Both the position numbers and the translations under genes were made by a program. DNA of 64,000 nucleotides from Erythrobacter ani (GTDB taxonomy: Bacteria; Pseudomonadota; Alphaproteobacteria; Sphingomonadales; Sphingomonadaceae). This document shows, piece by piece, positions 1 to 64,000 of the stretch (position 1 is its first letter; every line of letters begins with the position of its first letter). The notes under the pieces are model-generated. The model searched no databases and was not told the DNA's origin. It saw only the letters and a program-made list of their open reading frames with translations. Location of the stretch: positions 744,001-808,000 of the forward strand of contig NZ_JAGSPB010000002.1 of NCBI RefSeq assembly GCF_019204025.1, in the 5' to 3' direction.

Positions 1-331
1 TTCCGTTGGTCATGAACGTCGCATTGGCAAAGTGAAACCAATAGAGATGATCGGCAAAGTCGGCCTTGTCGGCGCCGGGCGCGAGCGCTTTATCGGGTGC
101 ATATTTGCCGACTATATATTCGACGATTGCTCCGCTTTCACCGAGTTTCAGGTCGCCATCCTCGATTACCGGTGCGATTTCCATAGGATGGATCGCCTTG
201 AGTTCAGGCGGCGCGAGCCGCGTCTCGGGATCGCGATTGTAGAGCTTGAGATCGTAGTCGAGGCCCAATTCCTCGCACAGCCAGACGATGCGTTCGGATT
301 GCGAGATACGCAGGTGGTGGACGGTCAGCAT
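1..331 (-). CDS. Glutathione S-transferase, N-terminal part (gene runs off the window start)
   Basis: The minus strand reads from an ATG at 331 to the window edge without a stop, giving about 110 residues. The protein begins MLTVHHLRISQSERIVWLCE and continues through a thioredoxin-like GST N-terminal domain, with the glutathione-site pattern near residue 65 (GESGAIVEYI). The HLRISQSERIVW start, with Ser in the usual catalytic region, resembles soluble bacterial GSTs that conjugate or reduce glutathione-linked substrates in the cytosol. The alpha-helical C-terminal domain lies outside the window. The gene is 15 bases downstream of the photolyase-like gene on the same strand, so the two may be co-transcribed. 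The substrate cannot be inferred. Confidence 0.85.
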   Translation of the reverse strand, partial: MLTVHHLRISQSERIVWLCEELGLDYDLKLYNRDPETRLAPPELKAIHPMEIAPVIEDGDLKLGESGAIVEYIVGKYAPDKALAPGADKADFADHLYWFHFANATFMTNG

Positions 332-346
332 GTCTGGAAACTCCCT

Positions 347-1915
347 CTACTCGTTACGCGCCCAGCTCTTATCGGCGGAGGTAAGGCTGTCGAGGAAATT
401 CTGTGCGCTGTCGAGGTAGGCCTGTTTCTTGTCGTCATCCATCCTGTCCCAGTTCGAATAGATGCGTCCCACGCGGCGGTTGCTTTCCAGCCGGTCGCGG
501 TGGCGGTCCATAAAATGCCAATAAAGCGGGTTGAAGGGGCAGGCGCCTTCGCCGGTTTTCTTGCTGACCGAATAGGTGCAGTCCTTGCAGTAATTCGACA
601 TCCTGTTGATGTAATTTCCGCTTGCTGCATAAGGTTTGGTCGCGAGCTTGCCGCCATCGGTGTACAGGATCATCGCAGAGACATTGGGCAATTCCACCCA
701 CTGATAGGCATCGGCATAGACGGCGAGATACCAGTCCTGCACGTCGCGAGGGTTGATTCCTGCAAGCAGACAGAAATTGCCAAGGACCATCAGGCGCTGG
801 ATATGGTGCGCGTGCGCATTCTGCCGCGTCGAGCGGATGCAGTCCGAAAGGCATCGCATGTCGGTTTCGCCGGTCCAGAAAAACTCGGGAAGCGCGCGCT
901 GGGCATTCAGTTTGTTATCGCTTTCCAGCCCCGGCATGTGCAGCCAGTAGAAGCCGCGAATGTATTCTCGCCAACCGATGATCTGGCGAATGAAACCCTC
1001 AACCGAATTGATTGGAGCCTTGCCGTCCTTGTACGCTTGTTCGGCCCGCTGGCACAGCTCCAATGGATCGAGCAGCCCGCAATTGATACTGGTCGACAGC
1101 ATCGAATGATACATGTCGTCCTCGCCGTGGACCATCGCATCCTGGTATGGACCGAATTTCTCGATCCGCTCGGCGAAGAAGGCATCGGCCGCCTTTTCGG
1201 CTTCGTCGCGGGTGACTGGCCAGCAGAACGGTTCGAGATCGCCGAAGTGATCGCCGAATTCGTCCGCCACCAATTCGATGACTTCGCGGGTGATCGCGTC
1301 CGGTTCGAACTTGGGTACGGGAGGCGGATCCATCTCCTCTTTCGGAGGTTCGCGGTTCTGCTTGTCGTAATTCCAGTCGCCGCCCTCCGGTTTCCCGTCT
1401 CCCGTGATCAGAATACCCGTCTTGCGGCGCATTTCGCGGTAGAAATGTTCCATTGTCAGGTGCTTGCGGTCCTCGGCCCAGTCGCGAAATTCCTGGTGCG
1501 AGCAAAGGAAGCGGTCATCCGGCAGGATCTCGACATCGCATGCGAATTTGTCTGGCCATTCCTCGATCGCTTGCTGCACGCGCCATTCACTCGCTTCGGT
1601 GATCTGGATTGCGCGCGGATCGCGGCGTTCGACGGCGCGGGCGACTTCGCCGGTGAAGCTGCCGGAATTGCCATCATCGTCGAGCTTGATGTAGTCGACG
1701 CTCCAGCCCGCGTAGCACAGATCGGCAGCAAAGTGCCGCATCGCAGAAAACAGCAGTACGATCTTCTGCTTGTGATGTTTGACGTAGGTCGCTTCATCCC
1801 AGACCTCCATCATCAGGATGACGGTATCGTCCTTGGTCCGGCCACGCAGCGAGGGAAGCGTGCGCGTCAGTTGATCGCCCAGAATGGGTACAAGTATTGG
1901 ATTCTCGCAAGCCAT
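347..1915 (-). CDS. Cryptochrome/photolyase family protein, Fe-S (PhrB-like) type
   Basis: This 522-residue flavoprotein probably repairs UV photoproducts in DNA or acts as a light sensor. It starts with the photolyase-related domain (VPILGDQL near residue 9) and ends in the FAD-binding helical domain. Cysteines 355, 443, 446 and 459 keep the spacing of the four 4Fe-4S ligands known from Agrobacterium PhrB (a prokaryotic 6-4 photolyase), offset by five residues, so an Fe-S cluster is expected. A HAHH segment lies near residue 366, close to the region holding the catalytic His in that family. I chose the ATG at 1915; the frame extends to a TTG at 1951, but that would give an N-terminus before the conserved start. 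It lies 40 bases downstream of priA. Repair versus cryptochrome function cannot be decided from sequence. Confidence 0.92.
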   Translation of the reverse strand: MACENPILVPILGDQLTRTLPSLRGRTKDDTVILMMEVWDEATYVKHHKQKIVLLFSAMRHFAADLCYAGWSVDYIKLDDDGNSGSFTGEVARAVERRDPRAIQITEASEWRVQQAIEEWPDKFACDVEILPDDRFLCSHQEFRDWAEDRKHLTMEHFYREMRRKTGILITGDGKPEGGDWNYDKQNREPPKEEMDPPPVPKFEPDAITREVIELVADEFGDHFGDLEPFCWPVTRDEAEKAADAFFAERIEKFGPYQDAMVHGEDDMYHSMLSTSINCGLLDPLELCQRAEQAYKDGKAPINSVEGFIRQIIGWREYIRGFYWLHMPGLESDNKLNAQRALPEFFWTGETDMRCLSDCIRSTRQNAHAHHIQRLMVLGNFCLLAGINPRDVQDWYLAVYADAYQWVELPNVSAMILYTDGGKLATKPYAASGNYINRMSNYCKDCTYSVSKKTGEGACPFNPLYWHFMDRHRDRLESNRRVGRIYSNWDRMDDDKKQAYLDSAQNFLDSLTSADKSWARNE

Positions 1916-1955
1916 GGGTTCGCAACGCGCCAACCCATTGACCGGTCCCAATTAT

Positions 1956-4121
1956 TCAGACGAAGCTGTAGGGATCAATGTCGACGCCGACGCGCACCCC
2001 CGGCGAGAAAGTGTGCGCGTCGATCCAGTTTCGCAGGACCTCCTGCAGGCTGGCACTGCGCCGTGCGTTCACGAGGAAACGGTAGCGGTATCGACCGCGC
2101 AATAAAGCGAGCGGGGCAGGGGCGGGGCCAAGGATGTAGAGATCATCAAGCTGCGGCCGGGTATCTCCCAGCCGGATCGCGGCTTCGCGGGCTTCTTTCT
2201 CATCTTCGGATGACAGGATGATAGCCGCCCACCTGCCGAACGGCGGAGCGCCCGCATCACGCCGCGCTTCTGTTTCTGCGGCGTAGAACGCGTCGCGGTC
2301 GCCATTGGCGAGTGCCGCAATCACCGGTGCATCGGGATGGCGGGTTTGTATCAGCACTTCGCCGGGCTTGGCCCCACGGCCTGCACGTCCCGCGACCTGC
2401 GCGACCTGCTGGTAGGTGCGCTCGGCGGCGCGCAGGTCTCCGCCTTCAAGACCGAGATCCGCATCGACCACGCCAACCAGCGTCAGTTCGGGAAAATGGA
2501 AGCCTTTTGTGACAAGCTGCGTGCCCACGATGACGTCGATGGCCTTGCTCTCTGCTTGGGCTATGAATTCCGCCGCGCGCTCAGGATTACCGAGCGTGTC
2601 AGAGGTTGCCACGGCGATGCGCGCATCCGGGAACAACTCGCCGACTTCATCGGCTATGCGCTCGACGCCGGGACCGCACGCGACGAGACAGTCACCTTCG
2701 CCGCACTCGGGGCACGCATCGGGGACTTTCGTCTCGAGTCCGCAATGATGGCAAGCGAGGCGCGCGGAAAGGCGGTGTTCGACCAGCCAGGCGCTGCAAT
2801 TGGGGCATTGAAAGCGGTGACCGCAATTGCGGCACAGCGTCAGCGGTGCATACCCACGCCGGTTGAGGAACAGCAGCGATTGCTCGCCGCGCGAAAGCCG
2901 CTCTTCTAGCGCGTGAATAATCGGGGCGGAAAGCCATCTGCCGCTCGCAGGCTTTTCTTCGGTGAGATCGACGAGCTTGATCTCGGGCAGCTGCGCGCCG
3001 CCAAACCGGCTGGGCAGTTCCAAAAGCTGATACGTCCCGGTCTGCGCCATGTGCAGGCTTTCCAGAGCGGGCGTCGCGCTTGCCAGGACGACGGGAATAT
3101 CTTCGAACCGGGCGCGCATGACCGATACGTCGCGCGCGTTGTACCGCACCCCGTCATCCTGCTTGAAACTCACCTCGTGCGCTTCGTCGACGACAATGAG
3201 GCCAAGATTCGCATACGGCAGGAATAGCGCCGAACGCGCGCCGACGATGACCTGGGCGGACCCTTCGCTGATCGCCCGCCATGCGCGCCTGCGTTCGGTC
3301 GACTTGAGCGATGAATGCCACAGCACTGGCGGTGTGCCGAAGCGCTGTTCGAACCGCACGAGGAAGTTTTCGGTGAGCGCGATTTCGGGGAGCAGGACCA
3401 GCACTTGCCGGCCGAGACGAATCGCTTCGGCGACGGGTTCGAAATAGGTCTCGGTCTTGCCTGAGCCGGTCACCCCGTCGAGCAGGACGGGCGCGAATTT
3501 TCGTTCCTCAACAGCGGTGACCAGTGTGTTTGCCACTGCAAGCTGATCGCCGGACAGGGCGGGTTGATGGTAATCGGGATCGGCTGGCGGAAAGGGCCGG
3601 TCGATTGCGACTGCAACTGGCTCGATCACCCCCTGATTGACGAGGCCGCGAAGCACGCCTTCGGAAACTCCGGCGATCCCGGCAAGCTCGCGGATTGTAC
3701 CCTGTTGACCTTCCAGCCCTTCGATCGCTGCTCGGCGCTGCGGCGTCATGCGTTCGGGGGTGCCGCCGCTCAGGCGATATTCCGTCATTGTGGTTGGCCC
3801 GCCCAGCGCCCCGCCACTCGAAAGCACCATGCGGGCAACGCTGGCGAGCGCAGCGCAGTAATAATCGGCTGTCCATTCGATCAGTCGGCGCAGCGGCGCG
3901 CGCAGCGGCGGCACGGAAACCAGCTCGCGCAGGGGGCGCAGTTTCTCCGCCGGAACATCATTGCCCGGAAGCCGTTCGGTTTCCCAGACAATCCCCGTGA
4001 CTGTTCGCGGGCCGAGCGGCGCGATGACAACGCTTCCCGGCTGGACACGCATTCCCTCTGGCACGCTGTAATCGAGCGGGCCGAGTGCGGCATTGAGAAC
4101 GAGGAGACGGACGCGGTTCAT
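1956..4121 (-). CDS. priA: Primosomal protein N' (replication restart helicase PriA)
   Basis: PriA is a superfamily 2 helicase that rebuilds replication forks after they collapse and loads the primosome. The 721-residue length is typical. An N-terminal DNA-binding domain starts MNRVRLLVLNAALGPLDYSV. Walker A (GVTGSGKTE) is near residues 213-221 and the DEAH box near 309. A zinc-binding insertion follows around residues 420-475 with the usual paired cysteines (CRNC, CPNC, CHHC, CPEC). The helicase C-terminal domain includes GTQLVTKGFHFP. The open frame extends 57 codons upstream, but the ATG at 4121 matches the family start. It is divergent from the DUF4197 gene across 49 bases. Confidence 0.97.
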   Translation of the reverse strand: MNRVRLLVLNAALGPLDYSVPEGMRVQPGSVVIAPLGPRTVTGIVWETERLPGNDVPAEKLRPLRELVSVPPLRAPLRRLIEWTADYYCAALASVARMVLSSGGALGGPTTMTEYRLSGGTPERMTPQRRAAIEGLEGQQGTIRELAGIAGVSEGVLRGLVNQGVIEPVAVAIDRPFPPADPDYHQPALSGDQLAVANTLVTAVEERKFAPVLLDGVTGSGKTETYFEPVAEAIRLGRQVLVLLPEIALTENFLVRFEQRFGTPPVLWHSSLKSTERRRAWRAISEGSAQVIVGARSALFLPYANLGLIVVDEAHEVSFKQDDGVRYNARDVSVMRARFEDIPVVLASATPALESLHMAQTGTYQLLELPSRFGGAQLPEIKLVDLTEEKPASGRWLSAPIIHALEERLSRGEQSLLFLNRRGYAPLTLCRNCGHRFQCPNCSAWLVEHRLSARLACHHCGLETKVPDACPECGEGDCLVACGPGVERIADEVGELFPDARIAVATSDTLGNPERAAEFIAQAESKAIDVIVGTQLVTKGFHFPELTLVGVVDADLGLEGGDLRAAERTYQQVAQVAGRAGRGAKPGEVLIQTRHPDAPVIAALANGDRDAFYAAETEARRDAGAPPFGRWAAIILSSEDEKEAREAAIRLGDTRPQLDDLYILGPAPAPLALLRGRYRYRFLVNARRSASLQEVLRNWIDAHTFSPGVRVGVDIDPYSFV

Positions 4122-4170
4122 GTGTGACGCCCAATATGGGGGCGATACGTGGCAAACGACAAGGAAGCGG

Positions 4171-4875
4171 ATGATGGATATGAACGGGCTTGAACAATCG
4201 CGGCTGGGACGCAGGGCTTTGCTAAAGGGTAGTGCAGGCGCGGCGCTCGTAATGGCGCTCCCCGCATGTTCGACCATCCCCGGCTTCAGCATGACCGAAG
4301 CGATCCGGCGGATGCTGCTTTTGTCGAGTGAACGCGCTTTCGCACGGCTTACATCACCCGATGGATATTGGGATCAGCAAGTCGCGCAACTGGGCCTGGG
4401 TAACCTGCTCGGGACGCGCGGCGATGTGCTGTCACGCATCCTCACTTCGACCCTGTTCAAAAGCAGGCTGGAAGAAGCGTTCGCGGATATCGCGATTGAG
4501 GGGTCTTACCGGGCCGCTCCGATTGTGACAGAGGCGGTTCGCACCATAGGTTTCGCAAACGCCGTCGATCTTGTCCGCGGCGGACCGACTGCCGCGACAC
4601 AGGCCCTGCGCGGAGAGCTCGGCGGAAGGCTGCTCGACGCGTTGGTGCCGGAACTTGGCGAGGCGATCCGCATCGCGTCCGATCCGCTCGTGGGCCAATT
4701 GATCGATGCCGCTACTGGCACCGATATCAGCGGAATTGCACGGCGTCTTTCGGGCAATATTGATGATGCGATCTGGAATGAGATCGGTATCGAAGAAGCC
4801 GCGATTCGTGAGAATCCGCGGGAGACCGGTGATCCGCTGCTGATCGGTGTGTTCGGCGCAGGCGCTGCGATCTGA
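4171..4875 (+). CDS. DUF4197 family lipoprotein with a twin-arginine type signal
   Basis: This is a 234-residue envelope protein of the DUF4197 family; its biochemical role is unknown. The N-terminus carries GRRALLKG, a twin-arginine motif, followed by a hydrophobic stretch and the lipobox LPAC, so it is predicted to be exported, possibly by Tat, and lipid-modified. The mature part is helical (MTEAIRRMLLLSSERAF, LGNLLGTRGDVLSR). I chose the ATG at 4171 because AAGGAAG lies just upstream; in-frame ATGs at 4174 and 4180 are alternatives. It is divergent from priA and convergent with the DUF2490 gene, with only six bases between the stops. Confidence 0.82.
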   Translation: MMDMNGLEQSRLGRRALLKGSAGAALVMALPACSTIPGFSMTEAIRRMLLLSSERAFARLTSPDGYWDQQVAQLGLGNLLGTRGDVLSRILTSTLFKSRLEEAFADIAIEGSYRAAPIVTEAVRTIGFANAVDLVRGGPTAATQALRGELGGRLLDALVPELGEAIRIASDPLVGQLIDAATGTDISGIARRLSGNIDDAIWNEIGIEEAAIRENPRETGDPLLIGVFGAGAAI

Positions 4876-4881
4876 TAGAAT

Positions 4882-5556
4882 TCAGAACCGGCCGAAGACC
4901 GCCAGGTTGACGATATGATCGATCCGGTCCTCTCCGTCGCGCACGACATACTGATTGAGGTAGCCGGGTGTGAAGGAAAATTCGCTGCTTATCGGGAATG
5001 AAACGCCGGCAAAATTGCGCCAGTTTGCCACGCCATCGCGATTGAAGGGTACGTCATTCAACCCGATGAATGGCTCCGTGTAGAGCACGATGCTGTTATG
5101 CTCGCTGATCGGCGCAATGAATTGCACGAGGTTGCGATAGCGCCAGCCGGTTGCATCGCTTTCTTCGTAGAACCGCTGCTCCAGCCGGTTTCTCGATGTC
5201 AGCCGGACGCCGTTTCCGTTGTCGAAGAGCGTCACGTTCAGTTCTTGATAAATCCGGTGCTCATTCACTTCGACCGGCCCGACCGGATCGGTCAGGATAT
5301 AAGCGTATCCGCCGCCCACATTGACCGCATCACTGATCCGGTAGCCCACGAACGAGCGAAGCAGCAGTTGGCCCAACCGATCGGCGTCGTCGGTGAAACG
5401 TTCCTGCGCTTCGAGCCGGGCATACCATTTCTTGTCCTCATCGAGGTTGAAAAATATGAACTGGCCCGTCCAGACATTGAAATCTTCTTCGCTTGCCGCA
5501 GCGGGAGCTGCGCAAAGCGCAGCGCAGGCGGCGCATAGGAAAGATAGTGCACGCAT
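4882..5556 (-). CDS. DUF2490 family outer-membrane-like protein
   Basis: The 224-residue product has a clear Sec signal peptide (MRALSFLCAACAALCAAPAAA) followed by alternating amphipathic strands ending in an aromatic residue (NLAVFGRF), as in small outer-membrane beta barrels. Segments such as FNVWTGQFIFFNLDEDKKWY and RSRNRLEQRF-like strands fit the DUF2490 family, whose function is not established. The ATG at 5556 places the signal peptide at the N-terminus; the open frame extends another 19 codons. It is divergent from the aldolase gene, with about 190 bases between them. Confidence 0.8.
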   Translation of the reverse strand: MRALSFLCAACAALCAAPAAASEEDFNVWTGQFIFFNLDEDKKWYARLEAQERFTDDADRLGQLLLRSFVGYRISDAVNVGGGYAYILTDPVGPVEVNEHRIYQELNVTLFDNGNGVRLTSRNRLEQRFYEESDATGWRYRNLVQFIAPISEHNSIVLYTEPFIGLNDVPFNRDGVANWRNFAGVSFPISSEFSFTPGYLNQYVVRDGEDRIDHIVNLAVFGRF

Positions 5557-5742
5557 GGTAGTTTCGTCCGTCCTGACCCCAGATACCGCTATCGCGGTGA
5601 CACGATAACACAAACATGATCGGATCGTGCTGGTTCCCGGTCAAAAATGAGGGGGCCAAAAATCCTCGCATCTGGCCTCGCAACAAAGGCTGTGCCATCC
5701 CCGCATGCAACGAATCGCACCCGCGTCCTGGAGAAGAATGGC

Positions 5743-6396
5743 ATGAAATTTTTCGTCGACACCGCTGAAATTGACGACATCAAGGAACTGGCCGCGACCG
5801 GCCTGCTCGACGGTGTGACGACCAACCCTTCACTGATCGCGAAATCCGGACGCGATTTCATGGAGGTGACGAAGGAAATCTGCGGATTGGTCGATGGACC
5901 TGTCTCCGCCGAGGTTGTCGCGCTCGATCACGATACGATGATGAAAGAGGCCGAAAAGCTGCGCAAGATTGCGGACAATGTTTGCATCAAGGTGCCGCTG
6001 ACTGTCGACGGGCTGAAATCCTGCAAGGCGCTGACCGGGGACGGCACCCTGGTGAATGTAACGCTGTGTTTCTCAGCCAATCAGGCGCTGCTCGCAGCGA
6101 AGGCGGGCGCGAGTTTCATTTCGCCTTTCGTCGGTCGCCACGACGACAACGGGTTCGACGGGATGGACCTGATCGAAGACATTCGCCTGATCTACGACAA
6201 TTATGATTTCCAGACCGAAATCCTTGTCGCGAGCGTCCGCCATGTGACCCATGTGCTGGAGAGCGCAAAAATCGGGGCGGATGTGATGACCGCACCGCCC
6301 AAGGTGATCCATGGCCTGTTCAAGCATTTCCTGACCGACCAGGGGATCGAAGGGTTTCTGGCCGACTGGGAAAAAACGGGACAGAGCATCCTCTGA
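5743..6396 (+). CDS. Transaldolase-like protein (fructose-6-phosphate aldolase/TalC subfamily)
   Basis: This 217-residue protein is a short class I aldolase of the transaldolase family, of the length seen in FSA/TalC enzymes rather than the 310-residue classical transaldolase. It starts [16 protein letters not shown], contains [13 protein letters not shown], and has the Schiff-base lysine in [17 protein letters not shown]-like ([11 protein letters not shown]) and VMTAPPKVI motifs are typical. It probably moves dihydroxyacetone units between sugar phosphates in the pentose phosphate pathway. GGAGAAGA lies 6 to 13 bases upstream of the ATG at 5743. The cobT-like gene follows after 18 bases, probably in one transcript. 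Confidence 0.92.
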
Positions 6397-6414
6397 TCCC
6401 TATCTCGTTGCGCG

Positions 6415-8256
6415 ATGGCTGAAGAATCCCCTCTCGACAGGTTCAAACACGCACTGACCGGCGCAGCCCGCGCGGTTGCTAAAGATGCCGAAGTCGAAGT
6501 CGCGTGGAGCGCCGATGTGCCCGGCGCATCGGGAAACCGTTTTCGCGTGCCATTGCCAGCGCGCGATCTGCCCGGCGACCAGGTGACCGAAGCGCGCGGA
6601 TTTGCCGATAGCTTCGCGCTCAAACTGCGCCATCACAATTCCAGCCTGCATGCCGTCAACGCTCCGCCGGAGCCGGTCGCGCGGGCGTGCTATGACGCGA
6701 TCGAACAGGTCCGGTACGAAGCCCTCGGCGCAAACCGGTTTGGCGGCATCAAGGCCAATCTCGGCGCGGCAACCGAGCTGCGCACCGCCAGCGACGACAT
6801 TGTCCGCGCGCAGAATTCCAGCGAGGTTCCGCTCCAGACCGCACTTTCGCTGATGCTGCGCGAGCAGCTTACCGGCGATCCCATTCCCGAACGCGCGCGG
6901 GCAGGCGTCGGGCTGGTGCGCGAATTCATCGAAGACAAGGTCAGCAAGGATTTCGATGCCCTGTCGCAGCAGCTCGCGGACCAGGAAGCATTCCAGCGAC
7001 TTGCACTCGACATGCTCCGTGAGCTCGATCTGACGCGGCCGACCGACGCTCCCGAAGACACCGACAACGACGACGGGGAAGACGAAGACGGCTCCGACGA
7101 CGATCAGACCGGCGACGATCAGGATGAAGGCGACGCCGATCCGCAGAGCGCGGAGATGGCCGGCGAAATGGCCGAAGGCGAGGGCGATGGCGACGCCGAG
7201 TCGGACATGTCCGCCGAGGATGAAATGGAGGAAGGTGAACCGGGCGAGGACGGCGATGCTTCCAATGCACCAGTCCGCCCGAACCGTCCGCAAGCCGATA
7301 TTCCCGATGGCCTCGATTACAAGGCTTTCACGACGCGTTTCGACGAGGAGATCGAAGCGCCCGAGTTGTGCGATGCGGAGGAGCTGGACCGGCTGCGCGC
7401 CTATCTCGACAGCCAGCTGACCGGTCTTCAGGGCGTCGTCACGCGGCTCGCCAACCGGCTCCAGCGGCGGCTGATGGCGCAGCAGAACCGCAGCTGGGAT
7501 TTCGACCAGGAGGAAGGCGTGCTCGACGCAGCGCGCCTTTCACGCGTCGTCGTCTCGCCGGGCACCGCGCTGACCTACAAGGTCGAGCGTGATATCGACT
7601 TCAAGGATACGATCGTAACGCTCCTGATCGACAATTCGGGTTCGATGCGCGGGAGGCCGATCTCCATCGCGGCCATCAGCGCCGATATCCTTGCGCGCAC
7701 GCTGGAACGCTGCGGGGTCAAGACCGAGATTCTCGGATTCACCACCCGCGCATGGAAGGGCGGGCAGGCGCGCGAATCCTGGCTTGCCGATGGCAAACCG
7801 CAGCAGCCGGGCAGGCTCAATGATTTGCGCCACATCATCTACAAGCAGGCCGATGAGCCCTGGCGCCGCGCGCGCCGCAATCTCGGGCTGATGATGCGTG
7901 AGGGGCTGCTGAAGGAAAACATCGATGGAGAAGCGCTGCTTTGGGCGCATTCACGCTTGGTCTATCGCCCCGAAGAACGCCGCATCCTGATGGTCATCTC
8001 GGACGGCGCACCGGTCGATGACAGCACTTTGAGCGTGAACAGCGCAGGCTATCTCGAAGCGCACCTGCGCGGTGTAATTGACTGGATCGAAAAAGTCTCG
8101 CCGGTACAATTGGTAGCCATCGGCATTGGCCACGATGTGACGCGGTACTACCGCCGCGCGGTGACCATCATGGACGTCGAGCAACTGGGCGGTACGATCA
8201 TGGAGCAGCTGGCAGAGTTGTTCGAGGATGAGAAAGGCGTGAAGCGGGGGCGGTAG
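6415..8256 (+). CDS. cobT: Cobaltochelatase-type CobT subunit with VWA domain
   Basis: The 613-residue protein matches CobT, the large VWA-containing partner of the AAA+ protein CobS in aerobic cobaltochelatase (insertion of cobalt into hydrogenobyrinate diamide). The N-terminal CobT domain is followed by a long acidic low-complexity stretch (about residues 215-285, rich in D and E). A C-terminal VWA domain has the MIDAS motif DNSGSMRG near residue 405 and later SDGAPVDDS. No cobS, cobN or corrin genes lie in the window. CobT-like proteins also occur in organisms without full B12 synthesis, so a role as another metallochelatase or AAA+ partner is possible. Confidence 0.92.
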
Positions 8257-8261
8257 GCGAC

Positions 8262-8534
8262 ATGGATGGCGGTGTTATCGGGTTGGGCATCACGCTCATC
8301 GGCATGGGCCTTGGTGTCATTATTGCGCCGCACGCTATGGTGCGAGAATCCGAGCGCAACCACGCCCGCCGATTGAAGGAATTGAAAGAAGGTGCGCCTG
8401 AAGCCTATTTGGAAGAAAAGCGCGAGCTTGAAGCCTATCGACCCCGGTTTGATTTGAGTGACAAAACTATTCGCAAACTTGGCGGTGTCGCCGCCATCCT
8501 TGGCGGCGCCGCCGTTTTTGAAGGTATTTTTTGA
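8262..8534 (+). CDS. Small two-segment membrane protein of unknown function
   Basis: The 90-residue product has a glycine-rich hydrophobic N-terminal segment (VIGLGITLIGMGLGVIIAPH), a charged middle (about residues 30-65, rich in E, K and R) and a second hydrophobic segment at the C-terminus (GGVAAILGGAAVFEGIF). It looks like a small inner-membrane hairpin protein. I do not recognise a family. It starts five bases after cobT, and its stop overlaps the ATG of the nitroreductase gene (TGATG), so it is probably translated within that operon. Confidence 0.75.
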   Translation: MDGGVIGLGITLIGMGLGVIIAPHAMVRESERNHARRLKELKEGAPEAYLEEKRELEAYRPRFDLSDKTIRKLGGVAAILGGAAVFEGIF

Positions 8535-9196
8535 TGGACGTAACCGAAGCCGTAACCAGCCGCCGATCCGTGCGCGAGTTTCTCGATAAGCCTGTCGATC
8601 TCGAAACGCTCAGACGCGTCATGGACAAGGCCCGCTGGGCGGCCTCGGGTTGCAATTACCAGCCGTGGGAGGCGACGATCCTGACGGGCGAGCCGCTTGC
8701 TCAGCTTCAAGAGAAGATGAAAACCACCCCGCCGCAACAGGCCGAATATGATTGGACCGCGCCGGCACAGGAAGAGGGTTACAAAGAGCGACTCAACGCA
8801 GTTTCGAAAGGCATGTTCAGCTCGATGGGCATTGCGCGCGATGATGGCGAGGGCCGGATGAAGGCGATGGCGCGCAACACCACCAGTTTTGACGCGCCGG
8901 TCGTACTGTTCTGCTACTTCCCGCGATTCATGAAAGAGGCGCAATGGTCTGACACCGGCATGTGGCTCCAGACCATCGCACTGCTGCTGCGCGAGGAAGG
9001 GCTCGACAGCTGTTTTCAAGAATACATGGCGCTTTATGCCAATGTCATCCGCGATCACATCGGCATCGACCATGATCGCTACATGCTCTTTTGCGGCATG
9101 GCGATTGGCTACCGCGATCCAGACGCGCCGCTCAACAATTTCGAGCGCGAGCGCGAACCGCTGGATGACACTGTGAAGTTTCTCGGCTTCGACTGA
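8534..9196 (+). CDS. Nitroreductase family protein
   Basis: This is a 220-residue FMN-dependent NAD(P)H oxidoreductase of the nitroreductase fold. It starts with the family pattern VTEAVTSRRSVREFLDKPVD, the FMN-binding arginines, then AASGCNYQPWEA (the usual SxxNxQPW-like site) and FCGMAIGYRDPDAPLN near the C-terminus. The physiological substrate cannot be assigned. The ATG at 8534 overlaps the preceding stop codon, which supports translational coupling with the small membrane protein and cobT. Confidence 0.9.
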   Translation: MDVTEAVTSRRSVREFLDKPVDLETLRRVMDKARWAASGCNYQPWEATILTGEPLAQLQEKMKTTPPQQAEYDWTAPAQEEGYKERLNAVSKGMFSSMGIARDDGEGRMKAMARNTTSFDAPVVLFCYFPRFMKEAQWSDTGMWLQTIALLLREEGLDSCFQEYMALYANVIRDHIGIDHDRYMLFCGMAIGYRDPDAPLNNFEREREPLDDTVKFLGFD

Positions 9197-9216
9197 GGGC
9201 CTGAAAAGGGCGCGGC

Positions 9217-9837
9217 TCAGGCGTGACCGCGCTGGTCCTCGGAGACTTGCTCGACCACATCCGGGTCACGCCAGATCATCACGCCCATGGTGATGAACCA
9301 GGCGAGCATCAGCCCGGCGAGCATGCGCTCATAGGCTCCGTCATAATCGGTCGGCACAAAGAAGAAGAGTGGGCCCAGCACCGCCCATAAAGCGCCACCC
9401 GTATAAAGCGCGATCCCAAGCCGTTTGCTGATTTCCCAGAACTGTCCCGCGGTAAGCAGAACAGTAAGCGGGAAAGCGACGCCCAGCACGTATACGAGAC
9501 GGTAATGAATCACCGGTCCTTCGCCTGTGGTGTAGGCTTCGTATCCCGCGATCAGCACGACGCAGATTGCCACGATTACGAGCAGCCACGATCCGATCTT
9601 CCAGTCCAGCCGATCGATGCGCCAGCGGAGCAGACCATAGGTCGTGGCGATGACCGACAGCACGAATGCATAAATGCCGATATCGGCAAGCTCGTCGGCT
9701 GCAGTGTTTTCCGTCCTCGAGGCGGCGAGGTCGCTGATCGTATCCTGGATCATGCCCACGCGGTCCGAAATGCCCGTTCCGATGAAGTCCAGGACAACCG
9801 AGATGACGCATCCTGCAATAGCGATCCCACCCAGCAC
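9217..9837 (-). CDS. DUF998 family integral membrane protein
   Basis: The roughly 206-residue product has about six hydrophobic helices with short loops, typical of DUF998 proteins of unknown function. Features include TISDLAAS near the end of the first long loop and a conserved aromatic-rich segment (GPLFFFVPTDYDGAYERM). There is no ATG near the N-terminus. I favour the GTG at 9837, which has AGGA eight bases upstream; the frame is open to a TTG at 9933, but that would overlap the cysS start on the other strand. It is divergent from cysS. Confidence 0.78.
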   Translation of the reverse strand: MLGGIAIAGCVISVVLDFIGTGISDRVGMIQDTISDLAASRTENTAADELADIGIYAFVLSVIATTYGLLRWRIDRLDWKIGSWLLVIVAICVVLIAGYEAYTTGEGPVIHYRLVYVLGVAFPLTVLLTAGQFWEISKRLGIALYTGGALWAVLGPLFFFVPTDYDGAYERMLAGLMLAWFITMGVMIWRDPDVVEQVSEDQRGHA

Positions 9838-9909
9838 GCGTGACGTCCTGTCCGTACCCGAATCCTTGCTGATGCCTGCCTCCTGTTGCGCAGCGCTGAG
9901 GATTGTCGC

Positions 9910-11349
9910 ATGGGCAAAGCCATGGCCGACCAACCGCTAAAGCTCTTCAACAGTCTGAACCGCAAGATAGAGGACTTCGTTCCCATCCGCGAAGGCGAAG
10001 CGCGCGTATATACGTGCGGGCCGACAGTCTACAACTATCAGCATATCGGGAATATGCGCGCTTATGTGTTTGCCGACACGCTGGGTCGGACCTTGAGCCA
10101 TAGGGGACTCAAGCTGTCCCACGTCATCAATATCACCGATGTCGGCCATCTCACCTCGGATGCGGATGCGGGCGATGACAAGATGGAGAAAGCCGCGGCT
10201 GCCGCTGGCAAGAGCGCGTGGGACATCGCGCGGTATTATCAGGAAGTCTTCGAGGCTGACCTCGACCGGCTGAACGTGCGCAAACCCGCCCATCCACGCG
10301 CGACCGATTACGTCGAAAGCATGATCGAATGGGGCAAGCAGATGCAGGAAAAGCACTGCTATGAACTGGAAAGTGGGCTGTATTTCGATGTCTCGACTGT
10401 GCCGGAATACGGGCGACTTGCCCGTGCTGTCACCGATGACGGGGAAGGCCGCATCGACACTGTCGAGGGCAAGCGTAATGCCGCCGATTTCGCAATCTGG
10501 CGCAAGACCCCGCCGGGCGAAACGCGGCAGATGGAATGGGACAGCCCGTGGGGCAAGGGCGCGCCCGGTTGGCATTTGGAATGCTCGGTGATGAGCGCGG
10601 AATTGCTCGGCCACCCGTTCGATATTCACACCGGCGGGATCGACCACCGCGAAATCCATCACCCGAACGAGATCGCGCAGAACCAGGCGCACAATTGTTC
10701 GGCGGACAGTGCGGCTTCGATCTGGATGCACAACAACTTCCTGATCGATCGCCGCGGCAAGATGTCGAAATCGACCGGCGAGTTTCTGGTGCTGCAAACG
10801 TTGGTCGATCGTGGATACCACCCACTCGCCTACCGCATGATGTGCTTGCAAGCGCATTATCGCAGCGAGCTGGAGTTCAGCTGGGAAGGGCTTGATGCAG
10901 CGCTCACCCGGCTCAAACGGATGGTGATTCTGGCCGAGCGGCTGGGCGATGCACTTCCTCAACCAGAAGCAGAGCACCCCAAATTCGCTCAGCCCCTCGA
11001 AAAATTCGAAACTGCTATTTCGGACGATCTCAACACACCGATCGCGCTGACCGCGCTGGAAGACGCGTTGGCGGTCAAGAAAGTCGATGTAGGGATCAAG
11101 CGCGCCGTTGTTCAAGCAATGGATGAAGTGCTCGGTCTCAGCTTGTTTGATCTCACCCGTGCAGATCTGCGCATCCGACCCGAATCCGCCGAGATTACCG
11201 AAAACGAGATCGAAGATGCGCTTGCTCGGCGCAAGGCTGCGCGCGCCGAGAAGGACTTTGCGACCTCCGATGCGATCCGCGATGAACTCGCGGCCAAAGG
11301 CGTCGAGGTTATGGACGGAGATCCGCTTGGCTGGGAGTGGAAGCTATGA
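9910..11349 (+). CDS. cysS: Cysteinyl-tRNA synthetase
   Basis: This class I aminoacyl-tRNA synthetase charges tRNA-Cys. The HIGH-type motif is HIGN (residues 45-48). The zinc-site cysteine follows YTCGPTVYN, with further zinc ligands in GWHLECSVMS and GGIDHREIHHPNE. KMSKS is present intact (RRGKMSKSTGEF). About 479 residues is normal. GAGGA lies upstream of the ATG at 9910; the ATG at 9922 (MADQPLK) is an alternative start. The stop overlaps the start of the dehydrogenase gene (ATGA), indicating coupling. Confidence 0.96.
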   Translation: MGKAMADQPLKLFNSLNRKIEDFVPIREGEARVYTCGPTVYNYQHIGNMRAYVFADTLGRTLSHRGLKLSHVINITDVGHLTSDADAGDDKMEKAAAAAGKSAWDIARYYQEVFEADLDRLNVRKPAHPRATDYVESMIEWGKQMQEKHCYELESGLYFDVSTVPEYGRLARAVTDDGEGRIDTVEGKRNAADFAIWRKTPPGETRQMEWDSPWGKGAPGWHLECSVMSAELLGHPFDIHTGGIDHREIHHPNEIAQNQAHNCSADSAASIWMHNNFLIDRRGKMSKSTGEFLVLQTLVDRGYHPLAYRMMCLQAHYRSELEFSWEGLDAALTRLKRMVILAERLGDALPQPEAEHPKFAQPLEKFETAISDDLNTPIALTALEDALAVKKVDVGIKRAVVQAMDEVLGLSLFDLTRADLRIRPESAEITENEIEDALARRKAARAEKDFATSDAIRDELAAKGVEVMDGDPLGWEWKL

Positions 11350-12284
11350 CCATCGTCGCAATTTCCGGCTTGATCCGTCCCTTGCTCGAACCGCAGCTTC
11401 CCGACGATCTCGATGTGCGCTGGTTCCTGACCAAGGAAGAGGCGCTCGACGCGGTACCTGACGCCGAAATCGGCTGGTTCGACATGAACGATCAGGCAGC
11501 CATGGCGGAGACATTGCTCGCGGCGACAAGCCTAAAGTGGCTCAATTCGATCTATGCCGGTCTCGATTTCCTGCCCATGGACGTCCTGATCGAACGCGGC
11601 ATTACCGTCACCAATGGTGCCGGTATCAACGCGATTACCATCGCCGAATATGTCGTGATGGGAATGCTCAATATCGCCAAGGGATACCGCGATGTCGTGC
11701 GCGCGCAGGACCGGCGCGAATGGCTGACCGACAGCCCCGGCAAACGCGAACTGGCCGGATCGAAGGCCTTGCTATTGGGCTACGGTGCGATCGGTAAGTT
11801 GGTCAAGCCACGGCTCGAGGCCTTCGACGTCGACGTTACAGTCGTTCGGCGTTCGAGCGTGGAGGGTGCCCTTGGTCCGGATGAATGGCGCGGCAAACTG
11901 AGCGAATTTGATTGGGTCATCCTCGCAGTGCCGGCGACGCCGGAGACCGATGGGCTGATCGGCGCGGAGGAGTTCGCGCAGATGAAACCGAACACGGTCA
12001 TCGTGAACATCGCGCGCGGCGCAGTGATCGATCAGCCTGCACTGGTCAGCGCGCTGCAGCAAAAGCAAATCGGCGGCGCGTTCCTCGATGTGACGACACC
12101 TGAGCCGCTGCCGGAGGATCACCCGCTCTGGTCACTCGATAACGCGCATATAAGCATGCACCTTTCAGGGCGCGCGCAAGACAAGATGTTCGTGCGGAGC
12201 GCGGAGCGATTTCTGGAAAATCTGGCGAAATACAGGCGCGGCGAGCCGGTTGCCCCGATCTTTGATCCGGCACGGGGTTATTGA
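11346..12284 (+). CDS. D-2-hydroxyacid dehydrogenase family protein
   Basis: This 312-residue NAD(P)-dependent enzyme reduces 2-oxoacids or oxidises D-2-hydroxyacids. The Rossmann motif is GYGAIG at 145-150. The catalytic triad can be read as R224 (NIARG), E253 (TTPEPLP) and H272 (MHLSG). NGAGINAITIAEYV is the conserved substrate-domain segment. The exact substrate (glyoxylate, hydroxypyruvate, phenylpyruvate or other) is not clear. Its ATG overlaps the cysS stop, so the two are co-translated. About 190 non-coding bases follow before the acetolactate-synthase-like gene. Confidence 0.9.
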   Translation: MTIVAISGLIRPLLEPQLPDDLDVRWFLTKEEALDAVPDAEIGWFDMNDQAAMAETLLAATSLKWLNSIYAGLDFLPMDVLIERGITVTNGAGINAITIAEYVVMGMLNIAKGYRDVVRAQDRREWLTDSPGKRELAGSKALLLGYGAIGKLVKPRLEAFDVDVTVVRRSSVEGALGPDEWRGKLSEFDWVILAVPATPETDGLIGAEEFAQMKPNTVIVNIARGAVIDQPALVSALQQKQIGGAFLDVTTPEPLPEDHPLWSLDNAHISMHLSGRAQDKMFVRSAERFLENLAKYRRGEPVAPIFDPARGY

Positions 12285-12374
12285 GCGGCACGTCTCTCGC
12301 AGGTCCAAACCTTTTGCGCTTTCGTGCTATTGAGGCATAGAACCCCGATGCTGTACCTGAAATTCACCAGAAGC

Positions 12375-12397
12375 TCCGCGCGCGTGTAACGCGCGGA
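12375..12397 (+). terminator. GC-rich hairpin in the intergenic region before the ThDP enzyme gene
   Basis: TCCGCGCG and CGCGCGGA form a perfect 8-bp stem around the 7-nt loop CGTGTAA. It is followed by CTGTTTCG rather than a long U tract. It could end the cysS-dehydrogenase transcript or act in the leader of the downstream gene, whose start is 77 bases away. The stem is visible; its function is inferred. Confidence 0.45.
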
Positions 12398-12473
12398 CTG
12401 TTTCGAACGAATAGCCGGAGACAGGCGCTCATATCATCGGCGCACCTGCATTTTCGCCAATGGGGATTTTCGA

Positions 12474-14132
12474 ATGACCGACACCAAAAAAGCTTCCGAC
12501 GTATTCATCGATTGTCTGGAGGCAGAAGGGTGCGAATATATTTTCGGCGTTCCGGGCGAAGAGAACCTCGATTTTCTGGATTCCCTAGGTCGTTCGGACA
12601 AGATCAAACTCATCCTGACCCGGCACGAACAAGGTGCGGGCTTCATGGCCGCAACCTACGGCCGCCACACGGGCAAGACCGGCGTCTGCCTGGCGACATT
12701 GGGGCCTGGCGCCACCAATTTAGTTACCTCCGCAGCGTACGCGCAACTTGGCGGCATGCCGGTTCTGATGATCACGGGCCAGAAACCGATCAAGAAATCG
12801 AAGCAAGGGCGTTTCCAGATTCTTGACGTCGTTTCGATGATGGAGCCGATCACGAAATATGCGGTGCAGATCGCGGCGGGCGATAATCTGCCCAGCCGGG
12901 TGCGCGAAGCGTATCGGCTTGCCGAGGAGGAGAAACCCGGCGCAACCCTGATCGAACTGCCCGAAGACATCGCCGAGGAACCCACCAGCGACTATAAACC
13001 GCTGCCGAAAAGCGTCGCTCGTCGTCCGTCTGCGGAAGCGAAGGCGGTGCGTCAGGCGGTGAAGGCGATTGAAGGTGCAAAGAACCCTGTTCTGGTCATC
13101 GGCGCAGGGGCCAATCGCAAGCTATGCGGGCGGATGCTGGAACAATTGGTCGAGAAAACCGGCATTCCGTTCCTGACCACACAGATGGGAAAAGGCGTCA
13201 TCGACGAACGCCATCCGAAATTCCTGGGCTGCGCGGCGCTTTCGTCAGGCGACTTCGTGCACCGGGCGGTCGAAGCGTCCGACTGCATCATCAATGTCGG
13301 CCATGACGTGATCGAAAAACCGCCCTTCTTCATGAAGGATAACGGCGTCACCGTCATTCACGTTTCAACCAAGACGGCGGAGGTGGATCCGGTTTACTTC
13401 CCGCAGATCGAGGTGATCGGCGATACCGCTAACGCGATCTGGCAGATCAAGGAAGACATATCACCCAATCGCAGCTGGGACTTGGATCATCTGCTCGCCT
13501 ATCATGACGCAGAAATAGAGCATACGACCGCACTGGCGGGCGACACGCGGTTCCCGATCTTTCCCCCGCATCTCGTGAAACAGGTGCGCGATTGCATGCC
13601 GCACGACGGGATCATTTGCCTCGACAACGGGGTGTACAAGATCTGGTTCGCGCGCTGCTACACCGCTTACCTGCCGAATACCGTTTTGCTCGACAATGCG
13701 CTTGCATCCATGGGTGCAGGTCTGCCGAGCGCAATGATGAGCGCTATGCTTTATCCCGATCGCAAGGTCATGGCGATTTGCGGCGATGGCGGCTTCATGA
13801 TGAACAGTCAGGAGATGGAAACGGCGGTTCGCCTGGGTCTCAATCTGACGGTCCTCATCCTGCGCGATGATGCGTATGGCATGATCCGCTGGAAGCAGGC
13901 GAACATGGGCTTCGACGATTACGGGCTGACCTACGGCAATCCTGACTTCGTGAAGTACGCCGAAAGCTACGGCGCATCGGGACACAGGGTAACCAGCAGC
14001 GAGCATCTCACCGACTTGCTCGCCGAGTGCCGCGATACGCCAGGCGTGCACCTGATCGACTGTCCGGTCGACTACACCGAGAACGATCAGATATTGAACC
14101 ACGATATCAAGGAACTGAGTGCAAAGCTTTGA
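12474..14132 (+). CDS. Acetolactate synthase large-subunit-like ThDP enzyme (catabolic AlsS type)
   Basis: The 552-residue protein has the three-domain ThDP-enzyme layout. The catalytic glutamate is E52 in TRHEQGAGFMAA, with LGPGATNLV after it. The ThDP/Mg site is GDGGFMMNSQEMETA near residue 437. The C-terminal part (MELETAVRL-like segment, FVKYAESYGA, CPVDYTEND) resembles catabolic acetolactate synthases that condense two pyruvates to acetolactate. No regulatory subunit gene is nearby, which fits that type. The aldehyde dehydrogenase gene follows after 25 bases with a strong ribosome site, so the pair is probably one operon. A related ThDP decarboxylase or ligase activity cannot be excluded. 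Confidence 0.85.
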   Translation: MTDTKKASDVFIDCLEAEGCEYIFGVPGEENLDFLDSLGRSDKIKLILTRHEQGAGFMAATYGRHTGKTGVCLATLGPGATNLVTSAAYAQLGGMPVLMITGQKPIKKSKQGRFQILDVVSMMEPITKYAVQIAAGDNLPSRVREAYRLAEEEKPGATLIELPEDIAEEPTSDYKPLPKSVARRPSAEAKAVRQAVKAIEGAKNPVLVIGAGANRKLCGRMLEQLVEKTGIPFLTTQMGKGVIDERHPKFLGCAALSSGDFVHRAVEASDCIINVGHDVIEKPPFFMKDNGVTVIHVSTKTAEVDPVYFPQIEVIGDTANAIWQIKEDISPNRSWDLDHLLAYHDAEIEHTTALAGDTRFPIFPPHLVKQVRDCMPHDGIICLDNGVYKIWFARCYTAYLPNTVLLDNALASMGAGLPSAMMSAMLYPDRKVMAICGDGGFMMNSQEMETAVRLGLNLTVLILRDDAYGMIRWKQANMGFDDYGLTYGNPDFVKYAESYGASGHRVTSSEHLTDLLAECRDTPGVHLIDCPVDYTENDQILNHDIKELSAKL

Positions 14133-14157
14133 GATTGATAGGGAAAGGAGAACGATA

Positions 14158-15597
14158 ATGTCGATGCTGAAAGACACCTACCCGCTCTATCTCAACAACA
14201 AGGCGCAACAACCGAACACCGATCTGGAGGTGACCGACAAGTTCACCGGCGAAGTCGCATTCCGCGTGGCGCTGGCCGACCCCGAAACCATCGACAAGGC
14301 AATTGTGGGCGCAGTTGCGGCGGCAGAGCCGACGGCTAAGCTTGCCTCTTACGAAAAGCAGGACGTGCTGATGCACTGCGTCAATCGGTTCAAGGAGCGG
14401 TTTGACGAGCTCGCCTATGCGCTGTGCGTGGAGGCAGGCAAGCCGATCAAGGACAGTGAAGGCGAAGTCACCCGGCTGATCGACACCTTCCGGATCGCTG
14501 CAGAAGAGGCTGTGCGCAATTACGGTGAGGTCATGCCGCTCGACATATCGGAGCGCGCCAAGGGTTATCAATCGATGTGGAAACGCTATCCCATCGGGCC
14601 GTGCAGCTTTATCTCTCCATTCAATTTCCCGCTCAATCTTGCCGCGCACAAGATCGCACCGGCGCTCGCTGTCGGGTGTCCGTTCATCATCAAACCGGCG
14701 TCCAAAACCCCGCTCGGCACCATCATCATTGGTGAGATACTCTCCGAGTGCGACATCCTGCCCGAAGGGGCGTTTTCCGTGCTTCCGGCGAGCCGTGACG
14801 GAGCGGACCTGTTCACTGAAGACGAGCGATTGAAGCTCCTCTCCTTCACCGGCTCCCCGGCTGTTGGCTGGGCTCTCAAGGCGAAGTCGGGCAAGAAGAA
14901 AGTCGTTCTCGAGCTTGGCGGAAATGCCGCGGTCATCATCGATCACGATGCCGATCTGGACGATGCGTTGGAGCGGGTTGTGTTCGGCGCATTCTACCAG
15001 TCGGGTCAATCCTGCATCGGCGTTCAGCGCATCATCATTCATCAAGACGTCTACGACCGGTTCAAGGACATGCTGGTCGAAAAGACCAGGACGCTCATTG
15101 CTGGCGACCCCAAGGATCGTGATACCTTTGTCGGCCCGATGATCTCCGAAGGCGAAGCCACGCGGCTGAAAGGCTGGATCGATGAAGCTGTCGAAGGCGG
15201 GGCAACGCTGCTCACCGGCGGCGGCCTTTCGAATGGCAACATGCTCGAGGCCACCCTGCTGGAAAATGTCGATAAGGATGCGCGGGCGATGAATGACGAG
15301 GCATTCGGTCCGCTCGCAATCCTGCAGAGCTTCAGCGATTTCGATGCGGCCCTCGACGAAGTGAACCGCAGCGAATTCGGGCTTCAGGCGGGTATCTTCA
15401 CGCGCGACCTGTTCAAGATGTACGACGCCTGGGACAAGCTGGAGGTCGGCGGGATCGTCATCAACGATGTCCCCAGTTACCGCGTCGACAACATGCCCTA
15501 TGGCGGGTTGAAGGATTCAGGCCTGGGCCGCGAGGGTATCCGGTTCGCCATGGAGGACATGAGCGAAATCCGGAACCTCGTCGTTCGGAGAACATGA
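14158..15597 (+). CDS. NAD(P)-dependent aldehyde dehydrogenase family protein
   Basis: This 479-residue ALDH oxidises an aldehyde to an acid or CoA thioester. Catalytic residues are visible: C286 in SGQSCIGVQR and E252 in LELGG; the oxyanion Asn is in ISPFNFPLN (residues 153-161). FTGSPAVGWALK is the NAD-binding Rossmann turn. AAGGAG lies ten bases before the ATG at 14158. It directly follows the acetolactate-synthase-like gene, suggesting that its aldehyde is connected with that enzyme's product or a side product. Substrate not assignable. It is convergent with the small unknown gene at 15614. Confidence 0.92.
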   Translation: MSMLKDTYPLYLNNKAQQPNTDLEVTDKFTGEVAFRVALADPETIDKAIVGAVAAAEPTAKLASYEKQDVLMHCVNRFKERFDELAYALCVEAGKPIKDSEGEVTRLIDTFRIAAEEAVRNYGEVMPLDISERAKGYQSMWKRYPIGPCSFISPFNFPLNLAAHKIAPALAVGCPFIIKPASKTPLGTIIIGEILSECDILPEGAFSVLPASRDGADLFTEDERLKLLSFTGSPAVGWALKAKSGKKKVVLELGGNAAVIIDHDADLDDALERVVFGAFYQSGQSCIGVQRIIIHQDVYDRFKDMLVEKTRTLIAGDPKDRDTFVGPMISEGEATRLKGWIDEAVEGGATLLTGGGLSNGNMLEATLLENVDKDARAMNDEAFGPLAILQSFSDFDAALDEVNRSEFGLQAGIFTRDLFKMYDAWDKLEVGGIVINDVPSYRVDNMPYGGLKDSGLGREGIRFAMEDMSEIRNLVVRRT

Positions 15598-15613
15598 TGG
15601 GCTTCGCAGCCCG

Positions 15614-16027
15614 TCAACTCTCCTCGAGCAACAGCAGCACTGCGGTCACCACCATGCGTTCGTCCTCGCCGCCAAAGCGGTGATCGACTTCACGCACCGT
15701 AGCCTCGGCGACCAATTGGCCGGGAATGCGGAATTCGTGATCGGGCAAGTTGGCAATGAAGTCCTCCCCGACGGCGACGGCGAGCTTCCCGTCGAAATCG
15801 AGCATCACTTCGTGCCGCGCACCGGAAAAGGTGATCGACGCCCATGGCGTGTCCTCATGCGACAGCAGGCTGGCTTGTCCCTGGGCAAGCGTCAGCAGGG
15901 CCTCGCGAACACGGTCGCCCGTGGTGCGGCGAGGGCGGTAGCGCCGCGCTCGCAGAGTGGGGGCTGGGGCGGCGTCTGTGGACTTGTTTTCGAGATCGTC
16001 TGGCAGGGTGAGTTCTTCGATCAGCAT
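15614..16027 (-). CDS. Conserved protein of unknown function, distal gene of a two-gene unit
   Basis: The 137-residue protein starts MLIEELTLPDD, has a basic linker (RARRYRPRRTTGDRVREALL, about residues 28-47) and a C-terminal part with regular strands (RHEVMLDFDGKLAVAVGEDF, EFRIPGQLVAEATVREVDHR). There is no signal peptide or membrane segment, so it is probably cytosolic. I do not recognise a family. Its ATG lies inside the end of the upstream gene (7-base overlap), so the two are translationally coupled and divergent from the S24-type repressor gene. Confidence 0.75.
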   Translation of the reverse strand: MLIEELTLPDDLENKSTDAAPAPTLRARRYRPRRTTGDRVREALLTLAQGQASLLSHEDTPWASITFSGARHEVMLDFDGKLAVAVGEDFIANLPDHEFRIPGQLVAEATVREVDHRFGGEDERMVVTAVLLLLEES

Positions 16028-16239
16028 GAGGCGAGTTCCTTCGTTTCGATTTCGGTAGCGGCTGCACTGGTTTCGTAAGCCTGCATCCACCGCAGGGTGC
16101 GCTGTTCCGTGGCGGTACGCGGGATCCGGCCCATGCGCAGGTCGAGCACGAAGCGCGGATCATGCGCAGCGAGCCTTCCGAATTTCGTGGCAGGCATGTC
16201 GTGGGCTCGCAGGAATTTTTCGACTTTGCGGATCAGCAT
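16021..16239 (-). CDS. Small HTH-like protein of unknown function, proximal gene of a two-gene unit
   Basis: The 72-residue product, MLIRKVEKFLRAHDMPATKF, continues into GRLAAHDPRFVLDLRMGR. The pattern of a basic helix, a MPATKFGRLA turn and a second helix is what small Xre-like DNA-binding proteins look like. I recognise the pattern from alphaproteobacterial unknown proteins but cannot name a family. The ATG at 16239 follows GGGGACC. It is divergent from the repressor gene across about 140 bases that contain two palindromes, and it overlaps the following gene by seven bases. Confidence 0.72.
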   Translation of the reverse strand: MLIRKVEKFLRAHDMPATKFGRLAAHDPRFVLDLRMGRIPRTATEQRTLRWMQAYETSAAATEIETKELASC

Positions 16240-16308
16240 TGGGGTCCCCGTGATGGCATTTGACGAACAGGCGATTCGGCTTGTGTTCCTCAAATGTTCC
16301 AATCCAAA

Positions 16309-16342
16309 TCCTACTTGTCTAGGAAAAAACCTATGCTATAGG
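16309..16342 (+). promoter_or_regulatory. Predicted promoter with two operator palindromes for the S24-type repressor
   Basis: TCCTACTTGTCTAGGA (16309-16324) has arms TCCTA/TAGGA, and CCTATGCTATAGG (16330-16342) has arms CCTAT/ATAGG. A promoter can be read as TTGTCT (16315-16320), a 16-nt spacer, and TATAGG (16337-16342). So one palindrome covers the -35 box and the other the -10 box. This arrangement is what autorepression by the adjacent repressor would need. The palindromes are directly visible; the function is inferred. Confidence 0.6.
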
Positions 16343-16379
16343 AAAAATGAAGGGGTCGAACGCAAGGAAAGGCGTGGAA

Positions 16380-17039
16380 ATGGCCGAATTGGAAATGTCG
16401 CCGGAGCGTAAGAGGTTGCTCGAACTGTCGCGCGATCGGAACGTAAGCCTAAGCAAACTCTCCGAAATGCTGGGTCGTAACGCGGCCTATCTGCAACAGT
16501 TCATCAAGCGTGGTACACCTCGGAAGCTCGAAGAGGGCGATCGGCGAAAACTCGCGCAGTTCTTCGGTATATTCGAGGGAGAATTGGGTGCTGATGGGGA
16601 AAAATCCTACACAAATGTGAATGCCGGTCGCACGGCCGATTTTGCCAGCGTTCCACGGCTCGACATCGGGGCCTCCGCGGGGCCGGGCGCGATGCCGGCT
16701 GGCGAATCCGAGTTCGATGTTCTTCGGTTTTCCCGCCGGTGGCTGGCGGAACAGGGGCTCGAGAACGCGCAGTTGTCGCTCATCAGGGTGCAAGGCGACT
16801 CGATGGAGCCTCTGCTCAACGACAAGGACGAGATACTGGTCGACCGCACTCAGCGACCGTTTCGGGACGGCATCCATGTCATCCGTCTTGGTGATACGTT
16901 GATGGTAAAACGCGTGGCCAGTGCCGGGGGAGGGCGGTTATCCCTACTTAGCCAGAATCTGGCCTATCCGCCGGTCACGGTTTCGGTCGAGGATGTCGAG
17001 ATCGTGGGCCGGGTCGTATGGAAAAGCGGACGAATGTGA
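16380..17039 (+). CDS. HTH transcriptional regulator with S24 (LexA/CI-type) peptidase domain
   Basis: The 219-residue protein has an N-terminal Xre-like HTH (about residues 8-65: LSKLSEMLGRNAAYLQQFIK) and a C-terminal S24 domain. The catalytic dyad can be read as S141 (QGDSMEPLL) and K177 (LMVKRV). An Ala-Gly pair at 100-101 (GASAGPG) is a plausible self-cleavage site, as in LexA and phage CI. It therefore probably represses genes until DNA damage or another signal triggers cleavage. I chose the ATG at 16380, with AAGGAAAGG upstream; an in-frame ATG at 16347 would fall at the expected transcription start. Two palindromes overlap its promoter. Confidence 0.88.
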   Translation: MAELEMSPERKRLLELSRDRNVSLSKLSEMLGRNAAYLQQFIKRGTPRKLEEGDRRKLAQFFGIFEGELGADGEKSYTNVNAGRTADFASVPRLDIGASAGPGAMPAGESEFDVLRFSRRWLAEQGLENAQLSLIRVQGDSMEPLLNDKDEILVDRTQRPFRDGIHVIRLGDTLMVKRVASAGGGRLSLLSQNLAYPPVTVSVEDVEIVGRVVWKSGRM

Positions 17040-17054
17040 CCTGGCAGCGACCGC

Positions 17055-17633
17055 TCAATTCGCAGAGCGCGACGCTTCCGACGTGAGCAGTTTTGCTGCT
17101 TCGTTTGCTTTGGTGAAGGAAATGACGTGATCGACACCTTCGATCGTGATTGCCAGAGTCCCTGCTTCTGTTCTTTCGATGAAGCCTTTCGATTTCAGAT
17201 ACCAGCTGTGAAATTCGAAAGTCTCATCCGAGCAGCCAAGCGATTCCTGCAGGTAGAAACCGAGTATGCCGGGGTCGTCGGCGTGTTCCCTCCTGCGTTT
17301 GTAGAGAAGGTACAGGATTTTCTGGTGGGCTTCGGCATCGTCGATGGCCGAGCTTTCCTCGACGCGGAAATCGTCGGTATTCACGAACTCGAAAAAATTG
17401 TCTTTTCGCCGCGCCTTGTACGCCGCGTCATATTCCGCACGCAATTCGGGGTCTCTTAGAACCTTGTAAGCCTCTATGATTTCCTGGAATTTCTCGACAT
17501 CTGCGGTATCTGCATGATCCGGATGGTACATCTGGGCGAAGTGCCGGTATGCCTTTTCCAGCATCTTGGCATCGCAAGTCGAATTGACCTGCAGCAACGC
17601 GTAATAATCGGTAAAGAGCTGGCCATTTTCCAT
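17055..17633 (-). CDS. J-domain protein with a C-terminal winged-helix-like region
   Basis: The 192-residue protein has a J domain at about residues 8-75 with the HPD motif in MYHPDHAD, which stimulates Hsp70/DnaK ATPase. No Gly/Phe-rich or zinc domain follows, so it is not DnaJ itself. Instead the C-terminal half (KILYLLYKRRREHADDPG, LGCSDETFEFHSWYLKSKG) looks like a winged helix ending in LAITIEGVDHV. Proteins of this layout are widespread in bacteria, with unknown client. I chose the ATG at 17633; the frame is open to a TTG at 17651. It is convergent with the S24-type repressor (15 bases between stops). Confidence 0.85.
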   Translation of the reverse strand: MENGQLFTDYYALLQVNSTCDAKMLEKAYRHFAQMYHPDHADTADVEKFQEIIEAYKVLRDPELRAEYDAAYKARRKDNFFEFVNTDDFRVEESSAIDDAEAHQKILYLLYKRRREHADDPGILGFYLQESLGCSDETFEFHSWYLKSKGFIERTEAGTLAITIEGVDHVISFTKANEAAKLLTSEASRSAN

Positions 17634-17847
17634 TTCGGTTACCCCCGGCAATCTTCGCAGATCCCAATCTATTCCCTGGCACGTAATATCGGTTGGCGAC
17701 CGTTATTTGGTTGATCGCAAAGTCACTTCGGCTCTGCGAGATGTCAAAGAAAAACTCGACCTCAATCGGCGGGTCGTCCCATTCCTGAGCGTGCCCTTCT
17801 CCTCCAAACGTCTTGCCGAGCGGGGGGTGAGCCGCCACATAGCGCGC

Positions 17848-18516
17848 ATGACTGACGCAAAGCCTACTCCGCCGCTGAAAGCCGCTATCATTCCTGTCAC
17901 TCCACTGCAGCAGAACTGCTCGTTGATCTGGTGCACCAAAACGATGAAGGCGGCGCTGGTCGATCCGGGTGGGGATCTCGACCGTCTGAAAGAGGGCGTG
18001 GCAAAGGCTGGCGTCGATTTGGAGAAGATCCTGATCACGCACGGCCATCTCGATCATTGCGGGCAGGCAGGTATGCTTGCCGAGGAACTTGGCCTGCCGA
18101 TTGAAGGGCCGCACGAGGACGACCGTTTCTGGATCGATCAGCTCGATTCGGACGGCGCGCGTTACGGCATGAAGGCTGCGAGTTTCGAGCCGACGCGCTG
18201 GCTCGAAAACGGCGACCAGGTCACTGTCGGAGAGCTGACCCTCGACGTCATTCATTGCCCCGGCCACACGCCCGGCCATGTCGTGTTTTTCCACGAGCCA
18301 AGCCGGTTTGCCATTGTCGGAGACGTCCTGTTTCAAGGAAGCATCGGACGCACTGATTTCCCGCGCGGCAATCACCAGGATCTGATCGACGCGATCACCC
18401 AGCGCCTCTGGCCGCTGGGCGACGACGTCATGTTCATCCCCGGCCATGGCCCGACAAGCACGTTCGGCAGAGAGCGCAAGACCAACGCCTTCGTCAGCGA
18501 TCAGGCACTGGCCTAA
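17848..18516 (+). CDS. MBL-fold metallo-hydrolase (glyoxalase II-like)
   Basis: This 222-residue metallo-beta-lactamase-fold hydrolase carries the metal motif THGHLDH (residues 64-70), then CPGHTPGHVVFF and VGDVLFQGSIGRTD, and a C-terminal FIPGHGPTSTFGRE. This arrangement is that of short glyoxalase II-like/YcbL hydrolases acting on thioesters such as S-lactoylglutathione. I chose the ATG at 17848 because the family starts just before KAAIIPVTPLQQNCSLI; the open frame extends 47 codons upstream. The 214 bases between this and the divergent J-domain gene hold no other gene I can support. It is convergent with the MAPEG gene. Confidence 0.9.
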   Translation: MTDAKPTPPLKAAIIPVTPLQQNCSLIWCTKTMKAALVDPGGDLDRLKEGVAKAGVDLEKILITHGHLDHCGQAGMLAEELGLPIEGPHEDDRFWIDQLDSDGARYGMKAASFEPTRWLENGDQVTVGELTLDVIHCPGHTPGHVVFFHEPSRFAIVGDVLFQGSIGRTDFPRGNHQDLIDAITQRLWPLGDDVMFIPGHGPTSTFGRERKTNAFVSDQALA

Positions 18517-18523
18517 CGCGGCT

Positions 18524-18919
18524 CTACATCACTCCGGCGGCGATCAGAACTGCCACCACCGCAAGGCCGATAAGCGTCAGCATCGAGATGATGGTGCCGA
18601 TCATGCGGCCTTTCGCGAAGGAGCCGCCATCCATTCCGAAACCGTGCATGACGCGCCCGATTATGAACAAGCCGGCGACATAGGCCAGCCACGGCTCGCC
18701 TTTCCCCGTGAGCTCGATCGCCGCGATCAGGATCAGGACGAAAGGCGCGTTTTCGGTGAAGTTTGCGTGCGCACGCATGCGCCGGATGACATTTTCGTTG
18801 CCGTCGTCGCCGACAAACACCTTTTCAGCCGCGCGGACCCGTCCAACCCGTACCATCAGCCAGATATTCAGAATGGCCGCCGCAGCCGCAGCCGTCAGCG
18901 TCACAGGAAGCAATGCCAT
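18524..18919 (-). CDS. MAPEG family membrane protein
   Basis: This is a 131-residue protein with four hydrophobic helices. The family pattern RMRAHANFTENAPFVLIL near residue 47 is clear, and GRVMHGFGM follows. MAPEG proteins are trimeric membrane enzymes of eicosanoid and glutathione metabolism in animals; bacterial members have uncertain roles, often glutathione-linked peroxidase or transferase activity. I chose the ATG at 18919, which begins directly with the first transmembrane helix. Confidence 0.88.
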   Translation of the reverse strand: MALLPVTLTAAAAAAILNIWLMVRVGRVRAAEKVFVGDDGNENVIRRMRAHANFTENAPFVLILIAAIELTGKGEPWLAYVAGLFIIGRVMHGFGMDGGSFAKGRMIGTIISMLTLIGLAVVAVLIAAGVM

Positions 18920-18974
18920 CAACCTAATCCCCTCGAGAAGTGTCGATTGCCCTGCTAGGCGGGTGCTACTCCGC

Positions 18975-19002
18975 TTGCAACGCGCGAATTTTTCGCTATA
19001 GC
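18975..19002 (+). promoter_or_regulatory. Predicted sigma-70 type promoter for rpmF-plsX-fabH
   Basis: TTGCAA (18975-18980), a 16-nt spacer and TATAGC (18997-19002) lie 144 bases upstream of rpmF. It is the best promoter match in the 226-base gap between the MAPEG gene and rpmF. The long leader that results (about 135 nt) contains no other gene I can support. Confidence 0.55.
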
Positions 19003-19145
19003 GCGCGGCTTCCCGCCAGCTTTCGGCAAGGATGCTCGCCAGCCTTATGCGCTTGTGCGAACGGTGACCTTGGCTTACAGGCGGCTCCAAGACGTAACGT
19101 CATTAGATCTGAACACACGAATTTATTTGAGGAAATGGTGCCGCC

Positions 19146-19325
19146 ATGGCTGTTCCAAAGAGAAAAGTATCCCCGCATCGCCGTGGCAATCGCCGCGCGC
19201 ACGATTCGCTGAAAGTCGAAGCGCATCACGAATGCAGCAATTGCGGCGAACTGAAACGCCCGCACAATCTTTGCCCGCATTGCGGATACTATAACGGGCG
19301 TGAGGTCGTCGCAGTCGGGCTATAA
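19146..19325 (+). CDS. rpmF: 50S ribosomal protein L32
   Basis: The 59-residue product starts [20 protein letters not shown], the standard L32 N-terminus. It has the two zinc-type pairs CSNC and CPHC around residues 30-46 and ends GREVVAVGL. It is a structural component of the large ribosomal subunit. GAGGAAAT lies upstream of the ATG. rpmF-plsX-fabH is a conserved order in bacteria linking ribosome and phospholipid synthesis; plsX starts 31 bases downstream. Confidence 0.97.
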
Positions 19326-19355
19326 GGCCGACAAGCGATGAGATCGGAGACGGAT

Positions 19356-20444
19356 ATGAGCCTACCGCGTATCGCTGTTGATGCGATGGGCGGTGATGAA
19401 GGCGTGCGCGTCATGGTCGAAGGCGCGGCGCTCGCTCGGCGTTCTCACGACAAGTTCAACTTCCTGCTGGTGGGTGACCAGGCGCGGATCGAAGCTGCGC
19501 TTGAAGATCATCCCAACATGCGCGGCGCGTCCGAAATCCTCCATTGCGAGGATGTGATCAGCGGCGACGAACAGCCGAGCCGTGCGATCCGCCGGGCCAA
19601 GACGACATCGATGGGCCTCGCTGTAAACGCCGTAAAAGAAGGCGCTGCTGGCGCGGCCATCAGCGCTGGAAACACCGGCGCGCTGATGGCGATGAGCAAG
19701 ATAGCGCTGCGGACCCTGCCCGGGATCGACAGGCCTGCTCTGGCCGCGTTGATGCCCACGCTTGAAGCGCATGACGTGGTAATGCTCGATCTCGGCGCCA
19801 ATACTGAGGCTGATGCGCGCAATCTTCTCCAGTTCGCCGTCATGGGCGCAGCCTACTCACGGATCGTGAACGGTTTTGAGAAACCCGTCGTGCGCCTGCT
19901 CAATATCGGGACAGAAGAGATTAAGGGCACCGATGCCCTGCGCGATGCGGCCGCTTGCCTGACGGCTGCAAGCGCCAAGAATGAAGGCGGCCTTGCGCTT
20001 AAGTTCGATGGCTTCGTCGAGTCCGACAAAATCAACCGCGGGGAAACCCATGTGGTTGTGACGGATGGTTTCTCGGGCAACATCGCGCTCAAGGCGATAG
20101 AGGGTTCGGCCCGGTTCGTGACCGACCTGCTCAAACAGGCATTCACAAGCTCGCTGCGATCCAAGATCGGCTTCCTGGTTTCCCGCCCAGCGACGGAATT
20201 GCTGCGACATCATCTGGACCCGAACAATCACAATGGTGCGGTTTTTCTCGGCCTGAATGGCGTCGTCGTCAAAAGCCACGGTAGCGCCAATGCCAAGGGC
20301 GTCGCGCATGCGGTGACCGTTGCGGCCCGTCTGCTTGAGGACAAGCTGACCCAGAGGATCGCACACGACCTGAACGAATTGGGCACCGCCGCGCTTAAGG
20401 AAAACGGTAACGGAACGTCATCCGGCAGCGAGGCTCTGGCGTGA
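19356..20444 (+). CDS. plsX: Phosphate acyltransferase PlsX
   Basis: PlsX makes acyl-phosphate from acyl-ACP, the first step toward phosphatidic acid through PlsY. The 362-residue length fits. It starts [20 protein letters not shown] and contains [13 protein letters not shown] and the C-terminal segment [13 protein letters not shown], all typical of PlsX. GGAG lies nine bases before the ATG at 19356; the in-frame ATG at 19338 is less well placed. The stop overlaps the GTG start of fabH, so the two are coupled. Confidence 0.97.
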
Positions 20445-21418
20445 CAGGTGCGCGATTGCTCGGGTCCGGCTCTGCATTGCCGAAACGAGTGGTTACCAAC
20501 GCCGAACTTGCCGAACAGATAGACACCAGTGACGAATGGATCGTCGAGCGCACAGGCATTCGCCAACGCTATATTGCGGGCGATGACGAGACGACGTCTT
20601 CGCTGGCCATAGAAGCGGCGCGGTCCGCACTCGCCGATGCCGGTATTGAAGCGGATACGATCGATCTGATCGTGCTCGCCACCGCGACCCCGGACAACAC
20701 GTTTCCGGCGACTGCCACGAAGGTTCAGGACGCACTCGGCTGCAATGGCTGCGTCGCGTTCGATGTCGCGGCAGTCTGCTCTGGTTTCCTTTACGCGCTC
20801 GCCACGACCGATTCGCTGCTCAAGACCGGCATGGGCAAGCGTGCCCTGGTGATCGGCGCGGAGACGTTCAGCCGAATACTGGATTGGGAAGATCGCACGA
20901 CCTGCGTTCTTTTCGGCGATGGGGCAGGGGCCGTTGTACTCGAAGCGCAGGATGGCGGTACGCGCTCCGATACAGCCAGTGCCGGTATTCTGGCGAGCCG
21001 GTTGCATGCCGACGGAGCCCAGCACGATCTACTCTATGTCGATGGCGGGCCTTCGACGACTCAGACAGTCGGCCATTTGCGTATGAAAGGACGCGAGGTT
21101 TTTCGTCACGCGGTCGTCAATCTTGCCACCGTTCTCAACGAAGTCCTTGAAGACGCAGGGGTTTCATCAGCGGATATCGACTGGGTCGTCCCGCATCAAG
21201 CCAATGCGCGGATCCTCGACGCGACTGCTCGCAAACTCGGCATTCCGCCGGAAAAAGTGGTCGTCACCGTCGATAGACACGCGAATACGTCGGCTGCTTC
21301 GGTGCCGCTCGCATTCGACGCCGCGCGGCGCGACGGCCGTATAAAGGCTGGCGATCTCGTCATGTTCGAAGCGATGGGTGGCGGGTTCACCTGGGGCGCG
21401 ACCTTGATGCGAATCTAG
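20441..21418 (+). CDS. fabH: 3-oxoacyl-ACP synthase III (KASIII)
   Basis: FabH starts fatty acid synthesis by condensing acetyl-CoA with malonyl-ACP. The catalytic triad is visible as C113 ([11 protein letters not shown]), H252 (VPHQANARI) and N282 (HANTSAAS). TGIRQRYIA near residue 38 and [12 protein letters not shown] at the end are also typical. The 325-residue length fits. Translation starts at a GTG that overlaps the plsX stop codon (GTGA). Confidence 0.97.
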
Positions 21419-21437
21419 TCCAATAGCGGCTAAGATT

Positions 21438-21506
21438 TGTGCAAAACACGGCCATTGCACAATGTGCAAGTTGCGAGATTGCGCAAAAACCGTTACTCTT
21501 CATACG
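21438..21506 (+). promoter_or_regulatory. Predicted ihfA promoter with repeated TGTGCAA/TTGCACA sites
   Basis: TGTGCAA occurs at 21438-21444. A 15-bp palindrome TTGCACAATGTGCAA spans 21455-21469, and the 8-bp palindrome TTGCGCAA lies at 21479-21486. A weak promoter can be read as TTGCGC (21479-21484), 16 nt, CATACG (21501-21506), so the last palindrome sits on the -35 box. The repeated motif suggests an operator for an unidentified regulator of ihfA. The motifs are directly visible; the role is inferred. Confidence 0.45.
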
Positions 21507-21543
21507 CTTCGTGCAGGGTCGCACCTGAGAAGGAGAATAGCGT

Positions 21544-21846
21544 ATGATGCGTTCAGTAGGGACTTTGACCCGGGCTGATCTGGCTGAAACTATCAATCGC
21601 AAATTGGGATTTAGCCGCGCAGAATCGCTCGATATGGTGGAATCGATTCTCGACAAGATGTCTGACTCTCTTGCTAAGGGCGAGAATGTGAAGATTTCCG
21701 GGTTTGGCAGCTTCGTGCTGCGGGACAAGAATGAACGGATTGGGCGGAATCCCAAGACCGGGATTGAAGTGCCGATTACACCGCGCCGAGTGATGACATT
21801 TCGGGCAAGCCAATTGCTCAAAGAGCGGATCGCGAACGGCGAGTGA
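21544..21846 (+). CDS. ihfA: Integration host factor alpha subunit
   Basis: This 100-residue HU/IHF-family protein bends DNA at specific sites as a heterodimer with IHF-beta. [19 protein letters not shown] is the IHF-alpha N-terminus, [20 protein letters not shown] the conserved body-to-arm region, and [16 protein letters not shown] the C-terminus. AAGGAG lies nine bases upstream of the ATG. The position after fabH and before a MerR regulator recalls the ihfA-merR order common in alphaproteobacteria. Confidence 0.95.
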
Positions 21847-21900
21847 AACCGGCTGCCCAAGATGGACCTTATTCGGCCCAGACGGGAGTGAGCGGGGCTT

Positions 21901-22317
21901 ATGGCTGATTTCGACGACGGAAAAGAAGACGGAGCACTTCGCACCATTGGTGAAGTGAGCGAAGCGCTCGATATCAAACCGCATGTCCTGCGATATTGGG
22001 AGCAGCAGTTTACACTGCTGAAGCCGCTCAAGCGAAGCGGAGGCCGACGGTATTATCGTGAAGAAGACGTGGCGATGGTCGAAACGATTGATCGTCTCGT
22101 GAATCAAGAGGGCTACACACTCAAGGGTGCCGAAGCTGTCCTTCGGTCATCGGGTGGCGATGGTGCGGACAGGCGCATGAGCGATCGCAGATCGGGCGGC
22201 AAAAGTGCGAGCGATCCCGGCGCGGAGGCTATTTCTACAAGCACAGCAAATGTCGACGCCGCGATCATTACGCTCAAATCGATCAGGGGGCGCCTGGCAA
22301 AGGCGCTCGATAGTTAG
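21901..22317 (+). CDS. MerR family transcriptional regulator
   Basis: The 138-residue protein has an N-terminal winged-helix MerR domain (about residues 14-82): RTIGEVSEALDIKPHVLRYW, then SGGRRYYREEDVAMVETIDRL. There is no cysteine in the C-terminal part, so it is unlikely to be a metal sensor; the linker is Ser/Gly/Asp-rich. In alphaproteobacteria this type of MerR gene commonly follows ihfA. It begins 54 bases after ihfA, probably in the same transcript, and is convergent with smc. Confidence 0.92.
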   Translation: MADFDDGKEDGALRTIGEVSEALDIKPHVLRYWEQQFTLLKPLKRSGGRRYYREEDVAMVETIDRLVNQEGYTLKGAEAVLRSSGGDGADRRMSDRRSGGKSASDPGAEAISTSTANVDAAIITLKSIRGRLAKALDS

Positions 22318-22330
22318 GCCGAACGCCAGC

Positions 22331-25300
22331 CTACTCGGCGGCCATCAGCGCTGCCTCGCCGAGGTCCACGCTTACCAGGCGCGACACACCTTTTTCTGCC
22401 ATCGTCACACCGAAAAGCCGGTGCATACGGCTCATGGTGACAGCGTTGTGCGTGACAATCAGATAGCGGGTGTTTGTGGTTCGGACCATCGAATCGAGCA
22501 GGTCGCAGAAGCGTTCGACATTGGCATCGTCCAGCGGCGCGTCGACTTCGTCGAGCACGCAGATCGGCGCCGGATTGGTCAGGAACAGCGCGAAGATCAG
22601 CGCCGTAGCGGTCAAGGCCTGCTCACCGCCCGACAAGAGCGAGAGCGATTGCAACCGCTTGCCGGGCGGTTGAGCGTAGATTTCGAGTCCCGCTTCGAGT
22701 GGATCGTCGCTGTCGACCAGCGCGAGATGCGCCTGACCACCCTGGAACAGGCGCGGGTAAAGCTCCTGAAAATGTTCGTTGACCTCATCGAAAGCCGTCC
22801 GCAGCCGCTCGCGGCCTTCGCGATTGAGATTGCCGATCGAACCGCGGAGGCGGTTGACCGCTTCGGCGAGCTCCGCCTGTTCGGTTGCATTCGTGCCGTG
22901 CTCTTCCTCGATCCGCGCGAGCTCTTCGGCGGCGACAAGGTTGACTGGCCCGATCCGTTCGCGGCTGGCTGTAAGTCGATCCATCTCTTCGGACTCGGCA
23001 GAAGAATGCTTCACGTCCTCCTCGGCGAAGGCGAACCGTTCGGCCAAAAGCGGGGGCGGGCATTGGAAGCGCTCACCCGATAGCCGCGACATCTCGCCGC
23101 GGCGCTCTTCTTCGCTTTCTGCTCGCGCCGCCAGGGTCGCGCGCGCCTCGCGCGCCTGGGCGAGTTTTTCGGTCAGATCCGCCAGAGCACGGTCCGCATT
23201 TGTTACCAGCTCTTGCGCCTCATCTCTGACACGCTCGGCCTCGGTCAATTCGCGGGTCAGGCGTTCGCGCATTGCGTCGCCTTGTTCGATTTCGGCCATA
23301 AGCGCGGCTGGCTTGGCAGCGATGACAGCGCGTTCTTCCTCGATTTCCTCGAGCCTGCGGGCGGTTTCAGCCATACGCTGCGCCGCCTCCCCGGAGCGTG
23401 CCTGCCAGCTCGCATGATCGGCCTGCTGGGCCGCCAATCGCTCGCGTAACACGGCAAGGCCCTGATCGTGCGCGGCAAGTTCGGCCATGGCGGCTTGCAC
23501 AGCGGATTTCGCCGCTTCGTGCTTTGCCTGCGCCGCCTCGAGCGAGGCTCGCCCCGCATCGGGTGAAGGCAAGGTATCGCGCTGCGATTTTGCCGCGGCT
23601 AGCTCGGCCTTGGCCGCACCAACCTGGTCGGTGAGATCGGCCTCGTTTTCCTTCAGCTCTTCGAGCCGGGCGGCGATCCGCTCTTTCGCGGCCTCCGCTG
23701 TATCCAGTGCGCGCAAGGCTTGACGCTCAGCCTCGACAGCGCCCGCGACATCTCGCTCTTGCGCAATCAGCCCCGTTTGCAGCGCCGCCAGCTCCTCACG
23801 CGCGGCGCGCTCCTCGGCCTCGGCCAGTTGGGCTGCTCCCCGCAGATCGGGGAGCTGCGCCTCCAGTTCGGCAAGCCTGTTGGCGGCCTCGAGCCGTGCG
23901 GCCTCCGCCGATCCTTCGCCGCGCGCGATAAAGCCATCCCAACGGCGCAAATGTCCCGGCTTGGTGACCAGCCATTCGCCGGGGCTAAGGCTGCGACCAT
24001 CGTCTTCGTCTGCCACATGGACAAGCGCGAGGCGCGCGCGAAGTTCTTCGGGGCAATCGGTAATATGGTCGAGCAGGCTGTCGGCGACCTGCGACGGTGC
24101 CGCGCTGCCGGTCCAATAACGCCCATCGCCGAATTCTGCCGGTGTTCCCAAAGGAGATTTGGCATCGCGGCCCAGGACCGCGGCGAGCGCTCTTTCGTAA
24201 CCCTTTGCGACGGAGATCCGGTCCATCGCGGCAGGCAGGCCTGCGCGGCCCTTCGCGCGCTTGTCGCGGGCATCGCGGTCACGCGCCAAGGCCGAATGTT
24301 CACGCTCGATCCCGGCAAGTTCGGCTTTCGCGGTCGCAAACGCAGCGGCGGCCTCGTCGCGCGCTGCCTGCAATTCGCCCTTGCGCGCCTGATCTGCCTC
24401 AAGCTTGGCTTTCAGCCTAGCGACTTGGCGTTCCGCCTCTTCGGATGCCACGCGCGCCTGGATGACGGCGTCCTCGGGGTCCACTCCGTTGGAAAGGCTG
24501 GCGCGCGATGCTTCGATACGCTCGCCTTCGCGCTCAAGTCGCGACAGCCGCGCCTCAGCCTGCTCTATTGCGGCTTCGGCAACACGCCATTCGGCCTCGA
24601 CCCCGGCATGGTCTGCGGTGGCTTTTGCCAAAGCGAGTTCGGCAGCGCGGCTCGCCCGCTCGGAATTCTCTGACTTGTCGGCAAGGGCGGGGCGCTTGCC
24701 TTCTGCATCAGTAACCGCAGTGCGGCTCGCATCCAGCTCCCGCGCGAGCTTCTGCAGCGCTTTCGCGGCGTCCGACGTCATGCGGTCGGCTGCGACACGG
24801 TCTTCCTCGAGACGATTGCGCTGGCGATCGAGATCGGCGAGCCGTGCTTCGGCACTTTCCAGCTTTTCGGACAGGGCCGACATGCGGTGCCCGTGCGCGC
24901 TGGCATCGTCGCGCCGATCCGTCAGCTCATCGCGCGCGTCGGCCAGCTTCGCGGCTGCCTCGGCCTGATCCTTCTGTGCGGTTTCGGTTGCCGCCTTGGC
25001 CTCGTTCACGCGCGCTTCTGCGCCCTCTGCCGCGGCACGGGCTTCCTTCGCCGCTTTGGCCGCGTCGCGCCAGCGGGCAAAAAGCAGCCGCGCCTCCGCC
25101 GTTGTGATTTCGTCGGTGAGCTTCTTGTAGCGCTCGGCCTGCTTGGCTTGCCGCTTGAGCGAGGCCATCTGCGAATCCAGACCTGCCATCAGGTCTTCGA
25201 GCCGGGCGAGGTTCGATTCGGTCGAGCGAAGCTTGCTCTCCGCATCCTTGCGCCGCACGTGCAGCCCGGAAATACCTGCCGCCTCTTCGAGCATCTTGCG

Positions 25301-25753
25301 CCGTTCGGCTGGCTTGGCGGCAATAACCTGCGCAATCTTGCCCTGGCTCACAAGCGCGGGGGAGTGCGCACCGGTGGCTGCATCGGCGAAAGTCAGCGCG
25401 ACGTCTTTCGCCCGAACATCGCCTCCGTTGACGCGGTAGGCGCTGCCTGCACCGCGTTCGATGCGGCGGGTGACGACCAGCTCTTCGCCGTCATCATCCT
25501 CGGCATGGAGCACGACCTCGGCAAAAGCGCGTTCGGGCCGCGTAGACGTCCCTGCAAAGATGACGTCTTCCATACCGCCGGAGCGCATCGACTTGGCCGA
25601 GGTTTCCCCCATGACCCACCGGATCGCTTCGAGAAGATTGGATTTGCCGCAGCCATTCGGCCCGACAACGCCGGTCAGCCCGGGTTCGATGCGCAATTCA
25701 GCCGGCTCGACAAAGCTCTTGAAACCGCTGAGCTTGAGCCGGCTGATCTGCAT
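22331..25753 (-). CDS. smc: Chromosome segregation protein SMC
   Basis: SMC is the ATPase of bacterial condensin, acting with ScpA and ScpB to organise and segregate the chromosome. The 1140-residue protein has Walker A GPNGCGKSN at residues 31-39, long coiled coils rich in A, E, R and K on both sides of a hinge near the middle, the ABC signature LSGGEQ near 1037 and Walker B VLDEVDAP near 1063. The start is the ATG at 25753 (MQISRLKLSGFKSF). It is the last gene of the run from DUF721 through two DsbA-like genes to smc, an order known from other alphaproteobacteria. Confidence 0.97.
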   Translation of the reverse strand: MQISRLKLSGFKSFVEPAELRIEPGLTGVVGPNGCGKSNLLEAIRWVMGETSAKSMRSGGMEDVIFAGTSTRPERAFAEVVLHAEDDDGEELVVTRRIERGAGSAYRVNGGDVRAKDVALTFADAATGAHSPALVSQGKIAQVIAAKPAERRKMLEEAAGISGLHVRRKDAESKLRSTESNLARLEDLMAGLDSQMASLKRQAKQAERYKKLTDEITTAEARLLFARWRDAAKAAKEARAAAEGAEARVNEAKAATETAQKDQAEAAAKLADARDELTDRRDDASAHGHRMSALSEKLESAEARLADLDRQRNRLEEDRVAADRMTSDAAKALQKLARELDASRTAVTDAEGKRPALADKSENSERASRAAELALAKATADHAGVEAEWRVAEAAIEQAEARLSRLEREGERIEASRASLSNGVDPEDAVIQARVASEEAERQVARLKAKLEADQARKGELQAARDEAAAAFATAKAELAGIEREHSALARDRDARDKRAKGRAGLPAAMDRISVAKGYERALAAVLGRDAKSPLGTPAEFGDGRYWTGSAAPSQVADSLLDHITDCPEELRARLALVHVADEDDGRSLSPGEWLVTKPGHLRRWDGFIARGEGSAEAARLEAANRLAELEAQLPDLRGAAQLAEAEERAAREELAALQTGLIAQERDVAGAVEAERQALRALDTAEAAKERIAARLEELKENEADLTDQVGAAKAELAAAKSQRDTLPSPDAGRASLEAAQAKHEAAKSAVQAAMAELAAHDQGLAVLRERLAAQQADHASWQARSGEAAQRMAETARRLEEIEEERAVIAAKPAALMAEIEQGDAMRERLTRELTEAERVRDEAQELVTNADRALADLTEKLAQAREARATLAARAESEEERRGEMSRLSGERFQCPPPLLAERFAFAEEDVKHSSAESEEMDRLTASRERIGPVNLVAAEELARIEEEHGTNATEQAELAEAVNRLRGSIGNLNREGRERLRTAFDEVNEHFQELYPRLFQGGQAHLALVDSDDPLEAGLEIYAQPPGKRLQSLSLLSGGEQALTATALIFALFLTNPAPICVLDEVDAPLDDANVERFCDLLDSMVRTTNTRYLIVTHNAVTMSRMHRLFGVTMAEKGVSRLVSVDLGEAALMAAE

Positions 25754-25772
25754 GGGTTCGCGTGTTCCCCGC

Positions 25773-26534
25773 TTACTCTTGCCGTGCGCCGGCGCGCTGC
25801 AGGGCAGGTTCGATGTCGTTCCAGGTGATCCCCTCGATCCGGTTGCCGTTAAGGAAGAAGGTTGGTGTTCCCGAAACATTCAATTCGTTCGCCTGCTCGG
25901 CGGAATTGTTGGCGATGGTTTCGATCGTTGCCGTGTCCGACAGGCACGCCCGCGCCTGATCGGCAGAGAGACCGCGCGCCGAGAAAAATTCGATCAGCCC
26001 GGCGGCTTCGGCAATCGCGACAAAGCGCTGTTCGATCGGCAGTTCGCCCGAGGCTTCATACTGCGCGGCGTTCTGCTGCACGCTTCCGAAGATGTCGTTG
26101 AGCGATCCCCATGCCTGATCCGAGAGAACCTGCATGTTCTCTTTCTGGCCGCAGCGAACCAGCGTCGCGATGGTGAGATCGATCGGGTCGCGCACGAGAT
26201 TGCGCTGTTCGAAACTCACCACTCCTGTTTCGACATATTCCTTGAGCGGTGCCTTCCCGTTTTGCGAGAAATTGGCGCACGCGCCGCAGGTGTGCGAGGC
26301 GAACTCGAGCAATTTGATCGGCGCATCCGGGTTGCCCAGAACGTAGCCGTCTTCTGGAGAAACGGTCACCGTTTCCGTCCAGCTCGCACCTTCCGGTGCG
26401 GGGATTGCGGCAATGGCTTCACCGGCTTCCGTACCGCCATCTTCAGCGGCGCTGTTGCACGCTGCCAGCATGAACGGCGCGATCAGGCCGAGCGAAAGAG
26501 CCGAGCGGATATTGCGTTTGCGGGTCGAAATCAT
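25773..26534 (-). CDS. DsbA-like thiol-disulfide lipoprotein with a CGAC site
   Basis: The 253-residue protein starts with a lipoprotein signal (lipobox LAAC, C26) followed by a thioredoxin-fold DsbA-like domain. The active-site pair is CGAC (residues 83-86, in SHTCGACANF), and the cis-Pro loop is VSGTPTFFLNG. It is predicted to be anchored in the envelope and to oxidise, reduce or isomerise disulfides. CGAC is not the CPHC of classical DsbA. It lies 19 bases upstream of smc on the same strand and downstream of a second DsbA-like gene. I chose the ATG at 26534 to begin with the signal peptide. Confidence 0.88.
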   Translation of the reverse strand: MISTRKRNIRSALSLGLIAPFMLAACNSAAEDGGTEAGEAIAAIPAPEGASWTETVTVSPEDGYVLGNPDAPIKLLEFASHTCGACANFSQNGKAPLKEYVETGVVSFEQRNLVRDPIDLTIATLVRCGQKENMQVLSDQAWGSLNDIFGSVQQNAAQYEASGELPIEQRFVAIAEAAGLIEFFSARGLSADQARACLSDTATIETIANNSAEQANELNVSGTPTFFLNGNRIEGITWNDIEPALQRAGARQE

Positions 26535-26676
26535 GTGAGTGCTACCTTCAGTCGGATTTGAGAGAATAAACGGGTGGTTTCGCGAGCGCCAATAGCGCGG
26601 AGACACGTCCTGTGCAAAAATACGGCATAACTGCGCCGCTGGATCAATTTGGGACAAGCCGCAGCATGTCGCAGCG

Positions 26677-27435
26677 TCAGCTGTCCTCGGGATCAGGCTT
26701 GAAGCGTTCCGAGAGCAGCTCGTAGAGAGCATCCCAGGAATGTACGCCGTTAAGCATCTCGCCATTCAGCGCGAAATACGGTTTTGCGAAGGCTGCCGCG
26801 TCAGACGGTAAGCCGAATTCCTCGGCATCTGCCCGACTGTTGGAGATGAGTTTTGCGGTCGCCTTGCGATCGGACAGGCAGGTGCCGAGGTCCATCCGCG
26901 AATATCCGCGCCGCCGAGCCATCATGTCGTCGAAATCGAGCGCGGAGACGAGGCTGCGCCGGGCGGGCAGGGTCTCGCGGGACCAGTTCGCGCGGTTGAA
27001 AGCGGAGGCGCTATCCCAGCGTTCTACCCAGCGGGCCTGCGCGCGCATCAGCATCGCGTGATTGACCTTGAACTTTGCAGGCTCCCCGCACTGTGCAAGC
27101 AGGCTGAGCGGCAAATCGACGGGATGATTGAAACGTTGACGGATTTCCAGGTTGAGCAGACCCGGCGCGAGCAATGCAATGTCGAGTTCGGGATCGCCAC
27201 GAAAGGCGAAATCGTAGCATCCTTCGCAGCCGTAGCTGACAAACATGATGAGGCGTTCTTCGGCGTCGGGATTGCCGATAAGGTGGCCGCGATCGGTCCG
27301 CTCGACCGTGGCATGCCAAGCCTTTTTGCTGGTGAGATCCTTGAACGCGCTCTGTTCCTCCTCGAGACTTTGTGCCGACAGGGACGGCGCAAGGCAGAGA
27401 GCCAACAGCGCGCCGGCGCTCATAAAAGCTCTCAT
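26677..27435 (-). CDS. DsbA-like thiol-disulfide protein with a CEGC site
   Basis: The 252-residue protein has a cleavable signal peptide (MRAFMSAGALLALCLAPSLS) and a thioredoxin fold. The active-site pair is C70-E-G-C73 (SYGCEGCYDF), and a likely cis-Pro is in AKPYFALNG near the C-terminus. HLIGNPDAEERLIMFVSYGC aligns with the same region of its downstream neighbour (LGNPDAPIKLLEFASHTCG), so the two look like diverged tandem copies. Its ATG overlaps the stop of the DUF721 gene. Periplasmic redox role inferred; partner unknown. Confidence 0.85.
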   Translation of the reverse strand: MRAFMSAGALLALCLAPSLSAQSLEEEQSAFKDLTSKKAWHATVERTDRGHLIGNPDAEERLIMFVSYGCEGCYDFAFRGDPELDIALLAPGLLNLEIRQRFNHPVDLPLSLLAQCGEPAKFKVNHAMLMRAQARWVERWDSASAFNRANWSRETLPARRSLVSALDFDDMMARRRGYSRMDLGTCLSDRKATAKLISNSRADAEEFGLPSDAAAFAKPYFALNGEMLNGVHSWDALYELLSERFKPDPEDS

Positions 27436-27983
27436 CCCTTGTCCCCATTGCTTTTTGTGTCGTCGAAGCTGCGGGCCAGCGATTCCAGCACGGTGCGCAG
27501 TTCCGGATCGCCGATATCGCGCAGGCTGTCCCCGAGTTCCATCGGAATCGGCTTGAGCGAAGGCGGCGCCTTGGCAGGCTTTTGAGCATGTGTTGGCTTA
27601 ACCACGCCTTGCCGGATTTTGACCCGCGCAACGGCGTTGTATCCGAAAAACCGGTTCACCCGCTCCATGATTTCCGGCGTGACTTGCTGGATCAATGGTG
27701 CGTGGGCGGGGCTGACGACGAGCTGCAGGATACCTTCGGATTTTTCGCCGGGGGGAAAACGGATTGCCTCGGGGCTGCACACGCGGGCGTGATTGGGGCC
27801 GACGATTTCGGGCCAGCGGGTTACGACCGAGCTTTGTACGAAGCCGAAGCGTCGGAACGCCGTCCGCCCGATTTCCGGCATGAGGTCGCCGATGGCCTTG
27901 GCGCCACCACCGCGAGCGCGCTGATACGGCTTCACGCCTTTCTTCGCCGGTTTCCCAGGCTTCTTCGAGTTGTCGCTTCCCAT
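27432..27983 (-). CDS. DUF721 family protein (DciA-like)
   Basis: This is a roughly 183-residue protein of the DUF721 family; some members (DciA) recruit the replicative helicase DnaB. The N-terminus is basic (KKPGKPAKKGVKPYQRARGG), followed by the conserved region MPEIGRTAFRRFGFVQSSVV, the signature TRWPEIVGP and the strand ILQLVVSPAHAPLIQQ. I use the ATG at 27983; the ATG at 27998 is possible. It is divergent from mutY, with about 40 bases between starts, and overlaps the DsbA-like gene by four bases (ATGA). Confidence 0.88.
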   Translation of the reverse strand: MGSDNSKKPGKPAKKGVKPYQRARGGGAKAIGDLMPEIGRTAFRRFGFVQSSVVTRWPEIVGPNHARVCSPEAIRFPPGEKSEGILQLVVSPAHAPLIQQVTPEIMERVNRFFGYNAVARVKIRQGVVKPTHAQKPAKAPPSLKPIPMELGDSLRDIGDPELRTVLESLARSFDDTKSNGDKG

Positions 27984-28021
27984 TTCACGAAATGCCATGC
28001 CATACGGCGCGCGTGACTTCC

Positions 28022-29059
28022 ATGGGCGACGCAATCTCTTCCACTCTGCTCGACTGGTACGACAAGCATGCGCGCGCACTTCCCTGGCGAAGCCCGCCGG
28101 GTGAAGCGCTGCCAGATGACGACGCTTGGCCCTACCGCGTATGGCTGTCGGAAGTGATGCTGCAACAAACGACCGTCGCCGCGGTGAAGCCCTATTTCGA
28201 GAAATTCACCCGCATCTGGCCGAGCGTCAAAGATCTTGCCACTGCGCCTGAACACGAGGTGATGGCGGCGTGGGCGGGGCTCGGTTATTATTCGCGGGCG
28301 CGCAATCTCGTGAAATGCGCGCGGGAGGTTGCACGGCGAGGCGGATTCCCGAAGACCGAGGCGGAGCTGCGCGAACTTCCAGGACTGGGCACCTATACCG
28401 CAGCGGCAATCGCGGCGATCGCGTTCGATAGTCGCGCGGTCGTGGTGGATGCCAATGTTGAGCGTGTCGTTTCGCGGTTGTTCAACATTACCGATCCGCT
28501 TCCGGCGTCGCGCAAGGCGATCAAGGAAAAAGCGGCAACCGTCACACCCGAAGACCGTTCGGGTGATTTTGCGCAGGCGATGATGGACCTCGGCTCGAGC
28601 ATCTGCACCAGCAAATCGCCGCGATGCCTCCTTTGCCCGCTTCAGGTAAACTGCGAAGGCTTGCGGGCCGGAGAGCCGGAACGCCTGCCGGTCAAACCTC
28701 CGAAGAAAGCCAAGCCAGAACGCAAGGGCACGGCCTATTGGATCGAGCGCGATGAGCACGTCTGGCTTGTGACGCGTGAAGGCACCGGGATGCTGGGAGG
28801 GATGCGCGCGCTGCCGGATGATGGCTGGTCTGCGCGCGAGGACGGTTCGGGCAAGCCGCCGATCGCCGCGGATTGGCAGGACGCGGGCACCGTTCGGCAC
28901 ACGTTCACGCACGCGCATTTAGCGCTCACGGTCAAATATGGTCGGACCGTTTCCGTGCCGGATGGCAAAGGCGATTGGTGGCCGGTCAGCGAGATCGAAG
29001 CGGCGGGCCTGCCTACGCTCTTCGCGAAGGCTGCCCGGACCGTGCTTTCGCGGGGTTAG
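28022..29059 (+). CDS. mutY: A/G-specific adenine glycosylase MutY
   Basis: MutY removes adenine mispaired with 8-oxoguanine. In 345 residues it has the helix-hairpin-helix ELPGLGTYTAAAIAAIAF followed by the catalytic Asp in VVVDANVERV. The 4Fe-4S cluster pattern C-X6-C-X2-C-X5-C is intact (CTSKSPRC, LLC, PLQVNC). A C-terminal Nudix-like domain recognises 8-oxoG. The ATG at 28022 is preferred; the open frame begins ten codons earlier. The 3' end overlaps the end of the convergent small membrane protein gene by four bases. Confidence 0.96.
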   Translation: MGDAISSTLLDWYDKHARALPWRSPPGEALPDDDAWPYRVWLSEVMLQQTTVAAVKPYFEKFTRIWPSVKDLATAPEHEVMAAWAGLGYYSRARNLVKCAREVARRGGFPKTEAELRELPGLGTYTAAAIAAIAFDSRAVVVDANVERVVSRLFNITDPLPASRKAIKEKAATVTPEDRSGDFAQAMMDLGSSICTSKSPRCLLCPLQVNCEGLRAGEPERLPVKPPKKAKPERKGTAYWIERDEHVWLVTREGTGMLGGMRALPDDGWSAREDGSGKPPIAADWQDAGTVRHTFTHAHLALTVKYGRTVSVPDGKGDWWPVSEIEAAGLPTLFAKAARTVLSRG

Positions 29060-29277
29060 AGAATCCCGCCGCCAAGCGTGAGCCGGACTGCTGCAATAAG
29101 CAGGACGACGAGGCAGAAATTGCGCCCGCTGTCGCTCGACGAAAGCGCGCCGATCACGATGCCCACCACGATAAAGGGGAGGGCGATCCAGTTGGCCCAT
29201 CCCAAAAGCGGGATTTGCGCCGGAATGACGATGACGAGTGAAAGAAGGCCGATAAGCCATGAAAGTAGATTGAACAT
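29056..29277 (-). CDS. Small integral membrane protein of unknown function
   Basis: The 73-residue protein MFNLLSWLIGLLSLVIVIPA continues into two or three hydrophobic helices with an aromatic LLGWANWIALPF segment. The family is not recognised, though short proteins of this type are common. TATAAC (29282-29287 on the minus strand) lies only four bases upstream of the ATG, so the message may be leaderless; no ribosome site is visible. It is convergent with mutY (four-base overlap) and divergent from the serine hydrolase gene. Confidence 0.68.
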   Translation of the reverse strand: MFNLLSWLIGLLSLVIVIPAQIPLLGWANWIALPFIVVGIVIGALSSSDSGRNFCLVVLLIAAVRLTLGGGIL

Positions 29278-29383
29278 GTGTGTTATATGGGTACCACACC
29301 ATGCAAAAGCAAGTCCTGATTGACCACTGGTTTCAACTCGCTCAAACAGTCGCAAATCGAGTCCCGCCCGGAGAGAATATTCC

Positions 29384-30700
29384 ATGACATTTAGCGCTAT
29401 CGCACCATCCGATCTTTCACGCCGTTCGCTGTTTCGCGGAGGGGGCTACCTCGCAGCAGGCGCGGCGCTGGCCGCGCTTCCATTCGGGCGATCGCTGCTT
29501 GCGCATGATGTAAGCCAGGCATGGCCGTCGGTTGCATCCCTGGTCGAACGCTATTTGTCCGAGGGAAAGGTCGCAAACCTGTTTCTCACATTCGGCTGGG
29601 GTCAGGAAGATCACGCCCACACGGTCGGCGGAGGACAGCTCGGCTTTACCCGCGCGGGCGCTGTAGATGAGAACTCGCTCTACCGCATCTATTCGATGAC
29701 GAAGCCGGTCACCGGAATGGCGACCATGATGCTGATCGACGATGGCGAACTGGCTCTCGATCAACCGCTGCATGAAGTGCTTCCTGCATTCCGGGACATG
29801 CAGGTGCTCGTCGACCCGAACGGGCCGCTCGATAACACTGTCCCAGCAGAGACGCCGATTACCATCCGCCATCTGCTTACGCACACGGCTGGTCTGGGAT
29901 ACAATATCGTCAGCAAGGGGCCATTGCGGGACGCCTATAATGAAAACGGCATCGTCGGGGGGCGCGTCAGCCGCATGCCGATCCCCGGCTTTCCCGATGT
30001 GACGCCGGCTCCGGGACTCGAGGTCTGGGCCGATCGGCTTGCCGAATTGCCGCTGATGTACCAGCCCGCGACGCAGTGGAGCTATTCTGCCAGTATCGAC
30101 TTGCTGGGCCGCGTGATCGAGGTAGCATCCGGAATGGATTTCGAAAGCTTCCTGCAGACACGCATATTCGAGCCTTGCGGCATGAACAGCACCTGGATGA
30201 CCGTCCCGGAAAGCGAGCTTGATCGCATGACCGACAATTACGGCATCCTCGGCGGCTTTCCTCTGCCGCTCGATCTGGCGGCGGCGACGATCTACACGGA
30301 TGCGCCCAAAGTGCCTTCGGGCGGCGGCGGACTGGTCTCTTCGCCCAAGGATTACGACCGCTTCCTGCGCATGCTGCTGGGTTACGGCACTATCGATGGA
30401 ACCGAGGTGATGGGAGAGACCGCAGTGCGTGTGGGAACGTCGAACCTGCTTCCCGACACCGTGGATACCTCCACCTCGTGGATCGCAGGCCAGGGGCATG
30501 GCGCGGGCGGCCGGGTGCTGAATGGCACATTCGGCTGGGGCGGCGCAGCGGGCACTATAGCGGCGGTCGATTACAATCTCGGCCTGCGCTCTGCGCTCTG
30601 GACACAATACATGCCCACCGAAGCCTATCCGATGCGCGATGAGTTCCTGAAAGCCTTGGAGACGGACCTTACGGCCATGCGTGCCGCCAAGGCCGCTTGA
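29384..30700 (+). CDS. Serine hydrolase of the class C beta-lactamase fold, Tat-exported
   Basis: The 438-residue protein has an N-terminal twin-arginine motif (SRRSLFRGG) and hydrophobic stretch, so export by Tat is predicted. The SxxK nucleophile motif is S104-M-T-K107 and the YxN/S motif is in QWSYSASIDL. GGGGLVSSPKDYDRFLRMLL is the usual C-terminal family segment. Such enzymes act as esterases, D-aminopeptidases or penicillin-binding hydrolases; the true substrate is unknown. GGAGAG lies just upstream of the ATG. Its stop overlaps the nudC start (TGATG). Confidence 0.92.
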   Translation: MTFSAIAPSDLSRRSLFRGGGYLAAGAALAALPFGRSLLAHDVSQAWPSVASLVERYLSEGKVANLFLTFGWGQEDHAHTVGGGQLGFTRAGAVDENSLYRIYSMTKPVTGMATMMLIDDGELALDQPLHEVLPAFRDMQVLVDPNGPLDNTVPAETPITIRHLLTHTAGLGYNIVSKGPLRDAYNENGIVGGRVSRMPIPGFPDVTPAPGLEVWADRLAELPLMYQPATQWSYSASIDLLGRVIEVASGMDFESFLQTRIFEPCGMNSTWMTVPESELDRMTDNYGILGGFPLPLDLAAATIYTDAPKVPSGGGGLVSSPKDYDRFLRMLLGYGTIDGTEVMGETAVRVGTSNLLPDTVDTSTSWIAGQGHGAGGRVLNGTFGWGGAAGTIAAVDYNLGLRSALWTQYMPTEAYPMRDEFLKALETDLTAMRAAKAA

Positions 30701-31629
30701 TGAGCCACCCGGCGCATCCAGAGCTCGCCCGGACCGGACCGATAGCGTTTGCCGGTTCTCCAATAGACCGCGCTGACCTGATCCGGGTCGATCCCGAAGC
30801 GCTCGCTGCTCGGATGGATTGGCGCGCGAAAGTCCTGTTGCTGGACGGCCTGCTGCCGCAAATTGGCGAGGACGGTATGCTCCAATGGGGTACGCTCGCC
30901 GACGTCGATCCGGAAGCGGAGCTGGTGTTTCTCGGCCTGCTAGAAGAGAAGGCGTGCTTCGCTGCGGTGCCGGACGATGGCGCGACCGGCCCTGCCTACG
31001 CCATGCCGCGGGCATGGGCGGCGATCCAGCAGCTCAGCCCGCCCGATCTGGCGATCTATGGCGGTGCGCGCAGCCTCGTTGATTGGCATGCGCGGCACCG
31101 GTTCTGCGCCCGCTGCGGCTCTGCGACAAAGCCCGCAAAAGGCGGGTGGCAGCGCAATTGCGACAATTGCCAAGCGCAGCATTTCCCTCGCACCGATCCG
31201 GTAACGATCATGCTGGTCGAGAACGAAGGACGTCTGCTGCTCGGCCGCCAGCCGCGCTTCCCGCCGCGCAGCTTTTCGGCGCTCGCAGGGTTCGTCGAAC
31301 CCGGCGAAACCATCGAAGAGGCGGTTGCTCGCGAGGTCTGGGAGGAGGCTGGTCTGCGCGTTCGCGATGTCGAATATATTGCGACGCAGCCCTGGCCGTT
31401 TCCCAGCCAGCTGATGATCGGCTGCTATTCGCAAACCGACGAGACCGAAATCACGCTCGATGTCGAGGAGTTGGAAGAGGCGCGCTGGTTCACCAGAGAT
31501 GAGGTAGAGCATGCGGTTTCCCATGCGCGTGGGTATGAAGACGACGGAGTAGAAACGGCGTTCACTGCGCCTCCGCCGACTGCCATCGCCTATAGCCTGA
31601 TGCATTGGTGGCTGGAGAAAACGAAATGA
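30700..31629 (+). CDS. nudC: NAD(+) diphosphatase / RNA decapping Nudix hydrolase NudC
   Basis: NudC splits NADH to NMNH and AMP and removes NAD caps from RNA. The 309-residue protein has the zinc ribbon C136-X2-C139 and C154-X2-C157, the Nudix box GFVEPGETIEEAVAREVWEE from residue 197, and the NudC signature QPWPFPSQLM. The ATG at 30700 overlaps the stop of the serine hydrolase gene, and its stop overlaps the next start, so three genes form a tightly coupled chain. Confidence 0.95.
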   Translation: MSHPAHPELARTGPIAFAGSPIDRADLIRVDPEALAARMDWRAKVLLLDGLLPQIGEDGMLQWGTLADVDPEAELVFLGLLEEKACFAAVPDDGATGPAYAMPRAWAAIQQLSPPDLAIYGGARSLVDWHARHRFCARCGSATKPAKGGWQRNCDNCQAQHFPRTDPVTIMLVENEGRLLLGRQPRFPPRSFSALAGFVEPGETIEEAVAREVWEEAGLRVRDVEYIATQPWPFPSQLMIGCYSQTDETEITLDVEELEEARWFTRDEVEHAVSHARGYEDDGVETAFTAPPPTAIAYSLMHWWLEKTK

Positions 31630-32312
31630 GCGCGCCGGACAAGCTGACGATCGACATCTATTCCGATGTCATGTGCCCGTGGTGCGCCATCGGTTACGGC
31701 CAGCTGACCAAAGCGCTGGATCAGCTCGATGGCGAGATCGACGCGGAAATCCGCTGGCGCCCCTTCGAACTGAATCCCGATATGCCCGCAGACGGCGAGG
31801 AGCAGGAAGCGCACCTCCAGCGCAAATATCGCCGCTCTGCCGAAGAGGGTGCAGCGGTCCGCAGCCAGATGAAAGACATCGCGGAAAGCGCCGGCGTCTC
31901 GCTGACCTATGAGGGCGAGGGCGAAGCGCCGCCCGCCATGATGTGGAACACCCGCGACGCACACAAGCTGCTCGGCTTTGCGCTGGAACAGGCCGGACCC
32001 ATCGTGCAGACGGAGCTTAAACTCGCGCTTTTCAAGGCTCATTTCAATGAGCGCAGGCGGATCGGTGATCGCGAAGTGTTGCTCGATATCGCCGCGAGTG
32101 TCGGCCTCCACCGCGAAACTGCCAAGGCGGCGCTGGATGACGCCGATCTCGAAGCGCGGGTTGTCGCGGAGGAACGGCAGGCGTGGGACCTGAACATCTC
32201 CGGCGTTCCCGCGATGATCGTGAACGGCAAGTTCATGATCCCCGGAGCGCAGCCTCCCGAAACTTATGTGAACGCGCTGCGGCGGGTGGCTGAAAAGAGC
32301 AGGGCGCAATAG
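31626..32312 (+). CDS. DsbA family oxidoreductase, FrnE-like
   Basis: The 228-residue cytosolic protein lacks a signal peptide and has the thioredoxin-fold motif CPWC at residues 17-20 (YSDVMCPWCAIG). RWRPFELNPDMP and the C-terminal VSGVPAMIV-like segment (ISGVPAMIVNGKFMIPGA) identify the FrnE/2-hydroxychromene isomerase-like branch of DsbA proteins. These are linked to disulfide handling under oxidative stress. The ATG at 31626 overlaps the nudC stop (ATGA). Confidence 0.92.
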   Translation: MSAPDKLTIDIYSDVMCPWCAIGYGQLTKALDQLDGEIDAEIRWRPFELNPDMPADGEEQEAHLQRKYRRSAEEGAAVRSQMKDIAESAGVSLTYEGEGEAPPAMMWNTRDAHKLLGFALEQAGPIVQTELKLALFKAHFNERRRIGDREVLLDIAASVGLHRETAKAALDDADLEARVVAEERQAWDLNISGVPAMIVNGKFMIPGAQPPETYVNALRRVAEKSRAQ

Positions 32313-32366
32313 GAGCCTTGCCAAAATCACAGGCCTAGGCCGCTTGTCTGACGTTACGGAAACGAA

Positions 32367-32379
32367 GGATTGCCAATCC
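32367..32379. promoter_or_regulatory. 13-bp palindrome upstream of the cytochrome c gene
   Basis: GGATTGCCAATCC is a perfect palindrome (GGATTG, centre C, CAATCC) in the 125-base gap between the FrnE-like gene and the cytochrome c gene, 59 bases before the ATG. It could be an operator or the core of a small stem. No other clear signal is seen in this gap apart from AGGAG just before the ATG. Confidence 0.35.
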
Positions 32380-32437
32380 GCCTGGTTCAAAATAGACAAG
32401 GACTTGCAAGGCCTTTCCCGCATCTAGGAGCGCATCG

Positions 32438-32938
32438 ATGAACCGTTTCCATACTGTCCGACTGTCCGCCATAACGGCATCGCTCGTGTTGCTTGCCGCT
32501 TGCGGCGGGGAAGCCGGGACAGAGCCGGAAGAGACTGCCGCTGCTGAAGCGGAACCGGCCGTCATCGAAGAGCGTCAGGAAAATTACGAAGCGATCGGCG
32601 ATGCTTTCAAGGCGATCCGGGGTCAGATGGAAAGCGGCGAACCCGACTTTGCGGAGATCGAAGCGCAGGCGACCGACATCAATGCGCGCGCACAGCGTAT
32701 CACCGGGTATTTTCCGTCGGGCACCAGCGTTGACGCCGGCTATGATACCGAAGCGCTGATGACGATTTGGGAGGAGCCTGCCGAATTCGAAACAGCGGCT
32801 CAGAACTTCGTCGATGCGAGCGCCGCACTGGTCACGGCCGCGGCGAGCGGCGACGCCGCTGCCGTCGGTGAGCAGGCCAAGGAGATGGGCGGCACCTGCA
32901 AAGCCTGCCATGACAAGTTCCGTCTCGATACCGACTGA
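32438..32938 (+). CDS. Class II-type cytochrome c lipoprotein
   Basis: The 166-residue protein has a lipoprotein signal (LLAAC, C22) and an acidic linker, then a helical cytochrome c'-like domain with the heme-binding motif CKACH (C154, C157, H158) at the very C-terminus, as in class II cytochromes. It is predicted to sit in the periplasm, tethered to a membrane. TAGGAG lies upstream of the ATG. It is followed 18 bases later by a cytochrome b gene, a frequent pairing in which the cytochrome b supplies or accepts electrons. Confidence 0.92.
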   Translation: MNRFHTVRLSAITASLVLLAACGGEAGTEPEETAAAEAEPAVIEERQENYEAIGDAFKAIRGQMESGEPDFAEIEAQATDINARAQRITGYFPSGTSVDAGYDTEALMTIWEEPAEFETAAQNFVDASAALVTAAASGDAAAVGEQAKEMGGTCKACHDKFRLDTD

Positions 32939-32956
32939 TTTGCCGGGACGGCTTGT

Positions 32957-33622
32957 ATGACGACAAGGCCGGTCAAGGTGTGGGACCTTCCGGTCCGATT
33001 GAGCCATTGGAGCTTTGTCGGACTGGTGTTTGCAATGTGGTACACCAGCGAAAACTCCCTGTGGTGGTGGCACACACGGCTTGGCGTAGTACTGCTGGGT
33101 GTTCTGATATTTCGGATAGTGTGGGGCATCATCGGCACTCGCACGGCGCGGTTTGCAAATTTCGTTCGCGGGCCCTCGCACATAATCGCTTATCTTCGCG
33201 GCCAGCATTCCAAGGATGCGAATATCGGGCACAACCCGCTTGGCGCACTGGCCGTGATCGCGCTGCTCTCGGTCATGCTCGTTCAGGTGGGCATGGGACT
33301 TTTCGCAGGCGACCCCTATGACGGGGCTACCGGCCCGCTAAATGGTTTCGTCGGAGTTCTGACCGCCGACATGCTGACGGAATGGCACGAGATTTTCTTC
33401 TACGTCGTTCTTGGAATGATCGGATTGCACATCACCGCCATCGGCGTTTACGCCTTCATTCGGATGGACGACATTGTCGGCCCAATGGTGACTGGCAAAC
33501 GCGAAGCGCAGGAATCGGTCGAAGGGATCGCATCCGCAGACTGGGGCCGGGTAGCGATCGCGTTCGTGGTGGCAGCGGGGATCGCGCTCTGGGTGTGGTT
33601 CGGAGCGCCACCCTTAAGCTAG
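32957..33622 (+). CDS. Cytochrome b561-type membrane protein
   Basis: This 221-residue di-heme cytochrome b has about four or five transmembrane helices. Heme-ligand histidines are visible in LPVRLSHWSF (H17), WWWHTRLG (H39), the helix TEWHEIFFYVV and MIGLHITAIG. It belongs to the Ni-hydrogenase/thiosulfate-reductase-like cytochrome b group. It is probably co-transcribed with the cytochrome c gene just upstream, forming a small electron-transfer pair. The redox partner is unknown. Confidence 0.92.
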   Translation: MTTRPVKVWDLPVRLSHWSFVGLVFAMWYTSENSLWWWHTRLGVVLLGVLIFRIVWGIIGTRTARFANFVRGPSHIIAYLRGQHSKDANIGHNPLGALAVIALLSVMLVQVGMGLFAGDPYDGATGPLNGFVGVLTADMLTEWHEIFFYVVLGMIGLHITAIGVYAFIRMDDIVGPMVTGKREAQESVEGIASADWGRVAIAFVVAAGIALWVWFGAPPLS

Positions 33623-33632
33623 AGAGTCGTCC

Positions 33633-34025
33633 CTATATCAGCCCGAGCCGTTCAAGCTTCGCCGCCATTTTTCCCGGCAGGACATCGCCCACTTCTTCAC
33701 CCTCGGCCAGGTCGCGCGGAGCGTCATCGTCCTTGAGATACCGCCAGCCCTGATGCGCACGTTTGCTTTTCTGATGAACGCGGATCAGCTCAGGCTTGAG
33801 ATTGATGTTCCAGCGCCCGTCGGCGGTTTCGGTGAAGCTCAGGATTTCAGACCGCGCGACAAGCGAATGGTTGAGGATCCAGTACAGCGACCCGCCGACC
33901 ATCTCCGCGTGACGGGTCGGGCGATTGCGCGTGGTGAGCGCGATTTCGCCGCGGTTCTTGTACCACCCGGCAAGGTCGTTCCAGCTCTTCGCGCCGAACG
34001 CGATCTTGGTCATGTGGAGCGGCAT
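33633..34025 (-). CDS. DUF1489 family protein
   Basis: This is a 130-residue cytosolic protein of the alphaproteobacterial DUF1489 family, function unknown. It starts MPLHMTKIAFG, contains the conserved TTRNRPTRHAEMVGGSLYWI, and has a basic HQKSKRAHQGWRYL segment near the C-terminus. It is 30 bases downstream of an SDR gene on the same strand and convergent with the cytochrome b gene. Confidence 0.9.
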   Translation of the reverse strand: MPLHMTKIAFGAKSWNDLAGWYKNRGEIALTTRNRPTRHAEMVGGSLYWILNHSLVARSEILSFTETADGRWNINLKPELIRVHQKSKRAHQGWRYLKDDDAPRDLAEGEEVGDVLPGKMAAKLERLGLI

Positions 34026-34055
34026 TGGTTTAATTTGGTACGTTCTCCTGCCCGT

Positions 34056-34817
34056 TCAAGCGATGCTGAGCCCGCCATCCACAATGAAGGGCGCACCGGT
34101 CGCGAATTTGCTTTCGTCGCTGACGAGATAGACGACGAGATGCGCGATATCTTCGGGTTCTCCCATACGGCCGATCGGCTGGGCGATGGAGAAGGCCTCG
34201 CGAGTAGCGTCTGGATCGGGAGTTCCGGCGATGACGCTTTCGACGTTGGGCGTAAGGATTGTGCCGGGCTGAACCGAATTCACCCGGACATTGTTTTGCT
34301 CACGCGCGCAATAGAGCGCGATCGATTTGGTCAGCATCGGCACCGCTGCCTTGGCGCTGTTATATGCGGCAAGATCGGCGTTAGGTTTGTTGGCCGCCGC
34401 GCTGGAGAAATTTACGATTGATCCGCCTCCGGATTTCGCCATTAGCGGGATCGCAGCCTTGCAGCCCATGAAGATCGAATCGACGTCTATGGTGTAACAG
34501 CGCCGGAAATCCTCAGGCGAGATGTCGGCGATCGAGCCAAAGACCGTTATCGCCGCATTGTTTACCAGCGCATCGAGCCGTCCGTGATTGGTCTCGACCT
34601 CGGCAATGAGCGCCTGCCAGCGGTCCCAATCGGTGACGTCCTGGGGGAGGAAAGAACAATCCGGGCCGAGCTCTTCGGCGGTTGCCGCGCCGGCGGCATC
34701 ATCGATATCGGTTATGATGACCCGCGCACCTTCCGCGAGAAGCGCCTTCGCCGCCGCTTTGCCCAATCCCATCGCGCCGCCCGTCAGCAGCACCACCTTG
34801 TCCGAAACCCGGCCCAT
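34056..34817 (-). CDS. Short-chain dehydrogenase/reductase
   Basis: This is a classical 253-residue SDR. The cofactor motif is TGGAMGLG (residues 12-19), and D37 in ITDIDD suggests NAD preference. NNAA is at 87-90, and the catalytic residues S138 or S139, Y152 and K156 (AYNSAK) are present. The C-terminal VDGG segment is intact. It resembles cyclohexanol- or 3-alpha-hydroxysteroid-type dehydrogenases, but the substrate cannot be inferred. The ATG at 34817 is preferred over a start seven codons upstream. Confidence 0.92.
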   Translation of the reverse strand: MGRVSDKVVLLTGGAMGLGKAAAKALLAEGARVIITDIDDAAGAATAEELGPDCSFLPQDVTDWDRWQALIAEVETNHGRLDALVNNAAITVFGSIADISPEDFRRCYTIDVDSIFMGCKAAIPLMAKSGGGSIVNFSSAAANKPNADLAAYNSAKAAVPMLTKSIALYCAREQNNVRVNSVQPGTILTPNVESVIAGTPDPDATREAFSIAQPIGRMGEPEDIAHLVVYLVSDESKFATGAPFIVDGGLSIA

Positions 34818-34854
34818 ATCCGTCTCCCTCGATTGCATTCGAGGGGAGGGGCTA

Positions 34855-36300
34855 TCAGGCGGTCAACCCGCTCGCCACTGCCAAACCTAGGAAGGCGAAG
34901 AAGCCCATGGAATCGGTGATCATCGTGACGAAGACTGACGATGCGACCGCCGGATCCTGATTGAGCCGCTCGAAGATCACAGGCACGAGAACCCCTGCAA
35001 GACCTGCAACCGCAATATTGATGATCATGGCTGCAGCGATGACCACGCCCATCATCGGAGAGAACAGCACGCCTGCCGCGATCCCGATCAGCACTGCAAC
35101 CGTCGCCCCATTAAGGACCGCGACGCGCAGTTCCTTCCACAGGATGCGCCGAGTATTGGCCCGGGTCAGCTGGTTGGTCGCAATGGCGCGCACCGCGACC
35201 GCCATGGTCTGGGTGCCAGCATTGCCGCCGATACTCGCAACGATCGGCATCAGTACGGCGAGGGCGACAAGCTTTTCGATGGCAGCGCCGAAAAACGCGA
35301 TGATCGCGGAGGCGACGACCGCGGTGCCAAGATTCGCGATCAGCCAGCGCACGCGGCTGGAATAGGCTTCCCGGATCGGTTCGTTGATGTCGCCATCGCC
35401 CGCACCCGACAGCAGCAGCGCATCTTCGCCCGCCTCTTCGGAAATGATGTGGACGATGTCATCCACCGTCATCTGTCCGACCAGACGCCCGCTATCGTCC
35501 ACCACGGCAGCGGAGATAAGCGCATATTTCTGGAACATGAGCGCCACCTCTTCCTGATCCATCGTCACCGGGATCAGCGTCTGGTCGCGTTTCATCACAT
35601 CGGTCAGCTTGACCGAACGCGGTGTCGTGAGGATCCAGTTGAGCGCACAAGTGCCAACCGGATGGTGCGCGGCATCGATTACGAAAACCTCATGGAAATC
35701 GTGTTCGAGATCGCCGTTTTCGCGCAGGAAATCGATGAGGTCACCGATGGTAAGGTGCTCCGGCACAGCCATCACCCGGCGGCTCATCAGACGTCCGGCG
35801 GTTTCTTCCGGATATGCAAGAGCGCTTTCGACCGCCGCCTGCGTTTCCGGCTCCAACTCGGCGATGATCGCCTTCTGGTCATCTTCGTCGAGATCTTCCA
35901 GAAGCTGGACCGCGTCGTCGGTTTCCAGCTGCTCGGCAATGGTCGCAACCGCTCCCGGTTCCAAAGCCTCCATCATGACCTCGCGGACGTGATCGTTCAG
36001 CTCAGCGACCACCTCGCTGGTCATCAGGTCCGTGATCGACGAGGCCAGCGCCGCGCGCTCCTCGGTATCGAGCAGTTCGATCAGGTCGGCGATATCGGCA
36101 GGATGGAGCGGTTCGACGAGGTCGTAAACCGCAGTCTTATCGCCCTGATCCAGCGCATCCCGCACGCCCCGGACATATTCCGGTTTCAGCCGGTTTTCCT
36201 CGTCATGACGCTCGTCATCGATCCGGTCGTCGGGGCGCACTTCGTCCTCTGCAGCCTCAGCCACAAGGGTTTCGTCGTCATAGGTGCCCGGTTCGACCAT
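34855..36300 (-). CDS. mgtE: Magnesium transporter MgtE
   Basis: MgtE is a Mg2+-gated Mg2+ channel in the inner membrane. The 481-residue protein has the layout N-terminal superhelical MgtE-N domain (repeats such as LHPADIADLIELL), tandem CBS domains (about residues 150-275) and five transmembrane helices. The pore-lining helix contains PIVASIGGNAGTQTMAV, the family signature. The C-terminal helices end ITDSMGFFAFLGLA. It has about 40 extra acidic N-terminal residues. Confidence 0.96.
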   Translation of the reverse strand: MVEPGTYDDETLVAEAAEDEVRPDDRIDDERHDEENRLKPEYVRGVRDALDQGDKTAVYDLVEPLHPADIADLIELLDTEERAALASSITDLMTSEVVAELNDHVREVMMEALEPGAVATIAEQLETDDAVQLLEDLDEDDQKAIIAELEPETQAAVESALAYPEETAGRLMSRRVMAVPEHLTIGDLIDFLRENGDLEHDFHEVFVIDAAHHPVGTCALNWILTTPRSVKLTDVMKRDQTLIPVTMDQEEVALMFQKYALISAAVVDDSGRLVGQMTVDDIVHIISEEAGEDALLLSGAGDGDINEPIREAYSSRVRWLIANLGTAVVASAIIAFFGAAIEKLVALAVLMPIVASIGGNAGTQTMAVAVRAIATNQLTRANTRRILWKELRVAVLNGATVAVLIGIAAGVLFSPMMGVVIAAAMIINIAVAGLAGVLVPVIFERLNQDPAVASSVFVTMITDSMGFFAFLGLAVASGLTA

Positions 36301-36394
36301 GGTTGCGGGTTTAGAGTCGGTTCTTTGAAAAGCAAGCGGGTGACTCTGGCGCGCAACTGATTATACCGCGCACAAAATCAAAGGAGATCTATTC

Positions 36395-36862
36395 ATGGCC
36401 GACACACTCACACTCACACTCACCCTCGACACCGGCGATGGCGAGAACAAAGATGTCGTTATCAAGCTTCGCCCCGATCTGGCCCCGGGTCACGTCGAAC
36501 GCATCACCGAACTTGCCGGTGACGGATTTTACGACGGCGTCGTCTTCCACCGCGTGATCCCCGGCTTCATGGCGCAGGGCGGCGACCCGACCGGGACCGG
36601 TATGGGCGGCAGCGACAAGCCGGATCTGAAGGCCGAATTCAACAGCGAACCGCACACGCGTGGCACTTGCTCGATGGCCCGCACTCAGGTTCCGGACAGC
36701 GCGAACTCGCAGTTCTTCATCTGCTTCGACGATGCCGAATTTCTCGACGGACAATACACCGTCTGGGGCCAGGTTACCGAAGGCATGGACCACATCGATG
36801 CACTGCCCAAGGGTGAACCACCCGCAAGCCCAGGCAAAATCGTGAAGGCGACTGTCGCCTGA
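36395..36862 (+). CDS. Peptidyl-prolyl cis-trans isomerase, cyclophilin type
   Basis: This 155-residue cyclophilin of the PpiB type catalyses proline isomerisation during protein folding. The core signature FHRVIPGFMAQGGDPTGTG is intact, with the catalytic Arg, Phe and Met, then FNSEPHTRGTCSMAR and NSQFFICF. There is no signal peptide, so it is cytosolic. AAGGAG lies nine bases upstream of the ATG at 36395. The lipoprotein lipase gene follows after 25 bases. Confidence 0.95.
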   Translation: MADTLTLTLTLDTGDGENKDVVIKLRPDLAPGHVERITELAGDGFYDGVVFHRVIPGFMAQGGDPTGTGMGGSDKPDLKAEFNSEPHTRGTCSMARTQVPDSANSQFFICFDDAEFLDGQYTVWGQVTEGMDHIDALPKGEPPASPGKIVKATVA

Positions 36863-36887
36863 CCCTACTAAGGGAATCGAACAGGTG

Positions 36888-37802
36888 ATGCTGCGATGCG
36901 CCTTTGCCTCGCTGTTGCTTCTTATCTTGAGCGGCTGCGTCACCTACCCCGATATCACACAATCGCGTTCCCCCTGCCGGACAGAACCCGGCGGGTGGTG
37001 CGCGTTTGTGCGGGAAGCGGCCGTGGAGGCCTACCCGTTCGCGATTGCCGCGACCAACGCCTATGTCGGCGATGATGATCTTTATAGCGACCTTGGCCCC
37101 GGGCTGAGACGGCTCGAGCGCCTCGACATTGCGGAAGAGGATACGGGCAAAGGCTTCGGCTACCAGATATTCGAGCAGCTCGGGCAGCCCGATAACAAGG
37201 GTGAGCGTACGCCCGTGGCCCGGATTCTCGCGTTTCGCGGAACCGATTTCGATGGGTTCACCGATATTTTCTATGGCACACTACGCGATGACCAGATCGA
37301 GATCGCGCTCAAATATTTCGAACTTGAACGTGAGCGTTGGGGCGATGAGCCCGGCTGGATCGTCACCGGCCACTCACTCGGCGGCGCGCTCGCGACGGAG
37401 GTGTCGATCAAGTACCCCGAGGTGAAAGCGTACATTTTCAACACCTCCCCGTTCTACAATGGCGACGCGATGACCAACGATGTGCGCCGCACGGTGATCA
37501 ACGAACGCGGCGAATTTCTTCGGCGCGTCTCGAAATTCAGCCTCGTCCCGGCAGCCGACGAATACGTGATAAATTGCGCTCCGGAAGCCGACCGCTTCAC
37601 CAAGCACAAGGTGCGGCCTCTGGCTGACTGCATCACCTGGATCGCTGCTTACGAAAGCGACGACGCTGGCGCGGTTGTCGCGTCCAACGGCGTGGCGAAG
37701 CCAGCGGTTGAATGCGGCGAGCCGGACAAGCCGCATCCCGGCACCGGATACAGGCCCATCGCCCCTTGCGTGCATCAGTCCCGGACCGAGAGCGATGATT
37801 GA
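36888..37802 (+). CDS. Class 3 lipase-fold lipoprotein
   Basis: The 304-residue protein has a lipoprotein signal (lipobox LSGC, C17) and an alpha/beta-hydrolase domain of the lipase class 3 type. The nucleophile elbow is GHSLGG with S163, following FRGTD (oxyanion region). Several cysteines (C30, C38 and C-terminal ones) suggest disulfides in the periplasm. A catalytic Asp/His pair is not assigned with confidence. The GTG at 36885 is an alternative start. The last eight bases overlap the next gene. Confidence 0.87.
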   Translation: MLRCAFASLLLLILSGCVTYPDITQSRSPCRTEPGGWCAFVREAAVEAYPFAIAATNAYVGDDDLYSDLGPGLRRLERLDIAEEDTGKGFGYQIFEQLGQPDNKGERTPVARILAFRGTDFDGFTDIFYGTLRDDQIEIALKYFELERERWGDEPGWIVTGHSLGGALATEVSIKYPEVKAYIFNTSPFYNGDAMTNDVRRTVINERGEFLRRVSKFSLVPAADEYVINCAPEADRFTKHKVRPLADCITWIAAYESDDAGAVVASNGVAKPAVECGEPDKPHPGTGYRPIAPCVHQSRTESDD

Positions 37803-38247
37803 GGCCGCGCTGCGCAGCACACTTGTCAAGCTTGCCGCGGTGATGTCCTCTGCCGATGAACCCTGGTGGATAATCGGCAGCGCGGCAGTGGCTTTGCATG
37901 GAGCCGATGCTGGCGACATTAATGACGTCGATGTGCTGCTGGCAAAAGGCGATCTTGAACGGCTCAAGCGAGAACTTCGTCTGGCGGATCGGAGAGACCC
38001 GTCGAAGGTCAAGTTTCGCTCGAGCGCTTTCGGGTTATGGTCGCATCCGGCATTGCCTGTCGAATTCATGGCCGACCTTGAAGTGAAAACGGGCAGGCGC
38101 TGGGTTCAGGTACTGCCGCAAACCCGACAGGAAGTGGTCATCGATAGCCATGCGCTTTATGTACCGGAGAAAGCGGAATTGATCACCATCCTGCGCCGAT
38201 TCGACCGAGAGAAGGACATCGCTCGCGCCGCAGCACTCAACGGGTGA
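37795..38247 (+). CDS. Nucleotidyltransferase-fold protein
   Basis: The 150-residue protein has the minimal nucleotidyltransferase signature GSAAVALHG (residues 28-36) followed by D44 and D46 in INDVDVLL, the metal-binding aspartates. The rest (VEFMADLEVKTGRRW, KAELITILRRFDREKD) fits small NTase-like proteins, some of which are toxin or resistance factors. No antitoxin partner is visible. Its ATG lies within the end of the lipase gene (ATGATTGA overlap), so it is co-translated with it. Confidence 0.82.
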   Translation: MIEAALRSTLVKLAAVMSSADEPWWIIGSAAVALHGADAGDINDVDVLLAKGDLERLKRELRLADRRDPSKVKFRSSAFGLWSHPALPVEFMADLEVKTGRRWVQVLPQTRQEVVIDSHALYVPEKAELITILRRFDREKDIARAAALNG

Positions 38248-38267
38248 GATGATACTTTCCGAGAGAA

Positions 38268-38993
38268 TTACTTGTCATCCGCAACGATACCGAGAGGCGT
38301 CGCCGGGACATCTCGCGAACGGTGCATCAAGCGCGCAACACTCAGGCGCGCTTCTTCGTCGTCGCGCGTTTTCAGGTCGAGCACAAGATAGTCGCTGCGC
38401 TGATAATACGATGCATGCACCACCACTAGGAAGGTGGGCTGATTTCGGGACTTTTGATATGCCTTCCACTGCTCGCTCCTGCGGGCGAACTTGCCGGTCC
38501 AAATCCATTGATTCCAGCCGGGAATGGTCTCAAATCCGTCCAGTCGTCCGAGATGGTTAGTGGCCGGGTTGCCGCGCATCATTCTCCCCAAGCCATGCCG
38601 AAAATGTGCGTGGCTCTTGCCGCCATAAACGATCATCGTACAAACCTGGTCAAATAGGCCGTCATCGTGCGCAATCGACTCGAATTTGAGGAGCAGTATC
38701 TGATCGGTTTCCGGATAATGCATGATATAAGCCGGGACGCCTTGCTCGACGTCCCACTGTTCGCGCAATTCCGGCGGGAGAAGTTGCCAGTCGTAATCAT
38801 CATCGATCAACGTGTGCGCCTGGCGCAATCTCTGCCGATCAAAGCAATGGCGCTGGAAATACGTCGCTGGGTCGGTCAAAGACGTGGATGTTTTAGCGTC
38901 CCCTCGAACAATAATCGAGGGCTGTTCGCCCTGCTGGGCAGCTTGCAGTGCGATCGCCGGGCTGGCCATTAGCGCTAGTGTCGACAGCAGCAT
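38268..38993 (-). CDS. Secreted protein of unknown function
   Basis: The 241-residue protein starts with a short signal peptide (MLLSTLALMASPAIALQ) and then SIIVRGDAKTSTSL, a motif reminiscent of other exported sphingomonad proteins. The body is rich in aromatic and charged residues (IDDDYDWQLLPPELREQWDV, GWNQWIWTGKF) with two cysteines that could form a disulfide. No known domain is recognised. It is a single gene, convergent with the nucleotidyltransferase gene and divergent from miaB. Confidence 0.72.
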   Translation of the reverse strand: MLLSTLALMASPAIALQAAQQGEQPSIIVRGDAKTSTSLTDPATYFQRHCFDRQRLRQAHTLIDDDYDWQLLPPELREQWDVEQGVPAYIMHYPETDQILLLKFESIAHDDGLFDQVCTMIVYGGKSHAHFRHGLGRMMRGNPATNHLGRLDGFETIPGWNQWIWTGKFARRSEQWKAYQKSRNQPTFLVVVHASYYQRSDYLVLDLKTRDDEEARLSVARLMHRSRDVPATPLGIVADDK

Positions 38994-39117
38994 TATTAGA
39001 ACCTACCGGCCTCGGTACTGAAATGCTCAGATTGAGTTGATCGGATCATTTGATTTCCGGCCGGTTCTACGAGATCGTCAATTGCTCGGTATGAGCGTAT
39101 CAACTACAGGCCCCCAG

Positions 39118-40452
39118 ATGAAACCGCAAATCTCTCCCAAGACCTACCGGGTCAAAAGCTTCGGCTGCCAGATGAACGTCTATGATGGCGAGCGTATGGG
39201 AGAACTGCTGAGCGAGCAGGGCCTGTCGAAGGCTCCGGACGGCGAGGATGCGGATCTGGTCGTGCTCAACACCTGCCACATTCGCGAAAAGGCGGCGGAG
39301 AAAATCTACTCCGATATTGGCCGACTGACCAAGGGAAAGACCCAGCAAAAGGCGCCGATGATCGCGGTCGCGGGGTGCGTCGCACAGGCTGAGGGCGAAG
39401 AGATCATGAACCGTGCCCCGGCCGTGTCGATGGTCGTCGGTCCGCAGGCCTATCACCGCTTGCCGGAGATGCTGGACAAGGCGGTGAAGGGTGAGCGCGC
39501 GACCGACACGGATATGCCCGCGATCGCTAAGTTCGACAGCCTGCCCGAACGTAAACGGCGCTCCCCAACCGCGTTCCTCACCGTGCAGGAAGGGTGCGAC
39601 AAGTTTTGCACCTATTGTGTTGTGCCCTATACGCGCGGGGCGGAAATATCGCGTCCTTTCAGCGATTTGCTGGGCGAGGCTCACAAGCTCATCGAAACTG
39701 GAGCGCGCGAGATCACCTTGTTGGGTCAGAATGTGAATGCGTGGAGCGGTGAAGACGAGGCGGGCAGGGCGGTCGGGCTGGCCGGCCTGATCCGCGCGCT
39801 TGCGCGGTTCGATGGATTGGAGCGCATCCGGTACACGACCAGCCACCCCAATGACATGGACGATGCGCTCATCGCGGCGCACGGCGAGATCGACAAGCTG
39901 ATGCCGTATCTCCATCTGCCGGTTCAATCGGGCAATGATCGCGTGCTGAAAGCGATGAACCGTTCGCACACCGCGGAAGGCTATTTGCGACTGCTCGAAC
40001 GCTTTCGAGAAGTGCGGCCCGATATCGCGCTTTCAGGGGATTTCATAGTCGGCTTTCCGGGCGAGACCGAGACAGAGTTCGAAGACACTCTGAAACTCGT
40101 CGATGAAGTTCGTTATGCGCAGGCATACAGCTTCAAGTATTCGCCGCGCCCAGGCACTCCGGCGGCGACAATGGACAATCAGATCGCCAAAGAGGTGATG
40201 GACGATCGGCTCCAGCGGCTACAGGCCCGGATCGATAGAGATCAGTTCGCGTTCAACAAGTCGAAAGCGGGCGAGACATGCTCTGTGCTGGTCGAGCGCA
40301 AGGGCAAGCATCCGGGCCAATGGCTCGGCAAATCCCCGTGGCTGCAATCGGTCTGGATCGAAGGGGATGTGCGCATCGGCGACATGGTCGAAGTCGACCT
40401 TGTTGAGGCTGGGCCCAATTCGCTGCGGGGCGAATTACTCGGTTCCCGCTGA
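39118..40452 (+). CDS. miaB: tRNA-2-methylthio-N6-dimethylallyladenosine synthase MiaB
   Basis: MiaB adds a methylthio group to i6A37 in tRNAs reading U-starting codons. The N-terminal cluster ligands are C17, C53 and C87 (FGCQMN, NTCHIREKA, AGCVAQ), and the radical-SAM cluster is C160-X3-C164-X2-C167 (CDKFCTYC). A TRAM domain forms the C-terminus. About 444 residues from the ATG at 39118; the ATG at 39091 is an equally possible start because neither has a strong ribosome site. phoH follows on the same strand after the unknown secreted gene. Confidence 0.95.
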   Translation: MKPQISPKTYRVKSFGCQMNVYDGERMGELLSEQGLSKAPDGEDADLVVLNTCHIREKAAEKIYSDIGRLTKGKTQQKAPMIAVAGCVAQAEGEEIMNRAPAVSMVVGPQAYHRLPEMLDKAVKGERATDTDMPAIAKFDSLPERKRRSPTAFLTVQEGCDKFCTYCVVPYTRGAEISRPFSDLLGEAHKLIETGAREITLLGQNVNAWSGEDEAGRAVGLAGLIRALARFDGLERIRYTTSHPNDMDDALIAAHGEIDKLMPYLHLPVQSGNDRVLKAMNRSHTAEGYLRLLERFREVRPDIALSGDFIVGFPGETETEFEDTLKLVDEVRYAQAYSFKYSPRPGTPAATMDNQIAKEVMDDRLQRLQARIDRDQFAFNKSKAGETCSVLVERKGKHPGQWLGKSPWLQSVWIEGDVRIGDMVEVDLVEAGPNSLRGELLGSR

Positions 40453-41388
40453 TTGTTGCGTCTGTTCCATCGTCAGCGCCCGATCCGCTATATTGCTGAG
40501 ATAACGCCATTGCGGCGAGTTGCGCGACGTTGAGTAGAGCTTTGCGACGAGCGCTCGGTCGAAAGTGGTCAGTTCCTCTGGCGGGTTATCATCCTGAAAC
40601 AACTTCAAAATGGTCGGCGCCGCTGGCGTCGTCTCGGGATCGATGCTCCGGGTGTTGCCGAAGGTGCGCATGGATGCATAATCGGCCAACTGCCCAAGGG
40701 TCTTGTCCTGCGCCGCCGCCATTTCGATCATCACCACTGCCTGAGTGATCTCGACCGTCGATGCGACCGTAAGGCGCGAGACCATTCGCAGCGAATTGCT
40801 CCAATCCAGCGGGCCGTCTATTCTCTGGCGGAGAGCCTTCGGAAATTCGCCACCATCGGCCGTGCGATCGGCCACATAGGTCCACGCGCGCGCCGGATCC
40901 GGGTCGTTGAGCACCTCCGTGCGTTGATAGCTGCGCAGATGATCGAGCATATCGTTGTCGGCCGTTACCCACTGGTCAGCCGGTCCTTTGCTAGATGGGA
41001 CGAAGATGACTTTGACGTTCGGTGTGCAACCGCGCGACGGGTTTCTGCGATTGGCGCCGAGCGTTTCGGCATTCTCGCGAATGCGCGCCTCGATCACGCG
41101 CGATTCCTTTTCCGGTAAACCCCTGACCTGCGGGCAGATCGCATCGAAATAAGTGGCCACGGTACGACCGGGGCGCGGCTCATTCACGACTTTTGCAACC
41201 ATATTGCGCAGCTCGCGCCTACGTTCGAGTACTGTGGGCGGACCTTCGACCACGATCGCGCTATCGCTCTCGGAACGTTGTGCTTCCGGAACGGGATCGT
41301 TGACAACCGATTGTTCGGATGGCGCCGATCCGGCCTCCGGTTGGTCCACCAAGGTAGCGAACACCAAAAACAGGTACGAAATCTGCAA
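40435..41388 (-). CDS. Secreted protein of a sphingomonad type, function unknown
   Basis: The roughly 317-residue product has a hydrophobic N-terminus (ISYLFLVFATLVDQ) and then SAIVVEGPPTVLERRRELRN, followed by a conserved pattern with paired cysteines (ICPQVRGL and RGCTPNVKVIFV). I recognise this pattern from exported unknown proteins of sphingomonads but know no function. A TTG at 41388 with AAGGAG eight bases upstream is my preferred start; an ATG at 41430 gives 14 more residues but no ribosome site. It is antisense-oriented between miaB and phoH and overlaps the miaB end by 18 bases. Confidence 0.72.
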   Translation of the reverse strand: MQISYLFLVFATLVDQPEAGSAPSEQSVVNDPVPEAQRSESDSAIVVEGPPTVLERRRELRNMVAKVVNEPRPGRTVATYFDAICPQVRGLPEKESRVIEARIRENAETLGANRRNPSRGCTPNVKVIFVPSSKGPADQWVTADNDMLDHLRSYQRTEVLNDPDPARAWTYVADRTADGGEFPKALRQRIDGPLDWSNSLRMVSRLTVASTVEITQAVVMIEMAAAQDKTLGQLADYASMRTFGNTRSIDPETTPAAPTILKLFQDDNPPEELTTFDRALVAKLYSTSRNSPQWRYLSNIADRALTMEQTQQSAGTE

Positions 41389-41571
41389 GCCGCGCACTCC
41401 TTGAACCTGGTGAGTCGCCTGAAATTGCATCTTAGATGATCGCGGTTTCGATGTGAACGAACAATGACTTTCCACTGTTCGATGAGGGTTGCCAACTTGC
41501 TTTGCGCTGGGCGACGCTTACCTTTCCGACTCGTAGGGCGGGTCGTATTCCGCCGCGATGCAAAGGAATTT

Positions 41572-42615
41572 ATGGGCCGTAGACCAACCCGCACAGCCGA
41601 TCGTCAGCGAGAGCCTGAGCTTTCGCCCGATCCGACCCCGATCCGCGAACCGCGCCGCGCTCGTGCCGAGCTCAGTTTCGAAGACCAATCATTGCTCGGT
41701 CCGCTGTTCGGGCAATTCGACGCAAACCTCGTGCAAGTGGAAAACCGGCTTTCGGTGATGATCCATGCCCGCGGTGACGAGATCGTTATCGAAGGGCCGG
41801 AGGACAATGTGGCGCGGGCGCGCGAGACGCTCAACACCATGTACGACCGGCTGGCCATGGGACAGGATCTCGATGCGGGCGCGATCGAGGCGCTGATCGC
41901 GATGTCGAACGAGCCCACTCTTGAAGGGATCATTTCGGGCGAGAAGGAATCTCCGCCGATCATGATCCGCACCCGGCGCAAGACAATTGTGCCGCGCAGC
42001 GCGACGCAGGTCACCTACATGCGCAGCCTCGCACGCGACGATATCATCTTTGCCCTCGGCCCGGCGGGGACTGGCAAGACGTACCTCGCTGTCGCACAGG
42101 CGGTCAGTCAGCTCATCACCGGCAGCGTCCAGCGTCTGATCCTTTCCCGCCCTGCTGTTGAAGCAGGAGAAAAGCTCGGCTTCCTGCCGGGCGACATGAA
42201 GGACAAGGTCGATCCGTACCTGCGCCCGCTTTACGACGCACTGTACGATTGTATGCCGCCGGAACAGGTCGAGCGGCGGATTGAGAGCGGCGAGATCGAA
42301 ATCGCTCCCATCGCCTTCATGCGTGGACGCACGCTTGCCGATGCATTCGTCATCCTGGACGAAGCGCAAAACACCACGCGCGAGCAGATGAAGATGTTCC
42401 TGACCCGCTTTGGCCAGAACAGCAGAATGGTGGTCTGCGGCGACCCGCGGCAGGTGGACATTCCCGGCGGCGATTCGATGTCAGGTCTTGCCGATGCGGT
42501 AGGAAAGCTGGAGGATGTCGACGGCTTCGGCACGATCCGCTTCACCGCTGCCGACGTGGTACGCCACCCGATCGTGGGCCGGATCGTCGAAGCGTACGAG
42601 GGGAAGGGCGAGTAA
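41572..42615 (+). CDS. phoH: PhoH family ATPase
   Basis: This 347-residue P-loop protein is of the PhoH type, a predicted RNA-linked ATPase usually encoded next to ybeY. After a KH-like N-terminal region (NRLSVMIHARGDEIVIEG) it has Walker A GPAGTGKT near residue 165, the conserved SRPAVEAGEKLGFLPGD, Walker B FVILDEAQNTT and CGDPRQVDIP. AAAGGA lies six bases before the ATG at 41572; the open frame begins 36 codons earlier but lacks support. ybeY is displaced from phoH by the kinase gene. Confidence 0.95.
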   Translation: MGRRPTRTADRQREPELSPDPTPIREPRRARAELSFEDQSLLGPLFGQFDANLVQVENRLSVMIHARGDEIVIEGPEDNVARARETLNTMYDRLAMGQDLDAGAIEALIAMSNEPTLEGIISGEKESPPIMIRTRRKTIVPRSATQVTYMRSLARDDIIFALGPAGTGKTYLAVAQAVSQLITGSVQRLILSRPAVEAGEKLGFLPGDMKDKVDPYLRPLYDALYDCMPPEQVERRIESGEIEIAPIAFMRGRTLADAFVILDEAQNTTREQMKMFLTRFGQNSRMVVCGDPRQVDIPGGDSMSGLADAVGKLEDVDGFGTIRFTAADVVRHPIVGRIVEAYEGKGE

Positions 42616-42655
42616 ATTCTTTGGCGGCCCGGTAGTAACTGCTCTAGGTTTGGCT

Positions 42656-44605
42656 TTACGTCTGGCTCTTGGCCGCTGCCGCCCTGTTGGCAAACTCCAG
42701 CGTCCATCTGTTGCCCGCTTGTGGCACGGTTTCATGCTGCAGCGTTCCACCGATCTGTTGCGCCAGCTCGTTGATGATATCCAGTCCCCCGCCGCTTCTG
42801 AAATTGTTGCTAACGGAAAAGTGCGCTCCGTTATCGCTAATGGTGAGGATGAGACCGTCATCGTCCCGGGAAACGAGAGACAGATCGAAACTGTCTTGCG
42901 TGTGCTTGAAAACATTTGACACCAATTCGGCCACGAGAAGGCCAAGTGGTGAGGCAGTTGCCTTGTCGAAATGAACGTCCCCGATCGCGATGGTCCCGAT
43001 CCGATCGGCAGCATCGTAGGTGCCTGCAATTCGATCGATTAACTCGGGCAGCATTTCCTGAGCGCTCACTGTCGCACCGATATCGGATTCTTCGTCCGTG
43101 TAGAGATTGTTATAGAGCGCGGCCATTGAAAGGATGCGGTTCTTCACGCTCTTCACGGCAGAGGCGCTTTCGATCGAGGCGCTTTGCAATTGCAAGTTCA
43201 ACAGCGACAGCAGCAGCTGCAAATTGTTCTTCACCCGATGCTGCATGTCCAGGTTCAATAAGCGTTGACCGCTAAGCGAGCGCTGCAGGGCCGCGTTTAG
43301 TCGCCGCTTTTCGCGATCGCTCCGAAACAAAACCCATACGAGTAGTGCGAGCAACGCTGCCAGCACCAGGGCACCCAGGATGAATTGCTGCTGCTGTGCA
43401 TTGCGTGATTGCAGCGCCTCTGCCTCGCTTTCGAGAAGCCGAACGTTCAGCGTGTCGAGCTCTTGCCGGTACCGCAAGGTATCGAGCGTACTCCCCGCCT
43501 TCTCAGCGATCGCGTCCAGGGTCTCGTCGTAGGCGATGCGCATCCTGAGGTTTTCCAGCGCATCGCTAAGCCGCCCTTCCTGGATCGCAATGTCTGCCGC
43601 GATACGATTGGCCTCTAGCCGTCTTCTCAGGATAGACGGCGCAGGATCACCTCCCGACGAGACTGCGTTTTCCGCTTGGTTGAGCACCGAAGTCAACTGC
43701 GCGAGGTTCGCTTTGGCACCTCCGATATCGTTCGCCGACACGGCGGTTGTTCCCAAAACCGCAAGGGCATCCACTTGGGGCAAAAGCAGGTCCGAATTCT
43801 GCGCAACACTGAGGCACCGCTGTGCGGCTGAACGCGCTTGGGCAGATTGGTTCCTCGCTAGCGACAGCTGTGCTTCCTCGCAGTGCAATGCGGCCGTGAG
43901 TTCGGCGCTTTCATCGAGATCGAGAAAGCCCCTGATCTCTTCGAGTAAGATGCCGGCATCGTCCAGCCGCCCGACAGTTCGATACGCCCGCGCGAGGGGC
44001 AGAAAGCCGCCCGCGCGATCGGTCGGCCTTTCGTCGGCCAAGAGAAGGGGGCGCGCTTCTTCTAGCATTTCGATCGCGTCGCCGGGCCGACCGAATTCGA
44101 GCAACAAACTCCCGAAATTCGACAAAGTATGATCGTGGGCAACAGCATCCTGGTCGGCTTGTTTGGACAGTTCGACGGCGTAGCCAAAGGCTTCGACTGC
44201 GGCAGACAGTTCGCCGCGAGCTTGTTCCATCGCTCCGATATTGGTCCAACCTCGCGAGGCTGAAACGTAATCGTTCTGGTCTATCGCCATGTCCAGCGCC
44301 CGATGCGCATAGACCAGCGCTTCGTCCATTCGGCCCTGCATGGCAAAGCTCACGCCGATGATGTTGAGGGCGCGCCGTTTGTTGTCGGGCGAGAGCGGAG
44401 GGTCGGCTTCAAGAAAGGCCATGGCCCTCGCCCGTCCCGATGCTGGATCGGCATTGATGGCGTCCCACATTTCATCCTGATCGAAGATGTCGCCCGCAAT
44501 CGAAGCTGGCGCTGTGGAATCCGCCTCTTGCGCGCTTGAGATTCCGGTCGCGGTGGTGGTGGCCAACAGCAGCGCAATCGCAATCATCCGTGCACCGGTC
44601 ACCAT
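42656..44605 (-). CDS. Sensor histidine kinase with TPR repeats (HisKA_2 family)
   Basis: The 649-residue protein has a signal peptide (MIAIALLLATTTATGISSA), an extracytoplasmic helical region with TPR-like repeats (about 35-330, for example MDEALVYAHRALDMAI), a coiled coil, one transmembrane helix (about 405-425) and a cytosolic kinase. The HisKA_2 phosphoacceptor is H456 in DMQHRVKNNLQLL; the ATPase motifs are LVAELVSNVFKH and ISDNG. No response regulator gene is in the window, so it is an orphan. AGGGGATGG precedes the ATG. It lies in opposite orientation between phoH and ybeY. Confidence 0.9.
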   Translation of the reverse strand: MVTGARMIAIALLLATTTATGISSAQEADSTAPASIAGDIFDQDEMWDAINADPASGRARAMAFLEADPPLSPDNKRRALNIIGVSFAMQGRMDEALVYAHRALDMAIDQNDYVSASRGWTNIGAMEQARGELSAAVEAFGYAVELSKQADQDAVAHDHTLSNFGSLLLEFGRPGDAIEMLEEARPLLLADERPTDRAGGFLPLARAYRTVGRLDDAGILLEEIRGFLDLDESAELTAALHCEEAQLSLARNQSAQARSAAQRCLSVAQNSDLLLPQVDALAVLGTTAVSANDIGGAKANLAQLTSVLNQAENAVSSGGDPAPSILRRRLEANRIAADIAIQEGRLSDALENLRMRIAYDETLDAIAEKAGSTLDTLRYRQELDTLNVRLLESEAEALQSRNAQQQQFILGALVLAALLALLVWVLFRSDREKRRLNAALQRSLSGQRLLNLDMQHRVKNNLQLLLSLLNLQLQSASIESASAVKSVKNRILSMAALYNNLYTDEESDIGATVSAQEMLPELIDRIAGTYDAADRIGTIAIGDVHFDKATASPLGLLVAELVSNVFKHTQDSFDLSLVSRDDDGLILTISDNGAHFSVSNNFRSGGGLDIINELAQQIGGTLQHETVPQAGNRWTLEFANRAAAAKSQT

Positions 44606-44946
44606 GAAACCATCCCCTTTGAGCGAGGGACACCTTATCCGGCCTCCACTAAGCAGGCAAACTGACTAATTGGCGAGAACGGCGAAGGGCCGCGGGGCGA
44701 AACTGGGTGGCGACTCACCTGGGCACTACACGCCGCATTCGATTGCAAGTCAGCGACCACTGTGAACGTGTCGCCGTCCTTTCCTACTTTGCGATTTTCA
44801 CGCTATGCGCGGGTCCATGCATGATAACGCTCCTCGTTCCGATCAATTCGAACGCCCTTATCCCGACATAGTCGATTGTTTCATCCCAAGACCGTGTAAC
44901 ATGCGGTCCATGTCTCAGGTAAGCCATTGGAATTGCGAGGGTTCGC
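44606..44946. other. Intergenic region between the kinase gene and ybeY
   Basis: These 341 bases separate two divergent genes. I see no tRNA, repeat or strong hairpin. A minus-strand frame at 44784-44927 could encode 47 residues starting MAYLRHGPHVTRSWDETIDY but has no ribosome site. A short plus-strand frame of 16 codons starts at 44821. Promoters for both flanking genes should lie here, but none is clear by eye. Confidence 0.5.
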
Positions 44947-45432
44947 TTGCAACTTGATCTCGACATTGAGGGCTGGCCAAGAGGTGGGTGGGAAGCACTC
45001 GCCGAAGGCGCTGTGCGGGCTTGCGCTGTAGTTGAGCCTGCGCTCGTCAATCCGCGCCTAAGCGCGAGCCTGCTGTTCACCACCGATGCCGAGGTTCACG
45101 CACTCAATCGGGAATGGCGTGAGCGCAACAAGCCTACAAACGTGCTGAGCTTTCCAATGCTGGAACGCGGCGAATTACTCGATCTCGATCCCGAAGGACC
45201 GCCTGTCATGCTGGGCGATATTGCGCTCGCGCATGAAACCTGCGCGCGCGAAGCGGAGGAAAAGGGCGTCAATCTCGACACCCATGCAGCGCATCTCATC
45301 GTGCATGGCCTGTTGCACCTCGCCGGGCATGATCATGTGCATTCGGACACCCAGGCCGAAGCGATGGAGGCTCTGGAAACAGCCGCTCTTGCAAAAATGG
45401 GCATATCGGACCCATATGGGGATCGCAATTGA
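44947..45432 (+). CDS. ybeY: Endoribonuclease YbeY (rRNA maturation factor)
   Basis: YbeY is a zinc-dependent endoribonuclease needed for 16S rRNA 3' end maturation and ribosome quality control. The zinc motif H-X3-H-X5-H is intact at H120, H124 and H130 (HGLLHLAGHDH), and the conserved Arg region is NKPTNVLSFPM. Translation appears to start at a TTG (44947) preceded by GCGAGGG six bases away; no in-frame ATG fits the family start. corC follows after 21 bases. Confidence 0.95.
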   Translation: MQLDLDIEGWPRGGWEALAEGAVRACAVVEPALVNPRLSASLLFTTDAEVHALNREWRERNKPTNVLSFPMLERGELLDLDPEGPPVMLGDIALAHETCAREAEEKGVNLDTHAAHLIVHGLLHLAGHDHVHSDTQAEAMEALETAALAKMGISDPYGDRN

Positions 45433-45453
45433 ACGGAGTGCGTTGATAGGGCC

Positions 45454-46386
45454 ATGCCCGATTCCCAATCCCCCGCCGGAGACGCGGAGAGTAGCAGCGG
45501 GCTGTGGCTCGCTCTCAAGAAGATAGTCGGTGCCGGAGACGGCGAACGCAGCCTTCGCGCGCAGCTCGAAGAGGCAATCGACGAGCATGAAGACGAGAAC
45601 GAAGGCGAAGCTTCGGCCGAAACCACGGCCGGCAATGGCGACCTGTCGCCGGTCGAGCGTCAGATGCTGCGCAACCTGCTCCACTTCAGCGAGCACGATG
45701 CGGATGACGTGGCGGTGCCGCGCGGCGAGATCGTCGGTGTGGATGCCTCGATAAGATGGGAAGAGCTGGTCGATGCGTTCAGCGAGAACGGTCATTCGCG
45801 TTTGCCGGTGTACCGTGACAAGCTCGACGACGTGATCGGCATGATCCATATCAAGGACGTCTTCCCCTATCTCGCCAACGGCAAGAAACCGCCGCGCGAC
45901 TGGACGGTCCTGATGCGTCAGCCGCTCTATGTACCGCAATCGCGCGGCGCACTCGATGTACTCGCTGACATGCGCGCGCGGCGTGTGCACCTTGCGATAG
46001 TTCTCGACGAGTTTTCCGGCACTGACGGCATCATCACGATCGAAGATCTGGTCGAGGAGATCGTTGGCGAGATCGAAGATGAGCACGACGAAACGCCGGA
46101 AGCGCTGATCGTTCCTATCGGGGACGGCATGTGGGATTGCGATGCTCGCGCCGAGCTGGATGATGTTGCCGAGACGGTCGATCCGCGCCTCGCCGAAGTC
46201 GAGGAATCAGTCGATACGCTCGGGGGCCTCGCGTTCGTGTTGGCCGAGCAGGTCCCGCCAGTCGGTACGGTCGTGGAACATCCGAGTGGTTGGCGAATTG
46301 AAGTGACAGCGGCGGATGAAACGCATGTGAAACGTCTGCGCCTTCACGCGCCCGCTCCCACCCTAGATGCGAACGAAGTGCAATAA
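45454..46386 (+). CDS. corC: CBS-domain CorC/TlyC family protein
   Basis: The 310-residue cytosolic protein has paired CBS domains (about residues 80-205: [55 protein letters not shown]) and a C-terminal CorC-HlyC domain ([18 protein letters not shown]). It lacks the N-terminal membrane DUF21 domain. Members are implicated in Mg2+/Co2+ efflux or in ribosome-related functions because they are encoded with ybeY and phoH. ATG at 45454. An lnt gene, often next in related genomes, is not present here; a LysR gene follows. Confidence 0.93.
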
Positions 46387-46480
46387 ACGCACGCGCCCGG
46401 ATTGGTTTTCGATTATCCTTCGATTTTTTGCATCCAAATGCGCCGCGCTGCGTATCTCCTGTAAATCTGGAGAATCTTGA

Positions 46481-47365
46481 ATGCCGTCACGTCGTTTGCC
46501 CCCTCTTCGCGCGCTGGAAGCGTTCATGCGCACGGTCCGTCTTGGATCGGCGCGCGCGGCTGCCGAAGAAATCGGTCTCAGCCCGTCTGCGCTTTCGCGC
46601 CGCATCACGAATCTTGAGGAGTTCGTCGGCAAAAAGCTGTTCACGCGCGCGCGCCAATCCATGCAGCTGACCGATGAAGGTCAGGCTTTTTACGAAGCCG
46701 TCAATCCGCACCTTGAATCGCTCGCACGCGCTGTCGAGAGCCAGTCTGACAACATATCACTGCTTCGTTTGCGGCTCGGCGTGCTGCCCTTGTTTGGCAG
46801 TCAGCGCCTGTTTCCGCGCCTTGGAGAGCTGCGGAAACGGCATCCGCTGCTCCATATCGATATCGATACGGGCCCACATCTGGAGGACCGCGTAGGCGAC
46901 ACGCTGGACGCCGCAATCATTCTCTCCCGCGGTCCGGCATCGGGCCTTCATGCGGTTCGGCTCGATCACAATCTGGTCCACGCAATCTGCAGCAAGGAAA
47001 TTGCCCGAACGGTCGGGGAAGAAGTCAGCGCCGAGACGCTGTCGAAGCAAACGTTCCTGATTCACAATGAATTGCCTGAAAGCTTTGAGGCCTGGAAGAA
47101 AGCGCACGATGTCGGCGATCTGGAGCCCGCAGCGATCGATCATTACGATTCGGGTCAGCTGATGCTCGAAGCTGCGGCGCAAGGGCTGGGCATCGCGATC
47201 ATGCATGACGATCACATGCGCAGAGCGGCGGACAATCGCCTCACCGACCTGTCCTCGAATTCGGTCGAGAGCCCTTACAGTTATTGGTTCGTGTGCAAGC
47301 CGACCGCTCTGGAGGCACGCCCCGTGCGTCTATTCCACGATTGGCTGGTGCGCGCGGGTCTTTAG
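46481..47365 (+). CDS. LysR family transcriptional regulator
   Basis: The 294-residue protein has the N-terminal winged HTH (about residues 6-65: PPLRALEAFMRTVRLGSARA, LSPSALSRRITNLEEFVG) and a substrate-binding domain of the periplasmic-binding fold. It resembles GcvA-type LysR proteins. Its targets are not evident because no divergent gene is present; it stands between corC and the convergent plsC-like gene, whose stop is two bases away. A 5-bp inverted repeat TCTCC/GGAGA sits just upstream of the ATG. Confidence 0.93.
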   Translation: MPSRRLPPLRALEAFMRTVRLGSARAAAEEIGLSPSALSRRITNLEEFVGKKLFTRARQSMQLTDEGQAFYEAVNPHLESLARAVESQSDNISLLRLRLGVLPLFGSQRLFPRLGELRKRHPLLHIDIDTGPHLEDRVGDTLDAAIILSRGPASGLHAVRLDHNLVHAICSKEIARTVGEEVSAETLSKQTFLIHNELPESFEAWKKAHDVGDLEPAAIDHYDSGQLMLEAAAQGLGIAIMHDDHMRRAADNRLTDLSSNSVESPYSYWFVCKPTALEARPVRLFHDWLVRAGL

Positions 47366-47367
47366 GT

Positions 47368-48288
47368 TCAGAGGTCGGTTTCGCTGGGGAACTTCGCCGC
47401 GCTGCTGGCCGAGTACCGAATTGGCGGAACGTCGTGCTCGAAAGTGCGTAGCGGTTTTCCGAGTGCTTCGCACAAGGCGTCCTCTATCCGGCGCCGCGAT
47501 TCCGCGCCGATCTCCTTGCGCCCGCGATATTCTTCGGGACTGAACGGATCGAGGAAGTGAATGTGCAGCGGAAACGTGCCTCTGCGTGCCAAAACGCGTT
47601 TGGCGTTGTTGAGGCCGGTTTCCTGACCCACCCAGCCAATCCATTCCGCGACCGGTCCGTAGTCGAGGAAGACTGGCTGCACCATCACGCCGGGCGGCGG
47701 AGGTTCGAGCACCGAAAGCATGCTCGTCTTGAATGGAAGCAGTGAATGCCCATCGGTCGTTGTCCCTTCCGGAAATACCGTTACCGACCAATTGTCGGAA
47801 AGCGCCTCTTTCAGCGCATTGATCTGTTCAGCGACGCCCAGGCGGTTTTCCCGCTTTACGAAGACCGTACGGTTGAGTGAGGCGAGCCAGCCGACGAGCG
47901 GCGCAGACGCCAGTTCCGCCTTGGCAACGAATGCGGTCCCGCTCGCGCCGGCAAGCGCCAGTATGTCGAGCCAGGACACATGGTTAGCGATGTAGAAAAC
48001 ATCACGTTTGAGATGGGTGCCGTGCGTCTGAACCTTCGCGCCCGAGATGCGCGCGGCGAGACGCAGGAACAGCATGGGGAAGGGCGAACCGTAGGCGAAG
48101 ATGCGATAGAGGTAATGCAGCGGCACGAAGATCAGCAGCAAGACCGCCAAGCCAAGCGACCTGATTGCGATCCGCAGCCATCCGCCCGCCGATATCGGTG
48201 TCGTCTCTCCGCGGGCCGCGCCCACTCTGAGATCCCAGACCTTGGTATTGGTAGCATCGACCCCGTGATCAGCCGGGTTGTCAGCCAT
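47368..48288 (-). CDS. plsC: 1-acyl-sn-glycerol-3-phosphate acyltransferase family protein
   Basis: This 306-residue membrane-bound acyltransferase has the catalytic motif NHVSWLD (H-X4-D) and the phosphate-binding motif FPEGTTTDG. One N-terminal hydrophobic segment (LGLAVLLLIFVPLHYLYRIF) anchors it. PlsC-type enzymes acylate lysophosphatidate to phosphatidate; some paralogs make ornithine lipids, so the symbol is tentative. The ATG at 48288 overlaps the fur stop by eight bases. The open frame runs 102 codons upstream inside fur, which is clearly a shadow. Confidence 0.9.
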   Translation of the reverse strand: MADNPADHGVDATNTKVWDLRVGAARGETTPISAGGWLRIAIRSLGLAVLLLIFVPLHYLYRIFAYGSPFPMLFLRLAARISGAKVQTHGTHLKRDVFYIANHVSWLDILALAGASGTAFVAKAELASAPLVGWLASLNRTVFVKRENRLGVAEQINALKEALSDNWSVTVFPEGTTTDGHSLLPFKTSMLSVLEPPPPGVMVQPVFLDYGPVAEWIGWVGQETGLNNAKRVLARRGTFPLHIHFLDPFSPEEYRGRKEIGAESRRRIEDALCEALGKPLRTFEHDVPPIRYSASSAAKFPSETDL

Positions 48289-48703
48289 CCCGTGAAAGCC
48301 TGACGCCGTAGAGCTCCATCCTGTGATCGACGAGCCGATATCCCAGGCGTTCGGCAATCTGGCGTTGGAGAGATTCGACTTCCGGATCGACGAATTCGAC
48401 AACCTTGCCGGTTTCCACATCGATGAGGTGGTCGTGATGCGCTTCTGGCACAGGTTCATAGCGCGAACGGCCATCGCCGAAATCGTGCCGATCCAGGATA
48501 CCCGCTTCTTCGAACAGGCGCACGGTGCGATACACGGTGGCAATCGATATCTTGGGATCGATCGCCGATGCGCGCTCATGCAAAAGCTCGACATCCGGGT
48601 GATCGTCGCTTTCGGACAAGACTTTCGCGATTACCCGTCGCTGCTCGGTAATCCGTAGGCCTTTTTCGGCGCACAATTGTTCAAGATCGATTCTTTGGTT
48701 CAA
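48281..48703 (-). CDS. fur: Fur family metal-dependent regulator
   Basis: The 140-residue protein matches Fur/Mur: an N-terminal winged helix (GLRITEQRRVIAKVLSES, ISIATVYRTVRLFEEAGIL) and a dimerisation domain with the metal-binding HHDH at residues 89-92. The C-terminal structural cysteines of E. coli Fur are absent (only C11 remains), as in many alphaproteobacterial Fur/Mur proteins that respond to iron or manganese. It is co-transcribed with the plsC-like gene downstream (8-base overlap). A hairpin terminator separates it from mucR upstream. Confidence 0.94.
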   Translation of the reverse strand: MNQRIDLEQLCAEKGLRITEQRRVIAKVLSESDDHPDVELLHERASAIDPKISIATVYRTVRLFEEAGILDRHDFGDGRSRYEPVPEAHHDHLIDVETGKVVEFVDPEVESLQRQIAERLGYRLVDHRMELYGVRLSRDG

Positions 48704-48764
48704 GCAAAGCTCCGTCGCCGCAGGGGCTGCATCGCGTTTCTGTGTTCCGCAGCCCGAAAGGAAA

Positions 48765-48794
48765 GCACCCCGTCTCTTAGACGAGACAGGGTGC
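48765..48794 (-). terminator. Hairpin terminator between mucR and fur
   Basis: GCACCC-C-GTCTC and GAGAC-A-GGGTGC form a long stem with one mismatch and a 6-nt loop. On the minus strand it is followed by TTTCCTTTC, so it probably ends the mucR transcript 60 bases after the mucR stop. It leaves fur with its own promoter in the short space that follows, although none is obvious. Confidence 0.65.
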
Positions 48795-48853
48795 CTTGCT
48801 CAAGTTGGCGTGGCACCTCACCCCCAGCCGGTTGGTGACGCGCCAGCCACAAC

Positions 48854-49288
48854 TTACTTTTTCTTGCGCCCACGTCCGCTGCCAGGTTTCCGGCCGAGGC
48901 CGATTTTCTTGGCAAGGTCGCGGCGGGTTTCGGCGTAGTTCGGAGCGACCAACGGATAATCCGAGGACAGTTCCCAGCGCGCTTTATACTCTTCGGGTGT
49001 CATACCGTGTTCGGTAGAAAGGTGCCGCTTGAGCATTTTCATTTTCTTGCCGCAGTCGAGGCAGACGATGTGATCTTTCTTGATAGAAGATCGGATCGTT
49101 ACGGCCGGTTCTGGCCGCGGTTCCTCTGCCTTGCTCTCTTCCCCCAGACCGGAGAGTGCAGAATACACATTCGTAATCAGCGAAGGCACATCGTCGACCG
49201 CGACGCTGTTGTTACTGACATGTGCGGCTACGATATCGCTGGTCAAGGTGATCAGCGTCTCTTTCATTTCGATTTCCAAGTCTTCCAT
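48854..49288 (-). CDS. MucR/Ros family zinc-finger regulator
   Basis: The 144-residue protein has the prokaryotic zinc finger C76-X2-C79-X9-H89-X4-H94 (CLDCGKKMKMLKRHLSTEH) and the conserved MTPEEYKARWEL, followed by a lysine/arginine/glycine-rich tail (GRKPGSGRGRKKK). MucR/Ros proteins bind AT-rich DNA and act as global, nucleoid-like repressors of surface polysaccharide and cell-cycle genes, and usually repress their own gene. GAGGA lies five bases before the ATG. An AT-rich inverted repeat lies about 100-140 bases upstream. Confidence 0.94.
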   Translation of the reverse strand: MEDLEIEMKETLITLTSDIVAAHVSNNSVAVDDVPSLITNVYSALSGLGEESKAEEPRPEPAVTIRSSIKKDHIVCLDCGKKMKMLKRHLSTEHGMTPEEYKARWELSSDYPLVAPNYAETRRDLAKKIGLGRKPGSGRGRKKK

Positions 49289-49382
49289 GAGTTCCTCGAT
49301 TTTGTTTTATTTCGGAATATTGTTTTCCGATCTCCGGCTCATGGCGTAACAAACAAATCATTGCAAGAGCAGCGACTGCCTG

Positions 49383-49425
49383 CTGTTCGATCTTGATATA
49401 ATATAACATCGACTATATCGAACAG
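49383..49425. promoter_or_regulatory. Inverted repeat around an AT-rich core between rimI and mucR
   Basis: CTGTTCGAT (49383-49391) and ATCGAACAG (49417-49425) are perfect 9-bp inverted arms around a 25-nt AT-rich core that contains TATAAT and TATATTAT on opposite strands. The right arm includes the last codons of rimI. The element could be a terminator for tsaB-rimI, the mucR promoter region, or a site for MucR itself, which prefers AT-rich DNA. The arms are seen directly; the role is inferred. Confidence 0.5.
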
Positions 49426-49883
49426 CCGAAAGTAATCGCATCCACCCGGCTGCCATTTGCAAGTCGATAATAGTTTGGCCGCTCACCAATCGGTTCGAAG
49501 CCGGTCTTGCGATAAAGTTCGATCGCGGGATTTCCCCGGCGCATTTCAAGAAAGACCCGAGTGGTTCCGCGCGCTTTGGCCGCGGCAAAGAATTGGTCGA
49601 TGAGAAGCTTACCCAATCCCCGCTTTCGGTATTCCGGCATGACCGCGATGAGCAGCAGCTCTTCCTCGTCCGCGGCGTGACGAGTGAGAACGAAGCCTGC
49701 GGGCGAGCCCTCGTTATCGCGGCCCACGATCCGTCCGCCCTCGTCGATCACCAAGGCATGTGTGCTGGGCATTGCGAGTGCATCGGCAATCTGGCGGCGG
49801 TTCCAGGCTTCGCCGAAAGCCGGATCGAAAGCGCTTTCCATCACCGCCATGATCGGGTCGACGAGGCAGAGGCTCTCGTTCAT
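49413..49883 (-). CDS. rimI: Ribosomal-protein-alanine N-acetyltransferase RimI-like GNAT
   Basis: The 156-residue GNAT protein has the acetyl-CoA motif RKRGLGKLLI (residues about 86-95) after LLLIAVMPEY, and the C-terminal RRGNPAIELYRKTGFEPIG typical of RimI. Its position directly after tsaB (TGATG overlap) is the conserved alphaproteobacterial arrangement. The likely substrate is the N-terminus of ribosomal protein S18, but other substrates are possible. Confidence 0.9.
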   Translation of the reverse strand: MNESLCLVDPIMAVMESAFDPAFGEAWNRRQIADALAMPSTHALVIDEGGRIVGRDNEGSPAGFVLTRHAADEEELLLIAVMPEYRKRGLGKLLIDQFFAAAKARGTTRVFLEMRRGNPAIELYRKTGFEPIGERPNYYRLANGSRVDAITFGCSI

Positions 49884-50509
49884 CAGGTCCGGCTCGCTGC
49901 CTGAGGGACGGCGTCGGGCCCGCGGCCATATGTCGGGGCGAGCGAAGCGCTCAAGAGTGGGGAAGGAAGCGCCAGCGCGAACCAGGCATCGGGTAGCAGA
50001 AACTGAATGTGAGAAGGATCGAGGCCGAGCAGTTCGCCGAACTCCGCCGCTCTGTTGCCAGCGATATTTGCTTGAGCTCCGCGAGCATGGGCCGCTTCCG
50101 GGGAGAGCGAAACGGTCGCTCCCAAAGGCTCCGCACCGACGTCGTAGTCAGCGACAAACCATTCGCCATGCCCGCCATTCATGCAGACGGTCACCGGCTC
50201 GGGACGTTCGCTCTGGGCCATACCAGCAACCAATGCCAGAGTGGGATAACCGAGAACATCCGCGCCCCACGCAAACGCCAGCGCGCGCGCGGTTGCAATT
50301 CCGATTCGCACGCCGGTAAAGCTGCCCGGACCGAGAGATACGAGAATGCGTTGGGATTTTCCGTTTTCCGGGAGATTGGCGATCATCGGGACAAGCCGTT
50401 CGGCATGACCGCGGCCGAGCACTTGATGGTCGTGCGCGATGAGACTGTCGTCCTCGAACAAGGCGACAGAACAGGCCTCCGTAGCAGTTTCAATCGCGAG
50501 CGTGCGCAT
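49883..50509 (-). CDS. tsaB: tRNA threonylcarbamoyladenosine biosynthesis protein TsaB
   Basis: TsaB is an ASKHA-fold partner of TsaD and TsaE in t6A37 synthesis on ANN-decoding tRNAs. The 208-residue protein begins MRTLAIETATEACSVALFED and has the signature LVSLGPGSFTGVRIGIATAR. The length is slightly below E. coli TsaB (231). It overlaps the rimI start by one base and lies downstream of the RutE-like gene on the same strand. Confidence 0.94.
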   Translation of the reverse strand: MRTLAIETATEACSVALFEDDSLIAHDHQVLGRGHAERLVPMIANLPENGKSQRILVSLGPGSFTGVRIGIATARALAFAWGADVLGYPTLALVAGMAQSERPEPVTVCMNGGHGEWFVADYDVGAEPLGATVSLSPEAAHARGAQANIAGNRAAEFGELLGLDPSHIQFLLPDAWFALALPSPLLSASLAPTYGRGPDAVPQAASRT

Positions 50510-50558
50510 GCGGCGGCACTGCCTCAGGCAGCGCCGCCCTGCAAGTCTGCGTTTTTGA

Positions 50559-51167
50559 TCAGGCTATCGAATTGAATTTGTCAAAGTCGGGCCGCGGGCT
50601 GCGATCGAAAATTGTCTCCGGATCGCCGTAGCCGACCGAGCAGATGAAATTGACGCGGTGGCGCGGCTGGTCGGCGAAGAAAGTATCGTTGACCTTGTCT
50701 TCGTCGAAGCCTGACATGGGGCCGCAATCAAGACCGACTGCGCGGGCGGCAAGGATGAGGTAGGCACCCTGAAGCGAGGAATTGCGGAACGCGCCTTGCT
50801 TCCGGCCTTCCTCGTCTCCCTCGAACCAACTCTTGGCGTCGGCGTGAGGGAACAGCCAGGGAAGCTCTTCGTGGAAATCGATGTCGTATCCGATCACGGC
50901 GGTCACGGGCGCGGCCTTGATCTTGTCCTGATTGCCTTCGGAAGCGCATTCGGCCAGCTTGGCTTTCTGCTCGTCGGACTTCACCCAGACAATTCGCACC
51001 GGCTGCATGTTGGCCGACGTGGGGGCCATCTTCATGAGGTCCCAGATCGCGTGGATCTGATCGTCCGAAACACCTTTGTCGAGCCAGCCATTATAGGTGC
51101 GCGCGTCGTTGAAAAGCTGTCCGAGCACTGCGTCGGACAGGACATGGTCGTGATATTGTTTCGTCAT
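50559..51167 (-). CDS. Nitroreductase, malonic semialdehyde reductase RutE-like
   Basis: This is a 202-residue FMN reductase. DDQIHAIWDLMKMAPTSANM, with the SxNxQP-like TSANMQPVRIVW, is the FMN site, and LDCGPMSGFDEDKVND is the segment typical of RutE/YdfJ-type nitroreductases. These reduce malonic semialdehyde to 3-hydroxypropionate in uracil breakdown; no rut genes are nearby, so that role is uncertain. It lies between nfu and tsaB on the minus strand. Confidence 0.88.
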   Translation of the reverse strand: MTKQYHDHVLSDAVLGQLFNDARTYNGWLDKGVSDDQIHAIWDLMKMAPTSANMQPVRIVWVKSDEQKAKLAECASEGNQDKIKAAPVTAVIGYDIDFHEELPWLFPHADAKSWFEGDEEGRKQGAFRNSSLQGAYLILAARAVGLDCGPMSGFDEDKVNDTFFADQPRHRVNFICSVGYGDPETIFDRSPRPDFDKFNSIA

Positions 51168-51193
51168 GAAAGTCCCTGAAAAACGTGAGAGAT

Positions 51194-51775
51194 CTATGCT
51201 GCTCTCACCTCAACGACTTCAGGGACATAATGTTTCAGCAGGCTTTCTATCCCGTGTTTGAGCGTCGCGGTGCTCGACGGGCAGCCAGCGCACGCGCCTT
51301 GCAGGGTCAGGTAGACGACGCCTTCTGAAAACCCGCGATAGGCGATGTCGCCGCCATCGCCCGCAACGGCGGGACGTACGCGGGTTTCCAGCAATTCATG
51401 AATCGCTGCAATCGTTTCGGCGTCTTCTTCCTTATCCTCGACCGCCATTTCAGCATCTTCGGCCGGGACGCTGATTCCGTCGGCGCTGCCGCCTGCGAAA
51501 AGCGGTGCCTCTGACACGAAGTGATCGAGCAGGATTGAAACAACTTGCGGTTTCAACGCCGACCACTGCGTACCCGGAGCGGCGGTGACCGTCACGAAAT
51601 CCCATCCGAAGAAGACATTCACGACCTCTCCGGTATCGAAAATTGCCTGCGCAAGCGGGCTGGCCTCTGCCGCCTCGGGCGAGGCAAATTCGCGTGTGCC
51701 GCTGGGCATCACGGTCTGGCCGGGTAGGAATTTCAGGCTCGACGGGTTGGGCGTCGTCTCGGTCTCGATGAACAT
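51194..51775 (-). CDS. NifU-like Fe-S scaffold/carrier (Nfu family)
   Basis: The 193-residue protein has an N-terminal Nfu-N domain (MFIETETTPNPSSLKFLPGQ) and a C-terminal NifU domain with the cluster-binding C162-X2-C165 (GACAGCPSS). It carries 4Fe-4S clusters to apo-proteins in the cytosol. Between the domains is an acidic linker (AEMAVEDKEEDAET). The ATG at 51775 is the family start; the open frame reaches 13 codons further. It is the first gene of the minus-strand cluster running to plsC, and divergent from the M16 gene. Confidence 0.93.
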   Translation of the reverse strand: MFIETETTPNPSSLKFLPGQTVMPSGTREFASPEAAEASPLAQAIFDTGEVVNVFFGWDFVTVTAAPGTQWSALKPQVVSILLDHFVSEAPLFAGGSADGISVPAEDAEMAVEDKEEDAETIAAIHELLETRVRPAVAGDGGDIAYRGFSEGVVYLTLQGACAGCPSSTATLKHGIESLLKHYVPEVVEVRAA

Positions 51776-51882
51776 ATCTGCTAAATAGGGTGCGGGCAGG
51801 CGCGCGGCAAGCAAGCTTTACTAGGCCGCCTGTCAGCACACATTCACTATCCCTTCAGACCTTGCCGCCCTATAAAGGGTGC

Positions 51883-54800
51883 ATGAACGTTCTTTTCCGG
51901 GTCGCAGCCACCCTTTCATTCCTGACCGCGCCTGCAGCGCTCCTGTCCCCCGCCGCCGCTCAGGAGGTGGACGCGCAGCCCGCCATCCCGGCACCTCAGG
52001 CGCTACAAACAGGCGGCGAAGTGCCGTGGCTTTACGAGGGCAGCGATGTCCCCGTCGATGAGCAATGGCTGTTCGGAAAAATGGATAACGGCCTGCGTTA
52101 TGCGGTGCGCCGCAACGGCGTGCCTCCGCAACAGGTTTCGATCAGAGTGCGCGTAGATGCAGGTTCGCTGCACGAACGTGAATGGGAACAGGGCTATGCC
52201 CACTTGCTCGAACACTTGCTGTTCCGCGAGAGTAAATATCTGGGCCAGGCAGAGGCGATTGCAGCGTGGCAGCGGCTGGGAGCGACCTTTGGCAGCGATG
52301 CCAATGCCGAAACCAGCCCGACGCACACTGCATACAAGCTGGACATTCCCAACATCGATCGCGCCAAATTGGCCGAAAGCTTCAAACTGCTTTCGGGCAT
52401 GATCCGCGAACCGGTTCTGAGCGACGAAAACGTGGCAGCCGAACGCCCGATCGTTCTTGCCGAAAAACGCGAGCGCGGCGGAGCATCGCAGCGCGTGGCA
52501 GATCTGACGCGCCGTACATTTTTTGCAGGGCAGCGCCTCGCCACTCGCAATCCCATCGGCACCATCGAAACGCTGGAAGGGGCCAACGCGCCCCAGATCC
52601 AGGACTTCTACGACCGCTGGTATCGACCTGAAAACACGGTGATCGTCGTCGCGGGCGATGCCGATCCCCTGATACTTGCTGGACTGGTCGAGCAATGGTT
52701 TGGTGATTGGGAAGGGACCGGCGAGGCTGCAGAAGCCCCGGATTTCGGCGACCCTGTCGCTCCTGATGGAACGATCACTGCAGCCGGTAGCGGCTGGCCG
52801 ATTGGCGAATTGTCGGTGGGTGTGGAACCCGATCTTCCGCGCAGTCTGACCTATGCAGTGATGCGTCCATGGCGCAAGGTCGAGGACACGATCGTCTACA
52901 ACGAAGGTCTGCTTCTCGATGCCGTTGCGCAGGCGCTCATCAATCGCCGGCTTGAGCAGCGCGCGAGAGCGGGCGGCTCGTATCTCTACGCTCAGGTCCA
53001 GCAGGACGATGTCTCTCGTTCGACCGATGCGACCTTTGTGACCTTCGCCCCACTCACCGAAGACTGGGAAGCCGCCCTCGCAGATGTGCGCAGCGTTATT
53101 CAGGACGCCATCACCAATCCGCCGACGCAGGAAGAGATCGACCGCGAAGCCGCAGAATTCGACGTCGTGTTCGTCAATCAGGTGGAGCAGGCGAGCGTAG
53201 AGGCGGGGAGCCGCCTTGCCGATAATCTCGTCAATGCCGTCGATATTCGAGAGACCGTGGCGTCGTCGCAGACTGTCCTCGACGTGTTTCGCGGAATGAA
53301 GGATCGTCTGAACCCGGCAGAAGTGCTGGAGCGGACGAAAAAACTTTTCGAAGGTGACGTTGTACGCTCCGTCTATGTCACGCCCGCAATCGGAGAGGCC
53401 ACATCCGAAGAGCTGAAGCTGGCCCTGGCCAGCGAGGTCGCCGTCGATGCAACGGCGCGTCTGGCCGCCGAAACCATTTCCTTTGATGAGCTGCCTGCCA
53501 TCGGCGAACCGGGTACGATCGTGAGCGAGCGACCGCTCGGTGTGCTCGAGGTGGAGCAGGTCGATTTCGCCAATGGTGTGCGTGCGCTCTTGTGGGCCAA
53601 CAATGCCGAGCCGGGCCGGGTCACAGTCCGCGTGCGGTTTGGCGCAGGCTACCGCGCTTTTGACGAGAGCACTGCCGTCTACGCCCCGCTTGGCGAGATG
53701 GCTCTGGTCGGATCTGGTCTGGGTGAGCTTGGCCAGAACGAGATCGATCGACTCGCGACAGGACGCAAGCTCGGCTTTGATTTTGCGGTCGAGGACGCAG
53801 TGTTCACTTTTACGGCGCAGACCCGTTCAAGCGACGTAGCCGACCAGCTGTATCTTTTCGCAGCGAAATTGGGGATGCCGCGCTGGGATGCCGATCCGGT
53901 CATCAGAGCGAAAGCCGCAGGCGAACTGGCATACAACACTTTCTCGACCAGCCCTGGCGGTATCCTCAACCGCGACCTGGAATATCTTGTAACGGACAAG
54001 GACCCGCGGTTTGCGACGCCAACGCCAGAAGCGCTCGAGGCTGTGACGCCCGAGGGTTTCCGAGCGGCGTGGGAGCCCCTGCTCAAGCAGGGTCCGGTCG
54101 AAGTGCTCGTATTCGGTGAATTCGACCGCGACGCAATCGTCGAAAAGCTGCGCCAGACTTTCGGTGCTCTGCCCGACCGCGAACCGATCCCTGCCGAAAT
54201 CGCTGCGCGTGTTCCCGATTTCCCCGAAGTGGGAAGCGACCCGATGGTGCTCAAACATCGCGGGGACGCAAATCAGGCTGCAGCGGTGATCGCATGGCGC
54301 AGCGGCGGCGGTATGGCCAATATACGGGAATCGCGCCAGCTCGAGATTCTTACGCAGCTGTTCAACAATCGCCTGCTGGAGGCGCTGCGTGAACGCGCCG
54401 GCGCGAGCTATTCCCCGCAGGTGTTTTCCAAGTGGCCGGCCGATTTGCCTGCCGGTGGGACGATCACTGCGCTGGCTCAGCTTGAACCCGATTTCGTGCC
54501 GATCTTCTTCGCGGAGGCGGATCGTATCGCTCAGGACCTGGCAGCCAATCCGCCCACAGCGGACGAGCTTTCGCGTGTGACCGAACCTCTTGGCCAGCTG
54601 ATCCGCCGCGCCTCCACCGGAAACCAGTTCTGGTTGTTCAATCTCGAAGGCGCGACCACGGACCCTCAGCGGGTCGATAAATTGCGGTCTCTGCTTTCCG
54701 ATTTCTCTCAGACGACCCCTGAGATCATGCAGTTTCTCGCCGAGCGGTATTTCGGCCAGCGCGCCCCGCTCAAACTGGCGGTCATTCCCGAGGGGCAGCA

Positions 54801-54888
54801 GCTCGCCGAGGTCTCGGAGAGCAACGCGCTTTCACCAAAGAGCGCGGTGAGTCCGGCAAACGTTCAGCCACCCGTTATAGGCCGCTGA
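51883..54888 (+). CDS. M16 family zinc metallopeptidase, periplasmic
   Basis: The 1001-residue protein has a signal peptide ending near AAAQE (residue 28) and a pitrilysin fold. The inverted zinc motif HXXEH is H107-L-L-E-H111 (YAHLLEHLLF), with a third ligand expected at a glutamate about 75 residues later (NVAAERPIVLAEKRE). The second M16 half lacks the motif, as in single-chain pitrilysins where it only shapes the chamber. It probably degrades peptides in the periplasm. I chose the ATG at 51883; the open frame extends 31 codons upstream into the nfu gap. Confidence 0.92.
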   Translation: MNVLFRVAATLSFLTAPAALLSPAAAQEVDAQPAIPAPQALQTGGEVPWLYEGSDVPVDEQWLFGKMDNGLRYAVRRNGVPPQQVSIRVRVDAGSLHEREWEQGYAHLLEHLLFRESKYLGQAEAIAAWQRLGATFGSDANAETSPTHTAYKLDIPNIDRAKLAESFKLLSGMIREPVLSDENVAAERPIVLAEKRERGGASQRVADLTRRTFFAGQRLATRNPIGTIETLEGANAPQIQDFYDRWYRPENTVIVVAGDADPLILAGLVEQWFGDWEGTGEAAEAPDFGDPVAPDGTITAAGSGWPIGELSVGVEPDLPRSLTYAVMRPWRKVEDTIVYNEGLLLDAVAQALINRRLEQRARAGGSYLYAQVQQDDVSRSTDATFVTFAPLTEDWEAALADVRSVIQDAITNPPTQEEIDREAAEFDVVFVNQVEQASVEAGSRLADNLVNAVDIRETVASSQTVLDVFRGMKDRLNPAEVLERTKKLFEGDVVRSVYVTPAIGEATSEELKLALASEVAVDATARLAAETISFDELPAIGEPGTIVSERPLGVLEVEQVDFANGVRALLWANNAEPGRVTVRVRFGAGYRAFDESTAVYAPLGEMALVGSGLGELGQNEIDRLATGRKLGFDFAVEDAVFTFTAQTRSSDVADQLYLFAAKLGMPRWDADPVIRAKAAGELAYNTFSTSPGGILNRDLEYLVTDKDPRFATPTPEALEAVTPEGFRAAWEPLLKQGPVEVLVFGEFDRDAIVEKLRQTFGALPDREPIPAEIAARVPDFPEVGSDPMVLKHRGDANQAAAVIAWRSGGGMANIRESRQLEILTQLFNNRLLEALRERAGASYSPQVFSKWPADLPAGGTITALAQLEPDFVPIFFAEADRIAQDLAANPPTADELSRVTEPLGQLIRRASTGNQFWLFNLEGATTDPQRVDKLRSLLSDFSQTTPEIMQFLAERYFGQRAPLKLAVIPEGQQLAEVSESNALSPKSAVSPANVQPPVIGR

Positions 54889-54911
54889 TATCGGCCAGCT
54901 CGATCAGGCTC

Positions 54912-54935
54912 TTCGCGAAATAATGTTGTCGCGAA
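54912..54935. promoter_or_regulatory. Inverted repeat upstream of the DAHP synthase promoter
   Basis: TTCGCGA (54912-54918) and TCGCGAA (54929-54935) are perfect 7-bp arms around a 10-nt AT-rich spacer, 12 bases upstream of the predicted -35 box. It could be an operator for the aromatic pathway gene or a weak terminator for the M16 gene, which ends 23 bases before. Confidence 0.35.
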
Positions 54936-54947
54936 TGACCGGCACGC

Positions 54948-54975
54948 TTTACAGATGATGTGCGCGCAATATAGC
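54948..54975 (+). promoter_or_regulatory. Predicted promoter for the DAHP synthase gene
   Basis: TTTACA (54948-54953), a 16-nt spacer and TATAGC (54970-54975) lie 30 bases upstream of the ATG. The -10 box is identical to that of the predicted rpmF promoter, and the spacer length is the same. Confidence 0.6.
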
Positions 54976-55004
54976 GGCGCGCTCTCAGTTCAGATTAGAA
55001 GATT

Positions 55005-56384
55005 ATGAATATGGCCGAAAACTGGAACCCTCAAAGCTGGAAGTCCTTCGAGGCGCGCCACCTGCCGCAGTACGAAGATACTCAGGAGCTTGCGCAGGCT
55101 GAAAAGACCCTATCGGCATATCCGCCTCTGGTATTCGCGGGCGAGGCGAGAGCGCTGAAATCGGATCTTGCCGATGTTGCCAATGGCAAGGCCTTCCTGC
55201 TGCAAGGCGGCGACTGCGCCGAAAGCTTTGCCGAATTTCACCCGAACAACATTCGCGACACATTCCGCGTCTTGCTGCAAATGGCGGTCGTTCTGACATT
55301 TGCGAGCAAACTTCCGGTGGTGAAAGTCGGCCGGATGGCAGGCCAGTTCGCCAAGCCGCGCTCCGCTCCGACCGAAACGAAAGGCGATGTCACTTTGCCG
55401 AGTTATCTCGGCGATAATATCAATGGCATAGAGTTCGATCCGGAGCAGCGTCGCAACGATCCGAACCGGATGGTCCGGGCATACAGCCAGGCCGCCGCGA
55501 CGCTCAATTTGCTCCGCGCGTTCGCAGGGGGCGGCTACGCAAACCTTCAGCAAGTCCATCAATGGACGCTCGATTTTATGGGCCGCACCCCGTGGACGGA
55601 CAAGTTTGCGCAAATGGCGGATCGAATCGGCGAGGCGCTTGAATTCATGGAAGCGTGCGGTGTCGATCCAGCCACTGTTCCGCAGCTGCAGGGAACGAGT
55701 TTCTACACCAGTCACGAAGGTCTTCTGCTGCCCTACGAAGAGGCTCTGACACGGCAAGATTCGCTGACCGGCGATTGGTACGCCACCAGCGCACACATGC
55801 TTTGGATTGGCGACCGCACCCGCTTCCCGGGCAGCGCACACATCGAATTTGCGCGCGGGATCGGTAATCCGCTTGGCATGAAGTGCGGACCTTCGCTGGA
55901 ACCCGATGCGCTGCTTGAGGTGCTTGATGTGCTCAACCCCTCGCGCGAGCCTGGACGGATCACGCTGATCAGTCGGTTCGGGCATGACAAGGTAGAAGAT
56001 GGGCTCCCCAAGCTAGTCCGCGCGGTCAAACGCGAAGGGCATCCGGTCGTTTGGAGCTGCGACCCGATGCATGGCAATGTCGTCAAGTCTGATACGGGCT
56101 TCAAGACGCGGCCATTCGACCGCATCCTGACCGAGGTGAAAGGCTTTTTCGAAGTCCACCGCGCAGAGGGCACGCATCCCGGCGGCATCCATATCGAAAT
56201 GACGGGGCAGGATGTGACTGAATGTGTCGGCGGCGCCGTTGCGATTACTGAAGAGCGTTTGGGCGACCGTTATCACACGCACTGCGATCCGCGCCTGAAC
56301 GCTGAACAATCTTTGGAACTGGCATTCCTGATTGCCGAGACACTCAATTCGGAGATGAGCCAGCAGCAGGCAGACGCAGCCTAG
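55005..56384 (+). CDS. aroG: Class II 3-deoxy-7-phosphoheptulonate (DAHP) synthase
   Basis: The enzyme condenses phosphoenolpyruvate and erythrose 4-phosphate, the first step of the shikimate pathway. At 459 residues it is the plant-like class II type (AroA-II), not the short class I. Conserved segments include [12 protein letters not shown], YRPSxxR-like [39 protein letters not shown] and [21 protein letters not shown] at 55005; the second ATG at 55011 is an alternative. It has its own promoter upstream. Feedback control cannot be read from the sequence. Confidence 0.96.
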
Positions 56385-56480
56385 GCTGCATCAGCCTCTC
56401 CGGCTTTGCGGGCGGTACGTAGCATTACACAACCGCTCGGTGCGCCTGATTAAACCGTCCGCGTTTACAGCATCGGCAAG

Positions 56481-57617
56481 ATGCACGACCTCTTGCTCTC
56501 GCCGTCCGCGCTCGCGCCCAATCTCGATCGGGTCATGTTCGAAACGGATCGCAGCGTTCTTGGCCGGGTCATCGGCAGCGACATCCTGTTTCTTGCCTGC
56601 ATCGTGCTTCTCCTACTCGCGGTGGCCGCTCTTGTCGCAACGCGAATCGCACGCCGAGAGGCGCGTTTCAGCGCGCAACTGGCGCGCCTGCGCGGGCAGC
56701 GCATGGATCAACTGGTGAAGACCGTTAGCCTGGCGGAAGACATCGCCGGGCTGGGTATCTGGCAATACGATCCCGCCTCGGGCGCACAGCAATGGTCGAG
56801 CGGACTGCGCCGCATCTTCGGAGTACCCGGCGATGAGCCGTTTCTGGAGGGTGACGCCGAAACGCTGTTGCTCGCCAACAATGTCGACCTGGTCGGTGCC
56901 ATCAAAGAGCGGATAGCTGAGGAGAGCCCGTACGAACTGAGGTTCGACATCCGCGATTTTGAAGGCTGCGCACGCGCGCTGGCCGTGGAAGCGTGCAACC
57001 TGAACGACGATACAGGTAAGACCGTCCGCGTCGTTGCGGTCGTTCGTGACGTGACGGACCAGATCGAACAGGTCAGAAAGCTCGAGTTTTCGCGGGCCAT
57101 TGCCGTGCGAGAGGCGAGCCGCGCGCGCGAACTGGCGGAGACCGATGCGCTGACCGGTCTGGCCAATCGCCGAAGCCTCATGGCGCAGCTGGATGAAATG
57201 ATCCTGCAAGCGCGCCGGACGTCCAAACCCTTGGTGCTTATCGTTTTCGACATCGATCACTTCAAATCGGTGAACGACACCTACGGTCATCTTGCGGGCG
57301 ACAAAGTGCTGCAATCGATTGCCCGTATCTCGTCCGATCAAGCGCGCGATGCCGACATAATGGCGCGGGTCGGCGGCGAGGAATTCGTCTGGGTTGTGCC
57401 GGGCGCGAATGAGAGTGCTGCGCGGGTCATGTCCGAACGCTTGCGTCATTGCGTGGCGACCGAAAGCGCGACCGACGTCGTCCCCGCGGTGACTATCAGC
57501 GCCGGCATTGCAGAGCTGGTGCCGGGCGACACGTCCCTGTCGTTTTTTGCCCGCGCCGACAGTGCATTGTACGATGCCAAGCACGCAGGCCGCAATCAGG
57601 TCCGTATGGCGGCGTGA
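56481..57617 (+). CDS. PAS-GGDEF diguanylate cyclase, membrane-anchored
   Basis: The 378-residue protein has one transmembrane helix (about residues 35-55), a PAS-like domain (about 85-195), a short coiled linker and a GGDEF domain. The active site is intact as GGEEF (298-302), with FDIDHFKSVND carrying metal ligands. RDAD at 289-292 is an RxxD inhibitory site placed five residues before GGEEF, so product inhibition by c-di-GMP is expected. It is predicted to make c-di-GMP in response to a signal sensed at or near the membrane. It lies alone between the DAHP synthase and egtB genes. Confidence 0.93.
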   Translation: MHDLLLSPSALAPNLDRVMFETDRSVLGRVIGSDILFLACIVLLLLAVAALVATRIARREARFSAQLARLRGQRMDQLVKTVSLAEDIAGLGIWQYDPASGAQQWSSGLRRIFGVPGDEPFLEGDAETLLLANNVDLVGAIKERIAEESPYELRFDIRDFEGCARALAVEACNLNDDTGKTVRVVAVVRDVTDQIEQVRKLEFSRAIAVREASRARELAETDALTGLANRRSLMAQLDEMILQARRTSKPLVLIVFDIDHFKSVNDTYGHLAGDKVLQSIARISSDQARDADIMARVGGEEFVWVVPGANESAARVMSERLRHCVATESATDVVPAVTISAGIAELVPGDTSLSFFARADSALYDAKHAGRNQVRMAA

Positions 57618-57736
57618 GTGAAGTCGACGACAAGTCGCGCAATTAAGTCACTGGCGCGCCTTCCATTTGTCATTTCGATAGGCCATGAACGCCCTCGCAG
57701 TCGGCAATGCACTGGTCGGCGTAAAAGGAGAAGGCA

Positions 57737-59005
57737 GTGCCTCGAACCGAGCGGCACCAGCGGGCAAACGCATTGGATTGCGACAGGATAAGGTCTGATT
57801 TTCGGGACACGCGGTCGCTGACCGAGGCGCTGGTCGAACCGCTCAGCGACGCCGATGCCACGATCCAGTCGATGGAAGACGCTTCACCCGCGAAATGGCA
57901 TTTGGCGCACACGACTTGGTTCTGGGAAACGTTTCTTCTGCGCGACCACGCACCCGGCTACCAGCTTTTCAACGAAGCCTACCCGTTTCTGTTCAATTCC
58001 TATTATGAAGCCGAGGGAGAGCGGATTTCGCGGTTTTCCCGCGGGATGTTGTCGCGTCCGACGCTCGATGAAATTCTCGAATGGCGCGCCGCTGTGAATG
58101 CGGCGATGGAGCCGTTGCTGGACGATCCCGAACATACGGACATGATCGCGCTCGGGATTTCGCACGAGCAGCAGCACATCGAATTGCTGCTGACCGATAT
58201 CAAGCACGCATTGTTCCGGAACCCGATGGGCGCAGCCATGTTCGAAGGATCGGCCGAACCAGCGATGTCCGCAGGCGGGGGCGAGGCCGGATGGCACTCA
58301 CACCCTGGCGGAATTGCGCTGGTCGGATCGGAGCAGGGCGGTTTTTCATTCGATAACGAAGGGCCGCGCCACCGCGTATTGCTAGAACCGTTTGCGATCG
58401 CCAGACGATTGGTCAGCAACCGCGAGTGGGCGGCGTTTATCGCCGACGGCGGCTATGACAACGCGGCTTTGTGGCTGTCTGACGGCTGGGCATGGGTCAA
58501 GGATAATGGGATCGCCGCGCCGCTTTACTGGCGCGGAGCCGAGGCTTTCACTCACCAGGGCTGGCAGGACCGCGATCCGGATGCGCCGGTCACGCATATC
58601 TCCTATTTCGAAGCCGATGCATTTGCGACCTGGGCCGGGGCAAGGTTGCCAACCGAATTCGAGTGGGAAGCGATTGCGCGCGGTCAGGAAGGTCAGGCGC
58701 CTGCGCACGACGCATCGTCAGGGAACCAGCTCGATCGTGCCGAAGCGCCGATGCCGCATGGGGGAGAGGCCTTGTTCGGGGATTGCTGGCAGTTCACTCG
58801 CTCTGCCTATCTGCCATACCCGCGCTTCCAGCCCGCCGCGGGCGCGGTTGGCGAATACAACGGCAAATTCATGAGCGGGCAATTCGTGCTGAAAGGCGCG
58901 AGCTGCGCGACCGTGCGTGGCCATTCGCGCGCGTCCTACCGCAATTTTTTCTATCCGCATCAACGCTGGCAATTCACGGGCCTGAGACTGGCCAAGGACA
59001 TTTGA
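57737..59005 (+). CDS. egtB: Ergothioneine biosynthesis sulfoxide synthase EgtB
   Basis: EgtB is an iron enzyme that joins trimethylhistidine (hercynine) to a thiol donor using oxygen. The 422-residue protein has an N-terminal DinB-like domain and a C-terminal FGE-sulfatase domain. The iron ligands can be read as H58 (KWHLAHTTWF), H143 and H147 (SHEQQH). The C-terminus has RGHSRASYRNFFYP and the closing WQFTGLRLAKD. Translation starts at a GTG (57737) with AAGGAG six bases upstream. egtD follows after four bases, so the two form an operon. Confidence 0.94.
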   Translation: MPRTERHQRANALDCDRIRSDFRDTRSLTEALVEPLSDADATIQSMEDASPAKWHLAHTTWFWETFLLRDHAPGYQLFNEAYPFLFNSYYEAEGERISRFSRGMLSRPTLDEILEWRAAVNAAMEPLLDDPEHTDMIALGISHEQQHIELLLTDIKHALFRNPMGAAMFEGSAEPAMSAGGGEAGWHSHPGGIALVGSEQGGFSFDNEGPRHRVLLEPFAIARRLVSNREWAAFIADGGYDNAALWLSDGWAWVKDNGIAAPLYWRGAEAFTHQGWQDRDPDAPVTHISYFEADAFATWAGARLPTEFEWEAIARGQEGQAPAHDASSGNQLDRAEAPMPHGGEALFGDCWQFTRSAYLPYPRFQPAAGAVGEYNGKFMSGQFVLKGASCATVRGHSRASYRNFFYPHQRWQFTGLRLAKDI

Positions 59006-59009
59006 GATT

Positions 59010-59996
59010 ATGACGACACAAAAGGGTCTGAAGCTGGTTGAGCGCGATGAAGAGGGTGTAAACACGGCTTTTCGCAGCGATGTGCTCGATGGTCTGTCCC
59101 AACCCCAAAAGGCGATACCGGCCCGATGGCTGTATGACGATGCCGGATCGCAGCTCTTTGAAGACATCACTCAGCTGCCGGAATATTACCCGACCCGTGC
59201 GGAGACGGAAATCCTTCGCGGCCGTGCAAAAGAGTTCTCGGCCATGATCGGACCGGGGCGGGCGGTCGTCGAATTCGGTTCGGGAAGTTCGGTCAAGACG
59301 CCGCTGCTCCTCTCTGCGATCGAACCGACTGCGTACGTTCCGCTCGATATTTCGGGCGACTTCCTACGAGCGGCAGCCAGCGATCTGGCAGCGAAATTCC
59401 CCGGTCTTCCGGTCTATCCGGTGGAGGCCGACTTCATGCGAAAGGTCGAATTGCCCGGCGAAATCGACGATCTCCCCAATCTGGGCTTTTTCCCCGGATC
59501 GACCATCGGCAACATGGTCGCCCGGACTGCCGTCGACCTGCTGCGCAATATGCGCGAAACACTGGGAACAGGCGCGCAATTGCTGATCGGCATGGATCTA
59601 ATCAAAGATGAAAACGTGCTCGTGGCGGCCTATGATGACGCTGCCGGTGTCACCGCTGAGTTCAATTACAACCTTGTGCGGCGCATCAACCGCGAGCTTG
59701 ATGGTGACATTCCGCTCGATGCGTTGACGCACGAAGCGCGCTGGAAAGACGATTTTGCGCGGATTGAAATGCATCTGGTCGCGGGCCGCGATATCGAGTT
59801 TTCCGTCTATGACCGCAGCTTCCGAATGAAATCAGGTGAGACGATCCACACAGAGAACAGTCACAAGTTCAATCGCCGGACATCCAATATGCTTCTGCTC
59901 GCCGCAGGCTGGGAACCTCAGGCGCGTTGGCTCGACAGCGAAAATCGGTTTTCACTCATTCTCGCAGTGGCAAGGCCCGAGCGCAGCGCGCCCTGA
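59010..59996 (+). CDS. egtD: L-histidine N-alpha-methyltransferase EgtD
   Basis: EgtD trimethylates histidine to hercynine using SAM, the substrate of EgtB. The 328-residue protein shows SRPQKAIPARWLYDD-like (LSQPQKAIPARWLYDDAGS), the SAM site VVEFGSGSSVKTPLLL, YVPLDISGDFL, FFPGSTIGNM and the histidine-site segment FNYNLVRRINREL. It follows egtB by four bases. No egtA, egtC or egtE is in the window. Confidence 0.95.
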   Translation: MTTQKGLKLVERDEEGVNTAFRSDVLDGLSQPQKAIPARWLYDDAGSQLFEDITQLPEYYPTRAETEILRGRAKEFSAMIGPGRAVVEFGSGSSVKTPLLLSAIEPTAYVPLDISGDFLRAAASDLAAKFPGLPVYPVEADFMRKVELPGEIDDLPNLGFFPGSTIGNMVARTAVDLLRNMRETLGTGAQLLIGMDLIKDENVLVAAYDDAAGVTAEFNYNLVRRINRELDGDIPLDALTHEARWKDDFARIEMHLVAGRDIEFSVYDRSFRMKSGETIHTENSHKFNRRTSNMLLLAAGWEPQARWLDSENRFSLILAVARPERSAP

Positions 59997-60011
59997 GAGT
60001 AATTCGCAGGA

Positions 60012-60036
60012 GCGACGAAACTTCGTTTCGTGTCGC
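60012..60036 (+). other. Hairpin between egtD and the flavin oxidoreductase gene
   Basis: GCGACGAAAC and GTTTCG-TG-TCGC pair over ten bases with a two-base bulge and a TTC loop. No U tract follows, and the next ATG is 14 bases later, so it may be a transcript stabiliser or an attenuator rather than a simple terminator. Confidence 0.4.
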
Positions 60037-60049
60037 GCGTTGAGCGCAC

Positions 60050-61021
60050 ATGGGACAACATCACAGCGACATCTGCGTGGTCGGTGCTGGTATGGCCGGG
60101 CTAGCCTGCGCGAAACGCCTGGCGGAAGCCGGGCTGATCATCGATATCATTGACAAGGGCCGCGGTCCGGGTGGCCGGATGGCGGCACGGCGTGCAGAGA
60201 TCGGCGGCGAAGTCGTCTCGTTCGATCATGGCGCACAATACTTCACCGCCCGTGACGAAGATTTTCGCGCCGCTGTGAAGCAGTGGCAGACGCTCGGCGT
60301 CGTCGCGCCGTGGGACGCCGCGGGCGACGATGCCTTTGTCGGCATTCCAGGCATGAACGGGCCGATCAGAGGAATGGCGCAAAGCCTGAAAGTGCGCTGG
60401 AACACGCGCGCCGAGGCTCTGCGGCGAGAGCAGGGCGAGTGGCGCGTTGAGGCCGGTGAAGATGTCTTCACCGCGAAGACCGTCGTCGTCGCCATTCCGG
60501 CGGAACAGGCACACGCGCTCTTGCAGCAACCCGCGCCCGGTCTGGCCGCCGTTGCGGCACAGGCCCGGTCCGCTCCGTGTTGGGCTGTGATGGCGGCCTT
60601 TGCCGAACCGCTGGGTATCGAGAACGATATGATACGGGACGCGGATGCGGCGATATCGTGGGCAGCGCGCAATTCGGCCAAACCGGCGCGCGCGGGCAGA
60701 GAGTGCTGGGTCATCCACGCGAGCCCGGGCAGAAGCCGCGAATTGCTCGACCATCCGAAGGAAGAGGTCGGGCCGCTTTTGCTCGACGACTTTTTCTCGC
60801 AGACCGGTGCGGAATGCGCCGCCCCGATCCATCTTGCCGTGCACCGTTGGCTTTACGCCATGGCGGAGCCGGTGGCGGGGGAGGAAGCGCGCTTCGATGA
60901 GGGAAGCTCTATCGGCATTGCAGGCGATTACCTGCATTCTCCGCGGGTCGAGGGCGCTTGGCTATCGGGCGTGGCGCTCGCCGAAAAGGTGCTCGCTCCC
61001 GCAGAACAGCTAGTGGACTGA
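60050..61021 (+). CDS. FAD-dependent oxidoreductase of the amine-oxidase/renalase type
   Basis: The 323-residue protein has an N-terminal FAD motif ICVVGAGMAGLACAKRLAEA with the Rossmann glycines at 12-17, then DKGRGPGGRMAARRAE and FDHGAQYFTAR, which match the renalase-like group of NAD(P)-binding flavoproteins. A second FAD motif (SIGIAGDYLHSPRVEGAWLS) lies near the C-terminus. The substrate is unknown. It follows egtD by 53 bases, with a hairpin between, so linkage to ergothioneine metabolism is possible but not shown. Confidence 0.9.
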   Translation: MGQHHSDICVVGAGMAGLACAKRLAEAGLIIDIIDKGRGPGGRMAARRAEIGGEVVSFDHGAQYFTARDEDFRAAVKQWQTLGVVAPWDAAGDDAFVGIPGMNGPIRGMAQSLKVRWNTRAEALRREQGEWRVEAGEDVFTAKTVVVAIPAEQAHALLQQPAPGLAAVAAQARSAPCWAVMAAFAEPLGIENDMIRDADAAISWAARNSAKPARAGRECWVIHASPGRSRELLDHPKEEVGPLLLDDFFSQTGAECAAPIHLAVHRWLYAMAEPVAGEEARFDEGSSIGIAGDYLHSPRVEGAWLSGVALAEKVLAPAEQLVD

Positions 61022-61070
61022 TCTGTCGCTCCGTCTCTATCTCCCGGGCGTCCAATCGGGGAGATGATCA

Positions 61071-61844
61071 ATGCAGGACCTGTTCGATCTTACTGGTAAA
61101 ACCGCTGTCGTCACTGGCGCCGGGCGCGGGATCGGTGAAGGCATTGCGGCACTGCTCGCCGAGGCGGGCGCGAATGTCGTTTGCGCAGCCCGGTCGACCG
61201 ACCAGATCGAGCATACTGCGGAAGTCATCAACGGCAGCAATCACGGTGGACGCGCGATAACGCTGAAAACCGATGTTTCCAGCCGCGAAGACATGATGGC
61301 CCTTGCCGCGCGAGCGGTCGACGAGTTTGGCGGGCTCGATATCTGGGTCAACAATGCCGGCGGATCGCTCGTCTCTGCGCCGCTCGCCGAGCTCGATCCA
61401 GCTGAGTGGGACAAGACCCTGGCCGTGAACCTTTCCTCGATTTTCTACAGCGTGCAGGCTGCGGTTCCGCATTTCGGGGAGGGCAGCGCGATGGTGAACA
61501 TCTCCTCTCTCGCGGCGGTGGAGCCGTTTCCCGGCAGTGCGCATTACAGCGCGGCGAAATCCGGAGTGAATATGCTGACGCGCACGCTTTCGATGGAACT
61601 TGGTCCCAAAACGCGTGTCAATTCGGTTCTGCCTGGCTTTGTGCCCACCGACACGGTGAAGAAGGCGCTCGATATGTCGGATGAGGATTTCGCGCCGCTG
61701 CTGGAGCAATTGGCGCTTCCTGCGGGCCGGCTGGGCACGCCGCGAGACATTGCCGCTTTGGTGCTGTACCTTGTCTCGCCTGCAAGCGCGTGGGTAACGG
61801 GCCAGTGCATGCAGGCGTCGGGCAAACCATCGGCGGGAAGCTAG
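61071..61844 (+). CDS. Short-chain dehydrogenase/reductase
   Basis: This is a classical 257-residue SDR with TGAGRGIG (15-22), NNAG (94-97), the catalytic S145 or S146, Y159 and K163 (HYSAAKSG), and a C-terminal substrate loop. R41 after VCAA suggests NADPH preference. It resembles FabG-like or 7-alpha-hydroxysteroid-type enzymes, but the substrate cannot be assigned. GGGGAGATGA lies before the ATG. It is 49 bases downstream of the flavoprotein gene and convergent with tRNA-Gln. Confidence 0.91.
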   Translation: MQDLFDLTGKTAVVTGAGRGIGEGIAALLAEAGANVVCAARSTDQIEHTAEVINGSNHGGRAITLKTDVSSREDMMALAARAVDEFGGLDIWVNNAGGSLVSAPLAELDPAEWDKTLAVNLSSIFYSVQAAVPHFGEGSAMVNISSLAAVEPFPGSAHYSAAKSGVNMLTRTLSMELGPKTRVNSVLPGFVPTDTVKKALDMSDEDFAPLLEQLALPAGRLGTPRDIAALVLYLVSPASAWVTGQCMQASGKPSAGS

Positions 61845-61890
61845 CGAGCGTCGCCGCAAAGATCCGGATGGTAGAACTTCGGAGAATATC

Positions 61891-61965
61891 TGGCTGGGGT
61901 GGCAGGATTCGAACCTGCGCATGCCGGTACCAAAAACCAGTGCCTTACCACTTGGCTACACCCCA
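61891..61965 (-). tRNA. tRNA-Gln (anticodon UUG), CCA encoded
   Basis: The minus strand folds into a full cloverleaf of 75 nt including CCA. The acceptor arms TGGGGTG and CACCCCA pair fully. The D arm is GCC...GGC and the anticodon stem CTGGT/ACCGG encloses TTTTGGT, giving anticodon TTG. The T arm is GCAGG-TTCGAAT-CCTGC. The discriminator is G, followed by encoded CCA, as usual for tRNA-Gln. Confidence 0.97.
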
Positions 61966-61977
61966 GCAGATGGCGGG

Positions 61978-62005
61978 CATATAACGGGTCTGACGCGGAT
62001 GTGAA
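61978..62005 (-). promoter_or_regulatory. Predicted tRNA-Gln promoter
   Basis: On the minus strand TTCACA (62000-62005), a 16-nt spacer and TATATG (61978-61983) end 12 bases before the tRNA 5' end. A start about seven bases after the -10 box would leave only a short 5' leader. Confidence 0.6.
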
Positions 62006-62035
62006 GGGGCTGTATCCGCACAATCGGCGCAAAGT

Positions 62036-63418
62036 TTAAGCCGGTGCGGCGCGGCGTGTGGACAGGTCGCGCTCTACCTCAGCAATGACCTGCCGGTTGA
62101 TCCCGTAGAACATCAACGCAATCAGGGCCGGGATCATCACGCCCGCAGGGATTGCCGCAAACGCGATCTGGATGCCCATCAGCGCTGTCTCACTCTGCTG
62201 CGCTCCATTGACGAACCCTGTCAGATCGAGCGTGAAGCCGGGGATGGCCGATCCGAAAGCGATACCTGCCTTCACCGCGAAAACCGATGCAGCAACTACG
62301 AGTGCGGTCATCTGTCGCCCTGATTTCCAATCGATGAATTCGGCAATATCGGTGAACATCGAATAAGACAGCACCATCAGCATGCCGAACCCGATCCCGA
62401 CCAGGTATTGTACCACGGTCTGCGGCCAGATGGCGTCGAGCGGCAGGAAGTAGAAGAGCACGATCATCGCCACTTTCAGCCCGCCTGCCGCGATCAGGAG
62501 GTGTGATTTCTCGAACGTTTTCTGGAGAAGGTTGCCAACTATCACACCGGTGATCTGGCCGAGCGCCAAGGCCGTCAAGAACAATGCGGGCCGATCAAAA
62601 AACAGGAACACCGGCGAACCGTCGTCGCCCACGACATATTTGAAGAAGAACAGCGCCGAGCCGGCCCGGGCCGCGATGGCCGTCACCCCGAGGATCGCGG
62701 CAATGGCGACGACGATCCAGGGGCCGGTTGTGAGGAGCTCTTTCAGATCGCCCGACAGCGATCCATTGGTATCGGCAAATGGAATCCGTTCTTTCGTAGT
62801 GAAGAAGGTCACGAGCAGGCAGAACACCGAGACGGCGGCGATGCAGGATATGGTGAGCAGCACGCCGAGCGCATCATCTCCGCCGCCCAGCTCGCGCACC
62901 AGCGTTGTGCCCAACGCGCCGACCAGGATGCCGCCCAGCGCGGAGAAGAACATCCGGTAGGCGGTCACGCTTGCGCGGGTCTCGGACGAGGGAGAGATCA
63001 CGCCGAGGAGCCCGCCATAGGGCACATTCACCGCCGTAAAGGCCAGCATGCTGAGCGTGTACGTGATGTAGGCCCAAGCAAGCAGCCAGCTGTCGCTCAA
63101 TCCCCCGGGGGCCGCGAAAATGAGTACGATCGCTATCCCGAGCGGCACTGGACCGAATAGCAGGTAGGGGCGATAGCGGCCCCAGCGCGTGCGGGTGCGA
63201 TCCGCAAGCGCGCCCATCATGGGATCGGTAAACGCATCGATCAACTTGGTCAGAAGCAGCATCAATCCGATTGCGGCAGGCGCAAGCCCGCCGAGATCGA
63301 CGAAATAGAACAGCAGGAAAAAACCGAAGAAATTGAGGATCAGCCCGGCGGAAAGATCGCCGATGCCGTACCCGAGCTTCTCGCCCACGCCGACACGGTT
63401 CCGGCCGGTCTCAGCCAA
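62036..63418 (-). CDS. MFS transporter of the GPH (glycoside-pentoside-hexuronide:cation) family
   Basis: This 460-residue inner-membrane protein has 12 hydrophobic helices. The GPH hallmarks are GYGIGDLSAGLILNFFGFFL at the start and the loop DPMMGALADRTRTRWGRYRP after helix 2, then VPYGGLLGVISPSSETRASV. It probably imports a glycoside or sugar with a cation; no glycosidase or sugar regulator is nearby to name the substrate. No in-frame ATG fits, and translation seems to begin at the TTG at 63418, with GAGGA upstream; a GTG at residue 11 is possible. Confidence 0.92.
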   Translation of the reverse strand: MAETGRNRVGVGEKLGYGIGDLSAGLILNFFGFFLLFYFVDLGGLAPAAIGLMLLLTKLIDAFTDPMMGALADRTRTRWGRYRPYLLFGPVPLGIAIVLIFAAPGGLSDSWLLAWAYITYTLSMLAFTAVNVPYGGLLGVISPSSETRASVTAYRMFFSALGGILVGALGTTLVRELGGGDDALGVLLTISCIAAVSVFCLLVTFFTTKERIPFADTNGSLSGDLKELLTTGPWIVVAIAAILGVTAIAARAGSALFFFKYVVGDDGSPVFLFFDRPALFLTALALGQITGVIVGNLLQKTFEKSHLLIAAGGLKVAMIVLFYFLPLDAIWPQTVVQYLVGIGFGMLMVLSYSMFTDIAEFIDWKSGRQMTALVVAASVFAVKAGIAFGSAIPGFTLDLTGFVNGAQQSETALMGIQIAFAAIPAGVMIPALIALMFYGINRQVIAEVERDLSTRRAAPA

Positions 63419-63515
63419 TGTCTCTTGTCCTCATATTGAGAGAGGACGGGAGGCGGCGCGGCAAGTCAAGCTTTCGCGAACTCGACCGCGCCGCATCTTG
63501 TCTATCGAGCAGCGC

Positions 63516-64000
63516 TCAACCGAGTTTCTTGCCCTCGAAATCTGCCGCGGAATGACGCTCGCGCATCTGGGTCGCTTCGTCGTCGCCCCAAACCTTGTTG
63601 ACGATCCGGCCACGCTTGACGGCGGGACGGGCATTGATCTCATGCACCCAGCGCGCGACGTTTTTGTACTCGTCGATCGACAGGAAGGTTTTCGCCTCGT
63701 TGTAGATTACGCCGAAAACGAACGGTGCCAGCCAGGGAAAGTTCGCTATATCGGCGATCGTGTATTCGTCGCCGGCAAGGAAGCGGGTCTTGCCGAGTTG
63801 CTTGTCCGCGACGTCGAAGATCCGCTTGGTTTCCATGGCGTAGCGGTTGATCGGATACTCGTACTTTTCCGGCGCGTAGGCGTAGAAATGTCCGAATCCA
63901 CCGCCAATGAAGGGTCCGGTTCCGACCTGCCAGAACACCCAGCTTAGAACTTCAGCGCGGCCAGCCGGATCGCTCGGGAGGAATTCGCCGAACTTCTCGG
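63516..64000 (-). CDS. Glutathione S-transferase, YghU-like, C-terminal part (runs off the window end)
   Basis: The frame is open to the window edge, with about 160 residues visible. EKFGEFLPSDPAGRAEVLSW leads into FWQVGTGPFIGGGFGHFYAY and continues to RFLAGDEYTIADIANFPWLA, the C-terminal domain of YghU/Nu-class GSTs, which have strong disulfide-bond reductase activity with glutathione. The N-terminal thioredoxin domain and the start lie beyond the window. It ends 97 bases before the transporter gene start on the same strand. Confidence 0.9.
   Translation of the reverse strand, partial: EKFGEFLPSDPAGRAEVLSWVFWQVGTGPFIGGGFGHFYAYAPEKYEYPINRYAMETKRIFDVADKQLGKTRFLAGDEYTIADIANFPWLAPFVFGVIYNEAKTFLSIDEYKNVARWVHEINARPAVKRGRIVNKVWGDDEATQMRERHSAADFEGKKLG

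Follow-up and report, generated by a model that had tools for sequence, protein, structure and literature searches.

Genes and control elements of the locus

In the 64-kb stretch of DNA that was analysed (the window), a gene for an S24 (CI/LexA-type) repressor occupies positions 16380-17039 on the forward strand, and two genes on the reverse strand diverge from it. The S24 protein matches PF00717 (E 1e-18), the transcriptional repressor family phrog_4 over residues 3-227 (E 2.4e-36) and the CI-like repressor family phrog_6201 (E 2.9e-18), while no Pfam HTH model matched its N-terminus. The Ser-Lys dyad and the Ala-Gly cleavage site proposed in the initial annotation are both present, the latter as A111-G112; the dyad, given there as S141/K177 from the ATG at 16380, corresponds to S152/K188 when counted from an alternative upstream ATG at 16347. 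The ATG at 16380 is the more likely start; in the relative L004 the ATG equivalent to 16347 does not share the reading frame of the gene.

The first divergent gene (16021-16239, reverse strand, 72 aa) lies in the position of Cro, and its product is modelled as a helical, HTH-like protein. A comparison of this model with the PDB gave no significant match (best HipB, E 0.86, with 434 Cro scoring lower). The second gene (15614-16027, reverse strand, 137 aa) overlaps the first by 7 bases, and its product has a predicted tail-terminator-like fold without any match in Pfam or PHROGs. Its best structural match in the PDB was 6tba_4A, a gene transfer agent particle protein (E 5.7e-4, Z 10.7), and models of viral proteins with the annotation of tail completion protein also ranked among the best; as PilO reaches a Z score of 9.1 as well, the assignment as a tail terminator is tentative. 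A link to gene transfer agents was considered and dropped, as the fold resembles the RcGTA particle protein but the genome has no match to PF11367, and a link to defence systems was dropped as PADLOC returned no match. No phage genome or prophage was recognised beside the S24 gene.

Between the two transcription units, a predicted -35 box (TTGTCT, 16315-16320, forward strand) and a -10-like element (TATAGG, 16337-16342, forward strand) are separated by 16 nt and are each overlapped by a palindrome, as had been described in the initial annotation. Palindrome 1, TCCTACTTGTCTAGGA, spans 16309-16324 as TCCTA-N6-TAGGA, with its outer half-site A at 16309-16313, and palindrome 2, CCTATGCTATAGG, spans 16330-16342 as CCTA-N5-TAGG, with the outer half-site D (TAGGA) at 16339-16343. 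Three further elements were absent from that description: a LexA (SOS) box, GTTCCTCAAATGTTC, at 16285-16299 with the form GTTC-N7-GTTC, a central dyad at 16320-16333 (putative operator O1) and an intragenic dyad at 16596-16609 (putative operator O2). The annotation had contrasted the palindromes with the GTTC-N7-GTTC box; the motifs are indeed unlike each other, but a box of just this kind is present here too, with its end 9 bp before palindrome 1, so that the contrast was incomplete.

Conservation and disruption of the locus in Erythrobacter

The S24 protein was matched in 96 of 120 genomes, its own included. As orthologs we used 58 loci from the same genus (L002-L059, the window among them), leaving out fragments and genomes with only the paralog; the named relatives all belong to Erythrobacter, with the S24 protein of E. 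rubeus being 85% identical. Upstream of the gene, a block of the orthologs, TTTCCTACTTGTCTAGGAAAAATCCTTCGTGTAGGAA, has a mean column identity of 88%, compared with 56-85% identity of the proteins to the query. In the 58 orthologs every column of the -35 box is either identical throughout or conserved to at least 90%. With both palindromes in place and the control region strongly conserved in Erythrobacter, the original observation stands. The proposal of an S24 regulator whose own promoter carries operator-like sites, conserved more strongly than the protein, is likewise supported. The small HTH gene was matched in 57 of the 58 fetched ortholog loci (partly masked in L034) and is displaced in the 58th genome.

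In five genomes (G064, G045, G002, G044 and G008) neither the control region nor the small gene was found at that place, the 137-aa gene is present only in part, and remnants of the S24 gene occur in all except G008, which suggests that control region and small gene were lost jointly. Four further genomes have the locus interrupted by insertion elements: L033 (G038), L042 (G039), L156 (G032) and L012 (G031). All of them occupy the same spot between the LexA box and the operator, beside ATTTCCTA, and their ends differ; this sequence is found on both sides of the element in L033 and L042, at the contig end and the element edge in L156, and on the one side seen in L012. The transposases in L033, L042 and L156 are ISXO2-like/IS1595.

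An S24 paralog with 43-46% identity is located at G000:C3:387500-392500 (L064) and has its own divergent small HTH gene, a LexA-type box and TAGGAAAATTCCTA.

A LexA box next to the divergent operon

The GTTC-N7-GTTC motif lies within the promoter region and is conserved in orthologs, as would be expected of a member of the SOS regulon: it is exact in 38 of the 58 loci, one base off in 14 and absent from 6. Similar boxes occur in the same genome near uvrA, recA, radA and an rmuC-like gene, and a LexA-type box is situated about 130 bp upstream of lexA. These neighbourhoods come from 20 of the 93 genomic places with the pattern, covered by 19 stretches and chosen by look, and because of this choice the known SOS genes found near boxes do not constitute an unbiased sample. 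Five box-adjacent proteins were scanned; those of uvrA, recA and radA passed the cut-off, the rmuC match remained below its cut-off despite an E value of 1e-58, and one protein had no match.

The box could instead govern the S24 gene, or could be a chance match, and we regard either as unlikely. The box is indeed situated upstream of the S24 promoter, and the motif is frequent, with 93 places in the genome against 89 for the control, so that GTTC-N7-GTTC alone is no commoner than expected from the control. Yet the box at the locus differs from that of uvrA by a single base and is conserved in position, and in L033 and L042, where an insertion element has split the locus, it is the divergent operon that retains the box (with one deviating base in L042), leaving the S24 side without one.

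A central dyad as the predicted core operator

The palindromes are rare sequences. Within the 64-kb window they are the only matches to CCTA-N2..9-TAGG, and the inverted arrangement TAGG-N2..9-CCTA has a single match, at 16320, with a chance expectation of about 0.08 matches per spacer length for these patterns. In the whole genome TCCTA-N3..7-TAGGA occurs at two places, one of them palindrome 1, compared with 14 for the reversed control pattern. The single inverted match coincides with O1, TAGGAAAAAACCTA (16320-16333), a TAGGA-N4-TCCTA unit that is one base off in the window, sits in the promoter spacer between the two palindromes and is built from their inner half-sites.

The model of the initial annotation, in which the two palindromes act as independent CCTA-N5/6-TAGG operators with neither an intragenic site nor LexA input, appears improbable to us. 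In its favour, both palindromes are present and infrequent, 51 of 58 orthologs keep the left half of palindrome 1, and in the window the outer pairs fit their half-sites better than does the central dyad with its one deviating base. However, the consensus did not hold across the genus: only 21 of 58 orthologs keep palindrome 2, even as CCTA-N3..6-TAGG with its variable spacer, and 7 have lost the left half of palindrome 1. In addition, two Sphingomonas homologs (L172 and L173, 43-44% identity) have neither palindrome and yet retain TAGGAAAAATCCTA, and the central unit recurs inside the S24 gene.

The TAGGA half of O1, by comparison, is present in all 58 orthologs and its TC[CT]T half in 53, and the TAGGA-N4-TCCTA unit is common to orthologs, paralogs, Sphingomonas, other families and viral contigs; among 20 homologs that belong to other families within the order, 10 have AGGA-N4-TCCT upstream. 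As the palindromes are partly lost while the two homologs in Sphingomonas and part of those in other families keep the central unit, TAGGA-N4-TCCTA at 16320-16333 is predicted to be the core operator, and the palindromes would then pair its halves with outer half-sites. When 86 loci (386 kb) were pooled, there were 101 occurrences of AGGA-N4-TCCT where 5.9 would be expected, 99 of them upstream of or inside the S24 gene. L052 and L057 have no exact AGGA-N4-TCCT in the fetched locus, their intragenic site being AGGT-AAAA-TCCTA. In the genome studied here the exact TAGGA-N4-TCCTA occurs only at the paralog.

In 40 of the 58 orthologs the start codon, as scored, comes 7 nt after the last TAGGA half-site, and for this reason the S24 mRNA of these orthologs may be leaderless.

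A second dyad inside the S24 gene

The putative operator O2, GGGGAAAAATCCTA (16596-16609), is one base off AGGA-N4-TCCTA and two bases off TAGGA-N4-TCCTA. At the same place NGGA-W4-TCCTA is present in 54 of the 55 orthologs scored and AGGA-N4-TCCTA in 46, and the eight half-site columns carry 1.87-2.0 bits, compared with less than 1 bit for most flanking columns. The dyad appears to be maintained at the DNA level, by codon choice, and its conservation for the linker peptide [ED][KNI]SY or for an RNA structure is very improbable. Although 57 of 58 proteins do have the SY dipeptide here, its serine is encoded by TCC in all 57 orthologs having the motif (background in these S24 genes, 223 of 963 Ser codons), all 55 orthologs scored have a G at the end of the codon two before, the DNA motif has moved to another protein position in the 58th ortholog (L058, where it encodes EEISY), and dyads of this type recur at O1 and in viral intergenic regions.

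O1 and O2 are 276 bp apart in the window and 254-384 bp apart in the orthologs, with a mode of 264 bp (27 loci). No helical phasing was seen across the ortholog spacings, and looping between the two sites would therefore be hypothetical.

Search for a wider regulon

A profile of the promoter block (R1) gave 59 strong matches in the 120 genomes (E up to 6e-7), all at S24 promoters. As 58 of these 59 sequences had been used to train R1, the informative part of this result is solely the lack of other strong matches in a search whose filters lose weak ones. Weaker matches (E at least 0.008) comprised paralog promoters, places within the S24 gene about 280 bp further downstream, and various scattered ones. 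Exact AGGA-W4-TCCTA was counted by eye, in 45 genomes of the genus with that of the window included, at 6 places that belong neither to the S24 locus nor to its paralogs, compared with 4 for the reversed control. In 12 stretches containing other TAGGA-N4-TCCTA places, 7 of 13 dyads fell within open frames of more than 200 codons and 6 did not; one of the latter, in L155, lies about 500 bp upstream of another S24 homolog. A wide regulon was thus not supported, as neither pattern nor profile searches gave a recurrent second target. With strong R1 matches confined to the S24 promoter, the operator looks autoregulatory, and its regulon apparently comprises this one locus plus the paralog.

Related loci on viral contigs

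The searches of viral contigs covered 5 loci and the best 80 of 123 loci, with one contig in both sets. The small-protein profile had matches with E values up to 0.01 in 17 of the 84 viral loci, and finds a divergent gene in the same position in L177 and L179-L181; these viral homologs gave no clear PHROGs match. The divergent pair of S24 and small HTH gene and the operator of the Erythrobacter locus are shared by viral contigs. Among the 25 records listed of 289, annotated repressors related to L177, namely c repressors of DMS3, a Mu-like phage, and the CI-like repressor of Rhodobacter phage RC1, have a low identity to it of 29-32%.

For comparison of control regions, 24 viral loci were chosen as reaching the S24 N-terminus; they are partly redundant, with L222 and L223, and likewise L179 and L180, repeating one another. 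By script, an operator-like match was counted upstream in 18 of the 24. Near the place corresponding to the LexA box, 11 have a second operator-like site and 4 a LexA box, and none of the 24 combines the box with a second operator of the form TAGG-N6-CCTA, although L183 has a LexA box plus a looser match. In the 7 loci with both operators matched, these are 39 bp apart. Several loci stop with the S24 gene or shortly behind it, so that the unit there may be either viral or a host flank, while L180 and L181 lie inside their contigs, with phage-type genes nearby in L180. Both loci also have two or three operator-like sites upstream of the repressor gene, about 24 bp apart (clear in L181), and downstream of it two such sites with a spacing of 23 bp, a lambda-like arrangement.

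Discussion

The S24 domain, the Ser-Lys dyad, the Ala-Gly site and the phrog matches together characterise the protein as a CI-like phage repressor, as do the divergent gene in the Cro position with putative operators in between and the homology of this small gene to its viral-contig counterpart. We consider it probable that the locus is a domesticated CI/Cro-type switch, which is autorepressed via O1 and O2 and whose divergent promoter is under LexA. The region would then be the control centre of a phage-type switch fixed in the Erythrobacter core genome. The CI-like S24 protein would bind O1 in the spacer between the -35 and -10 elements and repress its own promoter, assisted by O2 and by the outer half-sites of the palindromes, while the LexA box would act at the promoter of the divergent operon. 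Upon DNA damage, RecA would induce LexA and the S24 protein alike to cleave themselves, and both promoters would open. Binding, repression, cleavage, induction and O1-O2 cooperation are steps that we infer from sequence comparison.

A more specific reading holds that the phage operator on the Cro side was exchanged for the LexA box and that O2 was placed within the gene, with LexA and the repressor gating a two-gene damage operon. To this proposal we give somewhat less than even weight; phage capture and the direction of exchange between operator and LexA box are deduced from the present comparison of loci.

The lambdoid CI/Cro immunity region has the operators OR and OL. The Erythrobacter locus resembles it in its S24 repressor divergent to a small HTH gene in the Cro position with putative operators between them, and the viral relatives L180 and L181 do so in having operator-like sites on both sides of the repressor gene. 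In contrast to the lambdoid region, the host locus showed no recognisable phage genome and has a LexA box between its divergent genes, and its putative second operator is inside the repressor gene. With LexA the protein shares the S24 domain, the Ser-Lys dyad and the Ala-Gly site, but it scores 27 bits against a family cut-off of 111, is associated with a different operator and is encoded in addition to a separate LexA, itself above the cut-off, at C2:1133243-1133923. Autoregulation of the PurR type uses a second operator in the gene, and the locus is similar in combining a site in the promoter region with one further downstream, although the protein families are unrelated. Open-access literature searches, PMC1839093 included, showed no description of this locus.

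A marine bacterium and its genus thus appear to keep a phage-like repressor switch beside a likely LexA site. If this reading is true, the locus would be a clear case of a host rewiring a captured phage switch, with an SOS box replacing one operator, and of an operator inside a coding sequence that the choice of codons has preserved throughout a genus. The circuit would also be small and tractable, with its operator predicted and a testable two-input response to DNA damage.
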